Assembly (NCBI GenBank): GCA_964017235.1
Contig: OZ024928.1
Span: 155,830,881-155,894,880 of the forward strand
DNA: 64,000 bases
Reading direction: 5' to 3'
Source: Sabellastarte sp. h YS-2021
Lineage: Eukaryota; Annelida; Polychaeta; Sabellida; Sabellidae
This document shows positions 1-64,000 of the stretch, piece after piece. How positions within the stretch are numbered: position 1 is the first letter of the stretch; each line of letters begins with the position of its first letter. The position numbers were made by a program, and so were the translations under genes. The notes beneath the pieces were generated by a model that saw only the letters and a program-made list of their open reading frames with translations, ran no database searches and was not told the origin of the DNA.

Positions 1-1
1 A

Positions 2-961
2 CCCAAGCCTCTCCAAAGGTGGAGGCCAGTCATAGACTTAAGCAGGCTCAATACTTTTCTACACGTAGAAAAGTTCAAAATGGAAACTCCAGAGTCCATC
101 AGGACCTCCCTGATTCCAGGGGAGTGGGTATCGTCGATAGATCTGTCGGACGCCTACCTGCATATCCCCATCCACCCAAGCTCAAGGAAATACCTAAGGT
201 TTTGCTACAAGGCTCAGGTGTTCCAATTCACCTCCCTCCCGTTCGGACTAGCCACAGCCCCCCAGGTCTTTACAATGATCGTAAAGGAAGTGAAACTAAT
301 GGCCCTCTCAAGAGGACTCAGAATTCACCAATACCTGGACGACTGGCTGATCAGGTCCCAGTCTCAGGAGGAAGCACAAGTGAACACTCAGGCAGTAGTA
401 GAACTGACTCAGTCCTTGGGATGGATAATAAATCAGGAAAAATCAGAACTGAAACCTACACAGGTGTTTTCGTTCGTGGGCTACGAATACCACCTAGATT
501 CAGCCCTTGTAAAACCCACTCAAGAGAGATGGCTCAAACTTCAGGATTTGATCCTACGACTCAAGTCAAAACGTGTTTTGACTGCAAGATGTTTGATGTC
601 TCTAATTGGGTTGCTAGCCTCAACGGAGAAAATGGTCCCGGAGGGACGCCTTCACATGAGGCCCTTTCAGTTTCATCTCAAGGAGCACTGGAGATATCCT
701 CAGTCGCTGGACAACCTCCTTCCCTGGACAGAAGCCATTGCAGCCCACCTAGATTGGTGGCAAAATCCCTCCAAGGTGATGAAAGGTGCAGACCTTCATC
801 CCAAAGACCACAGTATCCAACTCTTTACCGACGCCTCAAACGAAGGTTGGGGCGCTCACTTAGACCAAAATTTTACCAAGGGTCTGTGGTCAGATCGGGA
901 AAAAAGGCTTCACATAAATGTCCTAGAATTGAAGGCGGTGGAACCTTTCTGTTGTCCTTAA
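2..961 (+). pseudogene. DIRS reverse transcriptase / RNase H, cut short by internal deletion
   Basis: The reading frame is open from base 2. It shows RT motif A (SSIDLSDAYLHIP), LPFGLATAPQVF, the catalytic YLDD box (HQYLDDWLI) and LGWIINQEKS, then the RNase H start (TDASNEGWGAHL, HINVLELKAV). After LKAV it runs four codons of foreign frame and stops, because an internal deletion joins it to the recombinase gene. The RT core has no stop or frameshift, unlike copy 2. The true start lies upstream of the window. RNase H lacks its C-terminal half, so the polyprotein is probably inactive. RT and RNase H identity is clear from motifs; placement in DIRS rests on the linked recombinase. Confidence 0.88.
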
Positions 962-989
962 CGAGCTCACCAAAGCACCTTTTGAGCCC

Positions 990-1772
990 ATGAAAGACTC
1001 AGACCTCAAACATCTCACTTTAAAAACTGCTTTCTTGCTAGCCTTGGCCTCCGGCAAGCGCCGCAGCGAAATCCATGCCTGGGTCGCTAACAAAGTATCT
1101 AATTTAGGCCAATGGGAAAAGGTTGCCTTGTTCCCTTCTTCTGATTTCATAGCCAAAAACCAACTAGCAAGAGAAGGTTCTCAAAGTGTGTCTCCGGTGA
1201 CTATCCCTGCTCTGACTACCATTGTAGATAGACAATTTAAAGAAGACAGGACCCTGTGTCCCGTGCGGGCCCTGAGGTTTTATTTGGACCGAACTAAAGA
1301 CCTGAGAGGGTCTCGTTCCCTCCTTTTTATCTCCTTCAAGAAAGGACATACCTCAGACATCAGACCCGCTACACTCTCTTCATGGTTGAAACAAACCATT
1401 TTACTTTGTTACAAACAAGCAGATCAACAAGCCTTGGACTTGGTCCAAGTCAAAGCGCATGACATCCGGGCCTTCGCGGCCTCTAAGGCCTTTTACGGTG
1501 GGGTATCGGTGGACCAAATCATGCAAGCCTGTCACTGGAAAGCTCACAACACATTTACAAATTTTTACCTAAAAGACCTTACTTGGTCGGACACCGACAA
1601 CAATTTGTACCTGGGACCCGTAGTGGCCGCACAACAAGTCCTAGATCCTTCCCCTCAGACCAGTTGTCCTCGGAAAGAAAAAAGGGGGGGGGGGCACATC
1701 CGCTACAACCAAGTCTTCAGGAGTCTTTCCCAGGATCTAGGTATTCCTTTACCTTCAAGATGTTACGGGTAA
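990..1772 (+). CDS. DIRS tyrosine recombinase, C-terminal catalytic part
   Basis: This 260-residue reading frame is the catalytic domain of a DIRS tyrosine recombinase, which would integrate a circular DNA intermediate. Visible residues are the first arginine in ASGKRRSEIHAW, the H-x-x-R box in HDIRAFAASKAFYGG, and the CHWKAHNTFTNFYL segment carrying the likely nucleophilic tyrosine. The frame is undamaged and, of the three copies in the window, only this one keeps the expected arginine. It lacks the N-terminal SAM-like domain, removed by the deletion that truncates the RT upstream, so the ATG at 990 is only the first in frame. The tail runs through an 11-base G tract at 1684-1694. Confidence 0.85.
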   Translation: MKDSDLKHLTLKTAFLLALASGKRRSEIHAWVANKVSNLGQWEKVALFPSSDFIAKNQLAREGSQSVSPVTIPALTTIVDRQFKEDRTLCPVRALRFYLDRTKDLRGSRSLLFISFKKGHTSDIRPATLSSWLKQTILLCYKQADQQALDLVQVKAHDIRAFAASKAFYGGVSVDQIMQACHWKAHNTFTNFYLKDLTWSDTDNNLYLGPVVAAQQVLDPSPQTSCPRKEKRGGGHIRYNQVFRSLSQDLGIPLPSRCYG

Positions 1773-2161
1773 GGTCATTTTATCCTTTAATTATCAAGTA
1801 ATTTCTATTAAGGACTTATTTAGTTGTCATTAATCTCATATTCAGGTTGTAAAAATTTTATGAGATACCCAACCACTGGGTTGGTCAGTCATACGTGAAG
1901 GGCCCTTTTTGGACCCTTAGACCTCGGAGTGAGCTCTGCTGCACTTCCGTCCTACAATAAAACATCTAGACAGTTTTAGCACTGTCTCTCATTTACTTAG
2001 GTTTTTGGCTCGTTACAGGCCCGGCCTTCGGGATCGGGGCACTGTAAATGGGACTCAGACTGGTATTTCTGGCACTATTCTATACATATTAATTCAAAAT
2101 CTTAGAAAAAATGACATACCTTCCAGTCTCAGCTGTAATCCCGCCACCGGGCGGTTGAATT

Positions 2162-2267
2162 CAGCATTAAGTCCCACGTGGTAAGCTATTGTAGCGTAAT
2201 AAAATTGAAAATTTTAATTACTTAAATGTAGCTTTTATAAGCTACAAGCTTACCATGTGGGACTTAG
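2162..2267. repeat. DIRS internal complementary region, copy 1
   Basis: An imperfect palindrome with arms GTCCCAC(G/A)TGGTAAGCT and AGCTTACCATGTGGGAC. Its right half is the reverse complement of the right end of the element at about 2455-2515. Its left half is the reverse complement of the left end seen in copy 2 at 55128. This is the layout of the internal complementary region of DIRS elements, which is thought to template the junction of the circular intermediate. Confidence 0.8.
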
Positions 2268-2325
2268 AAGAGTCCCACCCTGCCTCCCCGCTGTTTACAG
2301 CTGAGGGGTAGGTTTAAAAAATTTC

Positions 2326-2515
2326 AACGAGAAAGTAGGACGATTGGTCAGAAGTTATCACGTGACGACAACTACCAGTATATCCGGTGGCTAACAAGAA
2401 CTGTCTTTTTTTCTAAGACGTTGGCCCCGGGTGTGGCAACCCGAGAACAGCATTAAGTCCCACATGGTAAGCTTGTAGCTTATAAAAGCTACATTTAAGT
2501 AATTAAAATTTTCAA
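2326..2515. repeat. DIRS right inverted terminal repeat, copy 1
   Basis: The segment from AACGAGAAAGTAGG to the right end is the reverse complement of the left end of copy 2 (55128-55293). It contains the TATCACGTGACGAC block and ends ATTTTCAA, the sequence predicted from the internal complementary region. Confidence 0.75.
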
Positions 2516-4705
2516 ATTTATACCCTGAACTATGCAATACTTTTAATTTATATTTGTCTTTTAATTTCTCAACCATCAATGTCAGTCCCATTTTTTTGAG
2601 CTGCACGTAGGAAAACCTGTGATAATTCCAAGATTGGGTATGTGAAAATTATCCAAATAAACTGGCTTTAGTCAATGAGGTTTAGGCAGTCAGGTGTGTG
2701 GAAACAGCCACTAAGGGACTTCAGCAGTGCTAAATCTAATGCCCCATTGAAAGTGTATGTTATTCATGCATTTGCATAAATGTGTTTACATCTTAACTAC
2801 ACATCAGGCTGTTGAATTTAACAGGTCACAAGGGTCATCTATATGAGGACCATAGATTAGACAAAACATAAGAAAACAGGCAGCAGTTAGATCATGGTAG
2901 ATAGTAGACAAATTTCTTCTGGAATCTATTTTTTTGCCTTGTCTCTATTTCCAACGTGTAAATGTGTGTCGCACTTTGACAACATAAATAATAATTAGCT
3001 TACAACTGTTGCTGTCTTTTGAAATATCATGTTTAAAGAAATTGACTTGAAATTTTGACAAGTCAACTAAAAAGCCAGTTACAAATTTTAGTTTGGGATC
3101 AGATGTTATCTAGCGTGAAACTTTTCACTGCTTCCAGCAAATAGGCAAAGTGTTTTTCTGAAACAAAATATTGAAGATGGTTTGTCAAGAATCATTGAAT
3201 GGACTGGATACAGAATTCTCAAAATCTGATAACTTTTTAAACTTAAAACGAGCAGAGATTTGGGGGTAGGTGCTTTTGTTTTTGTAAATTCATATATGCA
3301 TGGTTAAACTGTTATGCATAGTACACTGTCAATTAGCTAGAGTAAATTGTGTAAATTGAAACTTTATGATGTAAACTGAAAGTTTTTCCTAACTACAAGG
3401 AAACTCTAAACTATGGCAGGGCTATCTGTTAAATATCTAGGTCATTTCTCTGTAGAAATGAATAGTATGTTGTCTCTTTTACCATGATTTTCTGGAATTT
3501 CTTATTAAATTGGATTATATTTTCTACTTCCTTTACATAATAAATTTGACAGGGTTTTGTGTTTAAGTTTAGCCTTAGTGCTGATGTGGTGAAGGGGCCA
3601 GATTCATGAAAGGTTTAAAGACTCACATCTGAAAATTGTTTGGTCAAATCTAAGTTTATCCAAGACAGGAGATTTCTTCTTCGTTGTCATTTGCTAAAAG
3701 TCTCAAGATGAGTTTTGGCGTTAATAAAAAAACCCTGTTTTGCTTGTGAGTAAAGTTTTTCACATTATTGCATTGATTAAATATGAAGACCTCACAATTT
3801 TTTTAATTGACATTCTCAGCTGACCATTTTTGTTCTGGGTAAAATTTATTTTTTGTTATTGCAATTTGAGCAAAAATTTCATATTTGGTACAAAGATGGC
3901 AGAGTTTTGGGTAAGATTTAGACCTTATATGAATATAAAGTAGACCTGAACCTACAAAGACTGTAAATCATACCATAAACATTTTAAAATATATGTAGAT
4001 CATTTTGAAAATAAACCATATTATTTGAGTATTGAAACACAGCAATTGTACAAGGTTCCAAGCATTAATAGTTATGTGATGGATAGGAAGTTGCTTGAGT
4101 TTGACATAATATCTTTGCATGCTTTGTCAACACTCGCATTCATAAGAGCAAATTTACTCAGATTGACATTGATTGGGGCAAATAGAGGATTTGGCTCAGC
4201 CCCCTTTATAGTGTATACTATTTATTTTATTTCTCGTACTCATGGTACAAATAAACATACACAGAAAAGAACATACAGTTTGTACAATGCAACATATATG
4301 TACAAAAAGAAAAATAAGCAAAGTACATGTAGAGTTATTGTAGGTACTCATTGACAACACATAAACTGAAGAAGAACATTACATTCTTGGTATGGGAAAT
4401 ATGGATGATCATAGTCTCTCAAATATAGAGTATCACAAATTAGACCTGAAATTATATTTTCACTGTGATCCACAAGAGGGCATCTCAAAATTTTCTTAAA
4501 TTTACTGTAGAAATCGGATTCCAACTTTACATTAAACTTTTGGCTAAGAAAATGCAGACACTTGCCTGCAGAGCCAGATTACCAGATATTCTAACTTTCA
4601 TATTATCAGATGTGAAACTCATGTTCATAAATTTTAAAAACCTAAGAGCTAACTGATTGTCAATTGGATAGCAATTACAAATATCAATTGGATGACAATT
4701 ACAAA
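2516..4705. other. Intergenic, no gene seen
   Basis: AT-rich DNA with only short open frames lacking recognisable motifs. I see no tandem repeat or element ends here. Confidence 0.6.
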
Positions 4706-7193
4706 CTAGACCTACGCATCAGAGAACCGATGCAAATTTGTATCCACCGGAAAGACAACTCACCAGAGCCACTGAACCATCGTTTGACCTTGAAGGAGGG
4801 GCCAAAGGTCAAATCTGACATCAGAAGATTAGCAGCCCATGATATCCTGTGATATAAGTTGGTTTCATATTGCAAACCTCTAGGATCAATAATAAACGAG
4901 TTATAAGCACTTTAACGTTTGGCTGTCCTCGTTTGACCTTGAAGGAGGGCTCAAGCTCAAATCTGACCACATCAAAAGATTCCCAGCCCATTATTTCCTA
5001 TAAGTTGATTTCACATAGCAAACCTTTAGGACCAATAATAAGCAATTTATAAGCACTTTTAACTTTGGCTGTCCTCATTTGACATTGAAGGAGTTGTCCA
5101 AGGTCAAATCTGACCACATCAAAAGATTCCCAGCCCATGATTTCCTATAAGATGGTTTCATCTTGCAAACCTCTAGGACCAATAATAAGCAAGTTATAAG
5201 CACTTTTAAGTTTGGCTATCCTCGTATGACCTTGAAGGAGGGGTCGAAGGTAAGATCTGACCACATCAAAAGATCTCCAGCCCATGATTTCCTATAAGTT
5301 GGTTTCACATTGCAAACCTCTAGGACCAATAATAAGCGAGTTATAAGCACTTTTAACATTTTCTATCCACATTTGACCTTGAAGGAGGGGCCCAAGGTCA
5401 AATCTGAACACATTAAAAGATTCCCAGCCCATGATTTCCTATAGGTTGGTTTGCCATCCCAAACCTCTACGACCAATAATAAGTGAGTTATAAGCACGTT
5501 TAACCTTGGCTATCCTCATTTGGCCTTGAAAGAGGGGCCCAAGGTCAAATCCAACCACACCAGAAGATTACCAGCCCATGATTTCCTATAAGTTGGTTTC
5601 ACATTGCAAACCTCTAGGACCAATAATAAGCGAGTTATAAGCACTTTTAACATTGGCTATCCTCATTTGACCTTGAAGGAGGGGCCCAAGGTCAAATCTG
5701 AACACATTAAATGATTCCCAGCCCATGATTTCCCATAGGTTGGTTTGCCATCCCAAACCTCTAGGACCAATAATAAGTGAGTTATAAGCACTTTTAACCT
5801 TGGCTATCCTCATTTGACCTTGAAAGAGGGGCCCAAGGTCAAATCCAACCACACCAGAAGATTCCCAGCCCATGATTTCCTATAAGTTGGTTTCATCTTG
5901 CAAACCTCTAGGACCAATAATAAGCAAGTTATAAGCACTTTTAAGTTGGACTATCCTCGTATGACCTTGAAGGAGGGGTCCAAGGTCAAATCTGACCACA
6001 TCAAAAGACTCCCAGCCCATGATTTCCTATAAGTTGGTTTCACATTGCAAACCTCTAGGACCAATAATAAGCGAGTTATAAACACTTTTAAGTTTGGCTA
6101 TCCTTATTTGACCTTGAAGGATGGGTCCAAGGTCAAATCAGAGCACACCATAGATTCCCAGCCCATGATTTCCTATAGGTTGGTTTACCATCCAAAACCT
6201 CTAGGACCAATAATAAGCAAGTTATAAGCACTTTTAAATTTGGCTATCCTCTTTTGACCTTGAACGAGGGGCCCAAGGTCAAATCCGACCACACCAGAAG
6301 ATTCCCAGCCCATGATTTCCTATGTGTCGGTTTACCATCCCAAACCTCTAGGACCAATAATAAGCGAGTTATAAGCACTTTTAAGTTTGGCTATCCTTGT
6401 ATGGACCTTGAAGGAGGGGTCCAAGGTAAAATCTGACCACACCAAAAGATTCCCAGCCCATGATTTCCTATAGGTTGGTTTACCATCCCAAACCTCTACG
6501 ACCAATAATAAGCGAGTTATAAGCACTTTTAAGTTTGGCTATCATCGTTTGACCTTGAAGGAGGGGCCCAAGGTCAAATCCGAACACACCAGAAGATTCC
6601 CAGCCCAAGATTTCTTCTGTGTCGGTTTACCATCCCAAACCTCTAGGACCAAAAATAAGTGAGTTATAAGCACTTTTAAGTTTGGCTATCCTTGTTTAAC
6701 CTTGAAGGAGGGGTCCAATGTCAAATCTGACCACATCAGAAGCTTTGTAGCCCATGATTTCCTATAAGTTGGTTTCACATTGCCAACCTTTAGGACCAAT
6801 AATAAGGGAGATATAGGCACTTTTAAAGTCTGCTGTGTGGGTTACTTTGGCACTCCTTGGATGACCTTGAATTAAGAGTTTCTCAAGGTCAAATGTCTGC
6901 AAGGTTGTAGTGGAAATGTATATCTGTTATACATATCACATATGAAGAGATTCAAACTTCTACCTATGAGAAACAGCCAGTAGAAAAATGTAGATAAGTT
7001 TCAAAGAAATGCCTGTGGCGGCCATCTTGTTTTTCAGAATGAGGCTAATTTCAGTCCCAGAGAAGCCTACCCCCAATGAAGATATCCTGCAAATCTCTGG
7101 TGTAGTTTTCTTCTGAGAGCGTTAACCCGAAAATTTCTCTACCCGCGGCGGTGGCTGCGGCGTAGCGAACGCTAAACCAAAGTATCCACTGGA
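4706..7193 (-). mobile_element. Helitron-like non-autonomous element with internal satellite array
   Basis: Read on the minus strand the element starts A|TCCAGTGGATACTTTGG (position 7193) and ends GCGTAGGTCTAG|T (position 4706). This is the A|TC...CTRR|T signature of Helitrons. About 20 bases before the CTAG is a 6-bp hairpin, GATACA-AATT-TGCATC, with one mismatch. Both ends match the shorter element at 45026-45568, which shows the same signature. No Rep/helicase is present, so it is non-autonomous. The interior is about 14 tandem satellite units. Bivalve pearl-type Helitron-like elements with similar internal arrays are known, but I cannot confirm membership of that family. Confidence 0.7.
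4780..6880 (-). repeat. 148 bp tandem satellite (satB), about 14 units
   Basis: The motif ACCAATAATAAGCGAGTTAT recurs every 146-150 bp, with a second marker (TTGACCTTGAAGGAGG) in each unit. Units are similar but not identical. The same satellite appears in the opposite orientation at 37345-37925, once at 45340-45500, and diverged at 61720-62510. It is not coding: open frames inside it exist on either strand only because of the repeat. Confidence 0.9.
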
Positions 7194-8224
7194 TGACTCC
7201 GGTGGATACAATAAAGTGTATTAATTACTTGCTGTTTTCTTAGCAAGGGATTATGTACACTGTATAGTATCATGGACATGAAATTGTTTGGGTTTTATAC
7301 AATATTTGTGTGCAATTGTCTCCATCACAGTTTAACATATGGATTGGAGATGGGGTGATGGGGATGCAGTGGTGTTGTGAGTTACTATAATTATCCCTGT
7401 CCACAAAAGTAAAAGTAGGCAGAATGGCACTGATGCCTGATGGTTAACAGGGCAGACTCTTGATGAACAAGCATGCTGTATTGAAAGCAATAATGAACAA
7501 AATCAAACATTGATAACACCAGAACAGTGTTATGGGGGAAGGAAACTAGGCATGCTTTGCTGGAAATGGTTAACCCTTGGCAAGTTGCAGAAGTCTGTTT
7601 GACCAACTTTTCCACTATCTCTTTTGAGTGTGAGATGAGTGACAAAAGTTAAGGTCTTGTACTTCTTTATCATCATATGGTGGGCATTTATATTATCTGG
7701 CAATTTTAAACATGAGACATGTTTAAATAAAACTAAAGCAAAAATTCAAAAAAAGTATGCCATAGCAAACAGCCTGGGTATATAGTATTGTGCATCCTGA
7801 AATATTTTTAGAAAATGCAAAAAAAATTTTAAAAAGTACAAAGACAAGGACTCTATCAGAACATAAAGTAAATTATACAAAACTGGAAAAGAAATAAAAC
7901 TTAAGAAAGAGCAGATGTGTACAAAGACAAACCAAGACAATTTAATAGCAAAATTACAGATTTAATGTGTATAGTAAAATTATGAAGCTGTAAATTTATT
8001 AATTGATCTATCTATTTATTCAAGTATAGCTGTCAATGGAGAGATTACGTTTAGGTAACAGTCAGTGTGATAATCAGTTGCAGCAATCCACATGGTTTTG
8101 TGATAGGAGAATTGTGTGTGAAATGTGGTAGTAGAAAGAGTCTGGAGCAGCCAAGATAAAAGCTCACAACCCAAATCATGCCATGATATTTCACATCTAC
8201 ACACCAATATACCTATCATGTAAG
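7194..8224. other. Intergenic, no gene seen
   Basis: AT-rich unique sequence. The bases just outside the Helitron-like end at 7193 form an inverted repeat, GTATCCAC...GTGGATAC (7183-7209). Nothing else recognised. Confidence 0.5.
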
Positions 8225-8745
8225 AACTTCCTACACCTCACACTTTCTGAGGTATAGCCTGGAAAAGATTTTAAGTCAAGGTCACTACAGCAAGGTTAAA
8301 TCAAGGTCACGCCCTGATATTGCACACCTATCCTCACCCATTCCCCCCATCTCCACCCCACTCTAACCAATGTCCCTACCAAGTATCAACTTTGAAAGCT
8401 GTATAGTGTCAGAGATAGAGCCCGGACAAGATTTTATAGGTCAAGGTCACTATGGCAAGGTCAAAGGTCAAATCAAGGTCACACCATGATGTTGCACACC
8501 TACACCCCATAACCAATGTCCCTGCCAAGTAGCAATTTCCTACACTCTACATTTTCTGAGATATAGCATGTGTAAGATCTTAAAAGCAAGGTCACTAAGG
8601 CCAGGGCAAAAGTCAAATGAAGGTAACATCATGACTTTGCACACCTACATCCATTAAGCAATGTCCCAACCAAGTATTATCTTTCTATACCTTTTATAGT
8701 TTCTGAGATATAGCCCAGACAAGATTTTTCCCGCTGCCCATCTGC
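8225..8745. repeat. Degenerate tandem repeat of about 150 bp, roughly 4 units
   Basis: Each unit contains CAAGGTCAC, GATRTTGCACACCTA, CCAATGTCCC(T/A)(G/A)CCAAGTA and TTTCTGAGATATAGCC. The array ends at ACAAGATTTTTCCCGCTGCC followed by a short CTGCCTGCC run. Dispersed-repeat character, no coding potential. Confidence 0.65.
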
Positions 8746-11700
8746 CTGCCTGCCCAGGTTGTTCTATTTAAAGCTACAGATGTATAACATAAAATTGATA
8801 TTATGATGAAAAGAAATAATCTGAAAATTCTTGGGCAACCTTCTGAATAATATAACACCATAGTCTGATTCATATCAAGGGAGTACAAGAATATCAAATT
8901 TAGTTTCCAGTAAAATCCCAATAAACGAGTATTGAGTACTGTGTTCCAGCTCCACATTTAACATCAACGTCTGATTTACCTTTACATATCCATAGTACTG
9001 AGATATTATTTCACATTGTTATATATATCCTTTGCCAGCCACTTACTTCTTACCTACCCTTAAAAAGTTACAAGAATATTTAAAATGAAGAATAATTAAA
9101 TTTTATATAAGATTGCTTTAAAAGCTATAAATTTCATGAATCTCAAAGCAAATATTTCAAAAGCATGCATGTTGATCTTTTAAATGAAAGAAAAAAATTG
9201 AAATTTTCACAAGGCATTACTTTTAGCTATTTTATTAAGCCTGGGGACCCTGGGGAGTGAAAATTAATTCCTTATGAAATTTTAAATCTGTATTAATAAC
9301 TCAAGAAGAAACTGGCCATTAGTGAAAATTAAATCTAGTGAATTTCTTAGAAATGAATTAGTGAAATTATGTTCCAGCTGAGATTTCTGCTTATACAGTA
9401 ATTGTCAGTATATGTTGTCTAATATTATTGTTAATACATACACTTATGTGATAGCAGTTATATAATGTACATGTAAATATGTAGGAACACAATATATAGG
9501 ACCTTTCAGAAAACTGTAAAGAATACCTTAAATGTTAGCTTTACATATGACAACTTGTGTCACAAATGAGAACATTTGAGGCCTGGTTCTTGTGTCATGT
9601 ATGAGTACATAATAAGAAAACTGACAAAGGAACATGTTTCATAATGTATTTGATGAAAATTATAAAGTATGAACTTATGTCTGTGCATTTTGTTACCCAT
9701 TGTTAGTTATGGTTTTGAATTGTTTTTACTGTTATGTTATTTTTGTTAATTAAGATTATATTAAAAAAAATTCAAAGAAAACTGTTTCTCTCAGATGTAA
9801 GCAAAGATAAATCAGATAAAATGCCCCAGCCGAAAGAAAATTTGATTTAACTCTCTTAAAATTGATGTATGATGTAAAATCTCTATCGGTTTAGCAGAAA
9901 AAAATCAGTATTCATCAGAAAAAATCATTCCTCACAGTACAGGATTCCATGGGGTGTCCATCATATGAAGTTGCAAATTTTATATGCTAGGCTTTTCAAG
10001 GTTCCTTTCCAAGGTTCTTCTGTTAACAGTTTAGCACAAAGACTTTAAATAGATGAATGTGTTTGAATTGATTTACTATTTTCCTCATGAGAGCAAATAT
10101 GTACTGTGTAGAGACTAAGTTTCCTAGCCTTGTCTTTGCCCCATTTATATTAATTTAGTGATTCTTTGGCAGTTTCCAACTACCTGTCACGAATGATCTA
10201 TGCAGTGAGTGAAAGCAATATTTAATTTAATCAATCAACCAATCAATCTTAGGCAATTTCCCACTGTTATGCCAGTCTTCCACATACAAGGCTATACCAC
10301 AGCAATACCAAATAAGCGTAATAATGACATTCATAAATGACCTGTCATGAATTAAAAATACAATGACTTAATAAAATGGTTTAGAATATGTCAGAAATAT
10401 TAAACATCAAATTACTCCAACTTTTACTGGCTCGTTTCCACTCACAATGAGTAGTACGGATAGAAAATTGATTAGTTAGTGCCAGTTGTAAACCATTTCA
10501 TTATTCTGAAACGGACTTAAGAAATTCTCAGTATGTTACAAATACTTAATAAAAAATGGCCACAGTTGGTACATTGGTTACATTAGCCCCCTGTCAGACT
10601 CCATGGTTTACATTTAGCTTGCATCTAAAACTGAGCAGTGTTCATGACTTAAATTTTGAGAAAGAGATGTGCTTGACATACCATAATGTTTGTGATGAAT
10701 ACTCCCTTTTTAATTATTGCCTCCAACAGTTTGAACAACAATTTTCAATGAACAATTGTCAGAAATTAATACAAACAGTATTAGTGAAAAGCCCAAATTT
10801 TTAAGTATGGATCTTGTGTATCACACAAATGTTGCAGAATCTTGAAGAAGCACACACAGACATGCTCACTTATTGTTTTAGCACTTTATCAAGAGAATGC
10901 AGAAAATAATTTATCTTGTTAATTGTGTGTGCTATATCTAAAACCTTTTAGCTAACAGAAAGTATCAAAAATGCTAAACAGACCAAACTAATTGAAACTT
11001 TTAAGGTAGTTAACCTTGGTGTATAACTTCTTTTTGATGTTATAAATGCCCTCCTCCCTGCTTTAAAAAATTCATGGGCCTCCAGGCTTTTGCTACAGAA
11101 ATAACTTTAAGTTTATTTGGCTTTTTTTAAATTTCATGTTGTAAATCATTTACTTGTGAATTTATTTTTTCAGATAAATAATATGCAATTTTAGAGGTTG
11201 CACAGATCTCTAGCTTATTTGAGCCAGCTGTAAGACTAGTGAACATAAAAGTACACAAGTTCCATTTGAAACCAGATGTCTTAGTACCTCTACAAGGTAT
11301 TCATAAAGGAAAAAAATTCTCATAATCTGTGTGTATTCATTTTGTAATATCATGTAGTTTTGTGTGCACTTTATCTAATATTACGGTAAAATGTCAGTTA
11401 AGTTTTGTCGGATGGATTATTGGGTGCATTTAAATAAATATAAACATGGTATTTTCATAAATTTTACCTCTTATGATATGTTTTGAATAATTGTTTGCCA
11501 CTTTTGACATGTTTTATAAGTATTGCCGAGATATGACAAACTGGTTTAAAAGCACCATCTTGAGGAACCTATTGTTATATGCATACACATATCTTTATGT
11601 ATAAAGAAGTAATAACTTAGAAAGGTGGATGCCTCGTAGAAAAAGAAAGTAAGTGAATATTCACTTTAAAAATAATAAAAAGCTGTATTTCAGTGTACAC

Positions 11701-11924
11701 AAATCAGATAAGTACTTTCAGTAATAATCTATAATTCTAGCAAAAAGAAATCACTACAAGCTTAAATGTTGTCACAAAATACAAATGGCAAACTTTCACT
11801 GGGTTACGAACTTCATTGACTGAGCAGCTTTTACTAAATGCTGATGGGCAATAGTTCTTAGTGTAGTATGTTAACCATATAGTATGCACTGTTCTCCTCC
11901 ATCCCCCAGGGGGAGGGGGTCAGC
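8746..11924. other. Intergenic, no gene seen
   Basis: AT-rich sequence without recognisable coding, RNA or mobile features. Short open frames, such as one at 10556-10804, have no family motif. Confidence 0.5.
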
Positions 11925-12080
11925 TGTGTAGTGGTTAACATATACACTTGCCTCCCATCTCTGAGTTAAGTGGTTCACACCCCAAATCTGAAACCCATGT
12001 GGGAAAATTGGTAGTTGCTAGAAAGGTGTTCAAATCTAGTTCATGACATTTGATAGACCAGTAACTCTACATTTTCTGGC
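11925..12080 (+). mobile_element. Possible tRNA-derived SINE remnant
   Basis: TGTGTAGTGGTTAACA resembles a pol III box A, and AAGTGGTTCACACCCC, about 50 bases later, a degraded box B. A following tail resembles sequences near 46740-46890 and 53850-53940, which argues for a dispersed repeat. Boxes are imperfect. Confidence 0.35.
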
Positions 12081-13638
12081 ATAACCAAAGCTAAAATGGA
12101 CATAAAACTCCAACTAAGACCTTTTTAAACACAAATAACTAAAAAAAACAAGCATGATTGGCACACTGAATCTGTGTGAAATGGATTATAATATATGGAC
12201 TGAAAATTATAATCACATTTATGATTTAATCCAGTGGTACCATTCTGTGCTGGTTGGTTGAAAGTATATAGCCCACTTTTTATGGGATTCACGAAATAAT
12301 TCTGTTAGCTCAATCATATAACATTAAGTACACTGTAACAGAAAGAATAGTGAATAAAATTTGCCACACAATTATGAAATATATCTCTGGGTATTTAAGC
12401 CCACTTATTTTTACTTGTCAGTTCTAAGCGATATAGTCCTTGCAAAACAATTGTGATGTTTGTGTCATTTTTATGTTATTCATATACAATATCTATTACA
12501 TTATTTTTCTGTGAACGTCATGTTGTTTTTAAAGGGGATAATGCCACATATTTGATTTTATGTATGTTACTCTGTGCATATATGGATAACCATTAAGTAC
12601 ATAAATATATCTCAACTCACATAATATGATAAGGCGGGTGTGTCTGCTATCAACCAATGAATGATTTGCTTGTTAAAACTAACTTTTATATCTGTTAATA
12701 AACCATAGAAATTGTAAACATGTGTGGTTCATTAAGCTGAAATATCTTACTGACTTCCAGTTGTGTATTGTTTATATGATATGTAGTAGTATATTTTTAT
12801 ATAGTTATATATACAGAGATTTTGATACTGCCAGAATTTGATCACCCACCATAGCAATTGGTACTGACGGATTATATTGTTCAATAGCGATTATTATATA
12901 AGAAGTAGGTTCTATAAATAATTGTTGTACTCCTGCATGTAGTTTAATCCATAAACATGATAATGTAGGGTAAATCAACAACAGCACAAAGGACCTTTAC
13001 TTATTATTATATATACATTTGTATATGGAGATTTCAAAACTGTTGTTTTTTTTTGTTTTAAATAGCAGTTGTAAATAACACTGAAATGACAATATTTGCA
13101 TTTGTATCTGCTTTGTGTGAGTTTGTGAGCTATATTTTATATTATTGATAGTATTTTGACAATCTGTGTCTGCAGTTTGGGATTTTCATTCAACAAAGGA
13201 AAACAGATGTAGAATTAAAATCATAAATTATGAGAGAAGATGGAATCAAGATAAATGGGCTATTTTCAGTTTCTTAGAGGCTCAAAGAGGTAAAAGCCTT
13301 CATTTTGTTTGTAAAATCAGTACCAAGTTTTAGATATAATATAGGATAAACCATGTGCAGTGCTATGTTTCCATGTTTATGGTTAATAATTGGTTTATTT
13401 TTAGTGCCCTAATTAAAGGATAAGGCTGAAAATGAATAGTAAAATTTCTACAAGTATATGAATATTTGGAAATGGTATTTGGTGAATGTTCAAATACTTA
13501 TGTGTGACTCGGTTCAGTTTCTTATACGAAACCATAATATTTTCTTCCACTAGTCATATAAATAAAAAAATCTGCCTTAAAACATAAAATTTTGACACAG
13601 ATTTTAACATTTGGGATTTTAGTCCATAAATTAAGTAC
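12081..13638. other. Intergenic, no gene seen
   Basis: AT-rich unique sequence. No supported feature. Confidence 0.5.
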
Positions 13639-14173
13639 TTATACCCCTTTCACACTACAGCCAGTATGCAGTAGGCAGCATTTGGTGAAACGTCCCTGTC
13701 CTTGGATCACCACCTGATGTCTGTTTTGCAAACTTGCGAGTCAGGGGCAAACTGTCCAATACCTTGAGCATCCTATGGATAATTTGAAATGTTTAAACTT
13801 TACAAATCTGATTTCGGAACCATTGGCATGTGCAGATGAAGGTGAGCATGTACAAATAAATTTCTTGCGCAGATGAATTTCTTGCTACAGTAACTGAAGG
13901 TGTGGCCCATGGTGTATATAAGGTTGTGACTTGGTCATCTTTCGGTATAACAAAATGACATAAGGTGAGTGGAGGTAAATGGACATTTTACCACTGTGTC
14001 ACCAGGTCAGTAGCTGAGGGACAGTGATTTTTCGCCAGACACCTATAACCATAAATTACACCGCCTGTAGTGTGAACAACTGGGACAAATTGGGGCGACC
14101 TGGGAGGCGGTTCTTTTGCCAAGTAAAACTACTAACTGTGGGAGGTACTGCCTGTAGTATGAAAGGGACATAA
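13639..14173. mobile_element. TIR element (MITE-like), 535 bp
   Basis: Left end TTATACCCCTTTCACACTAC and the reverse complement of the right end, TTATGTCCCTTTCATACTAC, match over about 22 bases with a few differences. There is no transposase inside. The target duplication is uncertain because the TTA/TAA could be part of the TIR, so the superfamily is unassigned. Confidence 0.6.
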
Positions 14174-15171
14174 GGGAGAGGCAGTTGGTACTCAAGTAGG
14201 TTTTGATAAATACAATGTTTGTATGTTAATGGCAGAACTTCAGTAAAGACACCTGGATGTAGTAATTTTACAGGCACTATATTGTGGACTTTTATAGTGC
14301 CTAATCTCTGTCCATAGCAGACTCTGAGGCGCAACAAGAGAAAACAATTGAATAATCATTATTCCATAGACAGAGCCAGGTCGATACTATGGAGATGCCT
14401 GGTAGTTTATGCCCTAAGGTGTCTCTTGAATAGATAAGATTATAGCTTTTTCCTTAAACAGGCAAGAGTAGGGGCAGAAGGAACATCATCGGGTAATAAA
14501 TATTTACCAGATATTTATTGTTAACTGATATTTGAATTGTACTGCTAGCAAAAGAATAGGTAATGTCTGGTATCAGCCCTATTAAAGTATACAGAACTTC
14601 TCCATTAAATCAATATACAATTTGTGATTGTTGAGACCAATGGGTGAGTGTCATGTTCAACTCCTGGAATGAGACATATTTTCAAAGGGGAAATTTTTTT
14701 GCTGAAAGCATTTATTTAACATTTATAAAATAACTCAAGAAACTGAGGTTTGACTGGAAACATATTTAAACATTTATAAAGTAGCTGAAGAAATGCAGGT
14801 TATGCTGGAAATGTTTTTTTCATTTATCTTGAAATGTGTGGTAAACAGTATATGTAAAAAACATGTAAACAACATGTTTTTAGATTGCTCAATAATGGGA
14901 ATATTATTTTTTATGTCTAAAATTGATAGTGGCTAAAAAATTGTGTCCCCATTCCATTCTTTTAGGCATTGCATGTGGGATAATTTTTGACAAAGTCCTC
15001 TAAAATCCCCTAGTTTTGCTCACCACCATCTTTGTTTGCAAATATTTGAAGGTAAATGTTTAATCAGCATTGTGAAAATATGGGTACAAAAAAGGTTCGA
15101 GATAGAATGTTGTCAAAATATTTGATAGAAAACATTTCAAACATGTTTCAAATTAATTGGTATAAAGACCA
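14174..15171. other. Intergenic, no gene seen
   Basis: AT-rich; a short degenerate duplication around AACATTTATAAA(A/G)TA (14720-14790) is the only structure noted. Confidence 0.45.
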
Positions 15172-15416
15172 GGGGTGGTATTCACTAACATTCCTATCTT
15201 AGTCCTAACTTTAGTACTTTATCATTTTAATCATATGCCTGATTTATTTCTATTACAGTAAGCACAATTTTAGCTCTTAAATCTTCATGTAGAATCCATA
15301 TACTTTAAAATTAGTAGCTGAATTTGATAATTGATTTAGAGTATCGTTAGAAATTGATGATTGGTAATTGTGTATAAGATAGGACTAAGACTAGGAATGT
15401 TAGTGAATACCACCCC
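15172..15416. mobile_element. MITE with 25-35 bp terminal inverted repeats, 245 bp
   Basis: The left end GGGGTGGTATTCACTAACAT continues TTCCTA..TCTTAGTCCTA and is mirrored by the right end, which reads the same on the opposite strand. The inside is AT-rich and non-coding. I could not define a convincing target duplication. Confidence 0.7.
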
Positions 15417-16454
15417 AGTTGCTATTAAATGTTTGTAAAATATTTTTGGAGCAAACATTTACAAAGCACTGTCATCAAATGTTGAATTTGACCTCTGACC
15501 CCAAATGAAAGTTAACATGGCTAAGCAATGCCAAAATAATATTTTTGAGACATTGTAATGTTCATTTGCATCGTTTTGAATATCTGAATGGAGGTTCTAA
15601 AAGAGTTGTTCCACTTCACTAAAAAGCATTTTTAAATGACTTAAGAATGTAAAGAAGTGTAAGAATGTAAAATTCAGAGATTTTCATGAAGGCTTTTGGC
15701 CTATGTTTGTCACAATCATGTACCATTCTGGTTTTCTTCCTTCAGGGTTTCTATGTTGGTTGGGAAAGTTTGGGAAGTTCATAGCGAGTTTATGAGCTTC
15801 TCTTAATCGATCGATGTGAATGCCCAATAATTGAAATCACCTTGGTCTTACAATTAGTTCCTACATGCGGTTTAAGCTAAAACAAATATATCTTAGACTA
15901 ACTGGACTGCTGCACCGACACAAATCATTCTAAAAATTCCCGAGTAACCATTTTTACTGTCCCTGACCATTCTGGAACAAAAGTGCAGAATTTGAAATAT
16001 TTCTCTTTGCTGTTGAACCACTCATGATGTCCTGTCACACTGTAAACTTCCCAATGATGTATTGCCAATCAAATCCAAACCAATCTGGGATAGTATTACT
16101 AAGGAATGACATTGGAACTGCTCTCAAAATAGTACAGTAATCTTTCAGAGTGATTCCTAAAAGTGAGGGGTTGTTTGGTATTTAGGCATCAAAACATTTT
16201 CTGTAACCAATAATTTTTAGGAGCAATTGACATGAAGGCTGAATTTGTCCCCCACCACTCCCCCAGAGCACACAGGATTGATGATTAATGAACATCCCCA
16301 AACCATCATATTTTCTGTTCCCAGCTCATTCTGGAGCCTTCATTTGTGAATGTGGTACAGCCCTTAAAGATTTAGATCTTATGTTATTAGCACCTCAGAT
16401 AATAGAGGCCCAACATTAAATGAATTATGATGCACCTTGAAAAGTTTCTCTCAA
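15417..16454. other. Intergenic, no gene seen
   Basis: Unique sequence with no supported feature. Confidence 0.45.
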
Positions 16455-16678
16455 ATTAAACGGTGCACGGAAAAAACGCCTCCCGGAAAAAATGCCTCCA
16501 GGAAAAATTGCCTCCTGGAAAAAATGCCTCCTGGAAAAAATGCCTCCCAATTATTTAGTGACTAGGAAAAAATGCCTCCTAAAATAAATGAAAAAATGCC
16601 TCCCAATTATTTAGTGACTAGGAAAAAATGCCTCCTAAAATAAATGAAAAAATGGCTCCCAATTATTTAGTGACTAGG

Positions 16679-17190
16679 CTGTGATGTTGCTAGATGAAAA
16701 CAGTTGTTTTCTTTCAACTGTGCTCAGGACCCATTTCAAAGAGGAATATAAGGCTGTGATGTTGCTAGATGAAAACAGTTGTTTTCTTTCAACTGTACTC
16801 AGGACCAATTTCAAAGAAGGATATAAGGCTGTGATGTTGCTAGTTGAAAACAGTTGTTTTCTTTCAACTGTGCTCAGAACCCATTTCAAAGAAGAATATA
16901 AGGCTGTGATGTTGCTAGATGAAAACAGTTGTTTTCTTTCAACTGTACTCAGGACCAATTTCAAAGAAGGATATAAGGCTGTGATGTTGCTGGTTGAAAA
17001 CAGTTGTTTTCTTTCAACTGTGCTCAGGACCAATTTCAAAGAAGAATATAGAGCTGTGTTGTTGCTAGATGAAAACAGTTGTTTTCTTTCAACTGTGCTC
17101 AGGACCAATTTCAAAGAAGAATATAAGGCTGTGATGTTGCTAGATGAAAACAGTTGTTTTCTTTCAACTGTACTCAGGACCCTATGTGGC
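16679..17190. repeat. 75 bp minisatellite, 7 units
   Basis: CTGTGATGTTGCTAGATG recurs exactly every 75 bp from 16679 to 17129, with substitutions but no length change. Each unit holds a palindrome, GAAAACA-GT-TGTTTTC, overlapping a second one (ACAGTTG...CAACTGT). Since 75 is a multiple of three, long open frames exist on both strands; these are repeat artefacts. Confidence 0.95.
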
Positions 17191-17345
17191 TCTGTGGCTA
17201 TTGTCATGAAATTACAATAAAGTAAGCCCATGCCCCTGCACTGATTGCAGTTAGAAGTCCAGGTGTTGATTGGAAGGAGATTGGAATTATCTGTTCTAAT
17301 GCAGATTGGTGGAAGAATGTCTATTGTTAAAATTGTGTCCCTTTA

Positions 17346-17924
17346 ATGTGTTGTTGGGAATTGGAATTAAGCAGACTTGAAAGTTCAAGCATCAGTATAA
17401 ATATGATCCCTGACATAAGTGTGACATTATTAGAAGGGGTGAAGTTTCTAAAGGAGAATGCCCCCACTGGCTGTGAAGAGCTACTGCAGTACTTTGATGC
17501 CACTTATGTATCTGGGAGCTTTAGACAAATTAGGCATCCTCTTCGTGATGGTAATGCTTTGCTGCGACTGAGGAGAATGCCACCTCTCTTCCCACCAGCA
17601 CTATGGAATGTGCATGACCTTACCCTCACTGATGGAGATCACACAAACAACTTTTGTGAAGGCTGGAACAACTCATTTGCCAAGTTGGTTGGACACAGTC
17701 ATCCCACAATCTGGAGGTTGATCACCCACCTTAAAGAAGACACCAGCATAATGCAGACAACTGTCATGATGGAAGCCAGGGGAGAGCAGCCAGCCAAAAG
17801 AGTCAGAAGGTCCAGCAAAACCTTGCAGGAGAAGCTCAAGTATCTCTGCACAGCTAGACAAAATGGACAAAAGACTGTCAGTGAATTTTTGAAAGGCATT
17901 GGCCACTGCATTAGACTCCACTGA
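17346..17924 (+). pseudogene. MULE transposase, C-terminal fragment (FLYWCH-type)
   Basis: The 192-residue open frame resembles the C-terminal third of Mutator-like transposases found with FLYWCH zinc fingers. Characteristic stretches are FPPALWNVHD, then TNNFCEGWNNSFAKLVGH and HPTIWRLITHLKED, followed by a basic segment (PAKRVRRSSKTLQEKL). The DDE core and zinc finger expected upstream are missing; the 75 bp array occupies that position. The ATG at 17346 is simply the first in frame, and recognisable similarity starts nearer residue 20 (MIPDISVTLLEG). The frame is unbroken for its length, but without a catalytic domain it cannot be an active transposase. Confidence 0.7.
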
Positions 17925-18337
17925 AAAAAAACACCAGAAAACTGTAAAAAGTTGTGAATCTGAAGATGTGAATCTGACATGGTATAAAAGTTTGGGTAAA
18001 AAGTTTTAAATATAATATTTTATAGCTGTAAATGTATATTTTGTGATATAACCTGTTCTAAATTGAATGTGATATTACTGTGATTTATGTATATATAGGA
18101 AGTCTCTAATACTATAACATGTAGAATTTTATTTGGTTATATATGACTTTTGACAGTGCTGTTGTATTAAAAACTTTTGTGTAACTTCAGTTATAATAAA
18201 AAATTTTCTTGGGAGGCATTTTTTCCTAGTCGCCAAAAAATAGGGAGGCATTTTTTCCAGGAGGCATTTTTTCCGGGAGGCATTTTTTCCAGGAGACATT
18301 TTTTCCAGGAGGCATTTTTTCCCGGATTCAATTAAAC

Positions 18338-18825
18338 ACCATGGAGCTTGGATACTCCTTGGATGGGTGACAATTTAAAGAGAGAAAATGTGTAATTGTT
18401 CCACCCATAGATTATTAGAAATATTGTCAATATTTTGATAATAAGACTGATTACATACTGCCTGAGTATAAACAAGCCCTAACTGGAATGTGTTTTACTG
18501 CTCCCAATTTTGGCTCGTTTTTTCATTGGCCTCTATTGTGAATATGATTCCTATCATGTGACCTGTGATTTTAATCCATACCCTCTAGGAGAATGCACTG
18601 CATAATCCAATATTATTGAAATTAAAAATCTCACCCCTTCCTATAGTATCCCTGTGTTTCTTTACCAATAGTTAAAATAAATAAGTATGTGGGAGATTCA
18701 ACAGCAATAGTAAAGAATACAGTTATACCCTCATGGAGGACATGTAGAGATTTTACTAAATGGTGTTATTTAAATAAGGAGTCAGTGATAAATCAAACTG
18801 GAACATGTCTCTGTTGTTTTTGTAG
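18338..18825. other. Sequence upstream of first recognised SLC2 exon
   Basis: No exon or promoter could be assigned here. The last bases form a good acceptor (TCTCTGTTGTTTTTGTAG) for the exon at 18826. Confidence 0.4.
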
Positions 18826-18943
18826 ACCATTTGAGCGTCAGAGTAGCCGTGTGAGCACACAGAGTGGAGCCAGTGTAAGGACTAGACTCACCAGTGTCAG
18901 CCGTTCAGAGTATCACTCAGACTTAAAGAGTGACTTACATACA
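18826..18943 (+). CDS. SLC2A: SLC2 exon a: cytosolic N-terminus
   Basis: Encodes PFERQSSRVSTQSG...SDLKSDLHT, a Ser/Arg-rich cytosolic segment. It starts with the third base of a codon, so at least one earlier coding exon exists. Acceptor TTTTTGTAG, donor ACA|gtaagta. Support comes from the clean splice sites and phase 0 join to exon b; there is little family conservation at this end. Confidence 0.75.
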
Positions 18944-19215
18944 GTAAGTAAAGAAAAAAAGGAGTAAAAGTGACTTTCATACAGTTACAGTAAGTAACTA
19001 CAAGTGACGCAAAGAGCAAATTACATACAGTGACAAAGTACAGACAATTTATTGAGTGAGTTACATACAGTGGGTGAAGTACAAGGGTTACTTCAATACA
19101 ATAAAAAAGTGCAAGAGGGTTAAAGAGTGAGTTGCCTACAGCAAGTAAATTGCAAGAGAGTAAAATAATGACCTGCAGAAGGCACATGAAAAACAATGAC
19201 TTACAAGCAGTAAAT
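18925..19215 (+). repeat. Degenerate tandem copies of the exon a donor boundary
   Basis: The motif AGTGACTTACATACAG-taagta at the end of exon a recurs in decayed form about every 40 bp (near 18972, 19020, 19062, 19132, 19200), several copies followed by a donor-like TAAGTA or similar. Confidence 0.7.
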
Positions 19216-19392
19216 GAGAGAATGTGAGTAAAATATTTCCAAGTATCCATGTATATGGTTATGATATTTAACTCTACATTATTCAAATATTGTCACTTTG
19301 CTTCTCCATACTTGAAACCATTAATGGATAGATATGTAAAAATATGTGCTACACATGATTTAATGCATACATTTATATATATATTTCTGCAG

Positions 19393-19491
19393 AAACTCAG
19401 CACTGGCCTACTCTTCACATCCTTTGTGATTATCTTTGGATCATCCTTTCTGTTTGGGTACAACATTGGAGTGTTGAATCAAGCCGAGGAG
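19393..19491 (+). CDS. SLC2A: SLC2 exon b: transmembrane helix 1
   Basis: Thirty-three codons, KLSTGLLFTS...GVLNQAEE, covering helix 1 with the FGYNIGVLN motif. Acceptor TTTCTGCAG, donor GAG|gtaatg, phase 0 on both sides. Confidence 0.93.
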
Positions 19492-20245
19492 GTAATGTTC
19501 ATTTGAAAGGTTGTAAGTTTACTGACATACAGATGAAACACCAAAGTACAATTCATCAGAGGTCAAAATCTCAGGATATTTTCAGATCTAGAACAAAGAA
19601 CCGATTTGAAACTAGCTTTCTGGGATGACAGCCCAGATTTATTTTCTATTTATATGGTTTTAGAAATATTGCACAATAATGTACAATGCATATAAGAACA
19701 TATAACTTACATAAAAAGCAGTATCAAAAAAGTGAATTTAAGATTTTTACTGTCATTACCAGTGAAACAAAGGTACATCATATATTTAACAAATTTCCTT
19801 TGGTTTTAACACATGGCCAATCAGTGAGAAGGTATTCCATATAAATACCACAAACGCAAAGTTCCTGGGGTGTCCTGGCATTCCAGCATTTTTTGCATTC
19901 TTAGACTTTCTTGATCACTTTTTCTGGTAAGGTCTAAACAAATTCTAAATTATCAATGCAAACTAGGACAATTGTAAACATGAAAAATAGTTTTATAGAG
20001 AAAATAAACACCTGTCTTTGTGAATGCCCTTCCTTTATTGATTCTATTGAGTTCTACACTATCATCCTATGAGTTGAAACCTAAAAGAACATTCAACATT
20101 CACTAATGAAGATTTTGGGTTGTTTGATCAAATAATGTTTCGTGCTAATGTTTCCATAGTTATTCCAGTGTTTATAGTCTTAAGAATTAATGATTGAGGA
20201 TAAAGTATTTAAGTGGGGTAATGATTCAATAGTGCATGTAAAACC
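19492..20245. other. 5' part of the intron between exons b and c, no element recognised
   Basis: AT-rich intronic sequence before the Harbinger insertion. Confidence 0.5.
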
Positions 20246-20317
20246 TTATGTGGGTGTTCCACCACATGACTAAGCTCCCCGATTAAGGGTTTTTGGGAGT
20301 CGGTTTCAAATATTTGT

Positions 20318-20815
20318 TTAGTCCCAGACGTCCTGTAAGGGTCGGTAGTTGTCAGTTGTGGCCATGAGAGAAATCAAACATGTTTGATATTTCTCACGAC
20401 CCAAACCGATTCTCATTTCCCGCTGACAACAAAATGTCCAGTCCCAGGCTTCCTCAGGCCTCCTCAGACCCAAATTTACACAGTCCAATGTTGTCCCAGG
20501 CGTCCTGCGACCCTTAGTCCCAGGCCTCCGTAGCTTAGTCCCAGGAGGCCTGTTTGGTAGTCCCCGACTCATAACAGATCTTTGAAGTTTCATGCGTGTG
20601 AAAGTGAATCGGTTTCATTAGTCCCGGGAAGCCTCAGACTGTCTCAGGTGTCCTGGGACTAAGAAATCTGGGTCTGGGACTAAGCCCCGACAAAGAGAAG
20701 CCGACCCTAACCGATCCAAGCCGGCGTCCTCAGGCTGCCTGGAACAACACAAATTTAATCTGCGGTGGTCTGAGGATGCCCCAGGAGGCCTGGGACTAAG
20801 AACCGATTAAGAGCC
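20318..20815. repeat. Left subterminal GTCCCAGG motif array of the Harbinger element
   Basis: About ten copies, in both orientations, of TTAGTCCCAGG followed by (C/A)(G/C)(T/G)CCT-like bases lie here. A matching cluster sits at the other end (24790-25030). Arrays like this are usual binding regions for the transposase or its helper. Confidence 0.65.
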
Positions 20816-20868
20816 GACTGTTTTCCGCGCGTCGGAAATTAAAACGAGGCAATGAGGGGGTCTGAGAC

Positions 20869-20876
20869 TATATAAG
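20869..20876 (+). promoter_or_regulatory. TATA box of the Harbinger + strand gene
   Basis: TATATAAG lies in a locally GC-rich stretch (GGGGGTCTGAGAC...CGACCGCGC), about 175 bases before the first ATG at 21051 and 226 before the one at 21095. Confidence 0.55.
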
Positions 20877-21094
20877 CGACCGCGCACACATTCTCATTGT
20901 TACTGACTGGTTGGCTACTGAGAGACGTGTGTCTTTGTTTTGTAGGGTTTTCATTTTTTTAAATATCATATAATACTTGAGCTTAAGGCAAATTTTACAG
21001 TTAGGAGACACATTTTAGTTTTTTACTTTTTTTTTGCTATTGACTGGAGTAATGAGGAAAGAGAAAGGAGGGAAGATAGGAACAAAGAAGATGG

Positions 21095-21901
21095 ATGCGA
21101 GGCAAGAGGAGAGGGAGAAGGAAAGTGGAGGAAAGGATGGAGGAGAGGACAGAGGAGGGTACAGAGGAGGGTACACAAGAGACTGAGGAGCGATTGAAAC
21201 TTACTGAGGAAGCTTGCGAAGAAGAAGAGAGGTGTGAGGAGGATTCAGAGAGTCACTCGGCAGCCAAGAGAGCCAGGGTCTGTGCAACTTTCACTGACAG
21301 CCAAGAAACTGCAATTGTGGAGTTTGTGAAGGAGCATCCAGAGCTCTACGACAAGGAGCATGCACGTTTCCATGACAGACAGAAGAAGGAGGCTCTCTGG
21401 GCAGAAATCTCTGCAGAACTGAAGCTCCAGCCCTTTGATGTCAGAAGATGGTTCGAATCCCAGCGAACGCGTTATGGCAAGCTGTCAAAACTACAATCTG
21501 GCCAAGCCCCAAGGGAGATGACCAAGAGACAGTCCTGGGTTTACCAGCAGATGGGTTTCCTTAAGACCCACATCAGACGAAAGGGGGCCAGCAGAAGTTC
21601 AGGGTTCGAGGCCAGTCCAAACACCAGCAAGCAGGACGAATCTCGTGGATCTACTACTGATATGGAACACCTTGAGTCCAGTGTCCTCAGGGAGAGTAGG
21701 AGTCAACCTATGTTCACATCTACACCAGTTTCAACAGACTCCAAGATACTCGAGCACTTTGACCAGATGAGAACATTGATCTCAGGTTTCCTGCAGCAGA
21801 AGTCAGACAGGCAGCCCTTCTTTGACTACGTTGCATCAGAGGCTGAAAAGATGACCCAAGAGGAATTTGAGGACCTTAAGGGCAGAATTTTTAGAGATTA
21901 G
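21095..21901 (+). CDS. Harbinger MADF/Myb-like DNA-binding protein
   Basis: This 268-residue frame encodes the accessory DNA-binding protein of a PIF/Harbinger element, which partners the transposase and binds subterminal sites. After an acidic, Arg/Glu-rich start (about residues 1-60) comes a MADF-like domain (about 65-140): IVEFVKEHPELYDKEHARFH, KKEALWAEISAEL, DVRRWFESQRTRYGKL. A Ser/Thr-rich region and a helical C-terminal segment (EHFDQMRTLISGFLQ, DYVASEAEKMTQEEFE) follow. An ATG at 21051 in another frame soon meets a stop, so 21095 is taken, though a lost frame upstream is possible. The natural C-terminus probably continued in a neighbouring frame to a TAA at 22236, so a small frameshift near 21890 is likely. 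Confidence 0.75.
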   Translation: MRGKRRGRRKVEERMEERTEEGTEEGTQETEERLKLTEEACEEEERCEEDSESHSAAKRARVCATFTDSQETAIVEFVKEHPELYDKEHARFHDRQKKEALWAEISAELKLQPFDVRRWFESQRTRYGKLSKLQSGQAPREMTKRQSWVYQQMGFLKTHIRRKGASRSSGFEASPNTSKQDESRGSTTDMEHLESSVLRESRSQPMFTSTPVSTDSKILEHFDQMRTLISGFLQQKSDRQPFFDYVASEAEKMTQEEFEDLKGRIFRD

Positions 21902-22238
21902 AGATATTGAATGCATTAAAAGCAACCGTAGATGTCAAGCACTACCCAGAAGATCAGCCACTATTACCACGGAGTCCCAGGGGGTCGGGATACTGCCAAC
22001 AACCACTCAACAGGCGTCTACTTCCACCCAAGCAGCAGCTAGCAGCAGTTACGTCTACTACACACCCAGCCCACTTGGCATTGGCAACCCTCCATCAGTT
22101 CTAACAGTACAGGGCGAGGGCAATAGACACAACTTAAGTAGAATACTAAGCCAGCTACCAGATCTGACATCTACACAGATCATTGAGCAGCCTCAGCAGC
22201 CGCAACTCTTCACTATCACCACTACAGCACAGCCTTAA
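21902..22238 (+). pseudogene. Probable frameshifted C-terminal tail of the MADF protein
   Basis: Downstream of the MADF stop, another frame stays open to TAA at 22236-22238 and has protein-like composition (TTTQQASTSTQAAASSSYVY, TSTQIIEQPQQPQLFT). Gln/Ser/Thr-rich tails are common in such proteins. This TAA is only 54 bases from the histone-like hairpin at 22292, consistent with it being the original stop. Confidence 0.45.
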
Positions 22239-22291
22239 CAGCAGCAGCCTCCTCAGTAGCCATCCAGTCAGGGCGGGTCTTTGACCTGCCA

Positions 22292-22307
22292 GGCCCTTTT
22301 CAGGGCC
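22292..22307 (+). promoter_or_regulatory. Histone-mRNA-like 3' stem-loop after the MADF gene
   Basis: GGCCCTTTTCAGGGCC forms a perfect 6-bp stem with a UUUC loop and is directly followed by ACCCA. It fits the consensus GGYYYUHHUHARRRCC of replication-dependent histone mRNA 3' ends at every position. It starts 54 bases past the likely stop codon. Confidence 0.7.
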
Positions 22308-22599
22308 ACCCAAATATTCCAAAACAATTATTCAGCTGCAAGTTATTCCAATTCCCCTCCCAAAACATAACAGTTCAGTACAAATACTTATCAAAAAAAA
22401 AAAAAAAAAAAAGAGTCCAACACCTACACCACCCCAAACATGAAACAAATAACCCATGGTACCACACATAACCAAAAAAGGCCACATAGAAAAAAAATTA
22501 AAATAAATAAACTCCCAATATGGCCAATAATCAGTCCATTTTTAGCTTAAAATCCATGGGATTGGTTAAAATCTTTAATAAAAAAGTCCAACACTTACA

Positions 22600-22800
22600 T
22601 CATCCCTATAGTTAAAAGGCATTATCACATACTTACCAACACACAAACCCAATACCAAACCTAACCCCCAACTAACCAACACACAAACCAAATACCACAC
22701 TTAACCACCAACTAACAAACACACAAACCAAATACCAAACATAACCACCAACCAAGAAACAGACAAACCCAATAGCAAACAGAACCCAAACCAAAGAACT
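22600..22800 (+). repeat. Minisatellite of about 30 bp, left arm of an inverted pair
   Basis: Units resemble ACAAACC(A/C)AATACCAAAC followed by ATAACCACCAACYAA. The same unit in opposite orientation fills 23050-23280. Confidence 0.75.
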
Positions 22801-23049
22801 GACAAACTATTTTGCAAACATAACTCCCAATCACTGTAAAGAAAATCAGTTTGGTGGTTATATTTCCTAAATATTTGTGAAGTGGAGTAAAAGATTTTAA
22901 TTTTAAGATTTCCAGGAAAACATTTCTGTTTCAAATATTTTTCCCCCAAAAAAAACAAATGTAAGTAAAATTAGGATGTAGCTTTCAAAATATATACAAT
23001 ATTTATTCCATTTAGGAAGTTATGTTTGGCTTTGTGTGTTTCTTTTGAG

Positions 23050-23280
23050 AATTATGTTTAGCACTGGGTTTGTCTGTTTGTTAGTTGGGTGACTTCTGTA
23101 AGGCATTTATTTCTGTCTGTTTGTTGGGTGGGTGACTTATGTTGGGCATTGGGTTTGTCTGTTTGTTGGTTGCGTGACTTCTGTCGGGCATTGGGTTTGT
23201 CTGTTTGTTGGGTGGGTGAATTATGTTGGGCATTGGGTTTGTCTGTTTGTTGGTTGCGTGACTTTTGTTTGGTAATGTTT
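23050..23280 (-). repeat. Minisatellite of about 30 bp, right arm of an inverted pair
   Basis: GGGTTTGTCTGTTTGTTGG alternates with GTGACTTCTGTCGGGCATT or GTGACTTATGTTGGGCATT. It is open in several frames but is repeat, not gene. Confidence 0.85.
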
Positions 23281-23330
23281 GGGTTATTTGGAACAAGCAT
23301 AGCTGATTAATTGTTTTTGGAATATTTGGT

Positions 23331-23369
23331 AGTCCTGAAAAGGACTGGTTATTAGTCCTGAAAAGGACT
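23331..23369 (-). promoter_or_regulatory. Two tandem histone-like stem-loops after the transposase gene
   Basis: On the minus strand AGTCCTTTTCAGGACT occurs twice, at 23369-23354 and 23346-23331, 18 and 41 bases after the transposase stop. Each is a perfect 6-bp stem with the UUUC loop and a G at stem position two. The second is followed by ACCAAATATTCCAAAA, nearly the same bases that follow the + strand hairpin. Only the outermost stem pair departs from the histone consensus. Confidence 0.65.
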
Positions 23370-23386
23370 GGTTACTGCAGCAGCAG

Positions 23387-24672
23387 TTATATTCTGCCAT
23401 CTTGCCAGGCCACTACTCCCTCATTATTGAAGTAGTCCTTGAGGTAATCCCTCTGTCTTTTGGCTTCTCTAGCAGGGTTTCTGTCTGGACCACCACCAGC
23501 AGCACCACCAATCAGTCGACAGTCACCAGGCACATCATCATCTTCATCATCTCCAGGCTCTTGACCACCATGTTGACCTTGATACTGGCTTCTCAGTATG
23601 TTGTGCAGAACCACACAGGTCATGACCACATCCCTGACTGTTTCTGGGGGTAATTCAATAGTAGTCAACATCACTCTGAATCTTGAGACCAGGATGCCAA
23701 AAGCACTCTCAACAACTCTCCTGCCCCTTGATATTCTGTAGTTGGCAATCCTTTCCTCTCTGGTTAACATCCTTCTGCCATAGGGTTTCATGAGCCAGGT
23801 CTTCAGGGCAAAGGCATCATCTGCCAGAATGAAGTAGGGACATCTCTACCACCCTGGGGTATAGGAGCTGGGTCAGGGAAGCCTATCCTGCCATCCTCAA
23901 TCCTCCTCTTCAGCTGACAGGCATTAAATATCTGGGCATCTGAGCAAGATCCAGCTGTACCAGCATCCACCCATCTGAATTTGTACTGCCCATCTACCAA
24001 GGCCAACATTACTATGGAAAAGAACCCCTTGTAGTTGTGGTACAGGGCTCCAGAGTTCTTGGGTTTCTTCAGGGCCACATGCTTGCCATCAAGTGCATGT
24101 GGAACATTCCACCTGATCCTGAATTCCCTTTCCAGTTCTTTCCACTCATCTGGAGTAGTAGGACATCTGAGGTACTCTCTGGTGAACTCATCCTGGATGG
24201 CCCTGCAGATCTCTGGTAGAAACTTGGTAATGGTGGATCAGACAACCCTGAACTGACAGGATAATGATGTGTAGGACTCTCCAGTGGCCAGATATCTGAT
24301 GGTGAGGGTTAACTTTTCCCCAACACTGATTGGAGCTCTGTAGTTGGTCGCCTGCCTGGCTAGACTTGGTTCCAGTCTGGTCTTTATCATTTCAAAGAAT
24401 TCTGGGGTCATCCTCATGTAGTTGGTGAATCCTGGAATGTCTGTGGCATACAGTTCAGCCATAATGTTGTGGTAGGCCACCCTCTCCTCTCTCTGTAGTA
24501 GCCATGGCCTGACCCACATGTTGTACCTTCTTCTACTTCTCTGTATGGCTGGTGGTGGAGGTGCTGCTTGTGGTGGTTGCTGTGGTCGACATAGAAATAG
24601 CAAATACATCATTATATGTAACTGAATAAAAACTAAAAAAGCCCTAAAGTTGTCGCTGAAGCTGTCTTCCAT
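23387..24672 (-). pseudogene. Harbinger DDE transposase (one stop, one frameshift)
   Basis: On the minus strand this is a DDE_Tnp_4-type transposase, cutting and joining DNA ends at TTA/TAA targets. The N-terminal part has MRMTPEFFEMIKTRLEPSLA and SVGEKLTLTIRYLATGESYT. Catalytic landmarks are ALDGKHVALK (first Asp), WVDAGTAGSCSDAQIF (second Asp) and [16 protein letters not shown] (Glu). An in-frame TGA at 24240-24238 sits where an Arg is expected before STITKFLPEI, consistent with CGA to TGA. A one-base loss near 23830 shifts the frame just before [10 protein letters not shown]. The frame ends at TAA 23389-23387. The ATG at 24672 follows a TATA-like run by about 60 bases. Confidence 0.85.
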
Positions 24673-24730
24673 TAAAAGGTGGCATCCTGCTGTGTTCCTA
24701 TAAAAGTAATGATAATTAGATCGCGGAATT

Positions 24731-24742
24731 TATATATATATA
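24731..24742 (-). promoter_or_regulatory. TATA-like run upstream of the transposase
   Basis: TATATATATATA between GC-containing flanks, about 60 bases before the transposase ATG on the minus strand. It may be a TATA box or only an AT run. Confidence 0.35.
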
Positions 24743-24789
24743 CCCAGAAAATCCAGCTTTTCTGCAAAACAAGAATCGGCCACATTGGT

Positions 24790-25030
24790 CTGGGGAAGAC
24801 TGAGGAGGCCTTGAGGACACCTGAGGAAGCCGGGACTTAATCGGGGCTTAGTCCCAGGAGGCCTGAGGCGTCCTGGGACCCAGTCGGTATGTGTACGACA
24901 AGATCGTGGTTGAAACTGACCAGAAAACTGGCTTAATCGGTTCTTAGTCGCAGAACAGTCGGGGACTGTCTGGGGCCACCTGGGGCCTCCTCAGGCTTCC
25001 TGAGGCCGATCTGTACTTAATCCCAGGCTT
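24790..25030. repeat. Right subterminal GTCCCAGG motif array of the Harbinger element
   Basis: Repeated CCTGAGG, TTAGTCCCAGGAGGCCTG and CGTCCTGGGAC motifs in both orientations mirror the left array. Confidence 0.6.
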
Positions 25031-25273
25031 TGATACCGGTTCAGTATTCCTGCCCATTTTACCATTTTCTTCACCGACTGTCCACGATTAAGGGTCGCCG
25101 ACAGGATTGGGCCTTAGTCCTTTGGTGGAACAGGGGTATTAGTTTTTATATTGCAATATTAATTCAAAGGTAACCAAAAATCATTCCTCATAAATTTCTT
25201 TATTTTTTTTCATTAAATTTTCTGAAAAAAAATAATGCAGTAAACTATCTTGTTTTTTAATTTTTTTCTTCAG

Positions 25274-25431
25274 GAAATAAAGAAATTTTATGCAGATGTG
25301 TACACATCTCGGTATGGAGCGATATCAGACACTACTATTACCATCTTATGGTCTTTTACCACTGCTGTGTTTATACCCGGTGGGATGATAGGTGCTTTTC
25401 TGGGAGGTTTACTGGCAGACAAAATAGGAAG
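25274..25431 (+). CDS. SLC2A: SLC2 exon c: first loop and helix 2
   Basis: EIKKFYADVYTSRYGAISDT leads into helix 2 (ILWSFTTAVFIPGGMIGAFL) and LADKIGR, the first GRR/K loop. The outer loop is short and has no N-x-S/T glycosylation site. Acceptor TTTTTTCTTCAG, donor AG|gtactg, ending in phase 2. Confidence 0.93.
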
Positions 25432-25687
25432 GTACTGTATTTTTCTAGCAAAGCATTATGGCTAAATAGGTGTCTATTTGAAATTACAATATGGTACAAA
25501 AATTGTAAGTGATTGTGTTGCTGTAGAATTCTAATTGGAACAATGTGTCAGTTTAAAACTGGATAATTTACCAGAAGATTATAGTCTTGATGTTCAGTGT
25601 GCTTGGTGTGTGGCTCTGCTATAGTGTCTTCAACTATTCTTATTGGTTGGTTCGTTCACTTCTGTGAGGTGGTTATAATAGGTCTTA

Positions 25688-25850
25688 GAAGTCCACGCTG
25701 GCCTAGTGGTTAGCAAGTTTGGCATTTTTATCACAGGCTGTCATCTCTGTGTGGGGCTCGACTCCCATAAGTGGCATTACTAAGGACCTGTCCCAATATG
25801 ACCCTGGCTGGGACGTAAAACCTGAATTTTGTAATAGGTCTTACCATAAT
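25688..25850 (+). mobile_element. tRNA-derived SINE in the intron between exons c and d
   Basis: A box A-like TGGCCTAGTGGTTAGC and a box B-like GGGCTCGACTCCC are spaced about 50 bases apart, as in tRNA-derived SINE heads. The following CCTGTCCCAATATGACCCTG looks like a SINE body. It does not fold as a complete tRNA. Confidence 0.55.
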
Positions 25851-26775
25851 GGAAACCAGAGTATAGTAGTTGTGCTCAGTCTTTCACAAACTGGGGAATG
25901 ATTTACCTTGTGATATTCATCCAGCCCAATCCTTTGTCATCCTGTGGAAAGAGAGCTTAAACTATTTCCTAAAACCATACCATTCCAAAAGCCTATATGG
26001 ATTCATCCATGGAAGAAGACTGTTTAAGACATGTTTTCAAATATTTTGTCATGCCTACTGTGCATAAAATGTATAGTGTAAAAGTATAGAGTTAACGTAC
26101 AGCTACAAACAGACTGAATGCACCAAGATTTTTAAACTGTAAACCACTTAACATCAACATGGCTCATACCGACTTTACCACTTGCCAGTCCAGGTTGTAA
26201 TTTATACCCAAATGTACACCTGGAAAGTGATTAAGTTCACCAGTACATTCGTTCCCCCTCATATGGTGACTAGGGGAAAGTTATGAGTATTTCTACTCTA
26301 TTTGGGGTCCCAATAGCAGTCAGTTGTTGATAACCTGCCTGACATAACCTGGAGGAAATGTTGCAGGATAAGGATTAATTAGGCTACAAGCTGTAGAGAT
26401 ACCTGCCCTCTTCCTCCATAAACAGCAGCTTAGTAATCACTCTTCCTTCCTGAATCATCTTTTTCTTGTTTAATGTTTCCTTTCCTCACCAGGACATTTC
26501 AATTAACAGTCAAAAATATCTATCGTCTTTGGGTGGTTCACATTTAACCACCTGTAAGTACAGGTTGTCCTCATATTTTCTATAGCTCATCCAACACTTT
26601 TCCAGTCCATTCTGTCTTTTTCTGTGTCTCCAGTCAACTTAGATGTTTGTTCTAATATTACTCAATCTTTGCTGTATGTTTATATTCACTGTGTTAAACC
26701 ATCAACAAGTGTCATCAAGCATGCCAGTGCGTTGTCATCCGCCAATGGTACTGCCACCTATAACCACCGGATATA

Positions 26776-27000
26776 GAGTAAGAAATCTAAAATTCGCCAC
26801 ATATCTGAAATTCGCCACATGTGAAAATACTAATAAAATAAATGAATTGTGGTGAGATTTGTTTACTGTATAGTAAATTAAGGCTTTTTGAACTGAAAAA
26901 TACCAATTTTTAGACAAAAGCATCATTTTCTTCATAAAATTAACTAAGGTTTTAGAGGTGGCGAATTTTAGATTCCTGGCGAATTTTAGATTTCTTACTC
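26776..27000. mobile_element. 225 bp MITE, TA-flanked (copy 1)
   Basis: Ends GAGTAAGAAATCTAAAATTC and its reverse complement, with a second internal repeat of AATTCGCCA. TA dinucleotides flank both sides, as for Tc1/mariner-type MITEs. A second copy of exactly the same length is at 47017-47241. Confidence 0.8.
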
Positions 27001-27203
27001 TACCAGCTGTAGTGTGATTGGTGCCTTACCAAAAAATTTAAAAATATATGTAATCTTTGGAAAGTTGGAATATGTCAACACATGCCACATACTTTTGAAT
27101 TTACTCAGCTAAAGTCAGCTTGTTTTCAATATAAAGTGTAGTGTTTGATATGACTTTTGGGGTTGTGTATATCTGCATTGTTTTTGGTTGTTATACTTCA
27201 CAG

Positions 27204-27328
27204 GAAGAAAGGCATCATGTTCAGTCAGTTGTTCACCTGTTTGGGTGGTATACTGGCAACATGCTGTGTTGTGGCAAGATCACCAGAGATGTTGATGTTA
27301 GGAAGATTCCTGTTTGGGATAAACAATG
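27204..27328 (+). CDS. SLC2A: SLC2 exon d: helices 3-4
   Basis: Encodes KKGIMFSQLFTCLGGILATC and MLMLGRFLFGINNG, completing the GRKKG loop and the GR motif of helix 4. Acceptor ACTTCACAG, donor AATG|gtaaaa, phase 1 out. Confidence 0.93.
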
Positions 27329-27904
27329 GTAAAAAATAAGCCATATTTAATCTTGTAATTTCTTTTCCCCTGAAATATACAATAACATTTTCTAGCCCTA
27401 TAGATTGACTGATTTGTTATTTCTGAAGATGCATTTATTTAAAAAACAAAACATACAACTTGTATTCTTTCTGAAGGGAGGGTACAGACTTTTTGCACCT
27501 GGACAATTTGTACCCGAACATTTTGTATCCAGTCTAGGATATTTCATCATAAAAATTTAAAATCTTTAAAGTTGTTACACAGTTGTCTAATAGGAATTTC
27601 TTCTCCAGCATTTCTTGAAATAGTCACATTTTTCAGTTAGAATTTTTCTTCCTCCAACCAGTACCCTTTCGTATATTAACTTCATAAAATATATTATCAC
27701 GCAAAGCACAATAAAGCTTCCATTCTGTTTACATTCTAATTCATAAAGTTGGACACTGTTTCATAACTTCACCTCACTTCTGCATCAGGGTTGCTTTTTT
27801 AAGTTACCAAAAACTGGTTTTTTATTTATAAGTGATTCATATTTTATGTTTGCCATGTTTTAATATATAATTTGCACCCTACAAAAGTTGTTTTTGTATT
27901 TTAG
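27329..27904. other. Intron d-e, nothing recognised
   Basis: AT-rich intronic DNA ending in a TTTTTGTATTTTAG acceptor. Confidence 0.5.
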
Positions 27905-28045
27905 GTATTGGAAACTGCCTGGCACCCATGTATTTATCAGAAATCTCACCTTATACCTTCCGTGGTGCATTTGGAACCGCCCATCAGCTGTTTATCACCT
28001 TAGGAATATTCTTCTCCAGTGTGTTTGGTCTGCCACAAGTTCTGG
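27905..28045 (+). CDS. SLC2A: SLC2 exon e: helices 4-5
   Basis: Encodes GIGNCLAPMYLSEISPYTFR and GAFGTAHQLFITLGIFFSSV, the conserved YLSEISP loop and helix 5. The donor CTGG|gtttgt is unusual in its third to sixth bases but gives the phase 1 join to exon f. Confidence 0.9.
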
Positions 28046-28129
28046 GTTTGTATGAACATTGCAAAACATTTACTTTTTTTGCACAAGTTCTAGATTTGTA
28101 TGAACAATGCCAAAAAATTGCTCTTTTCA
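28034..28129 (+). repeat. 48 bp tandem duplication across the exon e donor
   Basis: CACAAGTTCTGGGTTTGTAT at 28034 recurs at 28082 as CACAAGTTCTAGATTTGTAT, and similarity continues to about 28129. The second copy has lost the GT donor. Confidence 0.85.
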
Positions 28130-28755
28130 CAGGTCGTTATTCCAGATTTGGCCTGGGCATTACACTGGCTTTTGGTGCTTTTTGAATTTCAATATTTCAG
28201 TCAATAATAATTTGACTTTTTGTATTTGACAAGTCTTCATCATGCCTTTGTCTTTGTCTCTAAAGGATATCCAAAGTAAAATAACACGACTGAAAACTTT
28301 TTCCTCTAAGTACTTTACGGTACTAACTTAAAAGCACTTACTTAGCTGGATTCAATATGATGCTGTAAAATTCTTAATTTTAATCACAAAGTGATTGTAT
28401 ATGGTAAAGTAGTTGTATATGGGTTACCAGCATTGTAATTGTTATTCATCAAATATAATTTGCAAAGCCACTCTTTCAAAATCAGTAGTTCAATTAATGA
28501 CTGATTTTAAACAAATATTGATATTTTATTTACCTTAAAACCTCTCAGTACAAAAATAAGCCTTAGAGATGTGTTTAGTTTACTTAGATGAATCATATTA
28601 GATTGTACTGAGTGATCAAGATTAGTTTTATCAACAAACATCTTTCAAGAGTAAACTGACGTAGAGTCAAGCTTGTTTCTAACTGCAAGGTCAGTCTTTT
28701 GTATAATGACTCTCTCGTTCCTGTGTGGTATATACATGTACTTTATTACCAACAG
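28130..28755. other. Intron e-f, nothing recognised
   Basis: AT-rich intronic DNA. Confidence 0.5.
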
Positions 28756-28893
28756 GCACAGATGACCGGTGGTCATTTCTCATGCTACTGGAACTCTTCC
28801 CGGCAGCTGTATCTGTTTTCTTCTTAACATTTGTTGCTGAGTCTCCCAGATATTTACTGATGGTAAGGAAAGACAGGAATGCAGCAGAAAAAG
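28756..28893 (+). CDS. SLC2A: SLC2 exon f: helix 6 and PESPR motif
   Basis: Encodes GTDDRWSFLMLLELFPAAVS, helix 6 and AESPRYLLMVRKDRNAAEK, the PESPR-type loop that opens the large cytosolic domain. Acceptor TTACCAACAG, donor AAG|gtgaga. Confidence 0.93.
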
Positions 28894-29500
28894 GTGAGAT
28901 GTCAGACTTTTTATCTCCTCAAATATTGTTACCAGTGTAGGTTCAATATGGATATAACTGGAGCAAAGTTAAGGTGAAAACATCAAAATTTTCATTTTTC
29001 TGGGTATGTCTATGTTACTCCCATAACTAGAACAAAATTCTGCAGAAATTAGAGTTTCTAGTTATACACCGTGTATATGTCCTGGTTACAGAATCTAATC
29101 TGCCTGTAAAATATATATCAAAACATATTTAATCTTGTGGGGAGAGACATAAATAAATCCATAAATAAAGATACATGTATATGGATAAATTTCCAGTTTT
29201 GCTTGCTATATAGATTTTGTACATTAACCTTGCTACAATTTCCAAATGTAAAAGTTTAAAATAAAACAGTGGATCATAAAAAATAATACTTCTATGATTC
29301 AAATAGTCACTGAGATATGATATGCAGATGATACTTCCATAAATCAAATCCAGCGTATTTGTCAGTTGCTCATGTATTAGGACTGGTGCATTAGTTGATT
29401 ATTTTGAAGAGCCTTCATTTTAACATCATTTACATCTTCAAAAATCACATGCTTTAATTAACCTTGGGTATGTAGGTCTACAGTATACAATCATACTTTT
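28894..29500. other. 5' part of intron f-g, nothing recognised
   Basis: AT-rich intronic DNA preceding the acceptor array at 29500. Confidence 0.45.
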
Positions 29501-29930
29501 TCCCACAGTGAAGTTTCTCGGTGTCATGAGTGATGGTTAACCCTTCACATACTGTGTTGACCCATCTTTTCTTAAGAATTAACCTAATATATTCTCCAAT
29601 CAGGTTTATTAGTGTACCAGCTGATGTAACTGATAACCTATTCTGTGCCTGTTCAGTCATGAATATTTAATGTTTCCATTCCTTCTATTAACCCATCTAA
29701 TGCATTGTTGTGTTTTAATGTTAACCCTTTCTATACCGTATGAGCATCATATATCAGTTACTCTAAACCCAGTGCCCTCTTTAGCCAAGACACTTCTCCA
29801 AATGTCCTAAATTTTCCCATAGTATCCCTTGTATCTTAATGTTAACTCATTCTTGGTTTTGTTATGATATGAATGGTCATCCCCTTTTGTGCCTTGTTTA
29901 GCCATGAAGTTTTTCCGCGTGTCCACTGAT
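29500..29930 (+). repeat. Degenerate tandem copies of the exon g acceptor boundary
   Basis: The real boundary GTGCCTTGTTTAG|CCATGAAGTTTTTCC has three decayed relatives upstream: CCCACAG|TGAAGTTTCTC (29508), GTGCCTGTTCAG|TCATGAATATTT (29656) and GTGCCCTCTTTAG|CCAAGACACTT (29784). Units are 118-148 bp and also share a GTTAACCCTT-type segment. Confidence 0.75.
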
Positions 29931-30086
29931 GTGAGTGCTGACATGGAGGAGATGGACACAGAGGACAGCAATGACAAAGGTGGCACATTCTCCCTATCCA
30001 TGCTCTTCAAGTCACCCGACCTGCGCCTGCCACTCTTCATAGCTTGCTTCTTGCAGGTCATTCAGCAGTTCTCTGGCATTAACTGT
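29902..30086 (+). CDS. SLC2A: SLC2 exon g: central cytosolic loop and helix 7
   Basis: Encodes AMKFFRVSTDVSADMEEMDT, an acidic loop, SLSMLFKSPDLRLPLFIACF and LQVIQQFSGINC. Helix 7 carries QQFSGIN where vertebrate class I transporters have QQLSGIN. Donor TGT|gtaagt, phase 0 out. Confidence 0.93.
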
Positions 30087-31004
30087 GTAAGTGACATGCT
30101 TTCCAGATTATGTGTAGCCTAGTAATGTGTTCTCGATATATTCATATTTTCAATCACTTTAAGAATTTAAATTTTGGTTCACATCCTTGTTGGATTACCT
30201 TTTTGATTGAACATCCAGTCAGATCAAAGCAGGGACTTAGTGAGTTATAAATATGTTGTTATCTCATCCGGAAGTTTTTTACACATTTGTTGTTCATCTT
30301 TATTATTGTCTGAGTACATTTTAACATATTGAAAATTTGTACACCAAGATAGTAGTTATATGAAAGTCACTAGGTAAATGAAGTGTTTAGTTTGATAAGG
30401 ACAACAGGTTACGATAAAGCATAATAAATTTTTAGCCCTTGCCATGCAATAGATAATGGAAACTTAGGATGTTGCAGGATGTCCTCTGTATTTTAAATCA
30501 AACAGAAAAAAATGAAAAACACATCTAAACTCAGCAACTCTACTAGTTTTCTGCAAATTATAAAGTCCTGTAGGGTCATAATTTTTTCATATGTTATCTG
30601 TTCAGTCAAACTGATCCGAGTCAACTGAAATATATCCATGCAACTGCACTGACTGAACCTACAAGTACATGTAACAGCCTCAACCACCATCAGCAGGCAT
30701 AGTACAGTATAATATTAACATGCCATCACAAATGGTAAGACAAGGCTTGGTAGAGATTGATTCAGAGGTGATAAACACTGTAAACCTAAATGTCTGCCAG
30801 TTTTTTTACTTTACATCCTTACCAGGATAACTATTCTGTAAGATTATCTCAATTCTTGAATTATGTTCATGAGAGCTTTTACTGCTTTTACTCCCAAGGT
30901 GAATATAGGAATTTTAGCTTAAGTAAATTTTTGTAGTTTGTTTTAGGTGTACTCGGCTTAAATTACAATGACCAACATCTCCATACTTATTGGTTGTTTT
31001 TCAG
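30087..31004. other. Intron g-h, nothing recognised
   Basis: AT-rich intronic DNA without element ends or repeats that I can define. Confidence 0.45.
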
Positions 31005-31115
31005 ATATTCTTCTACTCTGGCAGTATATTCAGTAATGCAGGGGTGAAGGACGCACAGGTTCCCTTTGCAGTGATGGGAACTAATGCTGTGAATGTGGTG
31101 ATGACCGTGGTCTCA
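31005..31115 (+). CDS. SLC2A: SLC2 exon h: helices 7-8
   Basis: Thirty-seven codons, IFFYSGSIFSNAGVKDAQVP through NAVNVVMTVVS. Continues the helix 7 motif (QQFSGINC-IFFYSG). Acceptor GTTTTTCAG, donor TCA|gtaagt, phase 0 both ends. Confidence 0.93.
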
Positions 31116-31131
31116 GTAAGTACACACATAC

Positions 31132-33215
31132 AGGCATCCCAGGGGAACCTTTTAAAAAGGTTTTAGCCTTTTTTTTACTGAAAAAAACTTTTTTTCTCAT
31201 TTTTGCAAGAAAAACCTTTTTTTAACCTGAAAAATGGCGTGAAAACCTTTTTTAACCTTTTTTTTCAAGCTAAAACCTTTTTTTCCCCCAGCAGTCAAAT
31301 ATGTCGATAAAAGTTTAATTTTATTGTGCATACATTTAATGTGTATGTAGCTATAAGTGAGTGTTTCAGACTGTTTAACTTCTAATCAGACCACAGAGTG
31401 AAGTTGATATTGTGACACCAACAAAAATGTTTGGTCTGAGAGGAGCTAACAGTCTGAAACAGCAGTAATTGGTCTCTAAGACTAAAAAGTAGTAAGGTGT
31501 ATACTTGTTATATTCCCATTTGTCATATATGTGCGTAATAACTCAAGTTTCATTGAAACCTTGCACACAAATATACTTGGAGATGAACTGTATTTTAAGG
31601 TGACCTTAATCTCCCAATGATTCACAGATTATAGCCACCTTAAAGCCCCCTAGGGCACAAACTATGTGGCTTAAATCTGAGAGCACATTAATATATTCTT
31701 CTTACATATGTTGAAAAATCAAGAATTTATGTTTTGGTAAAAATTGTGTTTAGGCCTATTAAAGACCTCACTTGTATATTTTTCAACTTTTTTGTGTCAC
31801 AAGCATTTATGCTGGGTGGCATATAGGGGTAGTTTTGTCCTTTCTCCTATGGCTTCGGCTTCGTCATCACACATTTGTTTCCGGACATTATCTCAAAAAT
31901 GGCTTGAAAGATTAAATTCATATTTGACATGTGGATTTAACTGGTCCTCAAGGTGTGCCATATTGTAAGGTGACCTTAAACTCCCAGTATCTCAAAATTG
32001 GGTTGATTCAATTCAGATTTGGTATCTGGTTGGCAACTGGTTTTCAGGGTGTGCCCTATTTTAGCCATAAGCATGTGGAGGATTTTTTGCTGGATTTTTT
32101 TCACATACTTGCCTTGTAACTTGGAAGTGGCAGGTCTGGCCAGACTTTTTCACTTGCCAAAAATCAAGGCTTTAAGTTGATATTGTATGATGCTCATAAA
32201 GACCCTATTCAGGTAACTTCTCATTTCAGCTGACTTGTCAGTCAGTTGACATAATGGCATCACTTTGTGGCATGTGTGTATGCATATGAATTCTCTCTTG
32301 TCTTGCATATATATACTAGGTCACAAGCAGATTCCCTTGTGTGAGTATCAGCCCAGGATCAAATTATGAATTTTTGAAATAATTTTAATGCTTTTTTTTC
32401 CATAGCTATAACATGGTAACTCGGGAGACTTTCCCAATAGCGAAGTGAGTAATAGCTACTTTCTGACTTTTCAGTGCTTTCCGTTATGAGTAAAGTCACT
32501 TGTAACTTGAAAACTACTGCAGTTAGAGAATTTTGTATAAATATGTTATTCAGCTACTTTGGGATCAGCTATAACATTGTGAAATTGCAGACCTGTAGCT
32601 CATTGCATAGCTGAACAATACCTACAATCCGATCCTCACCATTGAGCAAATTATTTGTAACTTAAAAACTATTGCATTTAGAGTATTTTGTTTTCAGATG
32701 TAATTCACCTACTTTCGGGACAGCCATAGCACAGGAAAATTGCAGTCCTGTAGCTCATTGCATAGATGAGGAATAGCTAGTGTTACCATTGAAAGAAAAT
32801 TTGAAAACCAAGTCACGAAAATTCAATGAAAACCAGATTCGTTTGAATTAGTACACACCAAAATATAACATTTTCTATGTGTGTACATGAAACGTAAACG
32901 CAAGTGCAAGTGCTGCTAAAATAGACCCAATCTGTATCTGTGGTGTGAGAGCTGACCTGTCTTGATATTTGTTGGTGTCGAGTTGACATAATTAAGTAGT
33001 TATTGATGGAAGCTAAGTCCAGACTTTCTCTTTCAAAAGTTATACTAATGGCCTTACTACTTATTAAGTGAATGAATCTTTTAGAACTGTTATTTCAAAA
33101 CAATGTGAGTGTAATATTAATAGGGAAAAAACCTTTTTTTTCAGATTTAAAACCTTTTTTTCTTCCGAAATAGCCTTTTAAAAAACCTTTTTTTTCTTAA
33201 AATTCACTGGGATGC
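31132..33215. mobile_element. TIR element with A/T-run termini, enclosing Helitron-like remnants
   Basis: The ends CAGGCATCCCAG and CTGGGATGCCTG are inverted and flanked on each side by CACATA, a possible 6 bp target duplication. Both termini (31150-31290 and 33120-33200) are filled with AAACCTTTTTTT-like repeats. Inside, 31540-32220 resembles 38240-38520 and 32390-32790 holds decayed 155 bp satellite units, suggesting a nested Helitron-like insertion. No transposase is seen and the superfamily is unassigned. Confidence 0.55.
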
Positions 33216-34190
33216 CTGCACATAGAATAGGGACTGAATGAACGTAATGTCAGATTTTAATATCATACCACACAATTTATCTGGTAATGTTAACATTGGG
33301 GAAAATACCACATATAACAATATTGCATTCTTGTATTCTTTTATTCTTGTAATTTATTTCTAAGCTGTAATCACCTGTTGAAGATTTGTTTTGATACATG
33401 GTTTAATATATGATCTTTTAAATCATTTTATGTGGTTTTCGGGAAATGGTGCAAAAATAGATGCTTTTTAAGCTGTGGGAACAATATTGCAAAATTGATT
33501 GATATACAAAAGTCGGGATTGATTTTGATGTCAATATTGAATAACTTTATTATCCAAACAGATGCTTACTATTCCAGCAAGTTCAGATGATATAAGTTAC
33601 AATGAAAGGTTGTCGGTCTGCATCTGTGTTACGAAGTCTGAAAAAAACTACAAGGAGTAGCAATTTGCTAATGATTTTAACAGTTGCCATATACTTGTTG
33701 TATACATTTGAAGGAGGAAGATCCAAATGAAACTTGAAAGCAACATATCATATCAAAAGTTTATTTTTTAAAGTTAATAAATGAATATATTTAGTCTTGT
33801 TAAAAATCAAGCAGTTAATATTATAGACTACAGTTACCTCATAGTTTACCAGGAAACCTAGTCTTTTATCACCAGTGCTGCTTTTTGGTATAATGAGACA
33901 TCAACCTGCTCAGTGATCTACTGCAATAACATTTACCATACAAAATAGTTGTCAGATATTCACAAGTTCAAATTTGCTACAGAACTATAGATAGATAATA
34001 TGTTTTATTATGCTATATATATATATATTATTAGACAGTATATTAGTCATTTTACATTGACATTGAATACAAAGAAACATAGAAGTAACTGCCAGTTGTT
34101 GAGCCTTACAACTTAGTTTAAATTCTTTAAAACATTTAACAGTATGGACATTTTTATGTCAGTTGACTATGTTATTCACCTATTTTGTGT
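33216..34190. other. Intronic, nothing recognised
   Basis: AT-rich intronic DNA with a short TATATATATATAT run near 34012. Confidence 0.45.
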
Positions 34191-34439
34191 TGCATTATGT
34201 CTGCGGCGTGGGTGTACGCGTCCGCGTGAACAACTTCTTCTCCAAAACTACAAGGCCTAGAGACATGCTGTTTTTTTAAAAGATACCTTATCTATCGAGG
34301 ATGAAAAATTGTTCAAGGCATGCAAATCTGTCTGTTCGTCTGTTTGCTAGAGACATTACAAGGGAGGTACCCCCACCAAAAGTGTGAAAATTTCAACACT
34401 TTATCACAATTTTCTCAGTGACTATTGCAGGGATTTCTC

Positions 34440-37345
34440 TCATATCTTGCATATATGTACTAGGCCAGAGATAGATTCTCTTGTGTGAGTATGAGACCTG
34501 GATCTGTCTTAGTTTTTTTTTAATAAATTTTTTAATAATTTTTAATGCATTAAAATTTATGAAATCATGCACTAAATCACTTATAACTTGAAAAGTGTTG
34601 CATTTAGAGCATTTTGTTAAAATATGTTATTCAGCTACTTTTTTCATAGCTACAACATGGTGAGTAACTTGGGTGTCTGTCTCAATAGCTAAGTGAGTAA
34701 TAGCTACTTTTGGGCTTTTCAGTAACTACCATCTTGAGTAAAATCACTTGTAACTTGAAAACTATTGCAGTTAGAGAATTTCGTATAAATATGTTATTCA
34801 GCTACTTTTGGGTCAGCTATAACATAGTCAAATTTCAGACTTGTAGCTCATGGCATAGCTGAGTAATAGCTACTTTTAGGTTATCACTGTTGAGTAAATC
34901 ACTGATAACTTGAAAACTATTGCATTTGGAGTATTTTGTTTCAATATGTTATTCACCTATTTTGGGGTCAGCTATAACATAGTAAAATTTCAGATCTGTG
35001 GCTCATGGCATAGCTGAGTAATAGCTACTTTGAGGTTATCACTGTTGAGTAAATCACTTATAACTTGAAAACTATTGCATTTACAGAAATTTGTGTAAAT
35101 ATGTTATTCAGCTACTTTTGGGTCAGCTATAACATAGTGAAATTACAGACCTGTAGCTCATGGCACAACTGAGCAATAGCTATTTTCAGGTACTGTATGT
35201 TGAGTAAATCAGTTGTAACTTGAAAAATATTGCATTTGGAGTATTTTGTTAAAATATGTTGTTCACCTGCTTTTGGGTCAGCTATAACATAGTAAAATTA
35301 CAGACCTATAGCTCATGGCATAGCTGAGCAATAGCTATTTTCAGGTTCTCACAACTGAGTAAATCAGTTGTAACTTGAAAACTATTGCATTTACAGTATT
35401 TTGCTTAAATATGTTGTTCACCTACTTTTGGGTCAGCTATAACATAGTAAAATTTCAGACATGTAGCTCATGGCATAGCTGAGTAATACTACTTTTAGGT
35501 TATCACTGTTGAGTAAATCACTTATAACTTGAAAACTAGTGCATTTAGAGTATTTTGTTTCATATGTTATTCACCTATTTTGGGGTCAGCTATAACATAG
35601 TAAAATTTCAGACCTGTAGCTCATGACATAGCTGAGTAATAGCTACTTTGAGGTTATCACTGTTGAGTAAATCACTTATAACTTGAAAACTATTGCATTT
35701 ACAGAAATTTGTGTAAATATGTTATTCAGCTACTTTTGGGTCAGCTATAACATAGTGAAATTACAGACCTGTAGCTCATGGCACAGCTGAGCAATAGCTA
35801 TTTTCAGGTACTGTATGTTGAGTAAATCAGTTGTAACTTGAAAAATATTGTATTTGGAGTATTTTGTTAAAATATGTTGTTCACCTGCTTTTGGGTCAGC
35901 TATAACATAGTGAAATTACAGACCTATAGCTCATGGCATAGCTGAGCAATAGCTATTTTCAGGTTCTCACTACTGAGTAAATCAGTTGTAACTTGAAAAC
36001 TATTGCATTTACAGTATTTTGCTTAAATATGTTATTCACCTATTTTGGGGTCAGCTATAACATAGTAAAATTTCAGACCTGTAGCTCATGGCATAGCTGA
36101 GTAATAGCTACTTTTAGGTTATCACTGTTGAGTACATCACTTATAAGTTGAAAACTATTGCATTTAGAGTATTTTGTTTCATATGTTATTCACCTATTTT
36201 GTGGTCAGCTATAACATAGTAAAATTTCAGACCGGTAGCTCATGGCATAGCTGAGTAATAGCTACTTTTAGGTTATCACTGTTGAGTAAATCATTTATAA
36301 CTTGAAAACTATTGCATTTACAGAAATTTGTGTAAATACTTTATTCAGCTACTTTTGGGTCAGCTATAACATAGTGAAATTACAGACCTGTAGCTCATGG
36401 CACAACTGAGCAATAGCTATTTTCAGGTACTGACTGTTGAGTAAATCAATTGTAACTTGAAAAATATTGCATTTACAGTATGTTGCTTAAATATGTTGTT
36501 CACCTACTTTTGGGTCAGCTATAACATCGTAAAATTTCAGACATGTAGCTCATGGCATAGCTGAGTAATAGCTACTTTTAGGTTATCACTGTTGAGTAAA
36601 TCACTTATAACTTGAAAACTATTGCATTTAGAGTATTTTGTTTCATATGTTATTCACCTATTTTGGGGTCAGCTATAACATAATAAAATTTCAGACCTGT
36701 AGCTCATGGCATAGTTGAGTAATAGCTACTTTTAGGTCATCACTGTTGAGTAAATCACTTATAACTTGAAAACTATTGCATTGACAGAAATTTGTGTAAA
36801 TACATTATTCAGCTACTTTTGGGTCAGCTATAACATAGTAAAATTTCAGACCTGTAGCTCATGGCATAGCTGAGTAATACCTACTTTGAGGTTATCACTG
36901 TTGAGTAAATCATTTATAACTTGAAAACTATTGCATTTACAGATATTTGTGTAAGTATGTTATTCAGCTACTTTTGGGTCAGCTATAATATAGTGAAATT
37001 ACAGACCTGTAGCTCATGGCACAACTGAGCAATAGCTATTTTCAGGTACTGACTGTTGAGTAAATCAATTGTAACTTGAAAAATATTGCATTTGGAGTAT
37101 TTTGTTAAAATATGTTGTTCACCTACTTTTGGGTCAGCTATAACATAGTGAAATTACAGACCTATAGCTCATGGCATAGCTGAGCAATAGCTATTTTCAG
37201 GTTCTCACTATTGAGTAAATCAGTTGTAACTTGAAAACTATTGCATTTACAGTATTTTGCTTAAATATGTTGTTCACCTACTTTTGGGTCAGCTATAATA
37301 TAGTAAAAATTCAGACATGTAGCTCATTGCATAGCTGAGTAATAG
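34440..37345 (+). repeat. 155 bp satellite (satA), about 19 units with higher-order pattern
   Basis: GGGTCAGCTATAACATAGT, GTAGCTCATGGCATAGCTGA and ACTTGAAAACTATTGCATTT recur every 154-156 bp. The variant CAGAAATTTGTGTAAAT occurs at 35084, 35702, 36321, 36785 and 36940: steps of four, four, three and one monomer. A few bases of satA resume after the satB block at 37925. Related monomers occur at 32390-32790 and 61290-61590. Confidence 0.92.
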
Positions 37346-37925
37346 CTACTTTGCTTATAACTCACTTATTATTGGTCCTAGAGGTTTGGAATGGTAAACA
37401 GACATATAGGAAATCATGGGCTGGGAATCTGTTGATGTGGTCCGATTTGACCTTGGACCTCTTCTTCAAGGTCAAACGAGGATAGCCAAACTTAAAAGTG
37501 CTTATAACTCGCTTATTATTGGTCTTAGAGGTTTGGGATGGTAAAACAACATATAGGAAATCATGGGCTGGGATTCTTTTGGTGTGGTCAGATTTGACCT
37601 TGGACCCCTCCTTCAAGGTCAGTTGAGGATAGCCAAACTTAAAATTGCTTATAAGTCGCTTGTTATTGGTCCTACAGGTTTGGGATGGTAAACCAACCTA
37701 CAGGAAATCATGGGCTGGGAATCATTTGGTGTGGTCGGATTTGACCTTGGACCCCTCCTTCAAGGTCAAACAAAGATAGCAAAACTTAAAAGTGCCTATA
37801 AATCGCTTATTATTGGTTCTAGAGGTTTGGGATGGTAAACCATCCTATAGGAAATCATGGGCTGGGAATCTTTTGGTGTGGTTGGATTTGACCGTGGACC
37901 CGTTCTTCAAGGTCATACGAGGATA
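37345..37925 (+). repeat. satB block (4 units of 148 bp) embedded in satA
   Basis: CTTATAACTC(A/G)CTTATTATTGG marks each unit at about 37353, 37500, 37648 and 37796. Orientation is opposite to the 4780-6880 array. Both edges of the block are satA sequence. Confidence 0.88.
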
Positions 37926-38489
37926 CTGCATTTGCAGTATTTCTTTAAATATGTTTTAACCTACTCTTTACACTTAAACAGTTACCTTGTTACTTTCCTT
38001 CATAATACCATTTGCAGGGAACAACTTTTTTGTCCTTTTCTTCTGTCCGGTTCAGATTTTCTTTTGAACATGCTGTTCAGTTACCATTTACTGTACTTCT
38101 GTACAGCACTTTCCCTGGTAATTATATCCCCAGACGAAAGTCGGGGATATATTGGATTCAGGTCCGTCGCGCCGCCGCCACCGCCGTAGAAATTTCCTTG
38201 TGGACGCGATAACTCAAAAACAAATTAATATTTTTTTTTCAAACTTGGTACACATGTTAAGGGTGCTCAAAGGAAGATCCCTATTTTAAGGTGACCTTAA
38301 ACTCCCAGTAAAAAAGAACTTATGGCCACCTTAAGGTCAGAAATTGGACTTTTGGCCACTTAGAGCCCTGTAGGTCACAAACTATGATGCTCAGCTGGCT
38401 GAAATTTTACCTGACAACACATTAATATGTTCTTAGTACATGTGCCGAAAATCACGACTTTAAGTTGAGGAGAAAATTGTGTTTGAGGC

Positions 38490-40110
38490 CCATAAATACC
38501 CCCACTTAGGGATTTTTTGCTATACTTTTCACATATTTTGCCCTATAATTTGGAAGTGGTAATTCTGATGAGTCTCAAACTGCGCTAGATATAACTTTGA
38601 TATGTAATCCTTGTCTGTAGAAAATTTTAGGGCTGTAGGTTTACCCAAAGGGGTCGACTTAAGGTCTCAAAAGTGCCCACAGAGACCCAATTTATGCACT
38701 TTTTGCCACTTTCAAGCACTGTAGCTTTCAAACTATGTCTCTCATCTAAGTTAAATATCATCTGGGAATATATCTATGTGTTTTCTTATATGTACCCCAA
38801 CATTTAGGCCTTTAATAGACAGTTAACCTGTGTATCAGGACCATAAACACCCACCCGAGTGACCCTTATAAGACATTTTGCACATCTTTTTCCCTGTAAC
38901 TTGGAAATGGTAAGTCTGAGAAGTTTCAAACTGTATTAGATATATATTCTGTGTGTAATCTTAGTATGTAACAGATTTTAAGTCTGAAGCTTTAATTTTG
39001 AAGGTCAAATTGAGGTCTCTAAAAGGCTCCCAAAGACCCAATATTTGAACTTTTTGCTACTTTTAAGCCCTGTGACTGATAGAGCTCAAATCCTATCTGG
39101 GAAGATATTAGTATGTTATTTTTATGTGTGCCAAAAATTAAGGCTTTAAGAAGACATTTAACCTGTGTATGAGGACCATAAATCCCCACCCGAGTGACCA
39201 TGTTTAGACATTTTTCACATATTTTTCCCTGTAACTTGGAAATGGTAAGTCTAAGAAGTTTCAAACTGTATTAGATGCATATTCTATGTGTAATCTTAGT
39301 ATGTGACAAATTTTAAGTCTGAAGCTTTAATTTGAAGGCCACATTTAGGTCTCTAGAAGGCCCCATAAAGACCCAGTATTTGGACTTTTTGCCAATTTTA
39401 AGGCCTGTGACTGTTAAACTATGTGACTGATAGAGCTGAAATCTCATCTGGGAATACATTATTATGTTCTTTTTACATGTGCCAAAAATCAAGGCTTCAA
39501 GTAGACATTTAACCTGTGTATGAGGACCTTAAACACCCACCTGAGTGACCCTTTTAAGACATTTTTCACATATTTTGCTCTGTAACTTGGAAATGGTAAG
39601 TCTGAGAAGTTTCAAACTTTATTAGATACATATTCTATGTGTAATCTTAGTATGTAACAAATTTTAAGTCTGAAGCTTTAATTTGAAAGGCACATCGAGA
39701 TCTCTAAAAGGCCCACAGAGACCCAATATTTGGACTTTTTACCACCTTTAAGCCCTGTGACTGTTAAACTATGTCATTGATGGAGCTGAAATCCCATCTG
39801 GGAATGCATTATTATGTCTTTTTTACATATGCCGAAAATCAAGGTTTTTAGTAGACATTTAACCTGTGTATGAGGGCCATAGACACTCGCCCAAGTGCCT
39901 TTTTTGACATTTTTTCCATATTTTGCCCTGTTATTTGGAAATGCTTAGTGTGATAAGTCTTAAACTGTATTATATATAATTTTTGTTTGTTATGTATGTC
40001 CCCCAAAAAGTTTCAGATCTGTAGTTTAATTGCTAAGGTCTCTTTAACAATTGTAAAATGCCCACAGAAACCCAATTTATGGACATTATGCCACTTTAAA
40101 GCCCAGTAAC
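38490..40110 (+). repeat. Tandem repeat of about 350 bp, roughly 4-5 units
   Basis: AACCTGTGTAT recurs at about 38827, 39153, 39507 and 39861. Each unit also has GTAACTTGGAAATGGTAAGT and AAGCCCTGTGACTGTTAAAC. Units are moderately diverged. Confidence 0.8.
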
Positions 40111-40923
40111 TGTCAAACTATGTGGGTTATAGAGCTGAAATCTTTGAATTTTTAAAAGGAAATGCCTGTCTATTTAAATTTTGAATATTAATAATGTTAT
40201 GGCTATCTTAGTCTTTTAAGAACTTATTTTTGTGTGTTATACCTCTGCTTGCTGAGTTTTTAACTTTTTAAAATGAAACTGGTTAAACATATTCAAGTAG
40301 ACAAAATGGACACTTTAAGTGAGCTTTAAGTCCCAATATTAATGAAATTATATCCTTATGTAGTAAAACTAGGGGATTTTTAACCCTCAACTAGCCCAGT
40401 TTTATTCAACTTGCCTCAGTTAATTTTGACACAGCTCCTACAGTTATGAACTCATTTCAGTTGATAATCACATACTTAAAATTCTCAATTCTTTTTGTAT
40501 TTGAGTACCCCTTTTATATAGATTGTTTGTTTACCATTTATGCTGTAGCACTCCATCTCTTTGTAGTCCCAACCCACATCCCCCACCCGGATTCCCCCCA
40601 CCCACCTCTGGGACCTCCAGCTATATTGAGTGACACTAAATAAACAAAGGTATTTAATGATATCAGATGAGAAACAAAGAACTCAATGGGGTTGCAGATC
40701 TTGTGTAATAGTGGGAGAGGTGTGGAGAAGGGGAGAGGGGTGGGAGGTGGTGGGCTTCATTACATATAACACCAAGGGGAGTCAGAACTGAGATTGTGTC
40801 ACATATTTAGGTTGCATATATATGGATCACATATATAGGTATAGAGGAAATGAATAACTGAAAACAATTTGCAAATTCTAAAAATATTATAATAAAATAA
40901 TAATATAAATAATTTTTTTTTAA

Positions 40924-41160
40924 ATAATATTTTATTTGTGAACAAATATAGAAACAGATATGTGCTTTTGGGATTATGAATTTTAGAATGGACATTGAAT
41001 CATCAATCATTTAAATACTTTGAAGGAAGATTGAAAAGTATGATGAGTTGAGTTAAAAATAATATTTTATTTGTCAACAAATATAGAAACAGATATGCTC
41101 TTTTGGGATTATTATTTTAGAATGGACATTCAATCATCAATCATTTAAATACTTTGAAAA
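40924..41160 (+). repeat. Tandem duplication of about 130 bp, 2 copies
   Basis: AATAATATTTTATTTGT(G/C)(A/C)ACAAATATAG through CATCAATCATTTAAATACTT occurs twice with few differences. Confidence 0.85.
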
Positions 41161-41493
41161 TAGGTTTAGAGTTATCATTGCAGGAAGATTGAAAATATAA
41201 TTTGAGTTATGTATTCGGCGTCTGGGGATACACCATCTTCCTTGGGAAGATATAAACAGAGTAGATTGATGTGCTGAAGTTCATATAATAATGGGTAATT
41301 ATGTTTTAAAAAATTCCCGATCAAAACCTGTGGCGTGAGTGATGACCTGTCTGGGGATATGTTGGCGCCGAGTTGGCCCAATCTAGTTATGCTTTCCTCT
41401 CATTATTACCTTCACAAATCAAAAACACTCAGTCAGCTGACACAGTGCCCGTTCACGGGCACTCTCCTCTTGTTTCATTATTTCACTGTGTAG

Positions 41494-41574
41494 TTGGCCA
41501 TCATGTACAAAGTTGGGTAGAGAACTCTATTGCAGCATCCTTTGATTGGCATGATCATTGATTTTGCTATTTTG
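41494..41574 (+). pseudogene. Decayed duplicate of SLC2 exon i
   Basis: This 81-base segment follows an AG (GTGTAG) and aligns without gaps to the first 27 codons of the real exon at 41648. Shared stretches include CCTTTGATTGGCATGATCAT versus CCTATGATTGGCATGGTCAT. It has an in-frame TAG where exon i has the first Arg of GRR, and no donor after it, so it cannot be used as a functional alternative exon. Confidence 0.85.
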
Positions 41575-41647
41575 AATATATGAAAGTTGATGAATTCATA
41601 TATGTAAAATTCATATGGACTGTGCATATGTACTTTGTGTACTGTAG

Positions 41648-41749
41648 GTGGCTGTGATGGACAAAGCAGGCAGAAGAGCTCTGTTGCTGTATCCTATGAT
41701 TGGCATGGTCATTGATCTGGCTGTCATCACTATCTCCTATGTAATCCAG
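41648..41749 (+). CDS. SLC2A: SLC2 exon i: GRR motif and helix 9
   Basis: Thirty-four codons, VAVMDKAGRRALLLYPMIGM and VIDLAVITISYVIQ. AGRRALLL is the second-half GRR motif of sugar porters. Acceptor TACTGTAG, donor CAG|gtaagt. Confidence 0.93.
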
Positions 41750-42368
41750 GTAAGTGTCACACAGAGCAATAGTTATGAAACTTTTGACAGAAACTGACAT
41801 CCTTGGTGGCCTAGTTGTTACTGTGACATTGTGTGTCAGTGATATCCTCTGTAACCTGTGATATTGATAGTGTTCTTATATTGTATGACACTTACCATAT
41901 ATATGTCAGGATGTTTACTGTAGCATTATAGTTGACAAACACATGGGTGATGTTTTAAATACATTGATAATCATTGAGCTGTCCATCTTGTTCTTTATAT
42001 ATATTTTGGCCACAAGTGACAATGCTTAGGACCCCCTGGCTGTAGAACAGGACATCAAACCCAAACTTTGACCTTTAAGTGTTATAGTCAATTGAGACTG
42101 TTGTGTGCAGTCATATCACACTTATTTGAGTTTTGCTTCATGACCTTATCCTTATTGCTTCATACCCCACATATGTGGGTAGTGTACATTTAAAAATCAG
42201 CCTTTCATGTAGCCATTTACCCCCATGTACATCTTAGTTCAGTATGTGAGAGACTTTGTTTTTCGTGTCAGAAATGAGCTGTGATAAGTAAAAAATTTGC
42301 ACTCATACATAGCTCATAAGGCCAGCACGCAACAGTGTGATCTAGGTACATATATGGAAGAAAATTGA
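41750..42368. other. 5' part of intron i-j, nothing firm
   Basis: Around 41800-41870 a degraded tRNA-like CCTTGGTGGCCTAGTTGTTA may be a SINE remnant. Otherwise nothing recognised. Confidence 0.35.
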
Positions 42369-42460
42369 CTGGCAGGACTGGTCACAGAGTGTGCATTCGC
42401 TAGGGGGCGCATCGTACTTCATTCCTGTCTAGACATCGTGACGTCATAGCATCTTTTTCG
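42369..42460. repeat. Left inverted repeat of DIRS copy 3
   Basis: CTGGCAGGACTGGTCACAGA through GTCATAGCATCTTTTT is matched, reversed, by 44141-44226 at roughly 85-90 percent identity. Confidence 0.85.
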
Positions 42461-42584
42461 TTTAGCGCGTGGAGTGTGCAGACATGTTTTCTACAGAGAG
42501 ATGTTTTTGAAGTTTTACTACAAACTTTACCATTTTATGAACTTTTAAGTATAACAACTTAATTCTGCTAGTTTACTGATCATC

Positions 42585-43106
42585 ATGTCGTCTCCTGGAC
42601 AAAAGAGAGGAACTTGCGGGCACATTTTGGCTGTGTTTGACAATCACAAAAAATGTGCGCGTTGTAGAGAAAAGGGAGTGGGTGACAATTCATATGTTTA
42701 GAAGCTGGACCGTCAGATCTGCCAAGCTTTTACGCCTGCACAAGTGAAACAGCTATCCACCACTACCTACCAGTCCAGGAAAGAACGTGAATTGAAGAAG
42801 ACGTCTACAGATTCCCCTGCTAGTGCTACCCCCACTCTCATGGACCCATTAGAGGTCACTCTTTTGGGACTGGTGCACAAGGAATCTGCTTCTGAGTCTA
42901 CGCCTGCTAGCAACCAGACCCTGCACAGGAACCTGTCAAACCTGAACCTACATGCCTGGCTCCTAGAGCCACAGCAATCAAGGAGCAGGGCTTCTCTGAG
43001 GCAGTGCCAGCACGAATTGAGGCTCCTCAAAGAGGATCAACCAGATCCATCTGTGAGGCAAAGTGGTGCCTCAGTAATCAGGTGGACTTCAGGGCACCAC
43101 TTCTGA
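42585..43106 (+). pseudogene. DIRS gag-like protein start fused to RT C-terminus
   Basis: ATG at 42585 opens MSSPGQKRGTCGHILAVFDN and HKKCARCREKGVG, a Cys/His start typical of DIRS gag-like proteins. An in-frame TAG at 42699 ends it after 38 codons. The same frame reopens (RKERELKKTSTDSP) and passes without shift into NLNLHAWLLEPQQSRSRASL, which matches the C-terminal end of the RT polyprotein in copy 2 (QLNLHAWGLG). The deletion therefore joined gag to the RT end in frame. Copies 1 and 2 show no comparable gag start, so this is the only clear one in the window. Confidence 0.7.
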
Positions 43107-43875
43107 AAGCCATAGCTGACTTCCTCCTGTACTTGTTTCAGGATAGGAAGTTGCAGCCAGGCACCATTTATGGCTACAGATCAGCCATTGCTGACAAGCT
43201 GGGCAACTCCCTCATTAATGTCAGCAAAGATGAAAACCTCACCCATCTCCTGGATAGTTTCCACAGAGACAGACCTAAGGGCAGGAGGGGCATCCCCTCC
43301 TGGAACCTCTCCCTGGTTTTACACCAGCTGACAAAGGCTCCCTCTGAACCCTTAAAGGAGGCCTCACTTAAACACTTGACTTTCAAGACTGTTTTCCTAC
43401 TTGTCTTGGGTTCTGGTAAACACAGGAGTGAGATCCATGCTTGGTTACATAAGAACATCAGACACCAGTCAGACTGGTCTAAGGTGCCTTTTACCCCTCA
43501 CCAAGCTTTCTATCCAAGAACCAGCTGGCTAAGGAGGGACCAGATAGCGTGGCCCCGGTGGTTATACCAGCCCTGGCCCCCACTATGGATACGTCGCTTA
43601 CAGGTGACAGGTCCCTATGTCCAGTCAGAGCCCTGCATTATTACTTGGACAGGACCTCAGATCATAGGCAGAACAAGGAGTTCGTCTTTGTCTCCTTCAA
43701 GAAAGGTTTTGACAAGGACATCTCACCTGCCACTGTCTCCTCATGGATCAAGCAGACTGTGATCCTACGCTATGAGCTCTCTGACCAGGAGGCCCTCACC
43801 TTGCATCAGGTTAAAGCCCATGATGTTAGGGCCTTTGCTGCTTCTAAGGCCTTTCAGTCAGGGGTCTCCTTATAG
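43004..43875 (+). pseudogene. DIRS tyrosine recombinase, broken
   Basis: The N-terminal domain is present (PARIEAPQRGSTRSICEAKW, LKAIADFLLYLFQDRKLQPG, WNLSLVLHQLTKAPSEPLKE). The first catalytic region reads GSGKHRSEIHAW, His where Arg is expected. A one-base shift near 43500 moves the frame to 43549 onwards (DRSLCPVRALHYYLDRTSDH, VKAHDVRAFAASKAFQSGVS). TAG at 43873 then stops it before the segment that holds the catalytic tyrosine, and that segment is not found downstream. Inactive on three counts. Confidence 0.85.
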
Positions 43876-43979
43876 GATTCTCAGACCCTAGGTCAAACCG
43901 GGCCTTCTCATTTGTTTTTGTTTATGAGTTCACTTGAGGCCTAGTAGCTTACCCTGTGACCTTCCAAGCAGTAGTTATT

Positions 43980-44080
43980 CAGCAATTGTCCATTGGATAG
44001 GATGTATTAACACAATAAAATTGCAAATTTAATAAGTAAATTAAATTTTTATAAGTTAATACCCTATCCAATGGACAGGC
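43980..44080. repeat. DIRS internal complementary region, copy 3
   Basis: Palindrome with arms GTCCATTGGATAGG and CCCTATCCAATGGAC around an AT-rich centre. The right half is the reverse complement of 44289-44344. Confidence 0.8.
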
Positions 44081-44140
44081 AAGGCCCACCCATCCGGCCC
44101 CGCTATCAGCCAACTAGGGGTCTTAATAGGACTAGACCAC

Positions 44141-44344
44141 AAAAAAGATGCTATGACGTCTAGACGGGAAGGAAGTACAATGCTCCACCTAGCGAATGCA
44201 CACTCTGTGACTGGTCCTGCTGGTAGTATATACAGGACGTCTTTTTTGGCATTTGGCAGGACTGGTTGCACCGACCGCTGAAGCAATTTTCCATTGGATA
44301 GGGTATTAGCTTATAAAAATATAATTTACTAATTAAATTTGCAA
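44141..44344. repeat. Right inverted repeat and right end of DIRS copy 3
   Basis: 44141-44226 mirrors the left repeat. The terminal part, CCATTGGATAGGGTATTAGC to AAATTTGCAA, matches the internal complementary region. Confidence 0.75.
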
Positions 44345-44369
44345 TTTCTGTAACCTGGAGGAAAGTTTT

Positions 44370-44610
44370 GAAGTGCGAGCTCTAGTAAGGCTTGCACTTC
44401 TAGGGATCACTTTTTTTTCTGTTTTTTTTTTTTCTCTTTTGTCGCCGGACTTTTATGAATTGTGGCGTAGTGTGATGAGTGCCTGTCTCTTCACTGAAGT
44501 TAAGTGGCATTGAGCTATGTTAGTACTAAAATGGGTGACCTCTTCAGTGCATTAATTATGTCTGATGGCTTTGCGGCTCACACTAGTAGTATTGTGTCTT
44601 TTGTGATAAC
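44370..44610 (+). mobile_element. 5S-rRNA-like repeat (SINE3-like), copy 1
   Basis: A leader GTGCGAGCTCTAGTAAGGCT and a T-rich run are followed at 44462-44580 by sequence resembling 5S rRNA. CTGAAGTTAAGTGGCAT and TTAGTACTAAAATGGGTGAC match the 5S internal promoter region (box A and box C). It is too diverged to be a functional 5S gene. The leader plus 5S unit recurs at 63320-63520. Confidence 0.65.
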
Positions 44611-45025
44611 ATTTGGAATCTGATCTCCCCTGATTCAAATTGGCATACAGTTTTGTAAAATGTAACCTCTGTGGGAAATTCCAAATACTGTGGTAATTTT
44701 GACATTCCTCTCTGTACACATATATTTTATGACTTTCTGTTACAACATATAATGTGCACAAGAGCTACTAAACTCTCCCAAACAGAAATTAAGTATGTAT
44801 CATACTTTTGTATACAAATTTGTAACCCATGTGTACCTCATAAGGTTTATGTGTGACTTTAACGTAGTGCATTGTATAAACAATAATTTAATTAAAGCAG
44901 TTAGCTAAATGAACTTAACATCATTACTTTTGCAGAATATGGATAATACATAAATTAAGTCAATAATATATCAATAATATACAATGTATAACCACAGTTG
45001 CAATATTGATAGTTAATTGTATGCA
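44611..45025. other. Intronic, nothing recognised
   Basis: AT-rich intronic DNA up to the Helitron-like element. Confidence 0.45.
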
Positions 45026-45568
45026 TCCGGTGGATACTTTGGTTTTTGCATTCGGTACGCTGCGTAGAGTGATTTTCGATGTTTATGTTCTCAGAGGTAA
45101 ACTACACCAGCTAGCTTCACCAAATTTGCATGATATTTTCATTGGGAGGTAAGCTTCTCTGGGAAAGAAATTAGCCTCATTCTGAAAAACAAGATAGCGG
45201 CCATGGACATTTCTTTGAATATTATCTAGCTTTTCCTACTGGCTGGTTCTCATAAGTAGACGGTTGAATCTCCTTAAAGGTGATATGTATAACAGATATA
45301 CATTTGATCTTGAAGCTCTCATTCAACATCATCCATGGAATGCCAAAGTACCCCATGTAGCAGACTTTAATATATCTCCCTTAATATTGGTCCTACAGGT
45401 TTTGCATGTGAAAGCAACCTATAGGAAAACATGGGCTGTGAATCTTCTGATGTGGTCAGATTTGACCTTGGGCCCCTCCTTCAAGGTCAAATGATGGTTC
45501 ACTGGCTTTGGTAAGTTGTCTTTCTGGTGGATACAGATTTGTATCGTTTCTCCAATGCGTAGGTCTAG
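45026..45568 (+). mobile_element. Helitron-like element, short form with one satB unit
   Basis: Starts A|TCCGGTGGATACTTTGG and ends ATGCGTAGGTCTAG|T. The hairpin GATACA-GATT-TGTATC is perfect and lies about 20 bases before the CTAG. Ends and flanks match the long element at 4706-7193, but only a single satB unit (45340-45500) lies between. Confidence 0.7.
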
Positions 45569-45645
45569 TTTAATACTACCACTACTTTATTATGTGTCAA
45601 ATTTTTCACAAGGAATTAGTTTTCCCAAGATATATTTTATTTCAG

Positions 45646-45727
45646 ACTGAACTTGAAATTTCCTGGTTGGCTTACATCAGTGTGATTTGTGTGATTATTT
45701 ATGTCATCTGCTTTGCTGTTGGACTAG
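45646..45727 (+). CDS. SLC2A: SLC2 exon j: helix 10
   Basis: TELEISWLAYISVICVIIYV then ICFAVGLG, helix 10 leading into the GPGPIP region. Acceptor ATTTTATTTCAG, donor CTAG|gtaagt, phase 1 out. Confidence 0.93.
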
Positions 45728-47016
45728 GTAAGTGGAACATTTGAATTTGTAGTCACAATAGTATAATAGACAAGACATCTCAGTTGCCAGCATGAACCAG
45801 TATATTGTGTTTGTATTTCTTCATGGGTAGTTTTGTATTTCTTCGTAATTACCTAATTTAGGTATTTCTTCCTAATTATCAATTTAGTCATCTTTAAAAT
45901 GAACCAGTACATACCCTTGTTACAAATCTCACCATATAAATATATACAGAACTATTTCTGTTGTTCAGCTTTATACTTGACCAGGCACTTTACACATTAA
46001 ATTTTGTATAAAAGTTTGCTATTGTAGTAACCCGATAATAGAATCTAATCTAATCAAAATTTTTATGGCACTTAATCTGTGCACCAGAAAATTTTAAAGC
46101 TCATAAAACTAGGTCATTGTTCTAAAATTACATAGATAGTGGACAAACAGGATGTGTAACGCACGTAAGAAATTTTAGCTCTGCCAGTACAGTTGCGTCA
46201 CTGTAACAAGCAACAGAGTGAAAAGTTGAAATATGTCACCGAGGAAACTCCCATATTTTTTAAAAAGAAATTCTGGGAATGTTTTTATCAAATGTGTGAG
46301 TTTTATAACAATGTTAGACAATTTACAGTTGAGCAATAAAAGATTAAATCTCACAGGACTAGAAGAATACTTCCACTTAACCAGGAATTCCAGGGCTAGT
46401 ATTCATGAAAAATCTCAAACAAAGTCTCAAACTCAAACTTATCCTCAGTCTCAAACTCAAAAGCTCAGACCTGCATAAGTATAAAGTCAAATTTTGTATA
46501 TGTGAAATCCTGCCTAAGTATATGCTCAAATTTGAGATTGAGATTGAGCTCAGAAATACTTTGATTAATTTTAGCCAATTATATTCTATGATACATATGT
46601 AAACAGTATATGCGATACGGCTCTAAAGGCTAGCACTGCATTTAAAGTGAATGATCTAACATTGCAAATTTTAGGGGGGAGGGGGTCGATCTCATTGGTG
46701 TTAGTGGGTACACACCCACCTAACCCCTTTCATATCTTGGGTTCAAATCTTGCCCTAAACCTGATGCAGGAAAGTTGATAGTTGCTTTGTAATGCAGAAT
46801 TTTGACCAGTTACTATGCATTGATTTCCTTCATCCCTTCAATCGGCCTCTATAGGACTGATACAGTATGTTAAAGTTACCATTTAACCCAAACCAGTCAC
46901 CATGGTAAATTTCAAAGAAAAAAACCTTCTGGCCTTCTGAGAACCAGATGTTTGTTTCTACATAGAAGACGGGATTCTATTTAACAGAGATCTTCTTAAT
47001 CTTCTCAAACAGTTTA
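45728..47016. other. 5' part of intron j-k
   Basis: Mostly AT-rich. Around 46410-46560 there are short repeats of CTCAAACT and AGATTGAG. A possible tRNA-derived SINE remnant lies at 46685-46890 (TTGGGTTCAAATCTTGCCC as box B), related to the sequence at 11925. Confidence 0.4.
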
Positions 47017-47241
47017 GAGGAAGAAATCTAAAATTCGCTACATGTCTTAAAGTCGCCACATGTGGAAATACCAATAAAAATAATGAATTGAGGTGAGATT
47101 TGTTGAATGTGTAATAAAACCAAGGCTTTTTGAACTGAAATATACCAACTTTAAGACAAAGAATCATGTTCTTCAGAGAATTAACTAAGGTTTTAGTTGT
47201 GACGAGGTATAGATTTCTGGCAAATTTTAGATTTCTTAGTC
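47017..47241. mobile_element. 225 bp MITE, TA-flanked (copy 2)
   Basis: Same family and same length as 26776-27000: GAGGAAGAAATCTAAAATTC at the left, its mirror at the right, TA on both sides. Internal sequence (AAGGCTTTTTGAACTGAAA) is shared. Confidence 0.8.
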
Positions 47242-47378
47242 TATACTATATCTGAAGCAGAATATTCCTGAATTGCCTGTTTTTTTCTTCATTTTAAAGC
47301 GTTGTCTGTTGTGCCAAGTTTTAAATTTTTGTGTTTTAATATCATTTCACTTACTCTACCTCTGTGTGTCATGTCCAG

Positions 47379-47506
47379 GTCCTATTCCTATGATGATCGG
47401 TGCCGAGTTGTTCAGACAAGGACCAAGGCCCCTGGCAATGGCCACAGCTGGAGTGGTGAACTGGATCAGTACTTTTGTTATTGCCATTGGGTTCCCTATT
47501 ATAGAG
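47379..47506 (+). CDS. SLC2A: SLC2 exon k: helices 10-11
   Basis: Encodes [47 protein letters not shown] plus [11 protein letters not shown] are conserved in sugar porters. Acceptor CATGTCCAG, donor GAG|gtagga. Confidence 0.93.
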
Positions 47507-48566
47507 GTAGGAACACGGTGCTGAAGAAACTCTAAATTATCTTGACTTCTTTTGTAATTATGTTCAGTTTAAATGACTCATTTAATTTCATCAAACATTA
47601 TAAACAGTTCATGTTGTACTAATCAAATTCTTTTTGTGATTTGGACATGATCTTTACACAATATTTACAAAGTTATAATTCTTTGTAAATGAAGTAGTTG
47701 GCAGGTAGGCAGGTGTGTCAAAATTTAGTGTATTGGTATATTTGTGTAATCTTTATAAAGTAGACTGACTGGTCAAAGGGTTGACAGATTTGGGAGGTAG
47801 CCAGATCAGTGAGTTGGGAGGTAGGGTTATAAAGAGATTGGCAAGTGGACAGATTTGGATGTAGGTGGGTCAGCAGATTGCAAGGTAGATAGGTTAGCAT
47901 ATTAAACAACATGGAATATTTTTAAAGTATGACCTTTCTACTGTAGCTTACAGAAATATATTCATTATTCATGGAACTACATTTAATCATTTCCAGAATA
48001 TAATTGCTACAATTTAGCTCATTTTCTATCATAGAGGTGGATAGACATGCACACGTACACCCCAAGCTCTCTAGTGACTGACAACTGAAAGACAGAGTCT
48101 CAGCGATGACCATTTATTGACATGCCCTGGGGTTCTTTAGCTTACCACAGGGGATTGGACCCAATGACAGAGGACCAACATGTAAAGTGGTCATCTGAGC
48201 CAATATATATCTGCTTAAAATCAAACATTAACAGTGTCCTCAAGCATGTGTTAGCATCCAGGCCAGAGTGGCAGTACTTCTTCCAACAAAAGGCCTTTAT
48301 TATTTTTAAGTCATTTGGCTGGTTTTTCACAAGTATCAGATCCGAAAGGTTTCTGCTATCACATTATGGTTTATTTTAAAAGTAACAAGTATAATTTTTT
48401 ATTCAATCCACTGTTTTACTGGCACCATATTAAGACCTCTTAACATTGATTAAGCATTGGGGTTAAGTATGGATTCTTTTGATGGAGATACCAGGTGGGA
48501 AAGTGATGTTGAAAATAGATGGGATTGCAGCTAGGTTATATTATAAATACAGGTGTCACATTTGAT
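47507..48566. other. 5' part of intron k-l, nothing firm
   Basis: A degenerate short repeat (AGATTTGGGAGGTAG-like) occupies 47760-47890. Otherwise nothing recognised. Confidence 0.4.
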
Positions 48567-48574
48567 CAATTCAG

Positions 48575-49786
48575 TAGGGATGGGTCGGTATGAAAAATAT
48601 CTACATCGGGAGGTCGACAATGCAAAACCGTACCGATTCCGGGACCCCTGTTTTATTACATCCCAAACAAACATGGGCATTTCCTCTTCACGACATCGCA
48701 ATTAAAGTGGCCAGATGCATGAAATAAGAAATTAAAGCTTATAATTAACGTTCGACGATAGGAGAGGGTTATTGTGATCAGTTTGTTTCTGTCTGTCTGT
48801 CTGTCTGTCCATCTGTCTGTCTGTGCACCGTTTGGCCCTTATAACTCAAAAACTATAACACTAATGGAGCTCAAATTTGGTGGGCAGATAGTTCATGGGG
48901 TACAGACGAATTCTTCCAAATTTGGTGTAATTTGTGTGAAAATTAAAGCCAGGAGAGAGTTTTTCTTATTTTTAATTGGGAATACACAGTGAAACTGCTT
49001 CTCTTCATCCCATACATAAAAAATCAATATTTTGCCTTCTGATGATGTCATTACTCAGTGATGTCACAATTCTCATTGTGAGGTCATAAACCAGCTTGTG
49101 ATACTTGCTGTCTTTAAGTAAAAATATTTCTTCTCATTGTATGTCTTGAAATTCACATAAAGATGATAAAGAGAGGGTGGTATAGTCATCATTTTTATTA
49201 AACTATTATTTCTGTTATATTTTCTCTTTTTCTTTCAATTCCTTGACAGTCCATTATAAAAAATTACTATGCGTGATTTTCACAAAGAAGTGACCTTTAA
49301 AGCAATATTTTACCTCCACCAGCAGTTTATGTTTTTGTGTGTTAATTGTTTAACTATTTGTCTGTTTGTTTTTTCTTTTGTTTTTTTTTTGTGGGTGTGG
49401 GGGGGGGGGGGGGGGGGTTACATGGAGTCGAGCGTTTTGCTCTCTCTGAGTGCATCTTGTTTCTTTAGATTTCATTTTTCTTCCCAATATTTTAAGTTTT
49501 CCTTCAGTTATATGAGCTGACGAGCGAGATTGAGGTTATAAATTGTCATAACCAAAACATGGCAGTTCTGTTCAGCGTAATTGTTAGCTGTATAAAATCT
49601 GCAAATGCATGAAAAATTGGGGATAAAAGCTTATAATTTCTTCAGATTTCAGGTATGTTTCTAAAATAGTAACTCTGCCTTGCATATTTTATGCTGACAA
49701 ACAAAGTGGTAGTTGTAAAATCTCATCACGGTATTTCAGTAAAATGCTCTCGATACCGAGATACTGGGGCTACCGACCCATCCCTA
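48575..49786. mobile_element. hAT-type non-autonomous element with 8 bp target duplication
   Basis: Perfect 16 bp inverted ends, TAGGGATGGGTCGGTA and TACCGACCCATCCCTA, are flanked by CAATTCAG at 48567-48574 and 49787-49794. TIR and 8 bp duplication fit hAT elements. The 1212 bp interior encodes no transposase and includes a (CTGT)n run near 48790 and a G tract near 49400-49418. Confidence 0.88.
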
Positions 49787-50102
49787 CAATTCAGTGATCA
49801 TATCTCTTGCTAAATAACTCTCTTTAGACTGCATTGTTTGTTTGATTACTTTGTCCATATCATCAAAATCACCTCTGAAACTGCAACACTTATGCTGCTT
49901 ATTTCATCTGTGGTATTGGTAGCCAAACTCTAGAGGCTCGTGGGGACATCCAGGTCTGTATGCTCATGTATCATATCAAAGAGAGGTAAACATGTTGTGG
50001 TATCTTGTGAATATTTTAGCACTCTCTCTCCACCTGTTCAGTGGACTTGCATAATCCTGTATATGTGATGGTATACCAGATGTACTTGTTTTGTGCTTTC
50101 AG

Positions 50103-50456
50103 AAACTCACCAAGCCATACACCTTTATTATTTTTCTTATCCTGATGATTGGCTTCACCATCTTCACTTACTTTAAAGTACCTGAAACCAAGAATAAAAC
50201 CTTTGAAGAAATTGCCCACCAGTTTTCACCTGGAAATGACATAGAAGTTGAAGAGGTGGATGATGTGTTCGAAATGGAATCTCCAACCAAGTTCCCCACC
50301 GCAAATGTGGAGGATATGGCCGACAGTAAACTGGTCACCATTGACATTGGTGAAAATTATACAGAGCAGAATGATACACACACACGGAAAGGATCAAAAA
50401 GCTCACACAAAAGTCCTGAAGAAGTGGAACTCATTGGAAAGAACCCCACGGTATGA
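50103..50456 (+). CDS. SLC2A: SLC2 exon l: helix 12, C-terminal tail and stop
   Basis: [20 protein letters not shown] and [20 protein letters not shown] give helix 12 and the PETKxKT motif, followed by about 85 residues of acidic then Ser/Lys-rich tail ending KNPTV and TGA. The tail is longer than in vertebrate GLUT1 and shows no domain. Acceptor GTGCTTTCAG. Confidence 0.95.
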
Positions 50457-52150
50457 ATGCATCACATGGATGATGATATAGGTGAAGATCCCTTACAACT
50501 TGTTTTAACAGATTGTTCCCTTATTAGTCGAGAGTGGCTGCATTACCTGAAGATTCTGGAAATTTAGAGGCATTTTATAAAGTTCTGTAAACTTAGACTA
50601 AACTGGAAGTGTCTGTGTTTTGTGTAAAACAAGGTGAAGATCATTTGATAACTCACTTCAGTAAATTTATGCGTACATTGTCAGAGGTATCACGATGTCT
50701 AATTTATATAAATTTACAGTTTTATCTGTGAAAGTACTCAAAATGTAAAGAAATTTTGTACAGTTATATATGTGCTTAGAAGCAAACAGTTGTGTATGTA
50801 TTGTGCTTTGAAATATGGAAAAACCACAAAAAAGAAAACAATAGTGTTACATTTAGCAATTGTGCACCACCAAAAACTGCAACCTATGTTATATAAGTTC
50901 TTGTCATGTATGTCTTGTAGTTGCACAATATATATCCCACTGTAAAATACTGATGTCTAAATATACTGAAAGAATACACAGCCATAAATACACACAGTTT
51001 TACCCAAACTACAGATTTTTTCATTGTTTTTTTCTTTAGCATATTACAATTATAATGCAGGATACATTGCAGCAAATGAGATATAAGAAAGACTGTTGTT
51101 CTCTTTACTACCTAGCTTTACAACTGGACATTTATTAAGTTGCAGTTCCTAAATTTAGTCCAGTTTTAAACAAACATAGTCAGGTATGCCTGAAGAAACA
51201 AATATTAAAATATTGGCAATTTTACTGTCTTGTGCTGAACTGAAAGCCGATAATTTCCCTTGAATGTCTGAAGTTGTTCCTCAAATATAGCTTAATTTAT
51301 CCAGTGTTACAACATGTACAACTTCATCTGCACATCTTAAAGTGTTAGACTAATGATAATGGATGTAATGATGGTGTTGTCCAATTTTATGAAGCTTGGC
51401 AGCTATATGTGTATAAGTCCCTGATTTTATCTTTTAGAATAGAATTGTATTTACTCAGAACTATTGTCAATATTGTGTCTACATAAGTGTGAATAACTAT
51501 GACTTATTGATCCATGTTCTAGTCTAATTGAAAAGCATTATGTTTGATAATTTTAAAGACGCGTTGTAACTGGTGCAAGAGAAACTATTTCAAAGTATTT
51601 TCACAAACAGTGCTTTTATGTGGCCATGTGTATAAGGAAAATGTTATGGGACAAAGTGTATGTATTCAGTTATTTATGACACTAAATAACACCATCTCTG
51701 GGGCGCCAACTGGTTTTAGAATAGTGATATTTTCCGGTTTCATATTTTAAAGTAACAATAATCGCTTAATGTAGTAAAAGATGGCAGAAGGTCTGAATCA
51801 AATATATCCATATTGTCACATAATATAAGTTAAAATCCAAAAACAGCCACGTTTTCTTTACTGTTTATGCATTCACGTAAAGCCGGAAGTACCATAAATC
51901 TCTTATATCGCCCACTTCCTGTCTGAAATAAACGAAGCAAAAGTTGCAGGAAAACAGCAAATTTATTCATTTTTACAGGTTACAAACATATATTTTCATT
52001 TTATTTAACATATTTATCGTTTTCAGTGCTTTTTACAATATGAAACTTATGATTTTTGGATGTTATTTTAATTCCACGGTTATTCGGTGTTGAGACGAAT
52101 AGTACTTACCGATTAGTCGATATGAAATATTTGGAGTCGTGACGTCCCTA
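50457..52150 (+). other. SLC2 3' UTR and downstream sequence
   Basis: AT-rich. I see no clear AATAAA soon after the stop; ATTAAA near 51203 and AATAAA near 51927 are candidates, so the transcript end is unknown. The last part (52090-52150) resembles a hAT end, see findings. Confidence 0.4.
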
Positions 52151-52425
52151 CTTCACATACTCTGGTAAATTTTACACACTGTGGTGGATTTGAATTTCAC
52201 ATACTCTGGTGAATTTCACATACTGGGGTGAATTTCATGCACTGTGGTGAACTTCACATACTCTGGTGAATATCACACACTGTGGTAAATTTGAATTTCA
52301 CATACTCTGGTGAATTTCACACACTGTGGTGAATTTGAATTTCACATACTCGGGTGAATTTCACATACTCGGGTGAATTTCACATACTCTGGTGAATTTC
52401 ACATACTGGTGAATTTCACATTTCT
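52150..52425. repeat. Minisatellite of about 20-30 bp (TTCACATACTCTGGTGAAT)
   Basis: TTCACATACTCTGGTGAA and the variant TTCACACACTGTGGTGAAT alternate irregularly about 12 times. Confidence 0.9.
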
Positions 52426-53027
52426 TACTAGAAGTCTATGTATGACATTTGTGTATGTGGCTTCAGAAATGAGTGCTGTTCACACTCATCAAAACAGATC
52501 CACATTTAATGTTTATTAAAATCACTAATTTCTTGTAGATATGGCTGTATGTGTCAACAAAGCACATCCATCAGTGCATTGCATAACAATAGTTTAAAAC
52601 TATACTCTAGCTGTATGTGCTGAAAAAATACACCTGTATGTCTTACTGTTTATAGGGATATGAAAAATAATTATTTAAACTTGGCAATGACTGCCTGCTT
52701 TGCTACATGATGACCAATGATCTAATCTAATCTGACCTAATCTAATCTAATCTACTGCTTTGTAAGCGCAATATCTTCCCCACAAAGGAGAACTCAGTGC
52801 GCTGACTTAACAAAATGATAAATTGAGTACATGCTGAATTGTTTTACTACTATTTCTATAAAACTTTTAATTGTTATGTACACTTGTCACAATACTTACA
52901 TAAGTATGTGTAATGTATAAAAATTCTGTCATCTCTCGAGGGGTCAAAGTGGCATAGAGAATAACAAGCCTGCATGTCATCTCTCTGGTATTGAGATTAT
53001 TCCGAACCTGAAGTGAGAAAGTTAATA
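52426..53027. other. Intergenic, short (ATCTA)n run
   Basis: A 30 base run of ATCTAATCTA lies at 52720-52760. No gene seen. Confidence 0.5.
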
Positions 53028-53814
53028 CAATAGAACCTCAATTATCCAGCCTCCCTGGATTAACTTGTCTCCCTACATAAGTGTATAATGCACTTTCTAG
53101 ACCAAGCGATAATACAGGATTTTACACATATCTTGGAAAGCATTAATTCTAGTACTTTGTACAACATACCATCCACAGAAATACCTATTAACATCTTGGA
53201 TCTTTAATGCCATTGTTTCAATTGGGGAGGGATCAATTCATTCACACCACTCCACTACACAACTTCTTTGATAATTTGCCTATCACTGATTCTGTGTTTG
53301 ATTGGGTTTTGCAATTTATAATCTCCAGGAGTAGGTCCATTCACAGACTGATGTGTATTAAAAGAAGACTTCAACAGTGCATTGCCAACCGAACATATAC
53401 TGATCATGTTCGATAGGAGTTTTGCAATTAATAATTTCCCGAATTTTTCAATGGACACAATACAAGAGGATGTTTATCTAATGAAACGTCAACAATGCGT
53501 GTTACCAACCGAACTCACTCGCTTCAAGTCTGTGTAATATTTTAAAGCAAAAATGACAAAATCCATAGAAATGAAACAAATAATCACAATTAGATGGTCA
53601 GTTATATTGTACTACACAAATACATTAAACTGCTTCATCAGTGACCACCCCTCATACATATTATATTTAGTGCCTAAAACGAGCTTTCTTCAATTATCGC
53701 CTACTTGGTAACCCCTATAGACATTGCATTTTGAGTAATTCTGTGTATCCGAACCCCTCGATTATCTGGTCAGATTCTTGCCACCAATGTACTTGAATAA
53801 TCAAGGTTCTACTG
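53028..53814. mobile_element. pogo/Tigger-like MITE, TA-flanked, 787 bp
   Basis: Left end CAATAGAACCTCAATTATCC and right end (reverse) CAGTAGAACCTTGATTATTC are flanked by TA at 53026 and 53815. Ends of this kind (CAGTRGAACCTC-ATTATC) are typical of pogo/Tigger elements. No transposase frame is recognisable inside. Confidence 0.75.
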
Positions 53815-53816
53815 TA

Positions 53817-55127
53817 GTTGCTTTTTGGTGCCCAGCGGTTCTCAGTGCCAAATCTTGACCAACTAGTATGGACTGCTTTCCTCCATTCCTTTAACTACCT
53901 ATCATGATATGACTTTTACAAGGTGTTAACCACAACATTAAACCCAAGTCGTTCATTCAATCCCTTTGTTCTTTGGGGTTTGTTTTAACATATTTGTATG
54001 GTACTGTTTGTTAGTGCTATTGTTGGTGCTATTGTGTCACATTCATTGTGTCACATTCTTGTAAAGCCTTGCAAAAAATAGTTAAACTTGGTAGAAGAAT
54101 TTATTTGTGCTATATTGTTTTTAGACAGAAGAATATAATGTTCACATGGCAAAAATCAAAACTGTATCACTTGTGTACCACGAAACATGTTGTACATAAA
54201 AACTGTGTTGCATGCACTGTGTGTTGTGCTATGAATCATATATTGTATCTGTTCCATACATAAACTTTAGCTTAAAGCCCTGGGTCTTTGTTAATTAATG
54301 TTTTTATTCTCAGAATAATATAACTTTCTAAGCAGAAGAATTAGTTTTGCATTACCTGATAATCTTAGAATTTGTAAGAAAATAAAGCCAAATTAAAAAT
54401 ACCAGCTGTGTAGAGAACAGGTAGCATTAGTATTAAATTTTCTGTTTTTCTTTGAAAAATATCATGATTTAAGACACATAATGTACCACAAAATTAAAAA
54501 GCAATATGCAGATTTTGAGAGTAAAGGCTTGTTTGAAAAACTTCTGATACTTTCGAATAGCACAATATATTTGGGAAATTATATTGAAAAAGGTTTTTCA
54601 CAGCATCAACAGTTGTTATATGGAAAATTGTAATGTACAAAGCCCTTTCGGGTATGTCGTTTCAAAAATATTTAACTTAAAAAAATCATGTCACCATTTT
54701 TAAAAGTACCTCTGTTCTACCTTTAGTGACTAGAAAGCCTCACAGGCTGGGTGTTCTTTGTATTACCTTTAAACAATGTAATCAAAACACTTGTCATTTG
54801 AATAAATAAAATATATATTAAATCTGTTCATTGGCATGAAAGAATTATTTGTGAAAAAATATCCATTGAAAATACATCTGTATGTCGTATAAACCCTATT
54901 TTCTAGGAAAAGTTTCAGAATAAGAGGGATCTAAGAATAAGAACATTAATAAATATGGGCCCTGGACTACCTGTGATTACCTGGATTTTATGGTTCACAT
55001 TAGGTAGTGTCTCAGCCTCAATTTCAATGAACTGCTTCCTACCATAACTTGCAGCATACTTCAGTGTGGCACAACCTGGAACACAGAATATTTAATAACA
55101 ATTGGCCGTTGTTAGTAAAACTCTTGG
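53817..55127. other. Intergenic, no gene seen
   Basis: AT-rich. 53820-53940 may hold a SINE tail similar to one at 12020 and 46800. Nothing else supported. Confidence 0.4.
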
Positions 55128-55293
55128 TTTTATTACGCTACAATAGCTTACCATGTGGGACTCAATGCTGTACTCGGATGGCCACAAGGCATCATGGCCA
55201 ACGTGTAAGAAAAAAGGACATTTGTAGTTGGCCATAGCCTCTCCTCGTCGTCATGTGATAACCTCTGACCAATCGCCTTACTTTCTCGTTGGC
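55128..55293. repeat. Left inverted terminal repeat of DIRS copy 2
   Basis: AGCTTACCATGTGGGACT, GGATGGCCACA and TACTTTCTCGTTG match the reverse complement of 61095-61278. Confidence 0.8.
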
Positions 55294-55439
55294 CACGCGA
55301 ATTAGCAATGTTTTATTTTAGAAGGAAAGTTATTTCTTTTTTACAAGGATATACTTGGTGTTGGATATGGAAACTATACCAGTTTCTTTATTTTATTACA
55401 TAGAATCACAATTTGGTTTCCTTTCATAGTTCAGATAAG

Positions 55440-56080
55440 TATTTTCAGCATATTTTACAACTGAAGTCCATTTCCGGGTTCACGTTGTAAAGAACTCCGA
55501 CTCGTTATGGGGTTTCTAATACAGGATATATATATATGCCTGTCAGTAAAATAAATTAAAATATTTAACCCCTATCTGCTTCATTATTTGACCATTTTTA
55601 GGGTTTAAAAATATATAAATGTAACACAAACGAGTCCTTGTCGAGTGAAATCAGCAGAAACAACTTCCGTTTTTTTTGTCGAGACAAACTAATGCACGTT
55701 TCATGTATGTAGTTTATATACAGGAATATATGCCTGTTGAAATAAAATAAAATAAATTTTGCAAGGGTTTATCCCCGTTCTTCTACTTGATCGGTCCATT
55801 TTAAGGGTTAAAATATGATATAAAGCATGAAACTAACTTGGGGGAATCCTCGGGGAAACCCCTGTGATGACGTCACGTCTAGACAACATGTGCTGAGAGA
55901 TGCGTGTTTCTTCCAGTACGTTTTATCAATAAATCAAATAAAATTAATAAATAAAATGAAATAAAGTATTTTATCCCTTCTTTCCTGTATTATTGACCAT
56001 TTAAAATGTTAATACTTAAATAAACAGTAATAGAATCCTTCCTCAAATCGTCTGGACAGTACGTGTTTCTTCAAACTAAG
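55440..56080 (+). repeat. Degenerate tandem repeat of about 195 bp, 3 units
   Basis: ATATATGCCTGT...AAATAAA...TTTATCCC...TTGACCATTTTAAGGGTT recurs near 55531, 55725 and 55920, with TTGTCGAGWSAAA segments between. It lies within the 5' untranslated part of DIRS copy 2. Confidence 0.65.
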
Positions 56081-56099
56081 GTAACCTTGGTTTGGCATT

Positions 56100-57600
56100 A
56101 TTTTAATTCATCCAATTTCATAATATAAGAAATATTGTACTTGCTTTTTAGATTCTATGTTATTTAATAAAATTCTGTGTAATTATTGCTTTCCTTATCT
56201 CACAACTAGCCCTACCTGCAGTGAGGCGGGTGGGGCAGGTGACCTTGTGTCACTGTTGATTTACATACGTAAATCCAGCTGTGTAGTTCCTTCAAAGAAG
56301 GAAGGGCAAAGCTTACATGGAAGCTTACTTTTAAGGAAAGCTTACATAGAAATTATAATATCCAACTTCTTTCTCCAGGGTGGACCAGATCCCTGCTTGA
56401 ATCTGAAGCCAGATAAGATCTTAGTTCATCCGAGGTTTTTAATGCACCCGAGAATCGGATGCAGTATTCCCAACTGCTATTCACCCAAGTATGATTTGAT
56501 ACTTGGTTTTCATTGCATCTCTCGGATCATCTAATCTGAAATCCAATGCTCGGTTGATTGTATATAGATCTGATCCTCGGATGATCGGATCATCTAATCT
56601 GATGTTCGGATGATGATTCCAGATCAGAACACTGAACAATCATCACACAGAAAAAAAAAAAAAAAAAAGAAAAATTGGACTAATAGTTCGCCAGCCTGGC
56701 AGTAAATATCACTTATTGGAGGCTTTGGTCCAAGTCCAAGTCCTCAAGCCCAAGAGGGCTTCTAAACAAGGTCCTTCTTTCAGTCCTGACTCTGTATTTT
56801 TAGGGAAGTAGGTTGCCTGACTTCACCCTAACCATTTTTTGAGGACATTGAAACTTAGGCAGTTTTTTAACCTCCCTGCCCCTAGGGAATTTATGCCTAG
56901 ATCCCCCACAGTCTGGATGATTTACTAGGCCAACAGGAACTTGGGCTGTTAATTTCCCTTAAAATGGAACAACCTTGTTCTGAACACAAATTACAAGTTT
57001 TCAAATCTGTATCTCCCTAGGGGCCTCCTTGGGTAAGCCCCTCTCCCCCTTCTGGTCAGCAAGAGTTGAGCTTCAGGCTGCTCTTCACTAGGTTCTTCTG
57101 AATACAACCTGGTTATGGATATATGTTAAGACAGTAGCAAGGCTACTACCAGACAGGTCAAACTCAATTTCATGGTGCATATAAGTAGTCATAAGGGTTT
57201 GGTCAATTCAGGTGAGATTCTGGATCTTTAGATCTTAAAGTTCCCCATTCACAACTACTTTAGGAGGGACAGGAGTCCCTCATCAAGGCACCTGTAATAA
57301 CACTTAGGGTTTAGGCCCTATTAATCAACCCTTTCCAATTCCCCACATCTAGAGGCTCCTACAGGAACCACCCCAGTCATTCCATCCCAAGCAGTATCCA
57401 TCGTTTTCCCCAGGTAGGGGGAAATCGAGTAGCCGAGGCACCAAGGTCTTTTCGACCCACTCGAGGGGACGAGGGCATGAAAACCCTTTCCCCCCCCCCC
57501 AATGACTCCTCCAGCCTGCCTCAGTCCACCAGTAGGAGGTCGCCTCCGTTCTTTCAGATAAGACTGGCAAACAAATCGTGTCATTCTTTTCAAATCCAAG
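56100..57600 (+). pseudogene. Decayed gag/linker region of DIRS copy 2
   Basis: No long frame survives. Fragments such as KPKRASKQGPSFSPDSVFLG (near 56740) and LATCIQSLLSKNAIERVENV (from 57655) have the composition of the DIRS gag to RT linker. 56540-56640 holds palindromic GATGATCGGATCATC-like repeats and 56650-56668 an A run. The clear gag start seen in copy 3 is not recognisable here. Confidence 0.45.
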
Positions 57601-57739
57601 TCCAATCAGACTCCTGATCCAGTCAGAATACAAGGCCCTTCAAAGACCAAGTTCTGGCCACTTGTATCCAGTCTCTTCTGTCAAAGAACGCAATAGAGAG
57701 GGTGGAAAATGTAAAATCTCTCAGGTTTTACAGTCGCCT

Positions 57740-59448
57740 GTTCCTAGTACCAAGCCTCACCAAAGGTGGAGGCCAGTCATAGACCTAACCAGGCTCAACA
57801 CTTTTCTACATGTAGAAAAGTTCTAAATGGAAACCCCAGAGTCCATCAGGACCTCCCTGATTCCAGGGGAATGGGTATCGTCGATAGATTTGTCAGACGC
57901 TTACCTACACATCCCCTCCCATCCAAACTCAAGGAAATACCTAAGGTTTTGCTACAAGTCTCAGGTGTTCCAGTTCACCTCCCTCCCATTCGGACTAGCC
58001 ACAGTCCCCCCAGGTATTTACAATGATTGTAAAGGAAGTGAAACTAATGGCCCTCTCCAGAGGACTCAGACTTCACCAATACCTGGACGACTGGCTGATC
58101 AGGTCCCAGTCTCAGGAGGAAGCCCAAGTGAACACTCAGGCAGTAGTAGACCTAACCCAGTCCTTGGGGTGGATAATAAATCAGGAAAAATCAGAACTGA
58201 AACCTACTCAAGTGTTTTCGTTCGTGAACTACGAATACCATCTAGATTCAGCTCTTGTTAAACCCTCTCAAGAGATGGCTCAAACTTCAGGATTTGATCC
58301 TACGACTCAAGTCAAAACGTGTTTTGACTGCAAGATGTTTGATGTCGCTAATTGGGTTGCTAGCCTCAACGGAGAAAATGGTCCCGGAGGGACTCCTTCA
58401 CATGAGGCCCTTTCAGTTTCATCTCAAGGAGCACTGGAGATATCCTCAGTCGCTGGACAACCTCCTTCCTTGGACAGAATCCATTGCAGCCCACCTAGAT
58501 TGGTGGCAAAATCCCTCAAACGTGATGAAAGATGCAGAACTTCATCCCAAGGACCACAGTATCCAACTCCTTACCGACGCCTCAAACGAAGGTTGGGGCG
58601 CTCACTTAGATCAAAATTCTACAAAGGGTCTGTGGTCAGATCGGGAACAAAGGCTACACATAAATGTCCTAGAATTGAAGGCGGTCTCCCTGGCCCTTCA
58701 AGGACCAGTGCCAGAACCAAACAATACTAGTTGCGATGGACAACTCAACAGTGGTAGCCTACATCAACAAACAAGGAGGAACTCACTCAGAAATGTGTGC
58801 TCTCCTGTGGAAGATCATGACCTGGTGCCATCACTACCACATATCATTGAAAGCCAGGCACATTCCAGGGTGCCTGAATGTGATGGCCAACCTACTGACC
58901 AGGTCCAACCAAGTGCAGTCAACACAATGGTCTCTGCATCCGCAGGTGTTCAACAGATCTGCCAGAAGTGGTTCACACCTCATGTAGACTTATTTACCAC
59001 TCACCTGAACCACAAACTTCCACTGTACGTATCTCCTGTCCCAGTCCCAAAGGCTTGGGACATAGATGATCTAAACATAAACTGGACGAACCTCACGGCC
59101 TATGCTTACCCTCCTACGGCTCTCCTTCACAAGGTGATCCAAAAGATCAAGCAATGCCATTGCCTGATCATCGTAATAGCCCCAGGCTGGCCAGGGATGC
59201 CCTGGTTTTGGGACCTAGTGCAGCTCTCAACAGAGATCCCACTACAACTCCCAGTGTCAACTACCCAACTCAAACAGTCCCAAAAGTATGTGTTCTACAA
59301 CAACCCACAACAGCTGAACCTCCACGCCTGGGGTCTAGGAGCGGACAACTCCAAGAACAAGGCTTCTCTGTGGAGGTGGCAGAGAGAATTGCTGCTCCTC
59401 AGCGGTCATCAACAGGACCATCTACAAGTCAAAGTGGGCCCTATTTGA
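57740..59448 (+). pseudogene. DIRS RT / RNase H, multiply frameshifted
   Basis: RT motifs match copy 1 (SSIDLSDAYLHIP, HQYLDDWLI, LGWIINQEKSELK). The sequence has a base lost near 57751, an in-frame TAA at 57824 where copy 1 has Lys, one base gained near 58011, two lost near 58272, and shifts near 58700 and again before about 58960. RNase H continues past the copy 1 deletion point: DNSTVVAYINKQGGTHSEMC, then HIPGCLNVMANLLTRSNQ. The C-terminal domain (HVDLFTTHLNHKLPLYVSPV, TAYAYPPTALLHKVIQKI) is present here and absent from copy 1. Confidence 0.85.
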
Positions 59449-59459
59449 AAAATGGTGCA

Positions 59460-60502
59460 GAGAAATTCGGTGGATTTCTCCACTCCATCTGTGAAACAAA
59501 TTTCAGATTTTTTCATGTACCTGTACCAAGACTTAAACAGGCGCCCCTCGATCATTGATGGTTACAGCACTACAATCGTTGACACTTTGGGCCCAACAGC
59601 CCACCATATTGCACATAATGCGGACCTTCATAGATTACTCTCCAGTTTTTCACAGGGATCTTCCAAAAAGTTCCAGAAATCTACCTAAGTGGAACCTTTC
59701 TGTTGTTCTCAATGAGCTCACAAAAGCACCCTTTGAGCCTATGAAAGACACAGACCTCAAACATCTTACCCTCATAACTGCTTTCTTGCTAGCCTTGGCC
59801 TCTGACAAATGCCGCAGCGAAATCCATGCCTGGGTCGCAAACAAAGTATCTAATCTAGGCCAATGGGAAAAGGTCGCCTTGTTCCCTTCTTCTGATTTCA
59901 TAGCCAAAAACCAACTAGCAAGAGAAGGTTCTCAAAGTGTGTCTCCAGTGACTATTCCTGCGTTGACTACCATTGTAGATAGACAATTTAAAGAAGACAG
60001 GACCCTGTGTCAGATGCGGGCCCTGAGGTACTATCTGGACCGAACCAAAGACCTGAGAGGGTCTCGTTCCCTCCTTTTCATCTCCTTCAAGAAAGGACAT
60101 ACCTCAGACATCAGACCCGCTACTCTCTCTTCCTGGTTGAAACAAACCATCCTACTTTGTTATAAACAAGCAGACCAACAAGCCTTGGACTTGGTCCAAG
60201 TTAAAACGCATGACATCCGGGCCTTCGCGGCCTCTAAGGCCTTTTACGGTGGGGTATCGGTGGACCAAATCATGCAAGCCTGTCACTGGAAAGCTCACAA
60301 CACTTTTACAAATTTTTACCTAAAAGACCTTACTTGGTCAGACACCGACAACAATATGTATCTGGGACCTGTAGTGGCGGCACAACAAGTCCTAGATCCT
60401 TCCCCTCAGACCAGTTGTCCTCGGAAAGAAAAAAGGGGGGGGGGGGGGGGGGGCACATCCGCTACAACAACCAAGTCTTCAGGAGTCTCTCCCAGGATCT
60501 AG
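59460..60502 (+). pseudogene. DIRS tyrosine recombinase, catalytic Arg changed
   Basis: N-terminal domain fragments (TPSVKQISDFFMYLYQDLNR) are shifted by one base near 59650 relative to the catalytic part, which is open from 59555 to 60502. The first catalytic region reads ASDKCRSEIHAW; the arginine of copy 1 (CGC) is Cys (TGC) here. HDIRAFAASKAFYGG and CHWKAHNTFTNFYL remain. A 19-base G tract (60435-60453) lies in the tail where copy 1 has 11. Confidence 0.87.
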
Positions 60503-60930
60503 GTATTCTTTTACCTTCAAGATGTTATGGGTAAGGTCATTTTTTGTTTTTTAGTTTATCAAGTAATTTGTATTAAGGACTTATTAAGTTGTCATTAATC
60601 TCATATTCAGGTGGCAAAAATTTATGAGAATTCCAACCATTGGGCTGGTCTGTCACTCGTGAAGGGCTCCTAGGGACCCTAAGACCTCTAAGTGAGCACT
60701 GCTGCACTTCCGTCATACAATCAAAACATCTAGACAGTTTTTAGCACTGTCTCTCATTCTACTCTAGGTTTTTGGCTCTTCACAGGCCCAGTCTTCGGGA
60801 TTGGGGCACTGTGAATGGGACTCAGACTTGTATTTCTAGCACTATTTCTAAATATATTACTTCAAATCTTAGAAAAAAAATGACATACTGTCCAGTCTCA
60901 GCTGTAATCCCGCCACCAGGCGGTTGAATT

Positions 60931-61034
60931 CAGCATTAAGTCCCACATGGTAAGCTATTGTAGCATAATAAAATTGAAAATTTTAATTACTTAAATGTAG
61001 CTTTTATAAGCAACAAGCTTACCATGTGGGACTT
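60931..61034. repeat. DIRS internal complementary region, copy 2
   Basis: CAGCATTAAGTCCCACATGG through AGCTTACCATGTGGGACT. Left half mirrors 55128-55170, right half mirrors 61210-61278. Confidence 0.82.
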
Positions 61035-61094
61035 GAAGAGTCCCACCCTGCCTCCCCGCTGTTTACAGCTGAGGGGTAGGTTTTAGAAAATTTC

Positions 61095-61278
61095 AACGAG
61101 AAAGTAGGGCGATTGGTCAGTTATCACGTGACGACAACGAGAGGCTACAGCCAACAATAAATGTCTTTTTTTCTAAGGCGTTGGCCCTGATGACTGTGGC
61201 CATCCGAGATCAGCATTAAGTCCCACATGGTAAGCTTGTAGCTTATAAAAGCTACATTTAAGTAATTAAAATTTTCAA
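61095..61278. repeat. Right inverted terminal repeat of DIRS copy 2
   Basis: AACGAGAAAGTAGGGCGATT through ATTTTCAA, matching 2326-2515 in copy 1 and the reverse of the left repeat. Confidence 0.8.
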
Positions 61279-62597
61279 ATTTACAACATTTGGTAAAATA
61301 TGTTGTTCAGCTTCGTTCTCCATGCCTACAAGGTGGTAACTTTTTCTGTCTCAATAGCTACGTGAGTAATAGCTATATTCAGTTTTTAACCATGACCAAA
61401 ATTAGTAAATGATAGTTTTCTTCATAACTGTTAGAGTTACACTAATTTTGTCAAATATGTTGTTCAGCTACTTTTTGATGCACAGTGTCATGGCAAATTT
61501 TCAGAGCTGTAGGTCCATAGCTAACTGAGTAATAGCTACTTTGACAGTTCACTATTGAGTAAATCACTTACAGCTGGAAATTTGTTGCACCTATCCTTAC
61601 CAAGGTTTCAAGATATCTTCGCTGCTATGAAATCTTGCCTGGCTAACATTTGGTCCAGTTTGTTCAATTTGGTTGGTTGCTATGGCAATGAATTTGAAAA
61701 TCTGAGGTGACCAAACGTAAAGGAGCCTATATCTCCCTTATTATTGGTCGTAGAAGTTTTGGATGTGAAGACAACTTATAGGAAGTCATGTGCCCCGAAT
61801 CTTTTGCTGGTTTCAGATTTGACCTTGGACCCTTTCTTCAAGGTCAAATGTGGTTCTTCATACCTATAATGGCCTATATCTCCCTTGTTATTGCTCATAG
61901 AGGTTTTGGATATGAAGACAACCTATAGGAAATCATGTGCCCCAAAATTTTTGGTGGGGTGAGATTTGACCTTAGATCCCTCCTTCAAGGTCAAATGTGG
62001 TCCTTGATACCTATAATGGCCTATATCTCCCTTACTATTACCCATGGAGGTTTTGGATGTGAAGACAACTTATAGGAAATTATGTGCCTTGAATCTTTTG
62101 GTGATGTCAGATTTGACCTTGGAGCCCTCCTTGAAGGACGAATGTGGTCCTTGATACCTATAATGGCGTATATTTCCCTTATTATTGGTCGTAGAGGTTT
62201 GGATGTGAAGACGAATTTTTGGAAATCATGTGTCCCAAATTTTTGGGTTGGTTCAGATTTGACCTTTGACCCCTCCTTTAAGATTGAATGTGGTCCTTGA
62301 TACTTATAATGACCTATATCTCCCTTATTATTGGTCGCACCTTATAATTTGGCATAGAGGTTTGGGATGTCAAGACAACTTACAGGAAACCATGTGTCCC
62401 AATTCTTGTGGTGGGGTCAGATTTGAGCTTTGACCCCTCCTTGGAAGTTGCATTTAGTCCCTGATATCTATAGTGGCCTGTGTCTCACTTATAATAGGTC
62501 ATAGCTTTTTTTTTTTTTTTTTTAACATAATACTCTGTATGTCACGCTTCAACGATGTCCCATCTGGGGATACACTGCGTCGAGACGCAATATCTAG
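61279..62597 (+). mobile_element. Helitron-like 3' part with satA and satB units
   Basis: Decayed satA monomers (61290-61590) are followed by about six diverged satB units (61720-62510; CTATATCTCCCTTATTATTG every 147 bp or so). The 3' end reads TGCGTC-GA-GACGCA-ATAT-CTAG|T, a perfect hairpin directly before the CTAG|T terminus at 62597. The 5' end is not seen; the DIRS element ends right where the satellite begins. Confidence 0.6.
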
Positions 62598-62689
62598 TTT
62601 TTGGTTCAAAGGTACTTCAAAGTTGGTCCTTCCTTCCAATCAATATTTTCAGTAATCTGTTGCATCCTGCAAAAGTGGTAAAATATCTC

Positions 62690-63235
62690 TGAATATGGTT
62701 CGATTCCAATTTCTCTTTTTTAGGCATTTTCACAGTGTTTGTAAGGCCTGTTTTGTACAGTTGAGGGATGTTAGGAGATTCAGGAGTTCAGTCGCCTTTC
62801 AGGATTTAATGTTAGGAAGTTCCAAAGTGTTCAGAACAGCTTATCTAGGAGTGTCACAGACACAAGCAGATATTGACATATAACTGCAGTATTTGTGAGT
62901 TTGCATTCGTTGCCTGTTCAACAACGGTCAATGTTCAAAACAGCTACAATAGTCTATAAGTTCCTTCAGAGTGGTTATCCTAATTATATCAGAGCTTTGT
63001 TGAATCCCAGGAAAAGCTTTTACAATACTAGGAGTAGCTGGATGGCGGGTGAAGTTGAGGTGCCACAGTTTATTTCATCTGTTCATAAGTCATCTAAGCA
63101 ATTTGGTTTTAGATTTGCCTTGATACTCCCAAGGTATGGAATGAAGTGCCTGTTGACAACGACTCTGCCACATCTCTTCCATTTTTTCAGAAGAAGCTGG
63201 AAGCTTTTCTTTTTACAAAAGCCTGCCCACCCTAG
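62690..63235 (+). pseudogene. LINE ORF2 C-terminal end (CR1/L2-like)
   Basis: LHSLPVQQRSMFKTATIVYK, FLQSGYPNYIRALLNPRKSF and YNTRSSW are the typical last part of CR1/L2/Jockey-type ORF2 proteins, after the RT. A one-base shift near 63120 moves the frame, which then reads PKVWNEVPVDND...LPFFQKKLEAFLFTKACPP and TAG at 63233. 62695-62885 probably continues the protein upstream but is more decayed. The RT itself is not in the window. The clade cannot be settled from this part. Confidence 0.65.
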
Positions 63236-63319
63236 GTTTTATTGTATTTTCTTATTGTCCCTGTGGTGTGGACCCCCTTTTGTGTCTCTGGACTATGATT
63301 TTTTTTAAGTGCAAGCTCT

Positions 63320-63520
63320 AGCGAGGCTCGCGTTATAAAGATCTTTTTTTTTTTTTGCTTTGTTTTTTGTCTCCGGACTTTCATAAATTATGTCATAGCA
63401 TGATGAGTACCAGTCTCTTCACTGAAGTTAAGTGGCAATGGGCTACCATTAGTACTGGGATGAATGACTGCTTCAGTGCACTACTTGTGTCTCTGATGGC
63501 TTGGTGGCTTACGCTAGTAG
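63320..63520 (+). mobile_element. 5S-rRNA-like repeat, copy 2, downstream of the LINE end
   Basis: Leader GTGCAAGCTCTAGCGAGGCT, T run, then 63390-63500 with CTGAAGTTAAGTGGCAATG and TTAGTACTGGGATGAATGAC, matching 5S rRNA box A and box C areas. The arrangement is the same as at 44370-44610. Confidence 0.65.
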
Positions 63521-64000
63521 ACAGAACCCCCTTTTGGTCTTGTTTTGTCTTCTTTCTTGGTTCTTAAACCTATGGAGATTAAGTGCTGTAGAAGTCATTT
63601 TAGAATTAGATTTTTTTTCAAGTTAATATAACTACGGCTGAAAAACTGCATATGTGCACATGAGACATAACAAATAATTAGAAATTCAGTTGCAACTGAT
63701 AATTTTAGGAAGACTGCAAAGACTAATCTTGAAAGGCGATGTTTTGGACACAGTGTAGCAAACATTATTTTGTGTTTTATTCAATATTTAAGGATTGGAA
63801 TTTGAAATTTTAAGAATATTTGAAATAAACTTGCTGTTAGTGTGAGTTGCAAAATTAAATTAGAGTATTTAAGATACTGCCAAGGCCTAATTGCTATGCC
63901 TTGTATAAAGTAAGTAACCCTTTTGGATTCTGTAATACTTTGTACACTGTCATGACAATTGCATTAAATTATGCATGTGACGTTTTATAAAATAGTGAAT
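63521..64000. other. Intergenic, no gene seen
   Basis: AT-rich sequence to the window end. Confidence 0.45.

Follow-up and report, generated by a model that had tools for sequence, protein, structure and literature searches.

Do both genes of a DNA transposon end in the 3' stem-loops of replication-dependent histone mRNAs, and are such ends likely to be processed as those of histone mRNAs are? The question was raised by a sequence-only reading of the 64-kb stretch of DNA analysed here (the window), which described a Harbinger transposon with histone-type hairpins behind both of its genes. We know of no earlier transposon reported to link its mRNA to DNA replication through the processing of 3' ends. 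The tests that could be run mostly favoured that interpretation. The signal is found after both genes, it matches the ends of the host's histone genes, it is kept with compensated stems in diverged families, and the host has an SLBP gene. Our best explanation, which we consider likely to be correct, is that one clade of PIF/Harbinger elements ends its genes with a complete replication-dependent histone 3'-end signal, for which processing by SLBP and U7 is predicted.

The transposon and its two genes

The source assembly comprises 1.79 Gb in 647 contigs, with eukaryotic content. The element (Table 1) has the hallmarks of the PIF/Harbinger superfamily: a 3-bp TWA duplication with terminal inverted repeats (TIRs), a DDE_Tnp_4 transposase, and a second gene of the MADF/Myb/SANT type. 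It resembles Harbinger3_DR and Ping/Pong in its TTA duplication, its TIRs and its pair of MADF/Myb-like and DDE_Tnp_4 genes; it differs in its histone-type 3' ends, which we have not found described for PIF/Harbinger transposons. Five of the outermost six TIR bases differ between the left and right ends, and similarity to other copies ends at element base 4886. Scans of viral contigs for relatives found none. Just to the right of the element lies a sugar-transporter exon (25274-25432, PF00083 above cut-off).

The sequence-only reading spoke of both genes of a Harbinger transposon, and MADF and DDE_Tnp_4 genes were indeed found, but both are damaged in the window copy. The MADF gene is open to 21901, with a frame change near 21885-21900, after which the C-terminal frame reaches a stop at 22236-22238. 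The transposase gene has a premature stop near 24238 and a frame change near 23800, and its own stop lies at 23387-23389; the middle piece scores 23.6 bits with PF13359, just under the cut-off of 24.8. Two other copies of the family that belong to the same clade, L130 and L131, have open transposase frames of 437 and 442 aa (PF13359 116.5 and 118.9 bits). Frames uninterrupted over this length are compatible with an intronless, histone-type transposase gene. The MADF and transposase genes converge on an intergenic stretch of about 1 kb. Read along the sense strand of either gene, the palindrome within this stretch is rich in A and C.

Table 1. Coordinates of the transposon, its genes and its gene ends in the window
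Feature	Position	Strand	Evidence or remark
Whole PIF/Harbinger-type element, 4890 bp	20249..25138	.	target-site duplication and termini, inverted repeat
TTA target-site duplication	20246-20248 and 25139-25141		flanks the element
Left terminal inverted repeat	20249..20274	+	19 of 26 bases identical to the right one
Right terminal inverted repeat	25113..25138	-	pairs with the left one
MADF (Myb/SANT-like) gene	21095..22238	+	PF10545 E 5.5e-13, 49.5 bits
DDE_Tnp_4 transposase gene	23387..24672	-	C-terminal piece scores 39.9 bits with PF13359
Degenerate palindrome (repeats of 40-42 bp) that separates the converging 3' ends	22631..23269	.	
Histone-type stem-loop past the MADF gene, GGCCCT TTTC AGGGCC = GGCCCTTTTCAGGGCC	22292-22307	+	RF00032 36.2 bits; R1 58.2 bits
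ACCC and HDE-like downstream block of the MADF gene	22308..22337	+	common to host histone genes
First of two tandem stem-loops past the transposase gene, AGTCCTTTTCAGGACT, no ACC after it	23354-23369	-	
Second transposase stem-loop, AGTCCT TTTC AGGACT (AGTCCTTTTCAGGACT), followed by ACC	23331-23346	-	RF00032 31.0 bits; R1 56.1 bits
ACC and HDE-like downstream block of the transposase gene	23301..23330	-	histone-end comparison, R1

Stem-loops and downstream blocks at the gene ends

The three hairpins lie where they had been described, and each consists of a fully paired 6-bp stem closed by the loop TTTC. By count, 53 bases separate the stop of the MADF frame from the (+) hairpin, and 17 and 40 bases separate the transposase stop from the two (-) hairpins. 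The (+) hairpin had been said to fit the histone consensus, and it is the sole zero-mismatch match to that consensus in the window. Judged as SLBP-type stems and loops, the MADF end agrees with the full consensus, and the transposase ends have A-U for G-C at pair 1. The stems of the two gene ends differ at pairs 1 and 3, on both sides each time. The downstream block reported as common to the two ends proved to be a 43-nt inverted repeat with 79% complementarity.

With the Rfam model Histone3 (RF00032), the only matches in the 64 kb at E<=10 are these two gene ends; the one at 22287-22332 (+) scores above the cut-off of 34 and the one at 23306-23351 (-) below it (Table 1). Stem-only matches with two mismatches number 22 in the window, against 26.2 expected by shuffling. 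Because relaxed stem matches are no commoner than chance, the evidence must rest on the full signal. Motifs of the polyadenylation type also lie downstream of both stops in the window copy, with AATAAA at 264-339 nt past the MADF stop and 276-380 nt past the transposase stop, and ATTAAA at 259 and 486 nt past the stops; polyadenylation of this copy is therefore possible.

Two tandem histone-type hairpins end the transposase gene in the window (23331-23369) and in L001-L008, L130, L131 and L010-L013, and L102 has a single one. Within the window's clade, the ACC and the downstream block follow only the second hairpin of the tandem.

Match to the histone gene ends of the host

The comparison with the host relied on a covariance model, R1, whose training set consisted of seven ends of this genome's histone genes and nothing else (H1, two of H2A, H2B, H3 and two of H4). 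R1 has two strong matches in the 64-kb window, and these are the two transposon gene ends (E-values, which are rough, of 5.7e-12 and 1.9e-11; next best in the window 1.7). It also matches all 36 transposon loci supplied to it, with 52 matches at E<=0.1, 28 of the loci having been chosen by RF00032 and eight, among them L001, the window copy, by DNA similarity spanning the hairpins.

The downstream block had been proposed for comparison with the 3' regions of the host's histone genes, and it matches them by alignment, by R1 and by identity over 51 nt. The downstream element of the host's histone genes is present at the transposon ends, with the block TTCCAAAAACAATTA. The core common to both kinds of end, ...TTYCAARAAC..., starts about 12 nt past the stem. 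In known systems U7 binds at about that distance past the stem. Loop, ACC and HDE-like block agree between transposon and histone ends, and the stems mostly differ. Over the 51 nt of stem-loop and HDE, 14 transposon MADF ends and six histone ends (84 pairs) have an identity of 0.77, against 0.41-0.45 in the flanks and 0.42-0.44 after shuffling, and the transposon ends among themselves (91 pairs) have 0.83, against 0.48-0.57 in the flanks; the contrast with the flanks is inflated, because all but one of the 14 transposon ends came from RF00032 matches, which select for this stretch.

The gene ends of the transposon are like those of replication-dependent histone mRNAs (RF00032; SLBP, U7 snRNP, HDE) in the TTTC/TTTA loop, in the ACC context, in a downstream block common to host H1, H2A, H2B, H3 and H4, and in their place 17-53 nt past the stop (window). 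They are unlike them in being transposon-borne and attached to non-histone genes, in the two tandem stem-loops at the transposase gene, and in the stems, which are GGCCCT and AGTCCT as against the common host histone stem GGCTCT. Stem-loops in the histone mRNAs of a bivalve are described in PMC6210712.

Conservation across copies and clades

The further check envisaged in the sequence-only reading, that of related copies, gave a favourable result: the hairpins are kept in other copies and in diverged families. Changes in the stem are compensated, and none of the 17 hairpins compared, 11 of them distinct, has an unpaired stem position. All stem cells are paired, 66 of 66 over the distinct hairpins and 204 of 204 in a broader count, and changes on both sides occur at pairs 1, 3 and 4 (three of six) and at none of pairs 2, 5 and 6. 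The observed pairing, double-change cells and covariation score are reached in 0 of 500 shuffles, for a covariation that stems from few evolutionary events. The number of double-changed pairs is not above shuffles (149/500 for the 11 distinct hairpins, 378/500 for the 204-cell count), nor is the number of pair types (458/500 and 493/500, respectively).

The nearest copies, L002-L008, keep both transposase hairpins in seven of seven cases and the MADF hairpin in six of seven; for L003, no MADF end was found within the 3.5 kb examined. Among ten related MADF ends, the stop and the hairpin are 32 nt apart in four (L004, L006, L008 and L110) and 45 and 50 nt apart in two, and the remaining four have a longest frame that ends sooner (110-190 nt). 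The signal also follows the MADF frame in diverged families, the MADF stretches of L010-L018 being 37-60% identical; L009 and L017 gave no match at all. At the transposase end, the L010 clade has two hairpins with a weaker downstream block (R1, 18.9-24.7 bits).

A sample that ignored the hairpins consisted of 20 DDE_Tnp_4 elements hand-picked from 150 scored, in which the 400 nt past the domain were searched with R1. Two of the 20 match, L130 and L131, which both belong to the window's clade (tail WQDGRI) and keep both tandem hairpins. The other 18, with other tails and from other lineages, have no R1 match within 400 nt past the domain, and AWTAAA is present in 14 of them. L009 stands for a sister clade (45.9% identical over the best stretch). 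Its transposase ends, chosen by protein (L138-L143) and read over 300 nt, have the signal in none of six and AWTAAA in five of six. Its MADF end was sought in two of these six elements and reached in one, L145, where the signal is present (36.6 bits, E 1.5e-8), with a degenerate loop; the other element is counted neither for nor against. The claim for both genes thus holds for the window's clade, holds in a weaker form for the L010 clade, and fails for the transposase ends of the sister clade (0/6).

Because the sister-clade transposase ends are without the signal and the L145 MADF end has it, the signal appears to be older, or under more constraint, on the MADF gene. A single element of this clade may combine two types of mRNA end, since transposase hairpins are absent and AWTAAA lies nearby in five of the six. 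Judged from these sequences, histone-type ends are a clade-specific trait.

Genome-wide occurrence of the signal

Searched over the whole genome, RF00032 yields at least 75 scored matches from 382297 first-look candidates. Histone genes account for 37 of the 75. Of these, 32 belong to a tandem array of H1 genes, where tblastn with histone sequences gave an H1 match for the 19 that were read and the 1932-bp period assigned the other 13; the remaining five are on C2, where they adjoin H3, H2A and H4. The H1 array of 1932-bp units (G000 C4:31445721-31509289; L020-L038) is separate from the core histone cluster (C2, 27.735-27.743 Mb). Of the remaining 38 matches, 28 were read: 24 have a same-strand MADF-protein match upstream, and four were assigned by eye, L009 and L017 as MADF-like tails and L096 and L108 as members of the L016 family. 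Two of the other ten converge with sister-clade transposases, at distances of 1225 and 537 bp.

The strict pattern of stem-loop and ACC, RGYYYTTTTMARRRCYACC, occurs at 6477 sites genome-wide, against four for the reversed pattern. Pairing is perfect at all seven sites whose sequence was read, and an unpaired A-C at pair 1 is found at only 131 of the 6477 (2.0%). The common histone stem GGCTCT-AGAGCC is present at 39 sites, 38 of them at histone clusters (six on C2 at 27.647 and 27.735-27.741 Mb, 32 in the C4 H1 array) and one elsewhere; the other 6438 are probably transposon ends, to judge by the part that was read. Among the first 100 sites listed, 52 form 26 pairs less than 2 kb apart, with a median spacing of 1034 bp; the spacing in the window is 1039 bp.

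Host factors for histone 3'-end processing

Two places on C6, 11 kb apart, match the SLBP domain PF15247 with 56.8 and 35.9 bits (cut-off 27), and are read as two exons of the host SLBP gene. For U7 snRNA, RF00066 gave 20 matches, none above cut-off. Of the ten matches that were read, six (L039-L044) were rejected as U7 because they belong to a satellite with a 147-bp unit, and the other four are weak and of little length. The same satellite is abundant in the window (4783-6826, 37352-37925 and 61725-62337); its weak U7 match of 25-31 bits is a false positive that annotators should bear in mind. Searches for an HDE-complementary stretch with a U7-type Sm site returned 109 sites against 59 in the control with one pattern, and 98 against 317, hence no enrichment, with another. 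The flanks of 36 candidates (31 and 5) were read, and none has a convincing hairpin after it; L133 is the best by sequence, and L137 scores weakly with RF00066 (16.5 bits, E 0.79). As no U7 snRNA was identified in these searches, we infer the pairing of the HDE with U7 from the likeness of the block to that of the host's histone genes.

Alternative explanations

Could an AT-rich block beside random hairpins, or a repeat artefact, have produced this picture by chance? The relaxed stem matches, as common in shuffled sequence as in the window, would agree with this, but the R1 E-values of 6e-12 and 2e-11 at the two ends and the 6477 sites against 4 refute it, and the 26 pairs among the first 100 listed sites are convergent in 26 of 26 cases. 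We regard chance as having practically no probability, and the argument against it in the sequence-only reading is borne out for the full signal. It is very unlikely, too, that the hairpins serve converging genes as terminators at the DNA level or as generic terminators in the RNA, through a cruciform or as insulation against antisense or double-stranded RNA, and not as SLBP/U7 sites. Such a role is suggested by convergent ends no more than about 1 kb apart with a degenerate palindrome between them, but it has no need for a TTTC/TTTA loop, a second G-C pair, an ACC or the host's HDE block, and the scores of the histone-trained R1 depend on loop, second pair, ACC and HDE block.

The signal might instead be captured host DNA, a histone 3' end picked up by chance and carried as a passenger, with the mRNAs polyadenylated downstream. 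Its close likeness to host histone ends, the AATAAA motifs downstream in the window copy, and a sister-clade transposase gene that manages without it all speak for capture. A passenger would, however, decay between families, whereas here the signal follows the MADF frame even in diverged families and the stem changes are compensated. The similarity is limited to the stem-loop and the HDE (in ends mostly found via RF00032), and the transposon stems depart from the common histone stem even though the ends agree in loop, ACC and HDE. Capture as a passenger is very unlikely.

A proposed model for replication-coupled expression

If the complete histone-type signal works in the transposon as it does in histone genes, SLBP would bind the transposon stem-loop and U7 snRNP would pair with the downstream block. 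Cleavage a few bases past the stem would then give MADF and transposase mRNAs without poly(A), with stability and translation largely confined to S phase. Jumps would accordingly take place in S phase, in germline divisions and early cleavage, where an element that leaves replicated DNA for a site not yet replicated, or whose donor site is repaired from the sister, could raise its copy number. A second benefit, compatible with the first, may be short, well-defined 3' ends for genes that converge within about 1 kb. Both PIF/Harbinger proteins are needed for transposition, according to PMC2836001 and PMC9710019; timing of the MADF protein alone could therefore gate transposition, which fits the sister clade.

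We lean towards the broader view that this lineage expresses its genes through the host's replication-coupled histone mRNA pathway, with a transposase supply locked to S phase and with SLBP and U7 shared, possibly contested, since the 6438 pattern sites outnumber the 39 common-stem ends by more than 100:1. Because its genes end with a histone mRNA signal that matches the host's histone genes, this transposon family may have tied its activity to DNA replication. No transposon with histone-type ends was among the matches listed in a search of the open-access literature, with most subscription papers and all preprints outside its scope, and a term search for 'stem-loop' had no hit in PMC9179366 and PMC9710019 (PIF/Harbinger comparison).

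Processed as predicted, the element would be the first such transposon known to us. Mobile, non-histone genes carry the whole signal, apparently in thousands of copies and matched to the host's version. Such a system makes it possible to test the long-standing idea that jumping during S phase lets cut-and-paste elements multiply, and the copies supply naturally occurring stem and HDE variants with which the specificity of SLBP and U7 can be studied. One histone gene stands apart from the common type: a lone H2A gene, L055 (G000 C6, about 30597805-30597820), has the stem GGTCCT-AGGACC, midway between the stem common to histone genes and that of the transposase type, and is a possible source of the captured signal.
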